The notes beneath the pieces are model-generated. The model did no database searches, was not told the DNA's origin, and was given only the letters and a program-made list of their open reading frames with translations. Shown here piece after piece: positions 1 to 64,000 of a DNA stretch of 64,000 bases (its first letter is position 1; each line of letters begins with the position of its first letter). Origin of the DNA: Liolophura sinensis. Lineage: Eukaryota > Mollusca > Polyplacophora > Chitonida > Chitonidae. The position numbers and the translations under genes were made by a program. The stretch spans positions 16,045,385-16,109,384 of the forward strand of contig NC_088295.1 in the NCBI RefSeq assembly GCF_032854445.1, read 5' to 3'.

Positions 1-469
1 ACTCTGGAAATGGTGATTGGGAAGTGATAAACTGATATGTACATTAAGCCACTCAGTCAGACGGTTGAGCAACGGTGCTTTAATCAACTTCCCTTCATTG
101 GCGGAACAGGATACCAGACATCAACTCAGAGATCAAAATAGCTCATATCTTATAAATATACACCTCTTTCCGTCTATCCATTGAGATAGCCGTCCGTGTG
201 TGAAATTGGTTTTGCGCAGAGTATAAAATACAGTAGCCTCTACACTTCTATCTAAGTGTCTTCTTAATCAAGTTAATATCGACAACACTTCGACAGGTGA
301 AATAGAAGTTGTGGAAATAAAAGCTATCCATTGCATTTGTCTGAAGCTTTCAAGAACATCACGAAAGATGTCAAAATATTACTTTTGAGTCTTGAGTTAT
401 GATGCATACCGCCACCGTGGGCGAAAGAAAAAACATGTATATGATATCGTTACACAATCATGTAAGCCG

Positions 470-2225
470 ATACTCATGGCATAAACTGTCATGTACGCTT
501 ATACTCATGGCACAAACAGTCATGTACACTGATACTCCATGGCACAAGATGTTATGTACACCGATACTCATGGCACAAATGTCATATACACCGATACCCA
601 TGGCACAAGCTGTGATGTGCACCAATACTCATGCCACAAGCTGTCATGTACACCGTTACTCATGACACAAGCTGTCATGTACATTGATACTCATGGAACA
701 AACTATCACATATACCGATACTCCTGGCACAATGCTGTCATGTACACGATGCTCATGGCACAAGCTGCCATGTAAGCCAATACTCATGGTACAACCTGTC
801 ATGCACGCTAATACTCATGGAACAAAATTATCACATATACCGATACTCCTGGCACAAGCTGTCATGTACACCGATGCTCATGGCACAAGCTGCCATGTAA
901 GCCAATACTCATGGTACAACCTGTCATGCACGCTAATACTCATGGCACAAACGTCATGTATACCGATACCCATGGCACGAGCTGTCATGTACACTGATAC
1001 TCATGTCACAAGCTGCCATGTACACCGATACCCAGGTCACAAACTGTCATGTTCACTGATACTCATGGCACAAGATGTTATGTACACCGATACTCATGGC
1101 ACAAATGTCATATACATCGATACCCATGGCACAAGCTGTGATGTGCACCAATACTCATGCCACAAGCTGTCATGTACACCGTTACTCATGACACAAGCTG
1201 TCATGTACACCGATACTCATGTCACAAACTGTCATGTACACTGATACTCATGGAACAAACTATCACATAAACCGATACTCCTGGCACAAGCTGTCATGTA
1301 CACCGATGCTCATGGCACAAACTGCCATGTACGCCAATACTCATGGTACAATCTGTCATGCACGCTAATACACATGGCACAAGCTGTCATGTACACCAAT
1401 ACCCATGGAACAAGCTGTCATGTACACTGATACTCATGTCACAAGCTACCATGTACACCGATACCCAGGTCACAAACTGTCATGTTCACTGATACTCATG
1501 GCACAAACTGCCATGTACACCAATACTCATGGCACAAACTGCCATGTACCCAAGGCATAAGCTGTGATGTACACCAATACTCATGGCACAAGCTGTCAGG
1601 TACACTGATACCCAGGGCATAAGCTGTGATGTACAGCGATACCCATGACACAAACCGTCATCTACACAGATACCTATGGCATAAACTGTCATGTACACCG
1701 ATACTCATGGCACAAACTGCCATGTGCACCGATACCCAAGGCATAAGCTGTGATGTACACCGATACCCATGACACAAACCGTCATCTACACAGATACCTA
1801 TGGTACAAACTGTCATGTACACCGATACTCATGGCATGAACTGTCACGTACACCGATACTCATAGCACAAGGTGTCCTGTATGCCGATATTCATGACATA
1901 AGCTGTCATGTACACCGATACTCATGGCACAAACTGTCATTTAAGCTGATACTCATGGCACAAACTGTCATGTACACCGATACTCACGGCACAAACTGTT
2001 ATGTACACCGATACTCATAGCACAAGCTATAATGTACACCGATACTCATGGCAAAAACTGTCATGTACGCTAATAGTCATGGCACAAACTGTCATGTACG
2101 CTGATACTGATGGCACAACTGTCGTGTACACCTATACCCATGGAATAAGCCGTTGTGTACATCGATACTCATGGCACAACTGTCATGTACACCTATACCC
2201 ATGACATAAGCTGTCATGTGTGATG
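470..2225. repeat. 31-bp minisatellite array with higher-order structure
   Basis: About 55 tandem copies of a unit close to ATACTCATGGCACAAACTGT followed by CATGTACACCG (31 bp). Copies diverge by point changes (CATGGCACAA, CATGTCACAA, CCTGGCACAA). A run of variant units at about 541-735 recurs in the same order at about 1072-1290, a shift near 531 bp (about 17 units), so multi-unit blocks were also duplicated. Open frames across the array on both strands only reflect the repeat and are not treated as genes. Confidence 0.95.
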
Positions 2226-5200
2226 ATACACATAGCATAAACACGAACCATGCACGCTCTTGTGTTTCAAACAATGCAGGCAGAACTTCCCAGATTCCCT
2301 ATTACAAACGGCTCATTTTCCCCCCAAATTCCATAAGCATTCAAAAAACCACATGTGTTGTACGACAACAAACTTGTGTTTTTTCCAACAAAACCATATC
2401 TGAACATCTCTATATTGTGTTGAATTAACACGAGGTCTCTTTGAGTTTTATTTTTTTGTAACACAAACATTTGTATTTAACACGTTTGTGCTGGGGTATT
2501 TCTGTATTGAATGAAAAAACACAAGTTGTGTTAGATTTCAACGCAATTGTTTTTTGTGTGCATCCTTGCATACATTTGTACAAAGTGCGGATTAAGCATT
2601 TACATTGTGGTGTAGATAATATTGAAATTGTACATTGTTCGTATCTGTTCTTTTTGGCTCAAATATACTATATGTGTTTGTAGAGATCCATATATCACAA
2701 ACATATGACCGCAGACAAGAGATTCAATTGCCCCCCCCCCACCCCCACCCCCCGGTGATTTAAGATGGTTTTGTGGAGACATTGTTATCAATTCAGTGAA
2801 ACTTCAAGCCGCCCATTACATTTTGCGTATTCTATACAAGTTGTCTTTGTGATTTTTACAGTAAATGTACTTCCAAACAGAACAGTTAGCACCAGGTGCA
2901 CTGTAATATGTGTTGGTTAGAGCGGCTTACTGGTTATAACTCGTACTGAGTTGTATTCACGGCTTACCTGCCCACGTCTCCAGACGAAAAGCGCCCAATG
3001 CCGTCGCGCTAACACATGGCAGGTGCTGTTTTGTTCGTGATTTAAAAAAGAGAATCGCTATAACAACAAAAGCAAATAAACGTCTCTCGAAAGAGTAATG
3101 TTCTCTGTATATCAACGCTTGACATGAAGCTGACATATACCAAGGTAAAGGACTATTGTTAACTTTTACAACTAATTTAGTCGGAAAAATTGCGATGAAA
3201 ACTGTTAATTAGGCGCCTCAGCATGTGCCCGTACAAATGTACATGTTACCATAGTTAGTGTCAGGACTAATAGCAAGAATTCTGCGTTTTTATATCTTGC
3301 ATGGAGAGTGGGGTTTGGTAAGAAGGGGGTGGGGGGTGGAGTGTGCAGGACTAGACATGGGGGCTTTTGCTGTAAGAGGTCCAGATACCAGGCAAGGTAA
3401 TGGTTGTTGTGTGTGATACACTTATTTAAATGTGAATTTGTGAATTCACCGCACATGCAACATACGTTATGTTAAGTACCCGTGCGATGACAAAACGAAC
3501 CAAAAGCGTAGACTTGTTGAGTAATAGTAAACTACAGGGAAATTATCAGGGCATGTCCAGCTTTGAAAATGGGGTTATCTTGCCTTTTGATCTTCGGTGC
3601 TAACTTTTTCACAAGACGCAGGAAAGATTAAGGTCGCCCTAGGCTAGTTTTTCTGACACACGTTACTGTAACAACGCTCTGCTTCCCACAACTTTTGCAT
3701 AAACCAGCTATATACTATGACCACATCCCCCTCCCCTTCCCCTCCCAGATAGGAGGTGTCTTTTTCTGCCACCAGCGGGGAAGCAATTTAACAATGTCAC
3801 ATACTGTGCACACCACTAAAATAAAACTAGAAAAAACTGAGACGAAAAAAAAAACGCCCATATTGTTTACAAATTGGAAGTAAAGACAATAAAGCAATTA
3901 CTATCCACGCGCAGATGACAAGGCAAATGTCGTTAAATTAAGAAACGCTGATACATGGAATGCATTGTAGACAGAATAAGTATCAATAATGCCGAAATAT
4001 AATATAAATTGTACGCAGAGTAAATATCAGTGATGTTAAAGTATCGAATACATTGTATGCATGAAGAGTAATTATCAGTTATGATCAGGAAACAGCGAAT
4101 GCATTATAGATGGAATGATTATCAGGAATGCCGACGCATCGAATACATTACATGCATTCAGAGCAATTATCAGTTATGTTATGACAGTTATTTCAGTTAT
4201 AACATCGAACATGGAATACATTATAGGCAATATTAATTTTGGAACTTGTTCCAGACATACTCACACAGATTAGCTATGAACTCGCACATGTACAAGTCTT
4301 GGTCATCTTGTTTATTTGTGACCTGTTTAAGGACAGGGCCTATACTGAACATTCCAGGATTAATTTTGTGTCCTGTCAATCCAACCAAGCACCTGCTGAA
4401 TACCAACTACTCTGACGTAGTCCGTGTATCCAACCGCTATGAAGTGTCACGGTTACAGTTAAGTAACAAAGTCATGGGTGAGCATCATCTCACTGGTCTT
4501 TGTGCACAAACAGGACACCTGGGGTCAGTGATGAACTTGATAACCCAAAACTTTAAATAAACACTAACTTAAGCTAATTTCTCTAACGCATGAATGTCAA
4601 ATCTAGCCTTTACAAGCGGAAATGTTAACTACAAAAATAACCTGCTAAAACTCGCTAAGGTGTGCTTCGATTATATCGTATAACCTTGAAAAAATAAAAC
4701 ACAGATCACGGAAAAGGGGCGATATATACCACTAAAACGTTCTCGATATCATTAAAAATTCCAGGAACACAGCGTTACTATAAAACGTCAAGGATGCCCC
4801 ATTTCCCACGCTTCCTACTAGCAGAATAGCTCTGAGTTAGATTTTATGTGTACCAGTTTTTATAACGTTAGGCAACCCTGAGTTTACCCGGTTACTCGTG
4901 CCTATATATACATGGCTATATGGGTCAGATTGTGTTATCATCCCAGATACTAGTAAATGATATTATCCTGGGTTAATTAATTGTCATCCTGTAACGTGAC
5001 TGTTTATAATGTACCTGGCGATTTAGCGAATGCACAAGTAAACATTCTGTCGCATTAACTAAACCTGACCAACTAATTTCATTCAAAAACAATGCGGTTT
5101 ATCTGAGTATCAAATCTGTGGAATGAAAGTTGCGTGGAAATTGAATAGCTATTGGCTGATAATTCGGTCACAATAATCGGATAAGTGGGCCACCTTTTTA

Positions 5201-5835
5201 TAGACATGGGCTGTAATACAACTGGATCTTGTTTCCATACATGTACGGTTAGGGCTGTTGACTATGACTTGACCCGGTGCTCATGTCACACCGATTGTGT
5301 CATCTTATGAATACCTTACACGCAACATCATCATTTGGTCTCGTGATCTAACTGTGAGTCCTTGTGCACTGGATAAATTGATCCAACTGATTGTTTGTCA
5401 GGTTAGGTTGAATATGACATATGGATTGTATACAATGCTTTTCTAACGATTCTAACAAAGCTCCATTATAATATGACGCTATAATATGAAAGCCGATCTT
5501 TAGAACGTATGCTTGAAACATACGGAAAATTGATAATACTGCTAAAATAAATTCAGAAGAAACCGTTGCAAGCATTTCTTTCTGCACATCGTTTTGTGCT
5601 ATGGGTCGTTTTGGAAACTAGCCTTTGCGATTATTGACATTAAACGTCCATTTTGGTTGACAACTGGCATACAAATGTCTGTTTCGACACATAGATTCAC
5701 TCATCTCCTGTCTTGATATATCAAAATGTTATATGCGCCCGGGATTTTTGCAGATACTATATATGACCGAAAACCGAAAGAAGAGCACGAATGGACCCAC
5801 AACTTATAACAAACCTCGTACGTTTATTCCACCAG
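2226..5835. other. Intergenic, no gene recognised
   Basis: No open frame with recognisable protein features. The first 350 bases are rich in short AACACAA/TTGTGTT words in both orientations. There is a C-rich run at about 2731-2755. At about 3930-4240 a degenerate tandem pattern of roughly 60 bp (ATCGAATACATT, CAGAGTAATTATCAGTTATG) is visible. The 104-codon frame at 4246-4560 resembles nothing I know. Confidence 0.6.
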
Positions 5836-5839
5836 TTCA

Positions 5840-6770
5840 ATAACTGCCGCCTGTGCTCAGGTAACATTACTGAGAATAATTCCTTGTGACCCAATGGACT
5901 GCCGTCTGTGCTCAAGTAACATCACTGAGAACAATTCCTTGTGACCCAATGGGCTACCGTCTGTGCTCCAGTAACATTATTGAGAACAATTCCCTGTGAC
6001 CCAATGGACTGTCGTCTGTGCTCCAGTAACATTATTGAGAACAATTCCCTGTGACCCAATGGACCGCCGTCTGTGCTCCAGTAACATTATTGAGAACAAT
6101 TCCTTGTGACCCAATGGACTGCCGTCTGTGCTCCAGTAACATTATTGAGAACAATTCCTTGTGAGCAAGTGGACTGTCATCTGTGCTCCAGTAACATTAT
6201 TGAGAATAATTCCTTGTGACCCAATGGACTGCCGTCTGTTCTCCAGTAACATTACTGACAACAATTCCTTGTGTGTCTTATGGGCTGTGGTGTGTGCTCC
6301 TTTAGCATTACTGAGGACAAGTTCCTTGTGATCCAATGGACTATCGTCTGTGCTTCAGTAACATTATTGAGGACAATTCCTTGTGTGTCTTATGGGCTGT
6401 GGTGTGTGCTCCTTTAGCATTACTGAGGACAAGTTCCTCGTGAGCCAATGGACTGTCATCTGTGCCTCAGTAACATTACTGAGGACAATTCCTTGTGAGT
6501 CTTATGGGCTGTGGTGTGTGCTCCTGTAACATTACTGAGGACAAGTTCCTGGTGATCCAATGGACTATCGTCTGTGCTTCAGTAACATTATTGAGGACAA
6601 TTCCTTGTGTGTCTTATGGGCTGTGGTGTGTGCTCCTTTAGCATTACTGAGGACAAGTTCCTCGTGAGCCAATGGACTGTCGTCTGTGCTTCAGTAACAT
6701 TACTGAGGACAATTCCTTGTGAGTCTTATGGGCTGTCGTGTGTGCTCCTGTAACATTACTGAGGATTTTA
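5840..6770. repeat. 55-bp minisatellite array
   Basis: About 17 copies of a 55-bp unit containing CCGTCTGTGCTCCAGTAACA and GAACAATTCCTTGTGACCCA. From about 6240 a second unit type (TCTTATGGGCTGTGGTGTGT, GCATTACTGAGGACAAGTTC) alternates with the first, making a 110-bp higher-order period. The array ends abruptly near 6770. Confidence 0.93.
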
Positions 6771-7900
6771 CTGTTATTGTTTCGCTTTAAATATATTAAC
6801 AGTAGTGGATAATTCGCACATCGAACATACCTCTTCAGAAGATCAGTTCGATGGTTATATTATCGTCGTATATAAAGACTATAACACAGATTACAATTAA
6901 AGTGCGTATATATAGTAGCAACCTACATGTACATGCCATCTAACACAATGGCATAATCAGAATTATGTCAAAATATACAGTGGTGTTAATGGCGAACTCA
7001 TTTGCTTTATCCTCATCAAATATAATCAACATTGTCATAAAACAATAGAGACTAGGTTTCTTGGATGTTTAATCTAGCAGTGGAATCCTAGTTTATGAAG
7101 ACATACATTTTAAAGCACTACAGCCCAGAAAGTAAAGCCAGAGGAGCGACGACAGTGTGATCGTTGGCAAATGGTCACACGTAATATTATGCCCTATCGC
7201 AAACCGGTTAGGCGGAGTCAATGTATAAATATATTTATTCAGCTTCATAAACATAAATGCTGTTAGAAATTTTATCCTAAATTAGAAAATCATTGGCTAT
7301 AATCCATTTTCCTGAATTTTCACAGGCCTCATTTTTAAGGCTAATAAATGTGCCGGTGACATTCACCAACACGTCGACAATCCACCCACGCTTTCTGAAA
7401 ATAGTATTTGGAGAAGTGATTACTTAACACCAAGCCCCTCCCTGTCATCCATTATACACGCCTTTTCTTGGAGTATTCGCAATTTTAACACTTTCTTTAT
7501 CTAATGAAATGTTTGGTGTTATATATGAACGGTTCCAAGTTACTGATATAGAAGGGTCATGTGCTTGGCAGTTTAGTGAGAAATTTGTAGTGTTAAGCCA
7601 GCGATCTATATTTGGCCGATCTTATAATGACAGGCGGTTCTGGCTGGTGGGTAGGAAGTAAAGAGAGCGTGTCAGTATGTAGCTCGTTGGGGATCACCTC
7701 CACACCATTCTCACAATATCTCACAAAATTAGCGTCTTTCACGAAAATTCTACGTATAAACATTGAGATTAGCACCCAGGCTATATTGTATGTGTATATT
7801 GTATTAGCACCGTGAATGAGTATTCCTCTAAGAATAAGCCGCCCACGTTATTATTGTGATGCACGTACACACAGAACAAAAAACATATTCCACACATATC
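6771..7900. other. Intergenic, no gene recognised
   Basis: AT-rich unique sequence between two tandem arrays. Only short open frames of about 60 codons occur, with no recognisable domain. Confidence 0.6.
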
Positions 7901-8775
7901 TCACTCTAAATCACATCACACGTCATATCATTCACGTATGTACCTTGAAAATCGCCTTGTAGGCCATCTCACACAAGCGCCTGGATGCTCTCCCTGTAGA
8001 TCATGTCACATATGCGTATGGAAGATCTTCTATCTCACTTTAGATCATGTCACACATGCCCTGAAGGATAACCTGTCTGACTCTAGATCATGTCAGACAT
8101 CTCCCTGAAACATCCCTTATCCCGCTTTAGACCATGTCATACATATGCCTAGATGATCCCCTATCTCACTCTTGATCATGTCATGCTTGTACTTGCAGGA
8201 TCCCCTATATCACTCCACATCATGTCACACTAGAGTATCTCCTATCTGACTCTTGTACATCTTAAGCATGTGCTTACATGATTCCCTATCTCTCTCTAGA
8301 TCATATCACACACGCGTATGGATGATTCCCTATCTCATTTTGAGCATGTGTACTAGCGGGATCCCCTACCTCACTCTGGATCATATCACACATGCGTATG
8401 GAAGATCCCCTATCTCGCTGTAGATCATGTTACACATGCACCTGGAGAATCCCCTATCTCATTCTAGATGATGTCACACCTTTAGCTGATACTAGTCTAG
8501 ATAATGTCACACATGCTCCTGGAGGATGTCTTATCTCACTCTAGATGATGTCACATTTGTACCTGCAGGATTCCCTATCTCACTCTAGATGAGTTCACAC
8601 ATGTACATAGAGGATCCCCTACCCCACTCTAGATCATGTCACACATGCGTCTGGAGGATCTCCTATACCTCACTCTAGATCATGTCACACATGCGTCTGG
8701 AGAATCCCCTATACCTCACACTAGATCTTGTCAAATATGCGCATGGAGACTCCTCTTTCACATTCTTGATCAGGT
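7900..8775. repeat. ~44-bp degenerate tandem array
   Basis: About 20 diverged copies of a 43-44-bp unit around CTAGATCATGTCACACATGC and GGATCCCCTATCTCACT. The word GATCATGTCACA recurs near 8000, 8044, 8087, 8131, 8174 and 8218. Copies are more diverged than in the neighbouring arrays, so this one is probably older. Confidence 0.9.
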
Positions 8776-9583
8776 GAACAGATGGAAGGTAGCTCCGAAG
8801 CGCTAAGAGGACACAATATTGCGGCTCTCATGCAAGCTTATTAAAGGAAGGGCCTTCTAAAAATCGAAATATTCATCATTATATAGACCACTTAAAACAA
8901 CGCATAAATATTCTTTCATTTGTTTTCTTTAGATTTTTGTCAGAACTTTTCCTTTAAACATTTGAACTATAAGGTGAGCTTTATGGACAATACTATCAGA
9001 GGTTAGGAACGCTGACGTCACAGGAAGTGTTTCCAACTGTAATGACGACACTGAAGGTTGGAATAACCATGAGTAAAAGATGGCTGAAATAACGTTCTCA
9101 AAAATTCCATTCTTCTCGTGAACATCAGGGAAAGAATAAGGAGATGTGACGTCAGAGTTCCTAGATACCGTCAGTATGGCACATAAAGTCCACTATAGTA
9201 TTCAAATATTTGAATGCCTATTTTTAAAAAAAATCGGAAAAAAAATAATGAAAGCATTTTTACGCATAGTTTTCATTTGTCTGTATGATGAGCCTTACTT
9301 CATATCACTGCAAAGCTACTTCTTCTTGTAACCATTTTGATGTAGATCTGCATGGGAGAATTTGTACTTGATTTCCTTCTAACTAGTAATATGTCCTACT
9401 GGGAATAGATAGACACCGTCACCAAAGCCCTCAGATGGACAATGGACAGAGTTCACTCAGAACACCTCAACTATGCATGCTACATGTACCAAATCAATCT
9501 GGTATGTCAGTTCTTTTGGACTCAGTTTAGTTTCCCATGCTCATTCTTGCCTGTAGTCGTATAAATAACATATTACTCCTATA

Positions 9584-9650
9584 TATTTATTTATTTATTT
9601 ATTTATTTGGTGTTTTACGCCGTACTCAAGAATATTCTCCTATATATTAA
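9584..9650 (-). mobile_element. V-SINE-like 3' tail fragment
   Basis: ATTTATTTATTTATTTATTT runs into TGGTGTTTTACGCCGTACTC and AAGAATATT, the reverse complement of the conserved 3' end of the SINE family in this window. Only the tail is present. Confidence 0.75.
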
Positions 9651-10057
9651 CGCCCTGTATATTAACGCATTGGCCCTTATACAAAACAAACCTATCCTAT
9701 TTCTTATTTAAGAAACACGCCCGGAAAGATGCAAGGAACTGGGACAGTGTACACGATTATTGTTGCGTATTGGAGTCTGTGAAGATAATGATCCCGCTAT
9801 TAGCCTGAAGAACGTAAGCTCTTATCAGCAGGGGTTTCCCCACAGAAAAAGGTCCCAGAAAACTGTCTGTAAAGTTACTGTACATGCATATAATTAAGAT
9901 GGCGTTATATTGTCTTGTGCGACACATTTTTATTTGCATGAATGTTAGACATTATAGCCTACCGTACGTTTGTGGCAGTGCCAGTCTATATCCGAATTCG
10001 AGTAAGAGCTAAATTTTTGGTGTCAGAGTTACTTCCCTTGTTAATGCTTTCCTGCCG

Positions 10058-10330
10058 AAATTTATTTATTTATTTATTTCATTGATGTTTTACGCCGTGC
10101 TCAAGAATATTTCACTTATACTTCGGCGGCCATCATTATGGTGGGTGGAAACCGGGCAGAGCCCCGGGCAAACCCACAACCATCCGCAGGTTGCTGCAGA
10201 CCTTCCCATGTACTGCTGGAGGGGAGGCCAGCATGAGCTGGACTTGAACTCACAGCGACCGCATTGGTGAGAGGCTACTGGGTCATTACGCCACGCTATC
10301 GCGCTAACCAACCGAGCCACAGAGGCACCT
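10058..10330 (-). mobile_element. Full-length tRNA-headed V-SINE-like element
   Basis: On the minus strand a tRNA-like head (GCCTCTGTGGCTCGGTTGGT, then a box-B-like GAGTTCAAGTCCAG) is followed by the conserved core (GGGCTCTGCCCGGTTTCC, CACCATAATGATGGCCGCCG), AGTGAAATATTCTTGAGCAC and an (AAAT)n tail. TCCTGCC lies on both sides and may be a short target-site duplication. The open frames here on both strands are the SINE itself. Confidence 0.9.
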
Positions 10331-10846
10331 CCTGCCCTAATGGATTCAGAGCTAAAAAAAAAAAGTCTTAGATAGCGATCGGTACCACAGATCTAAACTT
10401 TATGCATACATTTAAACACTAAACAACAATTTTTGCAAAGAATTAAGTATAAATGGGAGGCCAAAAATATTTGGACTTTAAGGAATAAGTATATGTAGAC
10501 CTATAGCCTACACAAGCTATAGAATTAAGACATAAAAAGAAGATTTACCAATTAAGAGCTAAAGAGAATTTATCATTTGATGCATTTCACAAATTCATTA
10601 TGAATATATAGTAATTGTTTATTAAGATTTAGTGTGATTTATCAGAAACAAAAAAAAAAACAAAGAAACAAAAAGTACCATTTAAATTAAATGAAAGATT
10701 CAAGATATCATATCTATGTTTATGGTGAATCAATGAAATCAGATAAACAGGTTTAAGTACATGTACATAGGATACCCATACAGTCTGATTTCTGTAGGAG
10801 ACATTTTTTTTTAGTTGTGGTCAATTATGGAACTTCAAGTCAGAAA

Positions 10847-11118
10847 CGGCCTCTGTGGCTCAGTTGGTTAGCACGCAAGCACAGTGTAATTACCCAGGAG
10901 CCTCTCACCAGAGCGGTCGCTGTGAGTTCAAGTCCAGCTCATGCTAGCTTCCTCTACAGCCGTACGTGGGAAGGTCTTGCAGCAACCTACGGATGGCTGT
11001 GGGTTTCCCCCAGGCTCTGCCCACTTTCCTCCCACTATAATGCTGGCCGCGGTCGAATAAATGAAATATTCTTGAGTACGGCGTAAAACACCAATCAAAT
11101 AAATAAAAAATAAATCGG
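10847..11118 (+). mobile_element. Full-length V-SINE-like element with 8-bp TSD
   Basis: The head GGCCTCTGTGGCTCAGTTGG and box-B-like TGAGTTCAAGTCCAGCTCAT are followed by the conserved core and AATATTCTTGAGTACGGCGT, then an AAAT/A-rich tail. GTCAGAAA is found at 10839-10846 and 11119-11126, consistent with a target-site duplication. An 89-codon frame over it is not a gene. Confidence 0.92.
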
Positions 11119-11129
11119 GTCAGAAAAGC

Positions 11130-13700
11130 AGACTGAGTTGTGGGCTGTTAACTGGTTGGGTGCTACTGCTATTATGGGTAAGTAACACTGTGTAAATCGA
11201 AACAATTAAACTCTAATAAAATTCATCAACCAAATCAGAAGATGCTTTTATCAGGGCCTACAGATACATCTGATCGTTTTAATAAAATACAGATATACTA
11301 GTCAAAATACTTTGCTACTCTAACTTTAAAAATATTTTGACACGGAAACAAATTCTGAGGTGCGACATTAAACGACATGTCCCCACCCCACTTCTTCCCC
11401 CAACATACCCTTTAGGAGTTTATGCATTTACCGTATAGGCAGGTGCCTGAGCATTATTGGTGTCATTAGACCTATAGGAGACCCTTTGATGCCCAGTATA
11501 TCGCTCTGTCTCTCCCTCTCTCTCTTTCCCCCCACTGGATTCTGAGCTCTTTAACATCTGAGGGAAAGGTATAAGACACTTTTACAAGTTGTATTAATTT
11601 AAATCAGCAGGTGAGAGATTAGCCCTTCTGAAAAATGATGGAAAAGAAAATAAGAAAAGCATTGTTTATAATATAAAAAAAGGGACTGTGAACTGTTTTT
11701 TTGTGTTTAGTTGTTTAGGTGTACAAAATGCCGACCTGTTTGATAGTGTACATACTTAACAATCATTCAGGATACTCATCTGCATTTCATAATACTCTGC
11801 TAAAGTTTTTCAAACTTTTACTTGTTGGCAAACATGGAAATTGATTAGTCTAATCTGGTTACATTGAAATTTTATATAAATTATTGTTTAAACTGGATGT
11901 TTAGAAAGTAAATACCGGTATATATACCGGTTGGTTAATTTATACTTTAATCCAAATAATGACTTGATTTTCAATAAAGAGACCTTTCTTCGGGACTGAT
12001 ACAAATAGTTTGTGAAAGGTTATCAACCTTTGTAACTTTAGTAAAGAGGGATTTACTTCTTGTTTACCGTACATGCGCAATTTGCACAGACTGATGTCAT
12101 CATCCATATAGTTGGTCACTGTGCAGGGACCTTTGCTCAGAGATTTTCACTGCGGTGAGACAGGTCTCCATAGTTAACCTATAAGGAGATTAGATTTCTC
12201 CTTGGACTTTGAGGAAATTTTTATTGCTGAGGTACATTAGCCTCACGCAGTCAATTGTTAGTGCACCAAATCAGCTGTTGTCACGTCATCATTCAAGATG
12301 GCAGTACCCACAAATGTTAACACTGTTGCATGCAGATAGAGTAGAACTACTTTCAACTAGTTAATTGTAGTTATTATTTATAAATAAATACAACAGAAAG
12401 AAATAAAATACACAGGCTACTTCTATCTTGAAAACTAGTTCCTATAATAAACTACATATAGTTGTAAATGTGACTTAATTACAATCAATCCCATCATACC
12501 ATTTTATTCACATACGAGTTTGACTTAGGCTACATAGGCCTACTGTAATCACATTTATGAAATATGTGCTACCGGCACCCGTCTGGCCCGCCGTGACAAG
12601 CTAGCCTTATATAGGCATATATTCTCAGATTTTACAGGAGGCACATTACATACCGCTATGGATTCCTTCGTCGTCACATGACTGAAAACTACGACGTCAA
12701 GTACGACGTTAAAAGTTGTGTAGACATATGTCCTGACGTGCAATTCTTTTGTATGAAAAAATCTTATAGTGTAGCTTGTCATAGGCCAAGGTACAAATTC
12801 TTTTGTAAGTTTAAAATGTATGTATATAGGCCTAAGCTATTAAAGAATAAATTCCGGGGCAGCATTGCATAGTCTTTAAGAGTAGCTTACGTTAAAGAGG
12901 TCGAACTGTTCTGTATTTGCTTGACCATAGTACAATTAAGAACAGCCTACTACAATCACTTTGAAGAACTGTGGCCCAACGGTCACATTACTCCCGCATC
13001 CCCGGCCCGGCCTTAGCCACGTGTATGTGATCTCTGGAAACGACGCCCTGACGTGCCAAGCAGTACTGACTGGAGCGGTACGGCAGGACCATGTAGGCTA
13101 ATTGTGTTAAATCTGTCAGCTTCTTTCGTGGAACGTAAACCACGTAAAAATTGAGATGTGCCCCCCACCCCCCATCTCGTGCGAAAAAGCGTGTTTAATT
13201 GAAGATTTAATTCAGTTTGAGATCACAGGAAAGACTTATATGCAGGTGCTGTGAGCAGTGGAACAGTCATCACATATAGGAACAAACACCGGGACACGCG
13301 ATTCAGTACCAGTAGCGTAGTCACATTTCGCGCGGCCATGGCTGATAACGCGCACTGTCAATATGTAGTCCCCTGCATAGATACCACTTGAGATCCAGCC
13401 ATAATGTACTCATGCGCACAACAACTTTTCTCACGTACAAAGCTCAATAATTCCATTTTTTATTTAAAATGAAGTATCAATTTGAAATTCAGATCTAAAT
13501 GTTCATTATAAACTTTGACAATTTTGTGACTGTCATGAAATGCCTTGGCACTATTTTGTCTTTAGCGTCAGCGGAGGAATTCATTGTATATGTGGTAGCG
13601 ATGCGGTCGCAACAAGAAAGCAAACGTGGATCATGGATGTGAGAACAGGAAAGGTGACCGCGTATCGTATTAACTAAAGGATTACCTCCATTTGATTCGA
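11130..13700. other. Intergenic region upstream of the PLAT-ankyrin gene
   Basis: No gene recognised. A small palindrome TACCGGTATATATACCGGT sits near 11914. The stretch 12,560-12,725 carries a fragment of another interspersed repeat (listed separately). The last 150 bases should contain the promoter of the + strand gene starting at 13,722; I see no clear TATA box there. Confidence 0.5.
12560..12725 (+). repeat. Diverged interspersed repeat, CATATGACTGAAAA type
   Basis: Shares the 3' motif CGTCGTCACATGACTGAAAA followed by TACGACGTTAAA with the longer copy at about 48,630-48,895 and a stub at about 52,150-52,220. This looks like the conserved 3' end of a second dispersed family; heads are too diverged to classify. 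Confidence 0.5.
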
Positions 13701-13721
13701 CGGAGATAACGGGTTATAATA

Positions 13722-16700
13722 ATGTCATCAGACGCCGTCGTTAAATCTGTTGGCAAGAAATTGTAAGTATAACGTAACGGAAGTATTTAGCGTTCTCATA
13801 GCATTGTGGCAAATAACCTGCATTTACAACAACAACATGCATGATATGTGCTCTGTTGTTTCCCAGTTAATATACTTGAACAACCAATTTCCTTTGAAGA
13901 TTCATTAAAACGGAATTGAAGCTGTCTTTGTTCAGCTCGGTTGTCAAATGTATTGAACTTAAACTGTTAAATAGGTCAACGTAGTACTACTAGTACCATA
14001 ATGGTTAGAAAGACTCCAACTGATGTTATTGTACTGGCCACGCGTCGTTGGAGTCTCGATGCATACAGTGTTAATTTCATACTCAACGAAGGTCGCTGCC
14101 GATAATCTTTGTTATCAAAGAATTCTCGCACAAATGAAAGACACCAACCTGACGACCTGCTTCAGGTACATCGCCACAATACGTCCTTACTCGATTTAGA
14201 ATAACTTTATTATAGCCGTGAAGGTATCCATGGTATATGCTCCTTGACGAATGCCGCCTTCTTTTCACTGCTCCACTATGAAGCGGGGTATGCATTTAGG
14301 AGCATTTTCATTAGAAGCTTTGATGGCTATAATAAATCTGTTCTAAATCGAGTAGGGATGCATGGTGGTGGTATGGTGGGATTGGAAAGCAGTTCTTTAG
14401 GTTGGTGTCTTATTTGCGCGAGACTTATTCGATAACAGACAATCAGCCTGGACTTAGGTTGAGTACGAAATTAACATTGTAAGCGCCAAGACTCCAATGA
14501 AACTAGTATGAGAAAAGGAGTTGGAGTTACGTAATGATAGGAATATGTCTTTTGAGCTTTAAGTATTTACCACAGGCCTTATTCCGAATATTTGCAAATA
14601 TTGTGATAGACTTGCTACAAAATTAGATTCAGAAGTCCTTTCATGTGAAAAAAAAAACAAACAACGTTGCTGATGCTAAATTACTCACCTTATCCTCTTG
14701 TTTTAACTGCATTCGAGCTAATGCAGTCCTCCTCTCCTCGACTACAGTGTTGTTTCTCGTATTTGTCTATGGTCAGCGATATTGGATGAACAGTCTCCCA
14801 CACCTCTTCGCTGTTCGCGCTTTGACTCTTACCAGGATGGCTGCCAATGTATAGGCTCAAAGTGCTTACGTCACGTGTCATGGACATTGCCCCAAAAACT
14901 TCTGGACAGACAAGAGCACTGCCGACAAAAAAACACTGAAGGACAGAGATCACCAGGCTAGCCAGACACCCGTCCACCCGTCCAACTGGACGGGCAATCC
15001 GGTCAAAAGGGGTATTTTGGACGGGCAAAATTTTGAATCAACATTTTTTGGGGGGTCACAAACAAAATAAATATATTCAACATCGTTCCATCGAAACATA
15101 CGTGAGGTTGTGTTGTTGTTGTTGTCTGCATTAGCGCTCGTAATCAGTGAGAGGGACGGCGATGAAGAAATTGTAGGCGACCCACGAGACAGGAGTCCCA
15201 TTAAGCGTGCGGCAGGCACGGCTAGTCCCAGCCCACAGACCAGTACACTGTTTCAAAGTGTATTAACATTATATGTATGTATACTAGATTGTGAATATTT
15301 TTCTAATATGTAAGTTTTCAAAGTGTATTCATATATGTATTCAGGTGACAGAAATGATGTTTGACATGCACTACTGTGTCACTGTGCCAAAAGTTAATTT
15401 CTTGACATAGATATGTGACTGATAGAACATGTATTTGAATTGTTTCTTGTTTTGTTTTTTGTATTTTACAAAGTTTATTTCTACCTACTGTGACTTAGCT
15501 GCTCAAATCGTATGGTGATTGGTGCCACTACTCTTTTTAGTGAGTGACAGTCACAGATTCAGTGGTGATAATTCTGCCTGTTCTCAGTCTCAGTTGTAAG
15601 AGCTATGTATACTGTATTCTGATTTGGTTCCGTTGCATTTTAATGTGAAGTAGTGTAACTGTGAGTGACATGCGCCTGCTGTGCCAAATTACCATGCATT
15701 TTGATTGTTTTCCTTTTATATGTATTTTTGTGTATTTTATTGTTCACAGTTTATTTATTTCTACCTCCTGATTCACAGCATTCACACTTGAACTGTCAGA
15801 ACTGCTGCGCCAAATTGCCATTGTTTTCCTTGCATCTGTATTGAATTGTGTATTTTACAGTTCAATTTGTTTTTCTACCTCCTGTTTCACACTTGGTTGT
15901 CCAAAGCATAACAGATTGTAACCTTACATAGTTTAATATAAAATTTATGTACTCTTTTTAGTGATTCGCACTCAGTGTCAGTCATTGGTGGGAAAAGTGT
16001 GATATATTGGGTGCCCCTAAAAACAGTCAATTTCTGGGGTCCAATAGTAATACATTATTTCCAGTGATATAATGGCAATTAAAGCTATTAAAAGGTCTTG
16101 ATTTTCAAAGATACAGTGGCGATAAAATGTCTCCGGCGGCAGACCCCCTGCTTATTTACGGCGGTCCCCAAACCCCCTGCCTTTTTGGACGCCCTATTGT
16201 CAGATCCTGGCTAATGCCCTGACAGAGATAAACTATTGAAGGGTAACAAATCACCAACAACTCTAAGAAAGATAAAGTGGGGAAGGCTCATATCTGTTCG
16301 GATGTTGGTGAGGCAGTGTCTATGATGTACTTATTGGCGGCCATACCTGAAAGAGTGAAAGTGTGAACAGAGAAGAGCTGTGGGAGATTCCGTTTGTCAA
16401 AATATCATTGACAATGGACAAACAAGGGGGAAATAAGACTGTAGACGAGGAGAAAAGGACTACAGGTGCTCGAATGTAGCTAAAACAAGAGGATAAGTTG
16501 GATAATTTAGCATCAACATCATTGTTTGGAAAGTCTTAATTTTTTCACATTGAAGGACTTCTGACTCTAACTTTGCAGCATGCTGTTAGGCCTATCACAA
16601 TATCTGCTGCAAGTTTTAGTCCGAATATTTGGACTACACAGGCCTTTGTATCATGTTAGAAGATTGTTTGTTTATACCATGCTATGCCCAGTCTACCTAT

Positions 16701-19700
16701 CTACTTTAATTTTAGGGTACACATGTAAGTAGTCCATCCACTTGAACTAGGGTATATAGCATGATGTAAAGACAATGGGTGTAGTAATTTGGTACAGCTT
16801 AAAGGGCTTGTGGCTGTGGCCAGTAATGACCATAGGACGTATTGCTTTATCCCATTCAAATAGTTTATAGGTATAACCCACATCAGCGTTCAATGAGCGT
16901 AGGATTTAAGCATTTATCCAGTCTGCACATATTGTACAGTATCATGTACAGTGTGATCAGTCGATTGAGCACATTTAATCAAGTGCAATATGTTACGGTG
17001 GACGATTGCTGCAGTAGAGAAAGAGAAACCACAGATATTGTATTAAATGTATTTGGAAACAAAAATAGTATGGTTTTGAAAGAAAAAACTGAAGCCTGGG
17101 AGAAAATGACCTTACTACTCGGAGCAGCTGGGTTTTGGCAACCTTTGGTTGCTGGTTTTTGTTAATCTTCACAGGCTTGCGACTATTTACAACTGCTGAC
17201 TCAGCAGGTGCTTGCAGTTGAAAATGCTCTACTTTTATCCGACCTGAAGTATGTAGTTGTACCCAGATCTGTCAGTTTTCGCATGCGGTCAAAGTATAGC
17301 TATTACATTGTTAACCACAGTGATGCTTAAATGTGCAAACAAAATGAATCTGGTCAGACACCAACAGATGCTCACAATCACAAAGTTTTAGCAGACTTTT
17401 TGATGTAATCGGTACCTAGAGGTTAGTTTTGGTAAGGATACAGATGCTTAGGATCGCAAGTCAGTGTACACGTGTGCCTGGCTTTACTGGTTCAAACATT
17501 TAAAGCAGCTGGCTTGTTGTGAAACTTGATGACTAATGGGGTTGTCTGACAGCCATTGTGTAAGTGATTGGTTTTGATTAGCCTCACAATGAATTACAGT
17601 ATTGCTACATGGAATGGTGAATTTCCATTTTACATTCAGCCTTGAACACAGTTGCAACAGTTTTGTGTAACTTTTGTCTAACATCCATTTACCTGCATTC
17701 CTGTCAATGAGCCTATTGGTTTTTCTTCCTTTGAAAAACTATTACCCAGCACTCATTTATTCATAATTTCAGGCGATATTATTTTGAGGTGAAAAGACTG
17801 GAAGACGGATTTGACCTGTCAGGAGTTAATCGGCCAATATTGGATCATCCCAGGCTTAAACCGGTGAGCTTTAATTTTTTATTCAGGCCCTAATGAAGGC
17901 GTAAAAGGGCAGATATCCTTTTTTCACTCCAAAGGGTTGAGTTTTTTTTTTTTTGATCAGTTGTTTACTGCAAAGGGTACTTTTAGTCAATATCTGGAAG
18001 GTAGCCCATGGGCGTCTGATTTTGAATTAACCTACATGTACCATTGGCCCTGCAGCATATGTTTATCAAAAGCTAGAAGTGTGCAACTCACTAATCAAGG
18101 GTGGAGTGGGCTGGTAACATGGAGCAAGGTGTTAGGTAGTTTAGCTCATATTTGGGAGGATAATTTTCATTATCTGCCATGTTAGAAGGCAGTGTTTTGC
18201 CCTACTTTGCAGGAAAAACGATGTCACATCACAGAGGGATGTCACCAAAAAAGAAAGAGAATGCGATGTCAAAATTATGCCAAGTGCTTTGTGTATATTC
18301 AGTTCATTTATGTACTTATATTTTACATGTTTATCGTGTGGTTTGCTTTTTCTATATATAATAATGAATAATTCAAAGTAATGTTTTATACTGGATTAGT
18401 GGGTATAAGTGTACCTTAAAGAGAAACACAGAGTTACATGCACATATACTTATCCTCTGAAATGGGACCAAAAGGGCAATATCATTTTTGGCTGCATGAA
18501 AAGGTTTTCAGTATTGTTTTTACTTTGGCTATTTATGGTCAGCAGTTGTATACTTGTCATGTTTATTTGAAATTATAGTAATTTTCCTGTTTTTTTTTTA
18601 ACAGAGGAGAACTTTGCAGTGTAGCCTGTTGAAGGATGTCCCACTGAAGCATCACTTCAGGTCCCCCAGCATTAGAGTTAGGCTAACACAGTTCCCAGGG
18701 GTATGCCCATCTTATACATGTACCCCATTAAGGAGAGTATTTTGATGCCAAAAATTACTCTGCTCTTTTCTAAGTACAGGCGTTACATTAACAGTAAGAG
18801 TTATATTGGGTTTTCCCAGATGTGAGAAAAATATACACGTACTGTGATGAAGCTTTTTGTGTGCTGCAGCTTTCTAGTGTCAAATGGTTTGAGGTTAAAA
18901 TGTTCAGGAATACCTGAAGTTAAAGTTGAAGTGCTACACCCGATTAACATAATCAATAATGTACATTTAATTCAAAGGTGCATTGAGACTGCTCTGATAT
19001 ATTGGTATACTGTATGGTTGGGGCAAAAATCAATAGTTGAGACAGAGCATGTATGCATGGGCTGGTTTTGTGAATAATGGCCTTCTAACAAACACATAGC
19101 ATACAGCCCTTAAAAAATGAATGTTATCCTGAAATGTTTTACTCAGCAAAACAATTTATTCGCTGGGGGAGGAAAACTGGACAGAATTTATGTAGTAACA
19201 TGTTATCAGTTTGGTTGTGATTTCTGATGTGCTGTGGATATTTACAGCTCTGTGTATCTACTGTTAACTACTGACAAAGAATCCTCAATACATGTGATAA
19301 CTTAACAATTAAAATTCTGCATTCAATTTTTAAACATGTGTACAAAACTGAGGTGGATGGATGTGCTGATTGTAATGTATACATCCTCCAGAACAGTGAG
19401 CATTAAAGTGACAGCGGCTGTGGTAGGCTTATTGAGTGAGCTCCCAAGTGTGTGTTTGCTTGGGGGACAATATTGCAGCTAAAGTACAAAGGCTTTCGGC
19501 TTGGTGGTGATTGACAGGCTGGGAGCATATATTTATTTGCTACATGAGACACTGGTAGACATTAAATTATTTCATACAAATCTCCTTAAAGACGGAGTAG
19601 AATGTATTAACTTTTGTCGATAATGTATGTATATTACAAAGGAAGACAGCATATGGATACTTTGAGATTCTTAAAAGTATCTTGTCTTACATTTTATGTT

Positions 19701-22700
19701 TCTGTTCTATCAGGTTAATGCCCCAGGGTCACCCAGAGAAAAACAAGTCAAAAGGGCATTAGAAAGTTACATCACTAGGTCAGACTTTGTGGTAAGTCCA
19801 TGGAATCAGTTGGATGCTATATGTATAAGGTTTACATTCTGTTAACATTTACTGTATATTTATTAAGGACACTGGTATGCTATTTCTGGCGTTAAGTTCA
19901 AAATAACTTCTACACTAACAAGTGTACTTGTTTGATAATGAATGCTTTGCATTTATTCTTACTTACAAAATGTGAGCTTCAGACCAAAGTCTTTACAGTT
20001 GAATAATATTCATTGAATTTTTGGTATTTTGATCAGTTAATTTGAAGTACTTATAAGTACTGGGATTTTGCATCCTGAAATTTTGACATTAATTAAAGGG
20101 GCAACATAGAATGTTATTTACTGTCAGATGGAGATAATGTTGTTTGGATTGCTCATTTTCAGGGCTTTTCTGATGTATTTTTTTGTGTGTCTAAATAATA
20201 ATGTCATAATATATTTACTTGAAATAAATACCATCTGGACATGCATAAATATTGATGAATTACTGTAGATAGATAAAGAAATGTTTGAAAATAATATCTT
20301 CTTAATAAAAATATGAAACCTTTACAGTGTGTGACAATCCCAAGAACTAGAAATGGAAAGGTAAAATAATGACGTGGCCATAGACTATATTGGTGTTCAG
20401 ATGTTATCTACATGCTTACGTGTAGTTAATAACCCATTCTCATGATAATATCCTTTTATTAACTGCAACAGCATCTGGTGGGATGCTTCATTTTCTGTCT
20501 CTTACTGTATTATGTATTAATAAGAGAAAGCTTTCTTAATCATGTACGTGTACATATAGTTAATTATTGATTTGACATGCCCTATATGCATCGGTCAGAC
20601 TGCCCTGACACTCCTGATAAACACACAAATATGAAGACAAGAAGTATATATTTCAATAGCCATTCTTGTTCAATAGGATTTTATGAGAAAATCGCTCAAA
20701 TCAGTGATACTCGAGATTTGTATAGCAAAGTTTCAGTAATTAAGAAATTGTAGATATCCCTGTGTAAATGTGTATGTAACTCAGTGAGGAAGCCAGACAA
20801 ATTTTTTGGAAGTGTTTCTGATTATGAATAGAGCTGTGAGCTTGTATGTTTCAGCTTGAGACATCAGACCTAGACACGATGGTTTGTGTTTAAATCTATT
20901 CTCTGCCAATATACTTTTTGTGCGATCACACCAGATGCAAATGGCTGAGTGTCATTAAAGTATTTATGAGCACATGAAATGAAATCTGGCTGAATGAAAT
21001 CACTTTACATCACAAAGATTTTTGCACTCGCTGGTACGTGTAACTGGCACCCGTCAATGTCCTAGGCACCATGGTAACATTTTCACATTTGGTATCCCAA
21101 TTGATCAGGCTTCATTAATTAAAGGAATTCACTTGAAAATGTACATGTGTATATTGGGTTATTGAGGGTTAAGTGGATTGATTCCATGCAAATGAGCATT
21201 TTCAAGGCTTATAGTAAGTTCAAAATGTAGTGTATGTGTTGGAGCATGTATTACCTACAAAGGCATCAATAGGCCTACAGAGTATCTAGGGACATCATTT
21301 TATAGTTATTTGAAAAAAAAAACATGACAGATGTATATAAGTAATAAATTGAGGGAAGATTAAGAAGCACAAACTTCCAGTGTACTTCTACTAATTGCAC
21401 TAGATGTTTGCGAAATAGATCTGATTGTTTATATACAGTATATGTGAGAACATATACAGCAGTAATGTGCATATTCACTGGATTAATAATATGTTTTACA
21501 TAGACAATGAAAGTTTTATTCAAATCTACAATCATTATTAATTTTCATTAATTGTTTACAATTTTTTTGGTGATGTCTTATATCAAAGACCTTAGAACAG
21601 TTACAGGGAAATGCTCTGACTTATCCACAGCGCCCAGTCAAACCATGGCATCCAACTCGGCAGGTACCTGATGTGTAACTGTGTGCTGTTATTACATGTA
21701 TACCTTGTGACATACATGTATACCCTGTGACATACATGTATACTTACATGTGCTTCAAGTCTGTTTTTATGTATACCCAACATGTGTTAATGTAGTTTAT
21801 GAAAATGCTGCAGTCCTGTTTTTATGGATATTTTTGTGAGTTGACAGCAAATTTCAAAGTTAAAAAAAACCAGGGATTTGACATTGGTTACAGAATTTGA
21901 CAATTGACAGCTCATTGTGATGGCTGTAGTGACTTGATCTTCTGATCTAATCTGCATGCAGCTGTTGAATCTTTTCTATATCTTTTATAGAATAAAGCAT
22001 ACCTCAGTCTGAAAAAAAGAAAAAAATGCCACAATACTTCGCTGACAATTTTGTCTTGTCTATTCACTCTACTTGCCTTATGTACATGTAGTAGCAGTTC
22101 TCTGGCTCTCTTTTCCTTATCTCTCCCTCTTCATTCCTTAGTTAGATGTAGATGGAGTCTATGGGTGTATGCTCATAGATTATATGAGCAGCAGTAATTT
22201 ATCCTTCTTGTGTCTGACTTCAGCCATATTGTAAATTTAATAGCAAAAATAATTGACAGGGTGGTCTTTATCCACATTCTTTATTCTCATGTAAACAAGA
22301 AACAAAAACAAAGGGGATTAAGCTGTTGTTTTGGAGTGTACATGTAAGTAGGCATGTTCATTATGCTAAAAGGCAAGTTCTTTTCATTAGTTTTCCATAC
22401 ATGTTTGACATGTTCATAGATTTCATTAGTGACTTTATTTGCTAATAAAATAGACTGGTGTACTCACAACTGTCTTTCCACAGTCTAGTCTCATTAAGGT
22501 CTTCTGATTAGCCCTGTGTGTGTGAAACTTCAATAATGGTGCCTGGAGTGGGAAATTGAATTCACACAGGTTTTGACACGTGAAGCAGCAGTATCCATGT
22601 GATATTAAAGCCACTATCTTGAAGTAAAGAGATCACCTTTTGAGACCTCTCGCACTAAGTGGCAAGAAAGAAAACTTCAAGTGTATGATGTGATTATTTT

Positions 22701-25700
22701 CTATGTGTGAAAAGTCACTGAAATTTAGGATTTATTCTAGATAGTCAAAATGGCATTATTCAGTGTTTACATTATTCATACTTTGTGTCTTCCCCACAGC
22801 ATCCATACCTGTCCAGTTACTCGTACATACACACGTCCAAGGGCAGGAAACTGCGACCAGAGTCGTCCTCAGCACTTCACACTGGTACAAGGTCAAGTAA
22901 GAAAAGGTAGGAGCTCTTATTGCTTAAAATCTACAAAAGTTTTGTTCATTTAATGAACATGTTGGCACTTTTTGCAGTTTAATTTTTCTCTCAGACTGCA
23001 TGCTTTACCTGCTATGCTATAACTAGCAGTTGTAGAATTATGTACACATAGGGGCCTTCTTTGACCTTGTCATTAACTAGATTGTCCTGAAAGATGACCA
23101 GCTTCACCAGTGAGGGTGAATGTTTTAATGCATCTCCTCTTACTGGTAGGCTTTGACTTGGGTTAAAGCAGAAATTTGTCGCCTACTCACACGTAGGTGT
23201 TTGTCCCTTATGGTCTGGGTGGAGCCCTTGTAACAGTGTATAGGTGAGTACAGGATAAACATGAATCAAATAGATGAATAAATACTGTTCAATATATACA
23301 TTTGCCATGACTACCTGTCCTGCCTTGAAAATTTTACTGTGGTAAGTTTTCATGACATTTTTATGCCTGTTGAAGTGTCATTGGCAGTCTGTCTTATATG
23401 CATCAAAAAGTACCCAGCAAAATGAACCCTGAGTCAATATGAAATGTGTACAGTAAATTCTTTGCAAATAAGAGACTTGGAATTTTGTTGATTCAGTCTC
23501 ACCTGTGAGCCTGTGACCATGGGTACGGTAACATTTTAATATAAAGGTTACTTACATATTACTTATTGATGTGTGGATCACTTAAATAGTGAATGTTATT
23601 GATATGGAGTAGATAGATGATCATTAGTAGATTATACAATGTAGTATTCAGACAGATATGGTTATGCTCTGTAGATAGTTAAGTATAAAGTATAATTCAC
23701 TTGTAACTTTTCATTTTCTTTTTTTTAAGGTTTTTATGTGCATGATGAATTCAGAATTTATTGCCTCTGGACAATACCTATATTGTTTAAATGAAAATTA
23801 TATATGATGTCCATTTCTTAAATGTTGTGATATTTTATCTGAAATATTCCTTAATAATTAAAGATACATGTACTTACTATTGTATACATTACAGAAGTAT
23901 AAAAGGCGGTTGTCCCGTGATACGAAGTGCACCACCTCATTATGTCACGAAGAAACAAGCAGACAGATTGGTGACTGTAGCATCTAAAATTTTAGTGGCA
24001 AATGTGAGTATCGGTGTTATATTTTTCTTTTTTTCTTATGTTGACGAAGCATTCAGTTGTGTAAAAGTTACTTGCATACAGATATAGTGTGTTCAAATAT
24101 CGATGTACATCACTGAAGGTACAATGTATGTTTCTGGGGAGCTTAATACCATTCTGTGTGCCTCTGTGTTGATTAACTCAGTTAGAAAAATGCATAGAAA
24201 CAGATGTTTGGAATGAGAAATATGCTGATATCATTAAGCCACAAATATTGTAGGGGACATTCTATCAGCTTGGTATGTTGGTGGAGTACATTTATACACA
24301 TGCATTAAGACCCTTATTTGCATACTTACGTACTTGTAAGTAGTTACATGTGCATACCAGTGAAAACAAGATGCTGCATTGAGTAACAAGTTTATAATTA
24401 TTCTTATCGGAACAGGAAACAATTGACTTGAAAGACCACAAACCCAGACCCCCTAATGGACCTAAAATCCAGTCAGCACCAGCGCCTTTTGAGGTATATA
24501 TACATGTATTATGACATTTTCAAATCACCCTAATTCTTCAACCTTTTCAACTACCACTGCAACCAATATTGTCAAACATTCTGTGAGAACTATGCGGTGT
24601 AGAGAAATAATCTGCACACTGTTATGAAGCTCGCATCTTGGATGACACAAACAAATTTTTGATGTAATTTTCATAATAATTGTTTGTATAAATTCCACTC
24701 AAAAAAGTGCTTTAGAGGTCGAAAAGATTGAAGATTTACAGTAATCTTTTTTTGTTTACATTAACTACTACTTACATGAAATTGGATTTATGTAAAATGT
24801 GTTGTATGACTATAAAATTGAGACATGATCTGGTTTAAAATGGAGTTGAAATGTATAAACTATACAGTCAACAAAAAATGTGTTGTCAGAAAAGTGCCCA
24901 TGTCCCTTTTGAGCTTTTGTTCCTTAATGTTGATTATCAGAATAAAAAAAAAAAACATTTAATAGAATTTCAGATGATTTCTCTAGTGCAATTTGTTGTA
25001 ATTTTAGACTAACAAACCATTGCCTACCATTGAAACAGAGACACGACCTAAGGTAAGAGATGAATATACATCTACCTTAAACTTGAGACAAATGCCTGTA
25101 TGTAAATTGAAATCTTCAAGATAAAAGTACACGTAACTGGGGCTATCTGCATTTTATTCAGAAGACCCTTTGTAGTATGGAAAGTACAGAAGGCATGCAT
25201 GTATATCAAATACATACATCTTCTAAGTTAAACACATGCTGTTGAACAGGTGCTCCGAGTTTAAACCAAAGTGTGGGTGTACTCAAATGAAGGCAATCAG
25301 TGAATAAGCATTAGAAGGATGTGGCTGGATGCCCTATTTATAACAGATTTGTGTATACCTTTTGCATCAAATTTCAACATCTGACTTCAGATTATTTATT
25401 TGTTACGGTTTAAACATCAGCTTTGCCTTAGTGTGGGTATCTAGTATTGCTTAAGCCTAATCGTATAATCTCTTTCATGTTTTCAGACATCAAGAGGTTT
25501 TCATCGCAAGAACCGAGTAAGTGCGTGTTTTTTGTAATGCAGATGATAAAAGTCTATGTCTGCGGAAATATCTATCTTTGTATTGAAGAAAATATTTGTA
25601 TTAAGTGCTAAATATGAGTTTAAGGTACAGTAAAGACTGAAATTGTTGAGTTGTTTGCATGCTTGATTATAGATGGAAAGTTAAATGCTTTTATGTTTGG

Positions 25701-28700
25701 TGACAGAACACAGATGAGGGACGCGACAGTGCTTACACTACAGACAGGACTTCACCAGGATCTGATGAGTACCTGGGGTAAGAACAATGCCCTGCTTCTC
25801 TCTTGCTGCCAAGTTTGTGACATTGGCTTCAAGGTTGTCAAACATTGGCAGATGTTAGAATTGTTTCTGTGTGTAAATACTATATGCTTCAAATTCAGTG
25901 AAAGAGTGTGCATACTGACATGTGTTTATAATTTAATATTAGCTGGAAAGTATTAGGCAGCAGTTTTATTAAAAAATTTGATTTTACGTACTGTAAATCT
26001 TCAGTCTTTTCAACCACTAAAGCATTTTTTTCAGTGGAATTTATGCAAACAGTAATTATGAAAATGACGCTAAAAATAATTTGTTTGTCTTATTAAAGAT
26101 GAAAGCTTCGTAAAACATAAATTATTTCTTTACACTAAATAGTTCTCTCAGAACATTTCAATATATCAGTCTCAGAGGTAGTTGAAAGGGTTGAAGAATT
26201 AGGGTATATCAGTATGTATGTGTAATGTATTTGGGGTCTCTGTGGCCGAGGGGGTTAGCATGCCAGCATTTCTCAGTGAGTTCAAGCCCACCTCATGCTG
26301 GCTCCCTCTCCGGCCAAACATGGGAAGGTGTGTCAGCAACCTGTGGATGGTCGTGGGTTTCATCCTGGCTCTGCCTGATTTCCTTCCACCATAATTTTAG
26401 CCCCCGTCGTAGAAGTGAAATGTTCTTGAGTACAGTATGAAACACCAATTAAATAAACAAGTAAATGTAATGTATTCAAAGTACAGATGATTCTGCATTG
26501 TGATATATGTTGTATTGTGTTTACCAGTAGAAAGGATGGGCATGGCAGTGCCGAATCAGGATCTACGAAATCCTCTGACTCTGATACAGAGCGCTCCCCA
26601 AGGCCACCTGCTGGTGGACGACCTGCAACACGGCGCAGTAGGCCGGTATCTGCACGCACTTTACATCAAAACCAGATCATGGACATAGCCCATCCTCTCA
26701 GTGGAGAAGTGGGCATAGAGCTGGGTGTTCAGACCCGTGGCACAGTGGCAATACAGACTGACAGCAGAGGAGACATGGTGAGCAGATCAAACCATTGTTG
26801 TGTAGCCCTTCAGTTTTAATAGATCGCCTAACATTGACAAAGGGACAAAAATCTTTCCATAAAGTAAAATTTTATCCACGAAAGATTAAAAATTCCTACT
26901 TGAGCTTGCAAAGGTAGAGAAAAGTGTTGCTGCTTTTTCTTCATTCTCAACATATTTTGCATTTTACATTGTGGCACATGTCAAATGATACAGAAAAGTA
27001 ATATTTAAATACACTTTTGTGTATATGGGGAGGTGTATAACAAGAGGGTAAAACATGAAAATGCAGCTGAGATACTTTGTTTTATACTGGTTCCCAGCAC
27101 TGAATAACATGGATACTAAGACCAGGGGGGACAACTCTTTCCCCTGACACCTGTATGTACATCATCATATTCCTAGCTTATGGGCATGGTTGAATTCAGA
27201 ACTTTAAAGATCATGGTGGCTGATTTAACACCTCTTCATACACTGGCACTTCAATTCCTGAGAACCTGTGCTTGTTAGGTTATAAACTGTTAACATGCTT
27301 TATTTCAGACTGAGAAAGATTTGGATGAGGTAAACCTTGAACTTGCAGTGTTGTTTACATCTTGGTGCTGGAGTGTGATCAAGTTGTTGGCTAACAAATC
27401 ATCTATATTTGCACTTAAAGGCTATGTGGGTTAATACAAATATTGAAGAATTAATAGCTGACAATTAATTAATTTTTCGTGGTTTGTACATTTTCGTCTT
27501 TTTTATTTGTGGATGTGTTTGCAAAGTTTGATAAATAATGTACTGAAGTAAAAGTTGATATTTTTTAAAAAATAATATACATGTACCTCAGAATTGTTAG
27601 AGCTTAAACATATGGGTCATAGTCTGATAATCTAATAAACAAATCTTTGTGAATACTATCTGAGACAGTGTTAGAATACAAACATATTTGTTTTTATTGG
27701 TGTAAGTTGTATGATCCAGTATAGGGTTGCCTTTGTGAATGCAGTTCTTCTCATATTCTCAAGTTTGAGATGAAAGGCTTTGAAGTACAGTGTATTATCT
27801 TAGGCATTGTTCATGTAGTTTTACATTCTACGTATTAATAGGGCATGTTTGTTTTCCTCCAAAAAGATGCAGTAATTATGTCTGTGCATTGCTCAAGACA
27901 GTGTTTGTTCATCATCATCCTATATATTTGCTTTGTATGATGTTACATCATTGTTGCTTTGCCAGGGAGATCACATTGTGAGGGCTGGTCCCCCGGCACA
28001 GTACCACATCTATGTGAGAACTGGCAAGAGGATAGGTGCCAGCACCAAGGCCCATGTGAAGATCACGCTGTATGGAGAGCATGGCCGCTCACAGGAGTTC
28101 CTACTGGCAGAATCTCAGAGGCACAAGATCAAGTTCCAGAAGGGACATGTATGTGCATAGATTGTTAAATTTTTCAAATCTTGTAGTACCAAATTTCTTC
28201 TTTGAATCACTGCTGTACACTATTAATTTACAACCTGCTGTATTGTTTTCAGGAGGATTTATTTACAGTTTACACCCCTCATGTTGGCAGACTGAAGTGT
28301 GTGAAGATAGGACATGACAGACCTGAGTTAAGTATGTCCATTGTCTTATTGCTTTTTTAATACTGTTATGATTAGCTCAAGCTCTTTGTGTTAAATTGGG
28401 TGTATGTTATCTTAAGTGAGTTCAAAAACTATAATCACGGTGTTGTGACATGCCATACTGTAATAGCTACTGCTGATTTGTATGTTGAATGCAAGAATCC
28501 TGAATATCAGCTTTGTATTGGCCAGTGTACGCATGGTTCCTGGAAGGTGTGACGGTTGAGGACACTGTGGACAAGCGAGTGTACGAGTGTCCGTGTGAGC
28601 GATGGTTGTCGGGTCAGGACGGGGACAAGAAGACATATAGAGTACTACCTGTGGACAGAGACCGTGCCCTTATTAAAGGTAACAGGATTCACCAAAACTA

Positions 28701-31700
28701 GCGAGTGCTCATGTAGGCCCTGTGTGTATATACATTTCCTGACCAGCGTTGAAAATGTACACTAGCTGGGAAGTCATTTCATATTTCTCAGGCTATGTTC
28801 TGTTGTATAAATGGCTGTTGTGGTAATTATGACACATTCCAGACTGTTTAGGTAGAGAATATATATCTTGTATGTAATTAAACCTTCTGTTCAAAAATAT
28901 GATCGTGGATGTGTGTGTCCTAAAGTTGGTATTAAAGAATTAAATTTTTCCTTTCAATTTCAGATTCTGATGATGATTCTGGTAGTGATGTGTCTTACAT
29001 AAAAAAGTATGGAGAGGACACGGAGTCTGAAAGAGATGATAGCCCTCGTCGTTCTCCTGACAGTGTGAAGGCTCGGCGAAGTGCTGGGTCGTCAAAATCT
29101 AGCTCCTCAGATAGTGAAACAGATAGTGATACAGAGACGGACACCTCAAGCAGTGAGAGCACACAGAGGGAAATCATCATCCCTGTTAAACCTCCTTCAA
29201 CAGATGTCAAGGTAACGCAAACAACCCAGTCAAAGCCTACCCGAGGGGAGCACCATTACGAAGAATCAAAGATACTAGTGTCACCTGGTAGAAAAATGAA
29301 AGATGACTTCTTTGATCAGAGACCTGCTGGACCAGTGTACACTTTTAGGACAGGTACATCGGTGGACAGTCGTGAGGATGCAAACACAGAGAAACCTGAA
29401 CTGTCCATCACAGAAACTGATTCTGAGACGTCCAAGACAACCACCTCTGACTACAGCGAAACCAACAAAGCGGCTGTTATTATGCCTATATCACGATTCC
29501 CTGTAATAGCTGAGGAGGATCCAAAACAACGTGCCACTCCTGACACCTCTGAGGAGAGGAATGTGAGCCCAGGTATGGCTGCTGCTCCTCAGAGAGTTGT
29601 GCCTCGTATAGCAGTGGACCGTGTAGAAGAGCCTATTATAGAACAGACTGGAGGATTTTCCGGGGCTCGTGTATTGAAGGAGGAGTCTGGGACAGAATCA
29701 GGAACAGCCAGGACTACATCAGACTCTGTGACAAGTGAGAAAAAGGGTGCTGTTGATGAACGGCTTAACCAGCCGCTCACAGTGAAGAAATCCACAAGCA
29801 GTGAAGCGACTGAGGGAACTACAACTGAAACCGGCTCCAACACTGACAGAACAGCACATAGTGGCTCGGCCACTGACAGAACCACACAGAGTGGCTCAGC
29901 CACTGACAGAACCACACAGAGTGGCTCTGGGATTGAACGATCCTCAACGACTAGTGGCTCCAGCACAGACAGGACAGCAACAGAGGTAGAGCAGTCAACA
30001 AACACAAAGAAAGTGGACGAAAGTAGTGGAAAGACTTGGCCAGTACAGGCGGTAAATGGTTATGGAGCCCCATCAGCATCAGCAACATCCAACACAGAGA
30101 AACCTGAACAGGCAGCAGACTCAGGCACTGAAGACTCTGACTCAGACTCCAGTAGCAGTAACGGTTCTGAGTCAGAGTCTGATTCAGACTCTGAAAGTGA
30201 TGGTGAAACACCAAGACCTGAACAAGTACAGCCAAAGAAGGAAGATGACAAGGTGAGTTCTTCTCTCTGCTGTATGGTAGATGTATATTTAGATTGGTAG
30301 TTGTGGTATATGATGTCTCTAAATGACAATGTCTGCACCAGGATGTTGAATAAATACTCAGTGTGTACAGTATCATGCAGATTGCCATCATGTATCACAT
30401 GTGAATCAATTAAATTTACACAAGATTAATTTACCACATAAACTTAATGTGAAGATGAAATGCCAAAAAAACAAACATCTCAGGAAATTTTCCACAAATC
30501 AATATGATTCTACTCATTGTTACAAAATGGCTTGCATTCCTGATTAACACCTTCACAATAGAGTTGACATGTGCCCTTGATTGTTTGAATTTACTAAGTC
30601 ATGTCAATTTATTATGAAGAGACTACAGCTGATAATGAGATGTTAATTTTACAGATTGGTTACAGTCAGAAGGAGAGTATGCCATCTCCTCAAGTGTCCC
30701 AGACTGTCACCACAGTGTCAGGGGAAACCCTGCACGAAGCAGCCAAGGCAGGCAAACTGACAATTGTGACGGAAATCATCCAGAGCCACCCAGACAAGAT
30801 AAAGTAGGTCTATATTCGAACGTATACGCTGACTGCATTTACATGTAGATATTTTAGTAGAATTTTAATATTGTCTTCCATCATGACCTTATGTACTTAA
30901 AATAGGTACATGTTCATTCAGATAGGTGTAAATTACTTACGCAAGAAGTGAAAATTACAAGCAACTCTTGAGCCGATGATCCATATGCATTCTATATAAT
31001 CATAATTAATGTTCTGTAAAACTAAAGAAACTTAGTTTCAGAATGTATAAGATTTTAGATTTCAGCTTTTTTTTTATTAAGAATGTGTTTTGGAATACTG
31101 ATGTCTGTAATTCACACATACATTTTAACTTCTTGCAACAGGGTTTAACTTTATTTGTGTGTGTACTGTGTTACAGCGAGTTAAATGAGGTGGGTTGGAC
31201 AGCTCTCCATGTGGCTGCGTCAGAGGGTCAACTTGAAGTTGCTCAGTGGCTGGGGCAGAATGGAGCGGAATTGAACAAAGAGACGCCCACAGGTTACAGT
31301 GCTATTCACTTGGCGGCTCTTCATGGGCATGCTACCACCCTCAAGGTAACATCATAGAACCGTATTGGGTAATAACATAATAAGTGATGTGCCCTGCATT
31401 TAGTATTCATCATATAAAATCTGTTAGTGTTACAATAATTATCCATTGAGTTGCTTTTTTAATTGATGTAACACCATACTCAGGAATGATTCACCTACAG
31501 GAAGCCAAGAATGCCGTTGGTTTTGTTGGTGAAAGAAACCACTGCACTTCTTCGCATGAGACAAACTTCCTTAAAGAAGTTTCTTCTAATTGAATGTAAG
31601 ATGTACATGTATTAAATAGATTTAATTAAAAAATATACATGTATTTGTACAATGTGTCAGTAATTTGCCATAAGTTGGTGGTTTACATTTGGCACTCCAC

Positions 31701-34700
31701 TCATGAGACCAAATCATGAGAACGGCATTAAACAGCAATTAAACAAAGAAATTATCAGATACATGTACTGAGTACTGTGATTTATGGATGCCAGCACATT
31801 GTATATTACCCAGTATTCGACATCTTCTTCTGAATGTACTGTAATGTACTGTTTTCGCATGTTTGCAAGATGCTTATTCAAGCATATTCTGAAGGCATTG
31901 TTCTGTGGTCACTGATAAAGTTATGCTTTTTCTGAAACCCTGAAACTGGCCAACCCAGTTAATGTAGTTTTGTATCCAAAATTAAAATAAAAAGGTGCAC
32001 AAATTACACTGAAAGTTGATATTTCCTATATTAACGGATTGAGGAATTAGGGTACATGAATGTTCATGTGTACATTATGTCTGATCTGTGGTTGTATGTG
32101 CTCTTTGTAGCTGTTGGCATCCCTGGGAGGGACTGTGAACTGCCTGACCACAGACCAGCAAACACCATTACATTTGGCTGCCCTCAGGTAAGCTTAACTC
32201 TACTGCAGGATGGTCAGCCTGGCGCTAGTATGCATAGATGAACCTTCAACCAGTCATCATCAAACCTCTCTATGAAAATACCCGTAGCAGAAATTGGTGG
32301 GTCCAATGGCGGGGACTCAACAATAGTAGAATTACTGCGTCCCTATGGATTTTTTTGCGTCAGAGAGGCCTGACCTGTACTATTAACACGACTGGTATAT
32401 GCTGTCTTTGTTCTAAGTAAAGTAGATTCACACCCTTAAAAGTGAAGTTAGCCGTCTTTCAGTGTTGGATGTGCAGGAAACACTATGTGAATTTGCTGTC
32501 ACAGCAATCATACAACAGTATATACATTGTAAATGCTACACACACCAATATTTTTCAGACATCTTCTCCATGTACTTCATGATATACATGTATAGCCTCA
32601 ATTTTGGTTTGTTGAAATGGTACACGCTTTTAATATTGGTACATTCAACTCAAAGCACCAATACCTGACATTCTTTTTTACATATATAGAGAGAGAATTT
32701 TGTCTTTAGTTGATTTTGAATGGTGCAAACACCACTCGTATAAGTATCAAGGAGATAAATGCACTGCGTTGTTTTGTCAGTGGCCATGTGGAGATTGCTA
32801 AGTGGCTGATAACTAATGGTGTGGACATAGGAGCTAGAGATGAATCTGACCGCACAGCCTTGGATTTGGCAGTTAGAAACGAACAGGATGAAGTCACAGA
32901 GTATCTTAGGTCATTTGCAGGGAAGGACGCATCTGACAGCGGGTAAGCCGTTCTAGTATACATATTTGATAAAAGGTGTATAAGATAAGTCATTCTGACG
33001 TAGAGGGTAAGCCACTCTAATGTGAAGGCTACCTACACTGGCCTATAGCGGGTAAGCTAGTGTGGTATAGCGGGTAAGCCAGTGTGGTATAGCGGGTAAG
33101 CCAGTGTGGTGTGGCGAGTAAGCCAGTGTGGTATGGCGGGTAAGCCAGTGTGGTATAGCGGGTAAGCCAGTGTGGTATGGCGGGTAAGCCAGTGTGGTAT
33201 AGCGGGTAAGCGACTGTGGTATAACGGGTACCCCACTGTGGTGTGGCGAGTAACCCAGTGTGGTATAGTGGGTAAGCCAGTGTGGTATAGCGGGTAAGCC
33301 AGTGTGGTATAGTGGGTAAGCCAGTGTGGTATAGCGGGTAAGCCAGTGAGGTATAGCAGGTACCCCACTGTGGTGTGGCGAGTAAGCGACTGTGGTATAG
33401 AGGGTAAGCGACTGTGGTATAGCGGGTAAGCCAGTGTGGTATAGTGGGTAAGCCAGTGTGGTGTGGCGGGTAAGCCAGTGTGGTATAGCAGGTAAGCCAC
33501 TGTGGTGTAGTGAGTAAGCCAGTGTGGTATAGCGGGTAAGCCAGTGTGGTGTGGCGAGTAAGCCAGTGTGGTATAGTGGGTAATCCAGTGAGGTATAGCG
33601 GGTACCCCACTGTGGTGTGGCGGGTAAGCGACTGTGGTGTAGTGAGTAAGCCAGTGTCGTATAACGGGTACCCCACTGTGGTGTGGCGAGTAACCCAGTG
33701 TGGTATAGTGGGTAAGCCAGTGTGGTATAGCGGGTAAGCCACTGTGGTATAGCGGGTAAGCCAGTGAGGTATAGCAGGTACCCCACTGTGGTGTGGCGAG
33801 TAAGCGACTGTGGTATAGAGGGTAAGCGACTGTGGTATAGCGGGTAAGCCAGTGTGGTATAGTGGGTAAGCCAGTGTGGTGTGGCGGGTAAGCCAGTGTG
33901 GTATAGCAGGTAAGCCACTGTGGTGTAGTGAGTAAGCCAGTGTGGTATAGCGGGTAAGCCAGTGTGGTGTGGCGAGTAAGCCAGTGTGGTATAGTGGGTA
34001 ATCCAGTGAGGTATAGCGGGTACCCCACTGTGGTGTGGCGGGTAAGCGACTGTGGTATAGAGGGTAAGCGACTGTGGTATAGCGGGTAAGCCAGTGTGGT
34101 ATAGTGGGTAAGCCAGTGTGGTGTGGCGGGTAAGCCAGTGTGGTATGGCGGGTAAGCCACTGTGGTGTAGCGGGTAAGCCAGTGTGGTGTGGCGAGTAAG
34201 CCAGTGTGGTGTGGCGGGTAAGCCAGTGTGGTCTAGTGGGTAAGCCAGTGTGGTATAGCGGGTAAGCCAGTGTGGTGTGGTGGGTAAGCCAGTGTGGTCT
34301 AGCAGGTAAGCCACTGTGGTATAGCGGGTAAGCCAATGTGGTATAGCAGGTAAGCCACTGTGGTGTAGCGAGTAAGCCACCATGGTTATGTGGGTATGTG
34401 GGTATTTTACTCTTTCATGGAGAGTAAGCCATAATTAAGATAGTGTTCAGTGGGATCTTTGTGGTGTATGGGGTAAGTCAAGTTGACATTGTATTTGTCA
34501 GTTGTTTAGTATGTTTCCTATTTTTTCAGAAAACCTGTTGAATTTTCAGTAGAGAATGGCACCCACAATAACTCTGTTACAGACCATGTTGAGGTGAGTG
34601 TAAATACATTTACTTTACTTCAGACTCTATTATGTCATTTCAAAGACAGAAATGACAGCCATGTATTCTATCATGGTGTTGCCAAAGTACATACAGTTGA

Positions 34701-37267
34701 GGTACAAGGCCGTGGGGTGCACCAAGCACATACACTTAGATGCAAACAAGGTTCAAATTCAAACAAGGCTCGGGTGACCTGAGCAAAACCTCTCACCTAA
34801 TATGTTATAATTGATAACTTGCGGTTTGCTCTCGCTTTCCTCAATATGCTGCCATTTTCTGACTTTTCTAAATGGTGAACTTCCCTGAGTTATGTTGATC
34901 ACATATCACAAATTTTTATTTGCAGATTAATTGTTTTTTCACATGTTCAGTACTCAAGAGTGTGTAATTTGAGATGGAAAAAGATGACAAACATTTTTTG
35001 TTCATTTTTAGAGGCAAATCTACTTAGTCTTGTTCAACTTTCGTGAAGTATCAGTTTATAGTTAGTAAATGATATCATAACTTTGTTCATTGTACAGTAT
35101 GTTTACTGTCTTTCTACATTTGTTGTAAATTTCTGTGTTAAATGGTACATGTTAGAAGATTACTTCAAATTTTTACCAGAGAAGTCATTACTATAATGAA
35201 TATTTGGTTCAACATCTGTTTACAGAAGTTCAGTGCACAGACAAGCCAGCCTAGCTCCCCTCACACACAGGAAGAAGACTTGAAGGTATGATCTGGCTGA
35301 CTTATTGACTTTATAGTGGGTCAGTGGGTGCAGTAATATGAGCACAACAACTAATATGTCAGCGTGATGTGAGCAGAACTGCAGTACCATTCTCATGTGG
35401 CCTGCTGTCATGTCCTTGTGATGTGAGCAGAACTGCAGGACCATTCTCACGTGTCCTTCTGTCATGTCAGCGGGATGTGAGCAGAACTGCAGTATCATTC
35501 TCACCTGTCCTTCTGTTATGCCCGCGTGATGTGAGCAGAACTGCATTACCATTCTCACTTGTAGTTCTGTCATGTCAGTGTGATGTGAACAAAACTGTGG
35601 CACACCTCTATTCTCCCCATTCTCACATCCTTAAGTGATGCAAGCAAAACCATCTGCAGTACTTCTCACCAGTCTCCTGTCCTTCAGTGATGCAACCAAG
35701 CTACAATACTTGTCACCACTCATCACATGTCGTCAGGGATGCGACCAAAATTGCAGTACTCTCATCATTCTCACATGTTCTATTAAAATTCCTAAAAAAT
35801 CATTATCATGAACCTCTCTTTGACTGGCTCAAATCAGTGCACAATTGAGGGTGAAGGCCTGCAGACAAAATCTTACATGGTATTGGATTCTAATTGTGAA
35901 ATATTGGTAGCATATCAGATGGTATGAATAATAGTTTTTGTTGTATAAACTTGTTAATTCCATATCATTATATTAAATTATGTAAAATATTAATGCGCTG
36001 TAATATGGTTAGATTTTACACTTTCACAGCTTCCGGGGTGACAAAAGCAGTAGATGATCCATGAGGCTATTTGTGCAGCCTGATGTTCACTGAAGACCGC
36101 TAGTCTATGAGCAATATACATGGAATATGGTTAATTTTACAACTTTCACAGCTTCCGGGGTGACAAAAGCAGTAGATGATCCATGAGGCTATTTGTGCAG
36201 CCTGATGTTCACTGAAGATCGCTAGTCCTATGAGCAATATACATGGAATATGGTAGATTTTACCACTTTCACAGCTTCCGGGGTGACAAAAGCAGTAGAT
36301 GATCCATGAGGCTATTTGTGCAGCCTGATGTTCACTGAAGATCGCTAGTCTATGAGCAATATACATGGAATATGGTTAGATTTTACCACTTTCACAGCTT
36401 CCGGGGTGACAAAAGCAGTAGATGATCCATGAGGCTATTTGTGCAGCCTGATGTTCACTGAAGACCGCTAGTCTATGAGCAATATATATGGAATATGGTT
36501 AGATTTTACCACTTTCACAGCTTCCGGGGTGACAAAAGCAGTAGATGATCCATGAGGCTATTTGTGCAGCCTGATGTTCACTGAAGACCGCTAGTCTATG
36601 AGCAATATACATGGAATATGGTTAGATTTTACCACTTTCACAGCTTCCGGGGTGACAAAAGCAGTAGATGATCCATGAGGCTATTTGTGCAGCCTGATGT
36701 TCACTGAAGATCGCTAGTCTATGAGCAATATACATGGAATATGGTTAGATTTTACCACTTTCACAGCTTCCGGGGTGACAAAAGCAGTAGATGATCCATG
36801 AGGCTATTTGTGCAGCCTGATGTTCACTGAAGACCGCTAGTCTATGAGCAATATACATGGAATATGTATATCTGTACATCACATGAGGAAAAGTCTGGTT
36901 TTCGTCAAGCACTCCTGTTCCCTCCACCCATGAAACTTGCATTATGGTGAACTATTGGATTTTCTCGGCCAGACACACCATGTGACTCGTAAATTCCTGT
37001 TGACGGCAATGCTCCACTATTACAAATCTCACGTGATAATGCATTAAAAGCAGACAGTGCACCTATCCTGAAACTTGCTGCGACCATATAAATGAAAAAT
37101 TCTTCAGTATGGCCTTATAAATCAACAATTTAATAAATGAATAAATAATGCAATCTGCTTATATGTTTTAGGAAAAGCGACATTTATATGAGGAGCAAAA
37201 GAGTAAAATGGACGAGTCAGGACTGAGTTTCTTGGACAGCATTCGCCAAGAACTTGAGCAAGACTAG
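13722..37267 (+). CDS. PLAT domain / Ser-rich / ankyrin-repeat protein, 24 exons
   Basis: Exons: 13722-13762, 17773-17863, 18605-18700, 19714-19791, 21631-21663, 22800-22906, 23895-24003, 24416-24493, 25008-25052, 25487-25516, 25707-25777, 26531-26777, 27309-27329, 27966-28148, 28253-28331, 28526-28678, 28964-30252, 30655-30803, 31177-31345, 32111-32187, 32781-32942, 34530-34593, 35226-35285, 37172-37267. All introns are GT-AG and phases agree, giving 3,528 nt (1,175 residues). The start ATG (MSSDAVVKSVGKK) follows an in-frame stop. Residues 1-350 are basic and unfamiliar; ~358-478 form a PLAT domain; ~480-917 are Ser/Thr/acidic; ~930-1095 hold five ankyrin repeats; the tail ends LDSIRQELEQD. 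PLAT domains bind lipid or protein and ankyrins bind protein, so a scaffold role is inference. Uncertain points: exon 5 could begin at 21607 (eight more residues) and the exon 16 acceptor is weak. AATAAA occurs at 37368 and 37835. I cannot name a vertebrate counterpart. Confidence 0.8.
14950..16215. repeat. Unclassified repeat-like insert in intron 1
   Basis: An intronic stretch opening with CACCCGTCCACCCGTCCAAC and closing with CCCCCTGCCTTTTTGGACGC. Inside, three diverged copies of a motif (TGTGCCAAA .. TGTATTTTAC .. TTTATTTCTACCTCCTG) lie near 15,375-15,510, 15,685-15,780 and 15,805-15,895. ACTCTTTTTAGTGA also occurs twice, about 421 bp apart. I cannot assign it to a transposon class. Confidence 0.4.
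26231..26466 (+). mobile_element. Diverged V-SINE-like element in intron 11
   Basis: GGGGTCTCTGTGGCCGAGGG resembles the tRNA-like head, followed by AGTGAGTTCAAGCCCACCTC, the core TGGATGGTCGTGGGTTTC and the end AATGTTCTTGAGTACAGTAT. It lacks part of the head-core junction and is more diverged than the 10.9, 50.9 and 56.5 kb copies, so it is older. It lies between exons 11 and 12 of the PLAT-ankyrin gene; the 71-codon frame over it is not a gene. Confidence 0.85.
27966..28678 (+). CDS. PLAT (lipoxygenase homology) domain, exons 14-16
   Basis: Three exons of the large gene. Exon 14 gives the first strands (QYHIYVRTGKRIGASTKAHV, then ITLYGEHGRSQEFLL), matching the PLAT pattern of a TG motif, a conserved Ala/Val strand and an LxG turn. 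Exon 15 gives DLFTVYTPHVGRLKCVKIGH, the typical F..G.L..I.IGHD segment. Exon 16 gives AWFLEGVTVED and CPCERWLS, the W-L-V and C..WL motifs that end the fold. The domain is complete at about 120 residues. The exon 15/16 joint is the least certain: two acceptors (28510 and 28525) are in frame and differ by five residues. Confidence 0.85.
28964..30252 (+). CDS. Large exon 17: Ser/Thr/acidic low-complexity region
   Basis: A single 1,289-nt exon encoding about 430 residues between the PLAT and ankyrin parts. It opens with DSDDDSGSDVSYIKKYGED, has Ser-Asp runs (SSSDSETDSDTETDTSSSES) and ends with another (SDSDSSSSNGSESESDSDSE). In the middle a short peptide period occurs (SGSATDRTTQ, repeated near 29,850-29,980). 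No fold is recognised; acidic Ser clusters of this type are typical casein kinase 2 targets, which is inference. Splice phases (2 in, 0 out) fit both neighbouring exons. Confidence 0.85.
30655..32942 (+). CDS. Ankyrin-repeat block, exons 18-21
   Basis: Four exons give consecutive ankyrin repeats: GETLHEAAKAGKLTIVTEII, then GWTALHVAASEGQLEVAQWL, GYSAIHLAALHGHATTLKLL, QQTPLHLAAL joined across an intron to RSGHVEIAKWLITNGVDI, and DRTALDLAVRNEQDEVTEYL. The TALH/AA/G.EVA pattern is clear in each. The junction between exons 20 and 21 adds one residue to the fourth repeat. Exon 21 ends in the donor GG|GTAAGC; if the intron is not removed, an in-frame TAA follows at once and the protein would end here. 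Confidence 0.85.
31455..31550 (-). mobile_element. Possible decayed SINE fragment in intron 19
   Basis: AATTGATGTAACACCATACT followed by CAGGAATGATTCACCT resembles the reverse complement of the SINE 3' end with many changes. Low confidence. Confidence 0.35.
32995..34385 (+). repeat. 22-bp minisatellite built on a 5' splice-site sequence
   Basis: About 60 tandem copies of a 22-bp unit, GGGTAAGCCAGTGTGGTATA plus GC, fill most of intron 21 of the PLAT-ankyrin gene. The gene's own donor 50 bp upstream reads AGCGGGTAAGCC, the same as the repeat's key segment. Blocks of 19 units recur in order (33,362-33,632 matches 33,780-34,050, a shift of 418 bp). Variants include CAGGTAAGCC, GAGTAAGCC and GGGTACCCC. 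Since 22 is not a multiple of 3, several minus-strand frames stay open for over 1 kb; these are artefacts. Confidence 0.97.
35345..35645 (+). repeat. 54-bp tandem repeat in intron 23
   Basis: GATGTGAGCAGAACTGCAGT recurs at about 35366, 35420, 35474 and 35528, with a diverged copy at 35582, a period of 54 bp. Traces (GTGATGCAAGCAAAAC, GATGCGACCAAAATTGCAGT) continue to about 35,760. Frames on both strands are open because 54 is a multiple of three; no protein is inferred. Confidence 0.9.
36004..36866 (+). repeat. 123-bp tandem array, seven near-identical copies, intron 23
   Basis: TTCCGGGGTGACAAAAGCAG occurs at about 36031, 36153, 36276, 36399, 36522, 36645 and 36768, a period of 122-123 bp. 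Copies differ at only a few positions (GACCGC or GATCGC; GTCTATGAG or GTCCTATGAG). This similarity implies recent amplification or homogenisation. The array lies in the last intron of the PLAT-ankyrin gene. Confidence 0.96.
37080..37150 (+). mobile_element. Decayed SINE 3' end before the last exon
   Basis: AAATGAAAAATTCTTCAGTA followed by ATAAATGAATAAAT resembles the SINE 3' end (AGTGAAATATTCTTGAGTAC plus AAAT tail). It ends about 20 bp before the final acceptor at 37171. Confidence 0.5.
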
Positions 37268-37845
37268 TACTGTACTGAACACTTAGTATATCTCTGAATT
37301 TGTGCTTGTCATTAATATGCTGTAGTGAAACAATACTGAATTGAAAAAAATATACTTGTTCCAGTTTAATAAATTTTGACCCTAAATTTTTTGTGTAAGG
37401 GTAAAAAAATAGTATTATCTGCTGAAAAATGCAGATATACGTGCTGGATATGTTTTATTAAAACATGTTCTGAAATTATATATGTCTAATCTGTGATAAG
37501 CCATCATAATATTGCCACTTGCCAAGGCATTGTTGGGAGAGTATCTCTGATTCACATATCTGTACAATAGAATTCATTCTGTACATGTAGTGCCCTCGGA
37601 AGATAGATTCTGTTTCAGGTTGGGCAGATTGTGGGTAATGAACCATTATGGTTCAACTGTTGGATGTGTTCTGCTGCAGGTCATTAATCTCAAGGCAATA
37701 CAAAAGGTGTAACATCCCACAAATCTAGGCCCTTGTTCCAGCAGCAAGTGTTTATTGTAAAATAACCTTGGTACCAGTTTTTTGTAAGAGAAATTATGTT
37801 ACTGTATAAAAATGAATGTTATTATCTGTGATCAAATAAAAAATT
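37268..37845 (+). other. Probable 3' UTR of the PLAT-ankyrin gene
   Basis: AT-rich sequence after the stop codon at 37265-37267. Two canonical poly(A) signals, AATAAA at 37368-37373 and at 37835-37840, suggest a short and a long 3' UTR. Confidence 0.6.
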
Positions 37846-40800
37846 GTCTCAATTTACATATTGTTAACACCTGTTTTACTGACATGTATATGTATATGTC
37901 AATTATATGAAACAAAAAGATATTTAAAATTAACTCTCAAAAAGTGCACTTGATAACATACTCTTCAGAAAATGGCATTCCTTGGAGAGATATATAAAGT
38001 TTTAGGAGAGTGTTGGTTGGAATTGTTAAGTGTTATTGATTGTTTTAAAATTTCTGTATGGATTATATAATGTTAATTATATTTGTAGTTTGTCTTGTTG
38101 TATACCAGTGATGTGGTTATTTTAACAGGAAGAAAATCCAATTAAGAAGACACAAATTTCATTTGACAGGCTGCGAAACTGAAAATGTCTTTTCTTGTAA
38201 ATATGGTCTTTAGTACATGTATGAATCGCATGCATCACATACTCATTTAGAGCATATTTATTCATAAATGTGTCAAGAGTTCCAATATAGAAGGAGATGA
38301 TCCTAATAGCCATCATGCAAAAATTATTTACAGATAATACACCACATTTACAGATAACTTTTTCTAGCCTTTCGTATGAAGTGTGAATCTTTGAAGGTTT
38401 ACTTGTGTTAGGAGGTGAGCTAGTTTGCTACATACTGTACTGTTTGTTTCTGAGTCTTTCTTATCATGTTACTCGGTTTGTTACCATGTAGGGTAGTGTA
38501 CGCACATGTCCTTTGGTTTGTTACCATGTAGGGTAGTGTACTACACATGTCCTTTGGTTTATTACCATGTAGGGTAGTGTGGTACACTTGTCATTTGCTT
38601 TGTTACCATGTAGGGTAGTGTGTTGCATATGTTATCTGCTGTGTTACCATGTTAAGGATGTCTGTTACATGTCATCTGGTTAATTACCATGTATTTGTCT
38701 ATTAATGTGATATCTGGTTTGTTACAATGTAATGTAGTGTATTTGTGTTAGTCTTCACTTGCCTTGTGTCAGATGGTGCATTTGTCTGATCCCAAACCTT
38801 AAGCAAGACCTTTATTGGTAATAAACATGGGGAAACGGACATATCTTGATATTTAGTCTGTCTGTTTTCTAGTTTGGCTTTATTTAATTTTGGATATGGG
38901 GTATATCATTAAAATTGTCAGGTTTACCCATTCAGATATCTGAATTTATCTTTATTTTGTCTTTACAGATATACACAACATGTGGTAATCAAGCTTTCCG
39001 TCCAAAAAATATTGATATTATTTTTTCCATTTTTAACCAAGATATGCTATTATAATATAATAACATTATTATATTATATAAAAAAGTATAATATATATAT
39101 AATATGTACCCACTCCACCATTGTCTCTGTTCAATTGACATTGTTTTAAGAGAATTTTTATGACGTGTCCTGAATAACCATTATATACAGATAAACGGTT
39201 TTGCTCAATGCTTACATAACTTTATGGAATTTAAGCTTCCTTCTCACACTCCGTAAGTATATGCCACTTAATGCTTCTTCCCAAAACTTGGTAATTTGTG
39301 AACCCATATTTGCTTTTAACTTGTAATAGGACACAAATAATAGGTATATTTAATAATTTATCTTTGAGTTCTGAATAATGCTGTTTTTGTCTGATATGCA
39401 TTTAATGTTGCATAGGAGCATTATCGCAGATTTTTTAGGCGTTAGTTGATTGGAATACATGATCCTTTTGTTTTATGTATAGCTACACAGTTAGATATGC
39501 CTCTTTTTACCCTTTGTAGGATGTATACTGAGTTTATAGGGTACAATTATGAGAGTTTAACTCATAGGCTACGATTGTGAGAGTTTTAAGTACAGTCAGT
39601 GATATACTTTTTCTTTGATGTCTTATTTAGTTAAATTTTATATATGGTACCACAACTATTAGGAACCATTCTTGACCATTATACTGCTTTCATGGGTGTA
39701 CTAAATGATGCAAATAAGGCAATGTTACATGCCGTAAGGGTTTAAACGTAATTTGTGTTCCTAATTGTGTATACATTTATTGAATAAACCTATCTATTGA
39801 TTCATAACCCAAAGGCATGTGTGTAAACGTTACTGAAATTCTGAACGTGAAGCGTTGAGCTGATCCGTCTAAAATATCATCCTCTCTTCGTTAGTCCACT
39901 ATCGGTTTTTGAGGGATATATGCACCCTGACCCCCACACCCCAAATCAGGCAGTTGTAAAACACTTCACCGTTTAGAAATGAAATCTTGTACATAATTTC
40001 AGCTTGGTGAGTCATAAACAATGTTCCAGTTTTCGCTGTTAGGTTCATCTTCAAGGTCATTTTGTATGATCGTTTAGTCTTGTGAACAGTCTTCCTGATT
40101 TTTTTTAGTAAATGATATGTCATTATAAACCTTCATCGAGACATGTTACATTTTGGACCATTTCTTCCATTTGTGACGACATTATTGCCGATCTAGCTCT
40201 GATGTAGACAACGGCGTACAGGTATTTGTTATTCCGACTGCTATCACTGGTAAGCGATATGGCATACTTTCAGCTGCACAATGCCAGTTGTGAAAGAGAT
40301 AATCAAAAAATACTCGGACAAGTCACTGTAGATGATTACATCTTTAAAGGTCACATCGATTATGTTCTTTGGTCCATATATAACAACATGCATGGCTTCT
40401 GTGTTTAGTTTTTAAATAACCCCTATCATTCCAGCAACCTTATCCGGATGCTTTATCGACAACGCCTTGATGGATTCGGTGCTTGTGCGCGAATGTGGAG
40501 CGCACCTTTACCACGTTGGCTGAAAATCTGAACGATTTGTAAATTGGGGCATATTACTATCTCTCTCAGTCGTGGTAAAAGTGAAATTCGATGTATCGAA
40601 ATTTTGTAACTTATTTTGGCATCCTACAAAGCTGAAATAAGAGACGGGAACCGATTAACAGGCATGCATGAATGTGTGTAGTAGCCTAATTCAAATCAAA
40701 TGCGAAGAGGGCTTTTCCGGTTGATGTGTGTGTACTCCTAGTTTTGCGCTGTCAGTACGTTATGTCCGCACGCAGTTGTGATGTTGACCAAGTTAACCCC

Positions 40801-42550
40801 TGCAATAGGTTCACGAACATGTGTAGTATTACACATCACCACAGTCTGCATGAGGCTTTTTTGTGTTTCAATACAGGGTTGCTGGTAATCAGGGTGAACA
40901 TATGTAAACCTTATGTAAACGGCGTGACGATTTGAGTTACGAATGCATGAAATACCATCGAATATTGGTTACTTTATTATATACTTTTAAATGGATTAGA
41001 ATTTATACTTAACATCGTGCCGAAACGACTAAGCAGAGGCAATCAAGGACCCAAAGTCACCACCTGGTTGTACTGATGCAAACAATCCCATTGTTCTAAA
41101 ACATTGGACAGCGTAATCATTGATGGATGACTTTCTTACAATCATAATGACATTGTGAAATCATGCAAAAGTTGTCAGACGGACTATCATGCCGTCAAGT
41201 AGTCCAAGCGTTTGCATGCCCTATAAACTAAAAATGTTTAGTATGGCGTTTAATAGCAACCAAATCATTTTATCCTGAGCGAGGGACTATATAGTGCTCA
41301 GTACCAAGTGAGGCCATTTCGGTGACAGAATACACTGGCTTCGCGGATCAACATGCAGAAATGCGCCTCAAAGAGACTTTACTAGGTTTGGAACCAGTCT
41401 GTTGCCACTCAAGTGATGCCACTGTTGCCTGACGAAAATACTTTTAATAGCCACTACAAGGCAGCGAAGAAAAAGCAAAGGATGGCACCATCATACGAGT
41501 TGTAATAGCTGTAACTATTATTTTCTTGTCGTCATTTCTCCTTCATAGACTGTCTGGTGGTGGGGGCATTATGCCCACCTTAATGAGATACCTGCGGATT
41601 TACGCTGGCAACAAGTGGCTTTGCGGTGTCACGCATCTTTTGTTGTGTGACGTCAAGCATCTAGCTGGCTGCGGTTTCATGTATGATGTATATGCATGGT
41701 TTACTCATTATGACGTCACGCTGCTGACGCTGCAATAGAACGTATAGTAAAAATAAAAAGACGTACCGTAATATATCTCCAGTGTGAGTTAGTAGAGGGA
41801 GTAATTTTGTTAACTGTTTCATTTGTAGAATTAACTGAAAGCTTTCAACCAACAGTCAAACAGAATGGCTTTGGAAACCCAGCCCTCAAGTAGACAGTAG
41901 GGAAACAGACCAGACACTGACGACGTCATAATAGAAGGCACGTTATAGACAATCTGAAGACGTCACGAAATTACATCACAATCGTTGACTGAACTTTAGT
42001 TGCCGTGTAGAAGAGAAAAGACGGAACGTTGATCGGCCTTTCTTCGGGTTGCTCAGGTAATCCTCGTTTTAACACTTCCTAAGAAAGACGCATAACGGTT
42101 TAGCCGTTGTATGCCCATAGGATTCTGATCCATATGTGTTATAAGCTTATCTTTGCGCCTATACACCACTTCCCAGCTTCCAATTCCGCGCTTGATACAA
42201 CGGTCCACGGTAGATATATATGTATGCCTATACCTCAGATTTCATGCGACAACCCCTTGGAACAAGTCGAGGAAAATTCATTAGTTGTACTTCATTGGCG
42301 CCGAAGCAGATCAAGATTTTCTTGTCTTCTTTTATTTTGCATATCTAAGCTAAATGTAGTAAAGCTGCATTCTGGTCCAAGTCCAACTGGAACTGAACGA
42401 TCGATGCAGGTTGATCATGCTGAATAGATGTTACTTTGTGATGGACACAATGTGTTTATATTCCTAGTCAGGCCATGACTTGCATCTTTACCTTTTTGAC
42501 ACCACCGTGTTTGATTAACGTCTGTCATGTCTCATTTTGTTCAGCTTTCA
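37846..42550. other. Intergenic, no gene recognised
   Basis: AT-rich intergenic DNA. It holds a short ~43-bp tandem repeat (about 38,470-38,730), an AT-only stretch near 39,045-39,110, and a SINE-like trace near 41,225-41,265. Open frames of 60-106 codons show no recognisable feature. Confidence 0.6.
38470..38730 (+). repeat. ~43-bp short tandem repeat
   Basis: About six diverged copies of GTTACCATGTAGGGTAGTGT followed by a variable ACACATGTCCTTTGGTTT. Later copies decay (GTTACCATGTTAAGGATGTC, GTTACAATGTAATGTAGTGT). Confidence 0.85.
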
Positions 42551-42555
42551 TAACG

Positions 42556-42594
42556 ATGAGTGATGGAAGAGAATGGCGAGGGGGTACATTCTGA
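42556..42594 (+). other. Short upstream ORF before the kinase-like gene
   Basis: ATGAGTGATGGAAGAGAATG.. encodes 12 residues and stops at TGA, 27 bp before the main start at 42622. If the transcript begins upstream it could lower translation of the main frame; this is inference only. Confidence 0.35.
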
Positions 42595-42621
42595 CCAGAG
42601 GATACGTCTCGTTAGCGTAAG

Positions 42622-43740
42622 ATGAGCAATTCCGGTCGGAAAGCCCAAAGCTTGGAGACGCTTGTATCACGCTTCTCGGCCAAGAAAAAGCGCGAGCAAG
42701 ACATCACGTTCTGGAGTGGCGAGTCGGAGGGTTTCCTGAGTACGGACCGGACCTATTCTCTCACACCCAGGCAAGTGTCCAATGAGCTGGGGGAGAGCCA
42801 GGTGCCTCGTGTTCCCGCTAGAGAGAAAGACGTGCTCTCTGCACACGGCTACTTCTTTCAAAGCATTATTAGCGAGTCAAAGTGTAGTAAATTGTACAAT
42901 GTTACTGACAGAAGAAACGGTAAACTAAAAGCGGTAAGGGTTTACACCATCGAGAATGCAGCTTTAGCCTCTCCACATTTTGTGAACTTCATCAAGAACG
43001 AGATTACTACTTTATCCCAAATTCAACATGAAAACATCATCAGGTTGTACTACAACTTTCAGTACTACTCCAGACATTACGTTATCATGGACTACATGGA
43101 AAACGGTTCTCTGGAAAACTACATGAAAGCACACAGGCTCTTTCCCTCGCCAAAAGAGCGCAAATCTATCTTCCAGCAGATGTTGTCAGCCTGTAAGTAT
43201 TGTCACGATATCAATATCGTTCACCATGACCTCAAGCTGACAAATATACTATTGGATAAGAACAATGACATTAAGTTATATGGTTTTGGGTGGTGTGTGC
43301 CGTGGGCTAGCGAACAAGGGGAGGTTGAGCTGTGTACCGACTATTGCGGAAACCTGGACTATGCCGCCCCGGAAGTGCTAACCCACACGCCATACGACCC
43401 CCGACCCGTAGATATTTGGGCGCTAGGAGTGATTTTGTATACACTTCTTTGTTTTGAGTTACCGTTTGGATCCGTCAGCTCAAGCACCCGCCGACTTTTC
43501 AAGTACCAGAAATCTCGGAAACTACGCAAAAGGATCGTTAAGAAGGCCCCACCGGAAGAGCAGTCGTGTATTCACCTTATCTTGGACATGCTAGAGCCCG
43601 ATGTGACGCAAAGAATCTCACTTAATTCTATATTTTCCTGCAAGTGGCTTTCCGAAGAACGCAAAAGTAAGGCTGAGAACGCTAAATCCACACCCTTTGA
43701 ATCCTCGCCATCTTCCCTGAGTGGCATATTTACAGAGTAA
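42622..43740 (+). CDS. Intronless protein-kinase-like protein, probable pseudokinase (CAMK/TSSK-like)
   Basis: An uninterrupted 372-codon frame. Residues 1-75 are a basic, Ser-rich leader; ~76-344 align with a Ser/Thr kinase domain; the C-terminus is Ser-rich. Retained: the alpha-C glutamate (E127, FIKNEITTL), catalytic-loop aspartate, lysine and asparagine (HHDLKLTN, D203, K205, N208), APE (249-251), DIWALG (264-269) and the late arginine (R331). Lost: the glycine-rich loop (ISESKCSK, 83-90, has no glycine), the VAIK lysine (AVR, R106) and the DFG aspartate (GFG, 221-223); HRD reads HHD. ATP and metal binding should therefore be absent or weak, so a scaffold or allosteric role is inferred. 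Overall pattern and lack of introns recall testis-specific Ser/Thr kinases. AATAAA at 44035-44040 lies beyond the stop of the convergent minus-strand gene. Confidence 0.85.
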   Translation: MSNSGRKAQSLETLVSRFSAKKKREQDITFWSGESEGFLSTDRTYSLTPRQVSNELGESQVPRVPAREKDVLSAHGYFFQSIISESKCSKLYNVTDRRNGKLKAVRVYTIENAALASPHFVNFIKNEITTLSQIQHENIIRLYYNFQYYSRHYVIMDYMENGSLENYMKAHRLFPSPKERKSIFQQMLSACKYCHDINIVHHDLKLTNILLDKNNDIKLYGFGWCVPWASEQGEVELCTDYCGNLDYAAPEVLTHTPYDPRPVDIWALGVILYTLLCFELPFGSVSSSTRRLFKYQKSRKLRKRIVKKAPPEEQSCIHLILDMLEPDVTQRISLNSIFSCKWLSEERKSKAENAKSTPFESSPSSLSGIFTE

Positions 43741-43987
43741 TCGAGGACAAATTTATATCTGTATGACTGCGGTGACCAGTTTTTATACTGCACTAAACAA
43801 TGGCAACTGTGAATGGAAGATTCATCACAAAGACTCGAGTGCCAAGGAAATGGTCGATTTTATTACAAATGACGATTCAGTCAAATCGTAGTATCACAGT
43901 TAGTCAAAAGAAATCTCGTGTTTCTTGGAATGTATAAAATATATGATGAAGGGACAGAGGGCGTGGTCGGACAACTGCTTATACTGC

Positions 43988-45476
43988 TCATGCGCTGTCA
44001 ACGGCTTCAACATCTTCGTCATCTGTTAGACAAAAATAAACACTATGTTATATATATAAGCGAATTATATATATAAACGAATAATAGTATTATATGTTCT
44101 CTGTAACTCCCTTTTACTTACTCAAGTAAGTACAGTTCACAGACATTAAACAGTTACTCTGCACGGGTGTTTTGGTGATTTTGATGATTTCAAAGAGATT
44201 ACATCTTGGTGATGAACGTTAGTCCTGGTGAAATATTAATGGTCGTGGGATTATATTTTAGTGGTAATGTGGAACACACTTACCGGTTTCGAACACCCAG
44301 GGTGCTTCCAGAAACTCGGACTGGCTGATAAGGGAATCTCCTGTAAAACAATGGCATATTAATTAACATTAAGAAACTGTACTGTTTCACACAAGATTTT
44401 TTTAGTGTGATTTATACATGTCAACAACATGAGTAATTTTTATGTACAGATTCTCACTCTCCATAATAATTGTTATGATAATATATGAGCAAAATAATCA
44501 TAACATCTGTATGGAGAGTGAGAAGAGGATTCTAAGTGGACCTTAAGATATTTTTGCTGCTGACATTAAGACATAATAACATATGTGCAAATATTATGTC
44601 TTAATTTCAGCTGTAAAAATACCTTTAGGCCCACTTAGATTTTTATTGAAAGCACTTAACATTCCTAAACCAATTGTCATTGAGAAAAAGTAAACATTTT
44701 AAGCAGTGAAAAATGTATCATGTAATAGAGTGCAGAAGACACCTACCGTTGGCATCGGCGTATTCGAACGTCTTAATTACGCCTGGGTGAGAAGGACTCA
44801 GATCGAGAACATCTGCCAACTCATCAATACTGATGAAATCATCCATGTTTGAGTCGTACACGGCGAAGTTCTTTGGGTATGGGATTGTAAATGTGTTATC
44901 CTGGCCCTGTGATAATACATATTTAATCATTTAAAGATATTGTTGAAGATAACCATGTAAGATTTTTCACGCGCATCTCTGATATCAAGACGTACATGTA
45001 TCAATGGAAGAGTCGCTGATCGATGCAAACTGATTTTGATGTTCGTTCATTTTCTCGTTTCACTCAAATCACTTCTAATGTACAACTGATATTTATATGT
45101 AATGATCTGTCCACGAGGCTTGGTATGTACGCTAGTAACGCATTTCATTATTAACATTGTACCGATATGACCGTTTAGCCAAGAACAAATACACGTGTGT
45201 ATACTGTAAATTTCACCGAGGAACACATGCAATTCCTATAGTTACCTCTCCAGATCGCCTGACTCTTCTGCAGATGTTGTGACAGACGGGTGTGCAGACT
45301 GGAGCCCCACTCCCTGACGTAACCGCTGTACACGTGTAGGAACAAGCAACATTACACAGCGGCTTCTTGATCTGTCTAAGAATTTTTCTGCCCCGGAATC
45401 GAAAGCGCAGGGCGTCAGTCTCCGACAACATGACGACAATCAAGACGGCGAATACGGCAACTAATTTACAGTTCAT
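43988..45476 (-). CDS. Small secreted six-cysteine plus EF-hand protein, copy 1 (intact)
   Basis: Four coding exons: 45476-45246, 44906-44747, 44340-44284, 44022-43988; phases 0, 1 and 1 agree and all introns are GT-AG, giving 160 residues. Residues 1-22 form a signal peptide (MNCKLVAVFAVLIVVMLSET). A basic stretch (RFRFRGRKILRQIKK) leads into cysteines at 41, 45, 49, 61, 65 and 69, spaced C-x3-C-x3-C-x11-C-x3-C-x3-C, then RRVRR. Exon 2 brings a full EF-hand loop at 95-106 (DSNMDDFISIDE); a second at 128-139 spans exons 2-3 (D, N, D, S and E at the calcium positions). The tail is acidic (ETDDEDVEAVDSA). So this is a secreted, probably calcium-binding protein. EF-hand proteins occur in mollusc shell matrix and body fluids; assignment there is inference. 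Two damaged paralogues lie at 53.9-54.6 and 58.7-60.1 kb. An AATAAA on the minus strand at 43864-43859 fits the 3' end. Confidence 0.82.
44450..44523 (-). repeat. 74-bp hairpin in intron 2 of copy 1
   Basis: TTCTCACTCTCCAT at 44450 pairs with ATGGAGAGTGAGAA ending at about 44523, and TTGTTATGAT pairs with ATCATAACAT, giving a stem of about 29 bp with a small bulge and a loop of about 17 bases. Size and shape resemble a microRNA precursor, but a foldback transposon remnant is equally possible. Either strand could fold. Confidence 0.6.
44528..44643 (-). repeat. ~115-bp long palindrome in intron 2 of copy 1
   Basis: TCTAAGTGGACCTTAAGATA .. CATTAAGACATAATA pairs with TATTATGTCTTAATTTCAGC .. CCTTTAGGCCCACTTAGA around a short centre near CATATGTG. 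Arms are about 48 bp with few mismatches. It adjoins the previous hairpin within five bases. This is typical of a foldback element or MITE. Confidence 0.65.
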
Positions 45477-46098
45477 GGTTGCTGCAATAGTGAAATCAAA
45501 AGTATAGTAAATAAATGGCTGCATGATAACTATTTCCTTTGAACAGATGCATACACTTCTGTATAGCATACGATATCTACATAGCTGACCTCATGTTTTT
45601 TTTTGTGTGTATGCACGTTCCTGGAAGTCCATCTACTACGAACTTGTCATAACCATGGTCACTCACCAGGCTCCTATATACCTTAACTGTCCGGAGAAAT
45701 GCCAACTGACCGTGCTTTGTTTAACTTAGGTCAACATTGCAAATTAATAATTTCCCCGTAATTATTTAATTATATTTTTTAGAAATCCTTTTTCTGCATA
45801 AGTTTACTCTGTAATTGTATTGTTCCATGATTTCTCGTATGATTTATATTGTGGGACAAATTTTCGAATTTTCACTTTCCCTTATTATCGTAATGTTCTA
45901 ATGAATTTCTTCGTCTTTGGCGCAGGATTTTTGTACATATTAGTCAGTAAGTCCTGTAGCTTTAATTTAGTCCCCTATATTCTTTTCCTTAGTTGTTTGA
46001 TCTTTTGAACAATGGTGCATTTTATTCACTGCTCTGAAACTTCGGGCAAAAACTTGCTAAATAATAAATCAAACATCTGTATGTAAGCTCATACTTAC

Positions 46099-46172
46099 CA
46101 AATAAAGCTGAAGATTTCTTGAAAGAGTTGTCGAGAGGCTGTTATCTGCGCACTACAGTCTGTCTGAAGCGT
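46099..46172 (-). other. Predicted 5'-UTR exon of Cys/EF-hand copy 1
   Basis: The coding ATG lies five bases after a splice acceptor (CTATTGCAG then CAACC), so a non-coding first exon is needed. On the minus strand TCAGCTTTATTTG is followed by the strong donor GTAAGTATG at 46098, about 100 bp downstream of a TATA box. The transcription start is not fixed. Confidence 0.55.
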
Positions 46173-46197
46173 GAGGATATTGTAGGAAGACATCCAG

Positions 46198-46204
46198 TTT
46201 TATA
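46198..46204 (-). promoter_or_regulatory. TATA box of Cys/EF-hand copy 1
   Basis: TATAAAA on the minus strand (in AATAATATAAAACTGG), about 30 bp before the expected start of the 5'-UTR exon and 100 bp before its donor. Confidence 0.5.
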
Positions 46205-49200
46205 TTATTCATTCAGGATGTGATGACAACTTCATCACTAGGCTGAATCCGCTTCAGTGTAGATACATCACTGCTGACGCATTGACAGGAGAGTTCTCAT
46301 TGGGACGCTGCCCACGGTGGCCTCACCTCTCCACAGCCTGACCTTCCGTGCACTTAAATGAGACACATTCATTTGTGTACACAGGGTTATGGTGGGCATG
46401 ATCACAGAACTGCACAACTGTCGTTTAATTCCGCAAGTCTCTGCTGTGCCCTTTTGAAACAGAAAACAAAGAAACTAACAAATAAAAAAAAAATGACCTG
46501 GGATCCTTATTCCGGGATAAGGTGTTGATGTTATTTGGAACTGTGATTATTGGGTTCGTGATGGGTCCGTTCGTAGGTTGTTTTCTTGATGCTCATAGGG
46601 TTTATAGGGAATCAAATCAGTCATTCTGTCATACCATAGGTTAAATTAATATTAAGTGTGTCATTTGGATGCATATTGTGAGTATCCGTACGCCATATAA
46701 TCTCTATTTCTTGCATTTTTCATAAATTTTGCACACTGTACTGCGTAGTGCTGTAATTTCCATTGGTGAAAATAAATGTTTCGACTAAGCTGTATTGGGT
46801 AGTTTTATGTGGCTGGTCTGGCGAGACCAGAACATGTATAATATCTCGTATAGGGACATTTGTATGCATCAAGTTTGATTTCTTTTACGGAGTTGCAAGA
46901 ATGGTCTATGATTTGTTTATCATTAACACCTTTTAACCATATTCTTGTCTGTAATTCAGAGTCTTTTTTGTTGTTTTCAACTACAGTCATTGACTATACA
47001 CTTATAAATTTATAGGATTATGTTACCTTCAACATCAGACACTTTGACAAGGAAAGGTGATGGAGTACAGAAACCCATGTGATTGATCTGCAATTAAAAC
47101 TGTTGTGCATAGCAGAATGACATTTGAAGTGTTTCAAAAAATATTTTTGAACACATATAGTATTTTATCTTTTAGAATTATATATTAAAGTTGAATCAAA
47201 CCATGAAACTGCTATTTTAATGAAGACAATATAGTGGTACAAATATGAGATTGGTGCTGTGTTACGCATGCTCGCAACATATCCGGCTTCTGTCAATGCA
47301 TTACTTCAGGCGTAGGAGACAGTTAGTTAGATTTTTGATTGTAGCCATGAGCAGTTTCTCATAAATAACTCTTCTAGTTTTAGTTTCAAAATATGAATAC
47401 AGAAACACATCTTTGTCTGCAGCTCAACACACCTTTGTCTCCAGGCCAACACCCCTTTGTCTGCAGCTCAATACTCCTTTCGCATATGCTGCTCTCTACT
47501 CTAGCTTTCCATCGCTGCCACCAAGACAAGCTTGTTAGGAGGCTAAACCTCACCCCTGATGGCCTCGGGCCTTTATCAGCATTCATTAATAAAATTGTTT
47601 CAGTTGTTCGTTAGAATCATGTTGTCTACACCTGGACGGAAGATTGCATGTGTATAAAGTACTAATAGAAACAAAGACTGAGCCGGAGTTTTTTGTTTTC
47701 TCCATGAAATCACATCCTGTCTCATCCCCGTGACCCCAGTGACCTTGGCGTTGTTCAAGATTTCCGTACAAAATTTGGTAATGGTGGCAGTGGCGTAAAG
47801 CGAGCAAGGGTACAATGGGAGTTGACTTCAGTCATCATAGGCTTCAAATAATTACCTTGCTTCATTTTACCATGTTTAAAGTAACCGCGTGACGATTTAC
47901 TATATATATATTATTCTACATCATCATTAAAATGTGCTTGCGTTCAAAAATATAAATAATTATATTATTGAACGTATAAAAGATGTTATACTATTTCTTA
48001 AATTTATTGCAGAATCTCTTGATTTAAGTAATCTGTCAAACCCATTAGTTTTCAGAACAAGCCCATTGATAGTTAGTTAATTAAATGAATAAATCAATGA
48101 AAATTATATTTTGCAGACGAACAAAACAAATTGTTACTTTGCAATGGGATTCTCTAGTCAAATCCCGAAGGACATAAATTCTGTCTTACTTTTAGTTTCA
48201 GCGCAGTTTTACATCTTTTATTTATAACGAATAAAGAATGTGTCTGGTTAAAATCCTGGGTTAGATCCGTACATTAATGTAGAGGCCGATGGCTAACCAG
48301 AGAATTATATCACACGCCACACAATGTGCTTAACAGGAAGTGGTTCGGCCAGCCATCACCTAAAACTGTACACATAAACTGAACATAACGCAGGTGCATG
48401 CATGCGTGGTCTGTTTTCAATTAAGGTTTGGCGCATTTGGATGAAATAAGCCCCAAATAAGCCCCAGGCATTAACAGATAACGGCATGTTTCATTTCCAC
48501 CCTTAATGAAAACTGGCTGGGAAGTTCACGTATTTTGGAATGAGGAAAAGTATCATGTAGGACAAATTTTAAAATATTAACTGCAGATTTACTATAATTG
48601 ACCTTAGGTTGTATGTCAAACAATCTTTCTTCCTCGCTTGGCGTTCCGCATGGAGGGGATAGTGCAACGACTGGTTCACCCGTATCAGTATAATGGCTCG
48701 GGCAGGACGGCTTACTTGCCTTCGGTAAGGCGTCTCAGTGAAGCAGCGCTAGATAAAAGAGCCGTGGAAATCCGTCCTGCAACAAGGATGCACATTACAT
48801 GTGCTCTAAGGATCCTTTCGTTGTCATATGACTGAAAAATTGTTAACTACACAGTTAAACCCCAAGCACTCACTCGCTCAGACAATCTTTGAGTAAATTG
48901 TGTCCGGGATCCACCAAATCTGTTTTCGCGTCTTTTTCACTTGGTAAAGACCCTAACATATATAAAGGTACAGAAATAAAAATGATATTAATTTGAAGTA
49001 TAAAAGCAGACTGTGAAATGAAGAACTGTTATACTAGTCATTTTTAGTGCGCGCATGCGTCATATTACAGGCTGGGAATTTCGTCTGCACTTAACAAAAA
49101 GGTGATTTGATTTTGTTCTTATATTCTATATGTGAAGTCGTTATTGACCGGTGTCATCAATCCCTGAATAGGTGCAACATCTGCAAAACGCCCAAACTCA

Positions 49201-49320
49201 TTTTTTGAACACATTGCAATATTTACATTGACTATGGGTTCAATCCCGTCCTTGTACTGGAAATTGCTTATTATTCGTTTAGCCTTACAGACAAAATGTG
49301 ATTATGGGCGTTCGCGCATG
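46205..49320. other. Intergenic; one interspersed repeat, no gene recognised
   Basis: AT-rich intergenic sequence. Three imperfect copies of a 26-bp motif (CTTTGTCTGCAGCTCAACAC) occur near 47,408-47,480. The only clear repeat family member is at 48,625-48,895. Short frames near 46.9, 47.5 and 47.7 kb are unremarkable. Confidence 0.6.
48625..48895 (+). repeat. Interspersed repeat, CATATGACTGAAAA family
   Basis: From about GTTCCGCATGGAGGGGATAG to TTTCGTTGTCATATGACTGA, AAAATTGTTAACTACACAGT and TAAACCCCAAGCACTCACTC. The 3' motif is shared with copies at 12.6 and 52.2 kb, and this kind of end is familiar to me from molluscan repeats (recollection, not a search). A 65-codon frame inside it is not a gene. 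Confidence 0.6.
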
Positions 49321-49324
49321 GGTA

Positions 49325-50125
49325 GGTCTATCTTACATTCGTTGGAAGTTTTGCTTTATGTTCAGGGGAGGTTTGTCTTACTTTCGTGGGAAGGGAAATG
49401 TATCTAACCCTGGGGAATAGGTTTGTCTTCCATTCACGGGAAACTTTGTCTTACGTTCAAGAGGAGGTTTATCTTAAAATCACGGGGAGATTTGTCTTAG
49501 GTTCGTGGGGAGGTTTGTCTTACGTTGATGGGGAGGTTTGTTCCACCTTCGTGGGAAGGGAAGTTTATCTAACCTTTGTGGAGAGGTTTGTCTTACGTTC
49601 ACGGGGAGGTTTGTCTTACATTCACGGGGAGGTTTGTCTTACATTCACGGGGAGGGTTGTCTTACATTCACGGGGAGGGTTGTCTTGCGTTCATTACGAG
49701 GGTTGTCTTATGTTCGTGGGAAGGGTTGTCTTACTTTCATGGGGAGGGAAGGTTGTCTAACCTTTATGGAGAAGTTTGTCGTGCGTTTACGTAAAAGTTT
49801 GTCTTACGTTCTGGGGAGGTTTGTCTTAACTTCTTCACTCGTGGGGTGGTTTGTCTTATGTTCACGGGTAGGTTTGTCTTACGTTCGTGGAAAAGGAAGA
49901 TTCTTTAACCTTTGTGGAGAGGTTTATCTTAGGTTGACGGGGAGGTTTATCTTACGTTCATGTAGATATTTCTTTTACGTTCGTGGGGAGGTTTGTCTTA
50001 TCTTCGTGGAGAGGCTTGTTTTACGATCATGGGGAGGTTTGTCTTATGTTCGTGGAGAGGTTTGTTTTACGTTCATGGGGAGGTTGTGTTATCTTCGTGG
50101 AGGGGTTTATCTAACGTTTGAATTG
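49325..50125. repeat. ~23-bp minisatellite array
   Basis: About 33 imperfect copies of a unit near GGGGAGGTTTGTCTTACGTT plus CAC. Unit length varies (23-27 bp) and GGTTTGTCTTA is the most constant part. Overlapping open frames of 72-218 codons in all three forward frames are artefacts of the array. Confidence 0.93.
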
Positions 50126-50668
50126 TATTTGTCTGGTTCGGTGATTATCATGACACATTACGAACGGCTGATTGGTATTTGTCTGTTTCGGTGATTATCA
50201 TGACACATCGCGAACGGCTGATTGGTATTTGTCTGTTTCGGTGATTATCATGACACATCGCGAACGGCTGAATGGTATTTGTCTGTTTCGGCGATTATCA
50301 TGACACATTACGAACGGCTGAATGGTATTTGTCTGTTTCGGCGATTATCATGACACATTACGAACGGCTGATTGGTATTTGTCTGTTTCGGTGATTGTCA
50401 TGACACATCGCGAACGGCTGATTGGTAATTGTCTGTTTCTGTGATTATCATGACACATCGCGAACGGCTGATTGGTAATTGTCTGTTTCTGTGATCATCA
50501 TGACACATCGCGAACGACTGATTGGTATTTGTCTGTTTCTGTGATTATCATGACACATCGCGAACGGCTGAATGGTATTTGTCTGTTTCTGTGATTATCA
50601 TGACACATCGCGAACGACTGATTGGTATTTGTCTGTTTCTATGATTATCATGGCACATTGCAAAACCT
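50126..50668. repeat. 50-bp tandem array
   Basis: About eleven copies of a 50-bp unit containing TGATTATCATGACACATCGC and GAACGGCTGATTGGTATTTG. Units start near 50141, 50191 and so on, with high similarity. It directly abuts the previous array without unique sequence between them. Confidence 0.95.
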
Positions 50669-50871
50669 TGTGTGGTATTTATGTATTTATTAGCCAAACT
50701 ATTTTCTTTATTCTTTCACATTTATACACACATATTTTTGGAACTGGAATACTCTCCAACTTCTTGTATAATCAGTATGCAACGCTGGCGATATATTCGG
50801 TACTCCGTTTGCCTTGTCACGAATATCATAAATATATTTTCATGTGTTTGTTTCTGTAAAATCCTCATTGA

Positions 50872-51139
50872 TTTTTTTTTTTTTTTTTTTTTTTTTTGAT
50901 TGGTGTTTTACGCCGTACTCAAGAATATTTCACTTATACGACGGCGGCCAGCATTATGGTGGGTGGAAACCGGGCAGAGCCCGGGGGAAACCCACGACCA
51001 TCCGCAGGTTGCTGGCAGACCTTCTCACGTACGGCCGCCAGCATGAGCTGGACTTGAACTCACAGCGACCGCATTGGTGAGAGACTCCTGGGTCATTACG
51101 CTGCGCTAGCGCTTTAACCGACTGAGCCACGGAGGCCCC
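50872..51139 (-). mobile_element. Young full-length V-SINE-like element with 14-bp TSD
   Basis: On the minus strand: head GGCCTCCGTGGCTCAGTCGG, box-B-like GAGTTCAAGTCCAGCTCATG, conserved core, AATATTCTTGAGTACGGCGT and a long poly(A) (the T run at 50872-50897). AAAATCCTCATTGA flanks it exactly at 50858-50871 and 51140-51153. The perfect duplication and intact tail show a recent insertion. Confidence 0.96.
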
Positions 51140-51339
51140 AAAATCCTCATTGAAAATATACTGACGTAGTAATGTTTTCGCTTAGCACTTACATGAGTGT
51201 CAGATTGATGTAATGCATCTATTTCTTAGTGGTCTGCTTTAAGTAGAACATTTGTGTTTGTTTATCACTGAATACCTGGACGATAATAATAATTATTTCA
51301 GTGATTTCTTCGTTTATGTCGCTCACATCATTCAGCAAA

Positions 51340-51790
51340 TTATCATGGAGTAGGGGAGACAACTCCTCGTTTTGACACTTAGCTTGTTACGGTGTTGGCC
51401 TATTTCGAGTTAGACTCCAGCGCTTTTAACTATATCAAGCCGTTTCAGTACATATACCCGGTATGTGAGCATACTTAGGGTGTAAATCGTACCTAACATT
51501 TTTTCAGTCACATGTCGACAAGGAGTCACGAGGTGTGTGCACATATAGATACCAGAAATGACGCCCCACCGAGTGACTTTATATACTGACACCGGGCCAG
51601 TCAATCATGTTTCCTTGTTCTAACCTCTCAGTAGGGCCTACTCAGCTCGAAGCGAAACAGCAGCAAGTACCATTTTAAAAGTCTTTGGTATGACCCTACC
51701 CGGATTAATGCCACACAGGCCTCCCGACCTCGCGGAGGACGTCCTAACAATTTGGCCAGCGAAGCAGCTATTTCCGTAGAGGCCTATGTA
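51340..51790 (-). repeat. Second SINE-like repeat family, copy A
   Basis: Shares ordered blocks with 52,905-53,270: GGGGAGACAACTCCTCG, CTAACATTTTTTCAGTCACA, ACAAGGAGTCACGAGGTGTG, and a tRNA-like head read on the minus strand (CTTCGCTGGCCAAATTGTTA). Classification as a SINE is tentative. Confidence 0.5.
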
Positions 51791-52019
51791 CATGTATAAA
51801 TAAACCGAAATATTTGTATAAATGTATAGGAACCAAATGGATATTTAATCGTGAATTATCGATATGACTAAACCAATATATATGTCGATAAATAGCATTT
51901 ACTCTAGCTTTGCCGAATTAGCATTGTCATTCAAAGAGGAAGGTATTAGTAAGCAGGATCAGGAGCGTCTCACGGAGGTCGAAGCTTGAGTGCTAATTAC
52001 AGACAGTGTAGTGCTTTAC

Positions 52020-52145
52020 AGTACTAGCCTATATACTATATCCATATATCGATATCGATAACTGGTTTATGGATATTATAATTAATTTATCGATATCGAT
52101 TATATTTTCATGTCGATAGTTCATTTATCGATACCTCGACCTGCC
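52020..52145. repeat. AT-rich TATCGATA-rich stretch
   Basis: Several overlapping palindromic words (ATATCGATATCGATAACTGG, TTTATCGATATCGATTATAT, TTTATCGATACC) within 125 bp. No further assignment. Confidence 0.5.
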
Positions 52146-52324
52146 AAGAGAAGACAGTGTATAAGTACACACATCTGAGGACTCGTCGTCGTCATATGTT
52201 AAGCACGACGTAAAACCCCTAACATATATACATGCATACATTTATCAATATGAGTTGTTCCCGATTAACTTTTATATAAGTAATATAAGTGGAATTAAGC
52301 CATAATCATTCATTCATATGTCTG

Positions 52325-52573
52325 TTCACTACAGTCTGTTTCTTTTAACCAGCTATCTGTAAAATCAGTCATACTCGCTACCATAATTACCTGTAGTCAG
52401 CTACACATAACATCACAAGCTCTACACATTACTATGTTGGACGTCCACATTATTGCAAAGGAATGCAGATAGAATTCTTTTTCTAATTAATAATGTTAAA
52501 CGCTGTAAGCTTGGTTTCAACACCAAGAACTCATTGCCTTAGGTGACGTCATGATTATTAAAAAGCAAGTCTA
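52325..52573 (+). repeat. Duplicated segment with CRE-like site, copy A
   Basis: Matches 56,275-56,792 (+) and 57,088-57,245 (-) over CTATCTGTAAAATC, CTACACATTACTATGTTGGA, TGGTTTCAACACCAAGAACT and TAGGTGACGTCATGATTATT. It contains TGACGTCA, the consensus cyclic-AMP response element. A TATA-like CCGTATAAAACTAG follows 20 bp downstream at about 52,591. It has no SINE, so it shows the pre-insertion state of the copy at 56.4 kb. Confidence 0.75.
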
Positions 52574-52616
52574 ATCAGACCCGCCTCACCGTATAAAACT
52601 AGTAGGTGGTTGACCA

Positions 52617-52756
52617 GTAGGCCTTACGTTGGAAGGTCCTCCAGCAACCTGCAAATGGTCGTGGGTTTCCATCGGCCTTTGTCTACTCTCTTCCCATCAC
52701 AATGCTGGCCGCCGTAGAATCAGTGAAATATTCTGGATTGCGGCGTAAAACAAAAA
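52617..52756 (+). mobile_element. 5'-truncated V-SINE-like fragment
   Basis: CTTACGTTGGAAGGTCCTCC, GGTCGTGGGTTTCCATCGGC, CACAATGCTGGCCGCC and AATATTCTGGATTGCGGCGT match the SINE core and 3' end; the tRNA-like head is missing. Confidence 0.85.
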
Positions 52757-52904
52757 TGCGCAGATTTTAGAGCTACGTAAAATTTGCCTGAGGCCACTCA
52801 GAATGGGTTTCGAACCAGCGACCTTAAAGCCAGGTATACAATCACAAGCAATGTCAGTCAGTGATATCTTTATTTAGACCTTTGTTTTCAACGTCATCAA
52901 GCAA

Positions 52905-53270
52905 CGCAGCGTAGAATAGGGGAGATAACTCCTCGTGACACGTTTTCTTAAGTCCTGTCATATGTATGTGTGTATGGTCAGGGTTTTACGTTGCAGCTAA
53001 CATTTTTTTAGTCATATGACCATGGGGAGTCGTCAGGTGTGCGTACATATACTGTGTCTTCTTGTGGCAGGGCGAGTTCGTCGAAGTACTGTCGAAAACA
53101 TCCGACATGACATACTATCTAGTCACATTATTCCATACTGAAAGTACAGGACCAATTATGTTCCTACCTCTCAGTGCTTAGTGCCAAGCGAGTGAGCAAC
53201 AAGTAACATCGTCTGCCGAGTTCGAGGTGGACGCTCTAACCATTAGGCCACCGAAGCCGTCAGTATATCA
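52905..53270 (-). repeat. Second SINE-like repeat family, copy B
   Basis: Homologous in order to 51,340-51,790. Read on the minus strand it starts with CGGCTTCGGTGGCCTAATGG, TTAGAGCGTCCACCTCG, a tRNA-like box A followed by GAACTCGGC, and ends near CGAGGAGTTATCTCCCC. Confidence 0.55.
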
Positions 53271-53323
53271 TATTGTAACGTACATCTATTTGTGTAAAGC
53301 ATAGCTTTAGCTCTGCTCCTCTG

Positions 53324-53584
53324 CACCGAGAGAAAAGATTGGGTCAACGGATTCAAAAATCTGCGTAATTCAATGAAGCTAATTTGACTCAGAAAAAGTC
53401 ACATGATCATATTAACTGAGTCATGGACGACTCATGTGAGTTTTCCGACCAACCAAATGAGTCAAAATATAATCAGATTAGTTGACTCAGCTGATCAGGT
53501 GATATGTCTTTGTTTTTGAGTGGAATTAGCTCCACTAAATTACTCAGCTTTTTGAGTCACTTGACCCAAACTTTTCTCTCAGTG
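53324..53584. mobile_element. 261-bp palindromic MITE with ~65-bp inverted termini
   Basis: The left end CACCGAGAGAAAAGATTGGG and the inverted right end CACTGAGAGAAAAGTTTGGG match, and similarity continues inward (GACTCAAAAAGCTGAGTAAT against GGATTCAAAAATCTGCGTAA, then GGAGCTAATT). No open frame is present. Several ACTGAGTCA words lie within. The immediate flanks show no obvious target-site duplication. Confidence 0.8.
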
Positions 53585-53932
53585 TGGTGTAGTCTCTAAT
53601 AATGGGTTAACGTTATATGGATGCAATTATAATTTCATAAACGGCCTGTGGTCCAACTGCTTGTGGCCAAAGGGGTCATATGTGTAAATCAACAATTTCA
53701 GTGGATTGTATAACACCAGACACATATCAAAAAAAAAAAAAATGAAAAGTATACATCGTTAACATCTGTATTCCTAAAATGTCTTCTGCTTTGGGTTTAG
53801 AGACTTCATTATATCAAAAACATGTAAATGAAATGTAAATATAGGAAGAAGTGTACTAATAGACATCTTCAGACATTAAGACACACAAGACTATCTTCAC
53901 CGCGTTCCGGACTCAAATTCAAACCTTCTTAC

Positions 53933-54587
53933 CATCAAAATCGGCCAGAGAGAAGCCTTGATGACGTCATCTCGAGTGGGTTCCAGCGAAAGCAACTCAG
54001 CCAATTCCGTCACCTCGATGAGGCCATTTTTGTTTGTGTCGTACAGGTCGAAGTCTCGGGGTAAAGGAATGACGACTTGGTCTTTGATCTCGAGGAAAAG
54101 CTAAGCAAAAAAGAAGTAACCATATATATGATTGTAATCCAGTGTAGTAAGCTGGAAATTGTTGAAAGAAAATCTTGAGCAGTGTTTTTTTTGTGGAAAT
54201 CGAAGATAAATTTATGATTGGTTGTTGTATAATTATTCTGTGCCAAAAAGTAAGACAAAACGAAAATAGCTCTCGTAAAATCGCATTTTCAACCATTTTT
54301 TAATTGTGTTAAAAATCAATCGAGAAAATTCTAATAAAGCAGATCTTTATCATCATGATTACATATACGGCAGTTCCTTGCGTTAAGTAAAAACATACCT
54401 CAGTTTCTGATTGCTTCCTCCTGTTGCAGGCTTCCCGACACCCTAGACCACAAACGAGGGCCGCTGAGCCTGACGTCTCCGCTGTACACGTGTAGGTGCA
54501 GGCTGCCCGACACACAGGCTCCTGGATCCTCTTCCAAATACGTCTGCCGCAGAACACGATGGGCAGGGACACCAACTTGCAGTTCAT
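53933..54587 (-). pseudogene. Cys/EF-hand gene copy 2, damaged
   Basis: Exon 1 (54587-54399, 63 codons) keeps MNCKLV and cysteines 26, 30, 34, 46, 50 and 54 with exactly the spacing of copy 1 (C-x3-C-x3-C-x11-C-x3-C-x3-C), then RRKQSETE. Compared with copy 1 about 15 residues are missing between MNCKLV and the basic segment, removing the signal-peptide core. Exon 2 (54100-53933, 168 nt) encodes LPRDFDLYDTNKNGLIEVTE with a good first EF-hand loop. After DDVIKA it is one base shorter than copy 3, so the frame breaks before the second EF-hand. I found no exon 3 or 4 in the next 1.5 kb. Most likely a pseudogene. A sequencing error could explain the single-base loss but not the other lesions. Confidence 0.75.
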
Positions 54588-54914
54588 GGTTAATGGTACT
54601 GTGAAAGTAAAGATTTGCATTGTAAATACTGAATCATACCGATTTCCCTTATAAATAAAACTTTTATAGTTTATTTAATTATTGATTACGATCTTAATAA
54701 CAAATAATAATAAATTAAATAGGGCATGGACAACTTGTGTTTGGATTGCGGGAAATAATATAAGTGATAAGGAATGAAGAATGTGCTAAGATATATTTAA
54801 AGGCGAATATATGCAATTTTCTAAAACTCTACAGATTTCAGATACCGTTATTAATAAACTGAAATGTATGTCATTTAGAATTAGAGCCTCAGAATCTCGA
54901 CGAAAAATACTTAC

Positions 54915-55010
54915 TTATCTTAGATGTTCGAAGATGCGATGAAATTATTTCCAGATTAGACTTTCCCTTACAAAAGTGATGATAGATCTTGAAAGGACTC
55001 ACACTATATA
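54915..55010 (-). promoter_or_regulatory. Predicted promoter and 5'-UTR exon of copy 2
   Basis: Minus-strand TATATAG (55010-55004) is followed about 90 bp later by the strong donor GTAAGTATT at 54914; the coding exon starts 11 bp after the acceptor CTTTCACAG (54600). Spacing parallels copy 1 (TATA to donor about 100 bp). Confidence 0.45.
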
Positions 55011-55186
55011 TCGGGTGGGTATAAAACATGGGCCGTACTTTGATGCTGCATTGTTCCATTATCTTTTGTTCAAACCCTTTCACTCTTTAGACATTCAGAT
55101 GGCATGATTTTGTTAATATACTGACCGATTTTCAAGGTCATAGCTTGAGTAGTCTGTACAAAGGGTTAAAGTGAAAACATAGCCTT

Positions 55187-55448
55187 AAAAACGCACGTTC
55201 CGGTGACCCACATTTCATCACCTGTCAGGTGTCATGAGGGTCGCACGGAAAAATTCACTGAGGATGAACTAAAAGCACGCATCAAGGACTGCTGGAAAAA
55301 AATTACTCTTCAGGAGATTCGGGACTCAATCATTTCATGGAAGAAACGTTTGCGCGCCGTTTACCGAGAAGATGGAGGACCAATTGATCACCTTTTCAAG
55401 TAAAACAAGGTAAAACATCATTTTGAAATATCCGGAACGTGCGTTTTT
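55187..55448 (+). mobile_element. Internally deleted DNA transposon with transposase tail
   Basis: Perfect 17-bp inverted termini AAAAACGCACGTTCCGG at 55187-55203 and 55432-55448. Between them, 55203-55403 stays open for 66 codons and ends in DSIISWKKRLRAVYREDGGP and IDHLFK, the sort of W..I....I.SW..RL..V....GGPI ending seen at the C-terminus of Tc1/mariner-like DDE transposases. No catalytic residues remain. The first methionine of this frame is unlikely to be a real start. Family assignment is from memory of the motif. Confidence 0.65.
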
Positions 55449-55449
55449 G

Positions 55450-56270
55450 ACTCTTTTTTCATTTTGGTCCCATGAACAGAAATCTTATAGGATGAAATTG
55501 AAATTTGGTCTGTATACTAAGGACATAAGGGCCTTTGAGTGTGTACATTTTTAGAAACTGACGTAAGAGAGTTTCGGAGATATTGAGTGTCAGGGTATGG
55601 CCCATTTTTTATGCCCACCCGATGTACTGCTCGAGGCCGCCTGATAAGGGGATTTTCCATCGCTACACGTCACCGAGTGGGCGTGGCTAAGGTCGACATA
55701 TCAGCCGTATAAATCTGCCACTGGTTGACCTCTTTCCACAGTCCCTTGAAAGGCAAACTTGGAAATAAGATATCCGAGTGTTTGTTTCTTCCACAGTTAG
55801 GTTTATGTTTGTCAACTTAGTGGTAACGGATTAGCATCCTGGATGCTGATGATAGAGACCCCTCACTGACCATATTTGGCTGCAGCATTAACTCAGGATG
55901 CTTACCAGTCATCTGGAGAAAGGAATTGGTTTTCCTTGAACATGATGAATATGACTATGACGTTTTACTAGTACACATTGTTTGAGTCCGCCTTAAACGT
56001 TATTATTTACTTTACCCAAATAAATAAATAAAAACATGTGATCCTCGTGGAAAATAATTTTTGTTTGTCTCTTACACGGTGTTTTACACAACAGTGGCCA
56101 GATCCAAATTCGGACTTAATCCCTGGAGAAAACAGTTCACCTGGCTTTGTATTTAATTCCCCAAAATCATGCAGCAACTCATTCGTCGTTAACGACATTC
56201 GAATACATTAAAATACGCCCCTTGCTTTGGTTTTGAATACATTCTGCCATGGGTGTCTTTTGCATGGTGT
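55450..56270. other. Unassigned sequence with a TATA-like site
   Basis: No gene recognised. AGCCGTATAAATCTGCCACT followed by GGTTGACCTCTTTCCAC (about 55,703-55,740) resembles the TATA-bearing CCGTATAAAACTAG..GGTTGACCAG at 52,590 and may be the promoter remnant of another lost family member. Confidence 0.35.
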
Positions 56271-56274
56271 TGTT

Positions 56275-56792
56275 ATAATCTGCTTCTTTCAGACAGTCAC
56301 CTATCTGTAAAATCAATCATACTCTCTACTAAAGTTGGCTTTCTTTAGTGACACGTACCACTATGTCACAATTTCTACACACTGAGATGTTGTACGTCTA
56401 TATTATCACCAGGCGAGTGCAGTTTGAACATTTTTTCTAATTCATAAACCTGGGCCTCCGTGGCTTAGTTGGTTAGCGCGCTAGCGCAGCGTAATGGCCC
56501 AGGAGCCTCTCACTAATGCGGTCGCTGTGAGTTCAAGTCCAGCTCATGCTGGCCCCCTCTCTGGCCTTACGATCTTCCAGGACCTGCAGATGGTCGTGGG
56601 TTTCCCCCGGCCTCTGTCCGATTTCTTCTCATCATAATGCTGGCCCCCGTCGTAGCAGTGAAATATTCTTGAGTGCGGCGTAAAACACAAATCAAATCAA
56701 ATAAATAAATAAATAAATAAGTAAATTCATAAACCTGGCTTCAACACCAAGAACTCATTGCCTCGGTAGACGTCATACTTATTAAAAACAAG
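56275..56792 (+). repeat. Duplicated segment copy B, interrupted by a SINE
   Basis: Homologous to 52,325-52,573 on both sides of the SINE at 56,454-56,723: left part CTATCTGTAAAATCAATCAT .. CTACACACTGAGATGTTG, right part GGCTTCAACACCAAGAACTC and GTAGACGTCATACTTATT. The CRE-like site is altered here (AGACGTCA). Confidence 0.8.
56454..56723 (+). mobile_element. Full-length V-SINE-like element with 15-bp TSD
   Basis: Head GCCTCCGTGGCTTAGTTGGT, box-B-like GAGTTCAAGTCCAGCTCATG, core GGTCGTGGGTTTCCCCCGGC, AATATTCTTGAGTGCGGCGT and an (AAAT)n tail. AATTCATAAACCTGG is duplicated perfectly at 56439-56453 and 56724-56738. The paralogous segment at 52.4 kb lacks it. Confidence 0.96.
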
Positions 56793-57087
56793 TGGCATGC
56801 TGGACAATGTGCGAGGAGAGTAATTTCTTTTACAATATCTCCATCAACATGCGGTAAAAGCACAGCCTAAACTACGGCTCAGCGAATCAGATCAAATACC
56901 ACTGGAGATAAAAATAAAATTCATTTATGAGGTTATATTATACTAAACGTGTGAACAGTCTCAAATATGACAATATCAGAAACAGGGTTCAGATTGGCAG
57001 TCGATAGCAGTTTAGATAACTGACATCATCCTTCGTCAAAGCATGTTGAATTCCGCCAAATATTCAGAATACCACTGGTTTTTTCTT

Positions 57088-57245
57088 TAAATAATTATGA
57101 CGTCACCCGAAGCAATGAGCTCTTAATTGTCTTCGAAACCGAGATTATGCAGTTTAACATTATGAGTTAGGCAAATTGTTCTACCCTCATTTTCTCTGCA
57201 AGAATATGGACTTCCAACATATCCATGTGTAGAGATTGTCTTTTG
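57088..57245 (-). repeat. Duplicated segment copy C, inverted
   Basis: Read on the minus strand: CTCTACACATGGATATGTTG, CATAATGTTAAACTGCATAA, TCTCGGTTTCGAAGAC, GAGCTCATTGCTTCGGGTGA and CGTCATAATTATTT. It keeps TGACGTCA. With copy B it forms a widely spaced inverted repeat. Confidence 0.75.
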
Positions 57246-57249
57246 CAGA

Positions 57250-58205
57250 CCAACAAACGTAACAAATACATGCACAGGAGAACTATAATATTATCCATGT
57301 CATTTATACTTGATATCCAGAATCTATTTTAAAGAACGCTTAAAAAATTTACTTTCTGGCGCTTCTACAATTTAAATTGATTTGTGCATTATCAAACTGA
57401 TATACCCTGTAACTGTTTCGGTATATCCTTATGTTTTGTAAAATCTTACAACCTTACTCATATTATGTGAAGGTATGTATTATTTCATTTAGTTTTATTA
57501 GAGGAGTCACGTTGCTGCAGGTTCTGTTTGAAACCCAGAATTAAGCACGTGAGTTTTACTGGAAAAGATTATTAGTGTTTTTTACTGGAGAGTTTATGTC
57601 TTTTGTCTTTTTATTCATTATCAGAAATCATATTGGTGTCTACACAAATGCTTATTTCCCATAACCAAGTAACCAAGTCATGTAAATTCTATTATAATTT
57701 GAAGCCTATAAAGATCTTGGTCAGTCTGTGCAGTCTTTCTTTGGTACAGTAGGTCATTCTGTCCACATGGTATTGTTGTGAGACCTGTCAACACAATATA
57801 GTAGTAACATGACACCTACAGCCGACAATGGCAAACAACATCATAGTCACCGTTGTCCACCAGGCTCTACATGAGAACATTAACCAACCAATGATCGCCG
57901 ATGTTCGCGGTGGGATGAGGGAACCAAATTTGTGAAGTTCCGCGCTTCCTGATTCCCTTAGAGATCTTTAGTGAATTACAGTTAGTTTCAAGCACGTAAA
58001 ACTCCCCCCGCCCCCTCCTTCACTGCCTGACATCCCGGTTGTAAGCCCTGTATATTTCTAGACAAACGAGCAGTAGATCACAAGAACTTGCGCTGAAGGA
58101 ACAACTACAATCATCTGACCATTTTGCTCCGAATTCTCTATGTAATTATCATTTTTATTTATCTATTTACATATTTATATGTTTATTTTTTTATTCATTT
58201 TATTT
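57250..58205. other. Unassigned sequence; possible promoter of copy 3
   Basis: TATAAAG at 57707-57713 is followed by CAGTCTTTCTTTG|GTACAG, which resembles the end of the 5'-UTR exon of copy 1 (CAGCTTTATTTG|GTAAGT). Otherwise no gene recognised. Confidence 0.35.
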
Positions 58206-58207
58206 TT

Positions 58208-58460
58208 TTTCATTACCATACTCAAGAATAAGTCACAAATACAGTGGTTGTTAGTTGTATATGGGGAATCAAAAAACACCTGAGGAAAGATCCAAACTTT
58301 AGCAAGATACTGGCGACGAACTTTCCCACATGTGACGAATATGCAGATATGGACATCACATTGATATAAGACTAGTGGTCTTCAAAGAACGCTTTTTTTT
58401 ATACAACACAAATCCCCTGTCCATAGTCGGGTTTGAACCCGTACCTCGCGTGCCATAGGG
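58208..58460 (-). mobile_element. Decayed SINE-like element
   Basis: CATTACCATACTCAAGAATA resembles the inverted SINE 3' end, and at the other side GTCGGGTTTGAACCCGTACC resembles a tRNA-like box B. The body is heavily diverged. Confidence 0.45.
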
Positions 58461-58520
58461 ACTAAAATACAAGCACCCCTAAATTGGGCTTGGAATAAGT
58501 ACACTTTTTCTTTTCCAGCA

Positions 58521-58721
58521 GTCGCTTTGATTTCAAGTCCAGCTCATGCTGTCTTCCTCTCCGGCCGTAAGTGGGACGGTCTATGAGCAACCCCCCGATG
58601 GTCGTGGGTTTCCCCCGGGCTCTGCCCGGTTTCCTCCCACCATCATGCTGGCCGCCGTCGCATAAGTGAAATATTCTTGAGTACGGCGTAAAACACCGAT
58701 CAAATAAAATAAATAAATAAA
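58521..58721 (+). mobile_element. 5'-truncated V-SINE-like element at the copy 3 splice acceptor
   Basis: Begins within the head (GTCGCTTTGATTTCAAGTCC), then core and AATATTCTTGAGTACGGCGT and an AAAT tail. TCTTTTCCAGCA (58509-58520) and TCTTTTGCAGCA (58722-58733) flank it as a 12-bp duplication with one mismatch, so the splice acceptor of copy 3 is present on both sides. Confidence 0.88.
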
Positions 58722-58736
58722 TCTTTTGCAGCAATC

Positions 58737-60107
58737 ATGAACTGCAAATTGGTTCTGTGCCGTCCTGCGGAGGCACACTGACGCTCTCAGACTCCGTACT
58801 CGAGGAAGACGCATTTGGAGCAGGACCTATACGTGTACGGCGGTGACGTCAGGCTCGGCGGTCCCCGCCTGTGGAGTAGGGTGTCGCGAAGAGTGCGACA
58901 GGAGGAAGAGATCAGAAACTGAGGTATTTTTGAAACCTTTTTTTTTCTAAGCGCAAGAAACCATAACATGCCATAAGATTTATACTGGTCTGCTTTATTC
59001 AGAATTTAAATTCAACAACCGCCCATAACGTTCAAGCTATACATTTAAAGAACATACATTTACATTTTTCGACTGTTTCTTCTTGTGGAAATTGTCGCTT
59101 TTTTGTCACCATTTTATAAAAATGCCTTGTCAATGCCTTTTACTTTAAATACTGTTACAGCTTTTTCATGAAACCAAAGACAAAGTAGTAATTCCTTTAC
59201 CCCGAGACTTCGACCTGTACGACACAAAGCAAGATGGCGTCAGCGAAGTGACGGAACTGGCAGAGCGGCATTCGCTGGAACCTTCCCATGACGACGTCAT
59301 CAAGGCTTTTTCTCTGGCCGATTTTGACGGCAAGTTTCTGTCGATAGAGTATAGGTTAATATTATATTCTACCATGAAACACTGCCGAACAAAACTTTCA
59401 CCGATGCTAATTAATTCTATATTTTCGAAACTTTTTTATACTACGTTGAAGATAATTATGCACAGCGTGCTATTCGTTACGATAAGCTTGTTGAGCAAAA
59501 AACTGCCATCTCATAATTCATACACAAGAAGCATACATATTGTTACATACGTATTTGTTATAAAAGTATTATGATTTTCCCCACAGTTAAATATACAGAC
59601 AGTGCATAGTAAGGACATGTATACAAGTGTACCTCCCGCAGAAGTCAAGCTCCAGCCTGGTAGCTCTGTCTATGACTGTACACGTATATTCCGAATAGGG
59701 ATCCCCGTGGCCTATATAGTCCTAGTGCAGTATAACGACCAAGGGCACACCCACCAATGCGATCATATCCAGCTCATGGGGAACGTCTGGCAGTAACCTG
59801 CGGATGATCGTGGTCGTTTCCTCCCACCATAATGCTGGCCGCCGTCATATCAGGGAAATATTCTTGAGTATGACGTAAAACACCAATCAAGTAAATAAAT
59901 AGAACATGATGCAACTCATCTCAAGGTTTGAACTATCGCATCAAATATTTATTAGTCTGTTACAGTGTATATCAGTGTAGGGTAATGAATATAAATGTTT
60001 CTGACGCACTTTGGAAATCTTCACAAAACTGTCCACGTTTTGTTTACAGATAATAAGAAACTGAGCGAGGTGGAGTTTTTGGAAACACCATGGCTGTTTG
60101 AACAAGG
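58737..60107 (+). pseudogene. Cys/EF-hand gene copy 3, damaged
   Basis: Exon 1 (58737-58923) starts ATGAACTGCAAATTGGTT like copies 1 and 2 but reaches a stop after 14 codons. The downstream part, read in another frame, gives YTCTAVTSGSAVPACGVGC and RRKRSETE, so four of six cysteines survive and the first two are lost by a deletion. Exon 2 (59161-59329, 169 nt) is open: LPRDFDLYDTKQDGVSEVTE and LEPSHDDVIKAFSLADFDG, with EF-hand position 3 now Lys and position 8 Ser. Its donor is GCAAGT instead of GTAAG. Exon 3 (about 60051-60107) gives DNKKLSEVEFLETPWLFEQ, with one extra residue in the second loop compared with copy 1. I cannot identify exon 4. A SINE sits six bases upstream of the exon 1 acceptor. 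Called a pseudogene because of the early stop. Confidence 0.75.
59745..59902 (+). mobile_element. V-SINE-like fragment in intron 2 of copy 3
   Basis: CAGTAACCTGCGGATGATCG, TTTCCTCCCACCATAATGCT, GGCCGCCGTCATATCAGGGA and AATATTCTTGAGTATGACGT match the core and 3' end; the head (from about 59,690) is badly decayed. Confidence 0.85.
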
Positions 60108-60811
60108 TATATATTTCAAAATATTTTTTTCTAGAAGTAATTTGATGTGAATAGATATAATTTTTAATGTTCTACACGAAAATGTTAACGAGAGCAAAAA
60201 ATTGGCGGAGGACTAGAGGAGTCGTCTCTGTGTTGAGATACATGTAGATATCCTCTATCTCGACGACAGCCCAGATCAAACCGGGGTATACAGCACACCA
60301 TCGATGAGAGCAGCGGCAATCTGATATATTCTGTAATCCATAAGTTAATTCTTCATAAATTTTAAATTATTCCTATTTTGAAGACAGATATATCAAATGC
60401 TTATTTATACTGTATTTTCAGATAATTTATGGGGGTCATTTTTATGGCCTACTTTTATCATAAAAATATATCATATAATTCCACTCTTTTCTTTTTCATT
60501 TCTGATGGGCACACATTCTACAATCGCCCCATGGGTTGTTATCTTAAACCATTCATCGATACTTTTTCACGGTTTATTTTATATTTTATATTTGGGTACA
60601 AACAGCCTCATAGTTCGAGTTCACCGTGTAAATTCTCGAACAATTTTTTTATAGAAGAACTTTGTGCACAAACATTGGTTCACTTAAGTTTTTAATCTGC
60701 AGAGTTATTTGTTGGCTTAGAAGTCACCAGGAGAAGATACTGAAGTCCCACCATTGTTAGTAGCTACAGTATTCTCTCTGGTCTAGGGACATCGGACGAA
60801 TCATCGACTAT

Positions 60812-62830
60812 TGATTGATTGATTGATTGATTTTTATGAGCCATGCAATAATAAATATATACATTGGATTTTAAGACATCAACAAAATACAGACACAACG
60901 TTATAACAATAAAGTCTAGAAAAATATATTACATGGTGGGAATAAAGCTAAGGATGAGCTTGTTCTATTCCGTGTATAATTAATAACGGCATTGGAGGGT
61001 GAGGCTGACATTTAATTTGTGACTTAATAATGTTTTTTTCTTTCTAAATATATTATGAATTTATTTTACCTCAGCCTTAATTGTGTAATGTTAGACCGAA
61101 GATTGCAGCTTAGAGAGTAGAACAGATTTTAATAAAGATTGAAAATGCGATTTAGAAGAAACTGATCTTAGTGTTAATGGAAGCTTGTTCCAATCCCAAG
61201 GACCGGAACTTCTGAATAATAATATAGATTTGTATTGTACAATGGTTTGTGGAAGGCTAGATGTCTATTTCGAGTTTGATACGGATTTAAAATTCTTGTT
61301 TGATTAAAAGAGGGCTTCAAACTTACAGGAATATTGTCTGTGGAATAAAAGTAAATATGAGTTTGTAACAGAGTAGAAAATAGAGATAGTTTGGCAAGGG
61401 GTAAGATTTTCAGTTCGCAAAAAAGCGGTTGGGTGCGGCAGAGGCGGCCTGATAAAGTAATTGTTCTAATTGCCCTTTTTTGAACTATGTACAAGGGCTT
61501 GAGATGTGTCTGATATGCGTCTCCCCATAATATATTGCCGTGTAATAGATATGTATAAATAAGTGAGTAATAAAGGATTAGGAGGTTCTTTTTATTTACA
61601 GAGTGTTTAATGTGTGAAATAAGTCCTTTATTTCTTGACAGTTTGGAACATACGTAGCTTATATGAACAGCACAGATCAGTTTCTCGTGGAAAAATACAC
61701 CAAGAAATTTTAATTTATCAACTTTTTCATTTTCCTTACCAGAGATAATCAAACTGGGAACTGCAGTTATTTTCGTGTTATTGGGTTTTATTAACATATA
61801 TTTGGTTTTGGAGGAATTCAGAGATAAGCGATTTGCCAGAAGCCACGTATAAAGTTTTTCCAACTCGACATTTATGACAGAAATCACTTGAGTTGCGTCA
61901 TCGTTGAAGTAAATGCAGCTTGTGTCATCTGCAAATAGAGTAAGATCCAGGAGGTTTGATGCTCTAATGATGTCATTAATGTAGAGTTGAAATAAAGTCG
62001 TGCCGAGAATAGATCCCTGTAGAACACAAATAATGGTAGCTGGGTTAGATTGGGCGTTATTACACTTTACATATTGTTGCCTGTCAGACAGATATTTTTC
62101 CAACCATTTATTTGGACAGTTGTGAATACCATAATGAGAAAGTTTAAGAAGAAGGGTATCATGGTCAGGGTATCAGTGTCAAATGAATTTGACAGGTCCA
62201 AGAATGTTACCGCACTGTACTGTTTATTCTCTTTCGCATTTACTAGTTTTTCGTAGACTATAGGCAGCGTGAATGGTAGAATGATTGGCCCTAAAACCAA
62301 ACTGATTTGGATTAACTATAGATTCCTCTTCTAGATATTCGAGCAATATTATTGATACAGTTTTCTCAAGGATTTTGCTGAAACAAGGTAGGACAGAAAT
62401 AGGTCTATAATTTTCAATGTGATTAGTCTGACCAGATTTATATATAGGCAAGGCTTTAGCGATTTTTAGACTTTTCGGAGAAGTAAGAGATAAATTGATA
62501 ATGTGTGCTAGAGGTGTAGATATTACACCTGACACTAACTTCACGAGGGATGAACCTATTCCATCTAATCCAGGCGAGGAATTACCTTTCAGCTTACCTG
62601 TCACAGATTGAATAAAATTTGGAAAGACGAGCGAACACCTGAACTCTGTAAATTGTTGAAAATCTGTAAATTGTTCTTTTGCGGAGTCCATGTTGCTCCC
62701 TAGTTTGCCTGCTATTGTACTAAAGTACTCATTAAAGTTGGTAACAATCACGGTCTCATCACAAATGTCACTACCATTTATACTGTATGATTGAAACTGT
62801 CCATTAACACAACTCAGCATTGTTATTCAA
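60812..62830 (-). mobile_element. Decayed non-LTR retrotransposon (Jockey/CR1-like reverse transcriptase)
   Basis: Three overlapping minus-strand frames (62820-62224, 62300-62067, 62103-61174) together cover a reverse transcriptase region, so at least two frameshifts separate them. The first carries GNSSPGLDGIGSS, ENYRPISVLPCFSKILEKTV and NPNQFGFRANHSTIHAAYSL. The third carries QGSILGTTLFQLYINDI and the catalytic FADDT (near 61,930), then LANRLSLNSSKTKYM and a thumb-like tail. The 5' end, including any endonuclease, is absent, as is usual for 5'-truncated copies. The 3' end is a short (CAAT)n tail at 60,812-60,832, typical of CR1/Jockey-like elements that end in short tandem repeats. Inactive. 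Confidence 0.88.
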
Positions 62831-62879
62831 CATAATACAGCGGCTATAGCCCCGGATTAAGGGGGATGTTACTATCCAA

Positions 62880-64000
62880 GAAAGGATAGTTTACAATGTC
62901 AAAATTGAAACCATTTCTAAAAAGATACCACTTTGATTCCAGCTTTGTGGTCTTAGTTTCATTTAAATGTGGTGATGGTGGATATTTTTTTCATGCAGCC
63001 TTTGTTATTTACACAACAATTAAAGCTAGCAGATCATCAATATACCGTCTAGTGAATAAGAAGATTCGATGGATTAGTTTTTCGAACGAGAACAGGAGCA
63101 CATTTGGCAAAAGCGGCGAGAAACTTTGCACCCATTTGTACACATATACATATACACTGTTCATAAATGGCTTCCATGACTTTCATATAGGCTAAGTTGA
63201 AACATGTTTATTACCACATATTTGAAAGGATCTGACGAAAGAAACGGAAAAAAAAATCATTTCAGTCATCTGCAATGATATCATCTGTTGTGTTAATTTG
63301 ATTGTCGGACAATCGTAATCTCACCAGTTAGGACACTCTTTGGCTCGGCCCCTGACCAGTGACGTCACTGTCTCGAAGCCAGCTCTCGTTAGTTCGAATT
63401 GAGTTTAACATCCTGAGTAGTGTTATGTATAATTATGTACCTTGCAAATGGCATGGTGGTTTACTGCGGCCACTCTGCCTCCCTCCACCCGTAACCCTGA
63501 ATACAGTCATATTATAGTGGCAAATTCTTGTTATGGTCGTTTGGTTACCAATCAAATAAATAGATATGTAAATTACAAAAATTAATCACTCCCCTCATAC
63601 TAAGATTTTAACCGTAAGTAGAATCATCTGCGAACGTAGTTTTATATCACATTCTCAATGGAGCAGTTAACAACGAAAACATGACTGAATCATTTTTTTA
63701 TGATTTCATGCCTTTATTTATGAAACCCAATACTGTTTTTACATCTTGGCACATAACATTTCTGCTGCACAATGTATACACCTATGTTGCTAATATCACA
63801 TCACGCACCTATACGGCAAGGTCAAATATCACTTGACCTCCAGTTAATCTTACGACTCTGTCTTATATAAACAATATGTCTCTCAATAACAACGCAATAC
63901 AAAACACCATAAATTATTACATATTTACAAGTAGATAACTGTTAACAAAGACTCCAGATTAACTTGTACAAGTTGTTGAGTATTTACAGCAGTTGATTCA
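62880..64000. other. Unassigned sequence, one SINE-like trace
   Basis: The 99-codon frame at 62,896-63,195 resembles nothing I know. At about 63,340-63,570 a decayed SINE-like sequence can be followed (GCTCTCGTTAGTTCGAATTG, TGGTTTACTGCGGCCACTCT, TACCAATCAAATAAATAG). Nothing else is recognised. Confidence 0.5.

Follow-up and report, generated by a model that had tools for sequence, protein, structure and literature searches.

Why does an intron of a mollusc gene carry some sixty look-alikes of its own 5' splice site, and do these copies act on splicing or are they a by-product of the way in which the repeat arose? The question is raised by a 22-bp minisatellite that lies downstream of an ankyrin-repeat exon in the 64-kb stretch of DNA analysed here, which we call the window. 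The reading that we favour, with a probability of about 0.68, is that the array is a minisatellite of the type known in lancelets as a mirage, that is, a likely harmless product of tandem copying derived from an exon-intron junction rather than a splicing switch.

The array and its host gene

TRF called the array at 33,044-34,379 with a period of 22 bp, 60.7 copies, 84% matches and the consensus TATAGCGGGTAAGCCAGTGTGG, which includes the donor-like GGGTAAGCC. When unit matching was added, the main minisatellite extended over 33,044-34,385 of the plus strand and comprised 61 copies, 51 of which carry GTAAG in the sense of the gene (37 GGGTAAGC, 10 GAGTAAGC and 4 AGGTAAGC); the remaining units have GTACCC (6), GTAACC (2) or GTAATC (2). 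Over the slightly wider stretch from 32,951 to 34,500, GTAAG occurs 54 times in the sense orientation and not once in antisense, and the array of sense-oriented donor look-alikes that the first-pass annotation had described is confirmed. This stretch contains 26 nine-mers identical to that of the real donor, CGG/GTAAGC (the slash marks the end of the exon). When its GT sites were scored for pairing with the 5' end of U1, 31 of the 273 sites equalled or exceeded the real donor, which served as the reference, 4 of them exceeding it. Within the array an exact 314-bp repeat was found at an offset of 418, and 105-bp stretches recur at offsets of 242 and 660. Such exact repeats are block copying, which is expected of unequal exchange or replication slippage, and the 314-bp block suggests that the array has turned over recently. 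The 22-bp unit has no antisense stop, and because of this all three antisense frames are open for 391-463 codons at 33,029-34,434 of the minus strand, which is a trap for gene finders.

This array is one of 10 distinct arrays in the window, in which TRF rows make up 12% of the bases. A 123-bp unit present 7 times at 36,002-36,866 (97% match) has the acceptor-like TTTCACAG in its consensus and is possibly an acceptor-side mirage, and a 23-bp minisatellite at 49,320-50,118, with GTAAGA in its consensus on the minus strand, may be a donor array belonging to a gene on the minus strand. The window also holds a protein kinase domain, encoded in one uninterrupted frame of 374 codons (42,616-43,737, plus strand, Pfam 1.9e-53), and, at 61,177-62,826 of the minus strand, two adjoining open frames with reverse transcriptase matches, the second of them under the family cut-off, that are probably a retroelement remnant.

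When the exons of the host gene were joined by hand, Pfam found PLAT (3.1e-22) and, over the ankyrin exons, Ank_4 (3.4e-33) plus related families. The PLAT-domain exons lie at 27,967-28,678 on the plus strand, with introns within and outer limits that are approximate. The ankyrin-repeat exon 5' of the array was recognised by Pfam, and its borders, read by eye, give 162 nt at 32,781-32,942 (plus strand), ending AGC GG/G; in this reading the donor is AGCGG/GTAAGCC. The tail of this exon, DASDSG, comes after the ankyrin repeats and is outside the Pfam matches. The next exon, also read by eye with the frame carried on (GG/A), is KPVEFSVENGTHNNSVTDHVE at 34,530-34,593 of the plus strand, with the acceptor ATTTTTTCAG and the donor GAG/GTGAGT, and the exon thereafter, likewise by eye, is KFSAQTSQPSSPHTQEEDLK at 35,226-35,285 (plus strand), followed by GTATGA, which reads either as GTA and a TGA stop or as a donor. 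Downstream of the array there are 21 codons in the first of these exons and 21 residues up to the TGA at 35,289-35,291, about 43 residues in total, unless another donor is present at 35,286 (AAG/GTATGA); the figure of about 73 lost C-terminal residues that had been claimed earlier could thus not be reproduced. The in-frame TAA that had been claimed right at the junction is there, since the frame runs AGC GGG TAA, and retention of this intron or use of any decoy in it would therefore meet a stop immediately.

Likeness of the real donor to the repeat unit

The first-pass annotation proposed that the exon-intron junction itself was the seed of the amplification. In the junction unit at 32,935-32,956 of the plus strand, which includes the GT of the real donor at 32,943-32,944, unit matching found 16 of 22 positions identical to the 22-bp unit, and elsewhere on the plus strand, at about 62,300 positions away from the array region, no score exceeded 15. 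Because any donor must look like a donor, the comparison was repeated with GGTAAG held fixed, and 10 of the 16 remaining positions matched (p about 0.002 on local composition, in a test of this single array from a window that holds 10 distinct ones); 20 further GGTAAG sites, taken from the two strands, scored 7 of 16 at best. Between the donor and the array there are two decayed units at 32,977-33,020 (plus strand, unit matching), 13/22 at 32,977 and 15/22 at 32,999, which are exactly 22 bp apart, and the first lies 42 bp past the donor, which is 2 bp off perfect register. No such pair of decayed units 22 bp apart was found at 62,271 other plus-strand positions of the window. The array had been said to start about 50 bp past the donor; the clean array begins at 101 bp and the two decayed units lie in the gap. 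On its 3' side unit matching found two more decayed units on the plus strand, at 34,416-34,437 (13/22) and 34,465-34,486 (14/22).

The unit matches the junction at 14 of 20 positions on the intron side and at 6 of 10 and 11 of 20 on the exon side. Since this exon-side match is short and the exon end is outside the Pfam matches, the direction from exon to array is not shown at the window locus. The proposal of the junction as the seed thus draws support from the 16/22 donor match, the decayed bridge and the sister loci described below, and the part of it that concerns direction does not come from this gene. As a process, junction seeding has good support, and at the window locus it is likely.

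What could also account for these features is the reverse order, in which the array was there first and the exon was lengthened into it, its donor being recruited later from the edge unit. The decayed units do run back from the array toward the donor, the part of the exon that follows the ankyrin repeats is outside the Pfam matches, and the 22 exon bases that immediately precede the junction unit match the unit at 10 of 22 positions, as if the array had once reached the exon; however, this last is a weak single test, as about 2.5% of window positions reach 10/22. Moreover, at five sister loci it is the residues of a conserved protein in the exon part of the unit that fix the direction, and we therefore regard the reverse order as unlikely. 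It is rather improbable, too, that an independent G-rich minisatellite came to lie near the donor and is donor-like by accident. With 10 distinct arrays in the window and TRF rows over 12% of its bases, some minisatellites of this genome will be near donors, and control words form arrays too, but chance does not readily account for a flank match beyond GGTAAG (p about 0.002, for one array of the 10), for the decayed units between donor and array, or for GTAAG being found in one orientation only.

Donor arrays at other exons and across the genome

The genome from which the window comes (609 Mb, 632 contigs) was searched for closely spaced triples of a donor motif, and the genome-wide figures that follow are matches, of which there are many per array. 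Over the whole genome, triple AGGTAAG had 2061 matches and its reversed word 967, triple AGGTGAG had 2627 against 793, triple CAGGTAAGT 238 against 85 and triple CAGGTGAGT 507 against 10, and the scrambled word AGGATAG and its reversal, also as triples, had 829 and 786. Outside arrays AGGTGAG occurs 16 times per 108 kb, AGGTAAG 8 times and the control words 6-9 times, and since AGGTGAG is there about twice as frequent as the control words, part of its excess is background. When the match rows up to 5.94 Mb of contig C1 were grouped by hand, the matches listed contained at least 12 arrays of AGGTAAG and at least 11 of AGGTGAG (at least 22 distinct), compared with at least 3 of GAATGGA, at least 2 of GAGTGGA and at least 1 of AGGATAG among the control words; the difference has a p of 3.7e-5 if the word backgrounds are equal. 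The donor side is undercounted, as the CAGGTGAGT search showed two arrays on the minus strand of C1, at 4.54 and 4.66 Mb, that were left out of the AGGTGAG count. Because of the AGGTGAG background, because the first rows of C1 come from a stretch with a match density above the genome average and because matches per array are heavy-tailed, the genome-wide excess of donor-bearing arrays is claimed as modest only.

Of the 24 CAGGTAAGT and CAGGTGAGT arrays that were grouped by hand on C1, which is 96.4 Mb long, 10 fall within 15 Mb of its start and 5 within 5.4 Mb of its end, and donor-bearing arrays may crowd toward the ends of this contig. At C1:26353473-26354057 a GAATGGA control array (26353739) overlaps a CAGGTAAGT array on the opposite strand. 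Elsewhere in this genome, contig C8 has eight mollusc-type hemocyanin domains in a row (PF14830, best 3.3e-41), which identify the genome as that of a mollusc, and contig C99 has seven COX1 matches by family search at 8348-102844, one of them partial, with a spacing of about 15.5 kb, which is probably an assembly concatemer. The mitochondrial order is ND3-ND2-COX1-COX2-ATP6 on one strand, COX1 being identified by family search and the other names by eye, and COX1 is open under the invertebrate mitochondrial code. A lancelet origin, which had suggested itself from the occurrence of mirages in lancelets, was rejected on the hemocyanin domains and on this mitochondrial order, which fits a mollusc; a search for the GFP family had no match, but this carries little weight, as its controls had none either.

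To see arrays of this kind beside other exons we turn to 26 C1 arrays among the AGGTAAG and AGGTGAG matches listed, 22 of them in the first 5.94 Mb, where two further AGGTGAG arrays were left out, and 4 AGGTAAG arrays up to 14.9 Mb; at each edge 1.75 kb was examined. In 6 of these 26 arrays the first copy supplies the donor at which a frame with protein homology ends. At the other 20 no homology-supported exon was found within the 1.75-kb edges; the array at 5188484 has an exon-like frame with no PDB match and is outside the six. Donors at the sister loci were read by eye and first copies were mostly set automatically, those at 515050 (annexin) and 4296077 being set by hand; for annexin, no upstream copy had come out of the automatic scan. 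The six genes are annexin (PDB 3.2e-25, summed over the annexin repeats), RRP7A (PDB 7.1e-11), a Fe-hydrogenase-like gene (Pfam 1.8e-12, PDB 4e-7) that is presumably CIAO3/NARFL, RPC1/POLR3A, a subunit of RNA polymerase III (PDB 3.8e-8), tissue alpha-L-fucosidase (8e-10) and an ankyrin protein (Pfam 1.8e-7). The array consensus matched the exon end at 29/30 positions in RPC1, 26/30 in the hydrogenase-like gene, 24/30 in the ankyrin gene, 17/20 in annexin and 15/20 in RRP7A. At the fucosidase locus there is little likeness on the exon side (5/10), and the exon-end sequence is thus inside the unit at five of the six sister loci. Over the first 20 intron positions, the consensus matched at between 15 and 20. 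As these five exon ends encode conserved protein, the exon was there first and the array was derived from it.

Exons of antisense genes also adjoin donor arrays (calpain, 9.2e-7; KH domain, 2.1e-4) and exons adjoin control arrays too (guanylate cyclase, P4Ha_N and GH31). In the flank scan, in which the control arrays numbered 20 and included 26353739, which overlaps a donor array, Pfam families totalled 17 in the sense 5' flanks, 13 in the mirror flanks, 4 in one control set and 2 in the other; the ORFs scanned were those of at least 50 aa, that is, 128 of 171, 129 of 170, 108 of 134 and 111 of 143 ORFs of at least 45 aa. As credible animal genes we judged Fe_hyd_lg_C, ankyrin, fucosidase and Rrp7 in the sense flanks; calpain and the KH domain in the mirror flanks, where the SV2 luminal domain (3.5e-5) is doubtful; guanylate cyclase, P4Ha_N and perhaps Fer4_NDSU1 and collagen in the control sense flanks; and GH31 in the control mirror flanks. 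The other families (ice nucleation, pentapeptide, DUFs and more) were taken for repeat or chance matches. With so few credible families in the sense and mirror flanks, a strand bias of flanking exons cannot be read from them.

Probable origin, splicing and known systems

A probable explanation for such arrays is that a fragment across an exon-intron boundary, with a few exon bases and some intron bases, was tandemly duplicated and that expansion and partial homogenisation would then have followed by ordinary slippage or unequal exchange, in which multi-unit blocks would be copied. The edge unit would keep its donor since the gene needs it, the adjoining units would decay, and the copies would resemble donors through descent from one. 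A break mechanism specific to junctions was considered and is not needed; given that the window alone has 10 distinct arrays, many could have been seeded near donors at random. The copies would most probably be without productive use, the exon-proximal donor being chosen, probably through exon definition, and at the window locus use of a copy or retention of the intron would lead to a stop at once and thereby probably to nonsense-mediated decay.

At the six sister loci an in-frame stop is found 6 to 173 bp past the real donor. In RPC1, RRP7A and annexin this stop comes before the nearest array copy, and in the other three genes copies come ahead of it, at +31 with the stop at +32 in the ankyrin gene, at +40 with the stop at +41 in the hydrogenase-like gene and at +37, +75 and +113 with the stop at +173 in the fucosidase gene. 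Judged from the reading frames, use of these copies would shift or extend the frame, and at these three loci not every copy is thus barred by the stop. Within the examined flank stretches, U1 pairing stronger than that of the real donor was found for 14 of 17 nearby donor-like sites in the RPC1 gene, 3 of 4 in annexin and 0/3, 1/6, 1/9 and 0/5 at the other four sister loci. The sister genes presumably still work, which suggests that the exon-proximal donor is chosen or that other products are removed. We propose, tentatively, that minisatellites arise repeatedly at exon ends in this mollusc and that the exon-proximal donor is chosen despite equal or better U1 matches beyond it. If this is true, the arrays are a natural test in which position relative to the exon, and not the strength of U1 pairing, decides the choice of donor, and those like the one in the RPC1/POLR3A-like gene are natural constructs for studying the way in which the spliceosome settles on a single donor when many are present.

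Besides its role at donors, U1 suppresses premature polyadenylation, which is known as telescripting. A functional array, in which the copies bind U1 as decoys or hold it against premature polyadenylation and array length tunes expression, would fit the 31 of 273 GT sites that pair with U1 no worse than the real donor, the sense orientation of every GTAAG and the variable length that block copying makes likely, but it is very improbable given that 10 of the 61 units are without GTAAG, that arrays of the same kind are present in unrelated genes with unrelated units and that lancelet mirages are reported, in the accessible parts of PMC3087553 and PMC3902484, to have no effect on splicing. The earlier idea that decoys compete with the real donor or that array length tunes splicing is unsupported, and it goes against what those parts of the lancelet reports state (PMC3087553, PMC3902484).

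Minisatellites in mollusc introns are known from abalone, a gastropod, in which intron 3 of a TSSK1-like gene contains a length-variable minisatellite with a 27-bp unit (PMC6905558, in the portion available). The array in the window is likewise a minisatellite inside a mollusc intron; unlike the window unit, however, the abalone consensus has neither GTAAG nor GTGAG on either strand, and the available portion of that paper reports no link to a junction (PMC6905558). In the literature searched, which left most subscription journals outside, no splice-junction minisatellites were found in molluscs. Tandem duplication of sequence with splice signals inside a gene is also the basis of intron gain by duplication of AG/GT segments (PMC4974935, PMC2809761), for which PMC3087553 cites the Rogers model. 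That the window intron is itself a product of such a duplication was rejected, as its acceptor is without unit-like sequence: no gapless plus-strand match of at least 11/22 to the unit starts from 34,466 to 34,619. Mirage-type arrays have been proposed as a possible source of new introns (PMC3087553, in the part available).

The kind of array described here is already known from lancelets, and its recurrence in a mollusc is the new interest. Mirages, tandem repeats of exon-intron boundaries, were described there in Adh3, the globins BflGb6 and BflGb9, troponin C and PGBD5, and in the sections available splicing is stated to be undisturbed (PMC3087553, PMC3902484). The BflGb6 mirage has 3 and 6 copies of 150-160 bp and the Adh3 units are 10-72 bp long, according to the accessible text of PMC3087553. 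Like these, the tandem repeat in the window adjoins a real exon-intron boundary, with decayed units back toward 32,943, and its units carry splice-site look-alikes in the sense of the gene, just as many lancelet units carry AG/GT look-alikes. Unlike these, it is found in a mollusc, it has about 61 copies of only 22 bp and the exon part of its unit is short, although that part is clear at the five sister loci. A further difference is that such arrays occur in one genome beside exons of several genes that are unrelated to one another, whereas in the literature examined mirages were described gene by gene in lancelets, and their presence in several mollusc genes would show that the process is not specific to lancelets.
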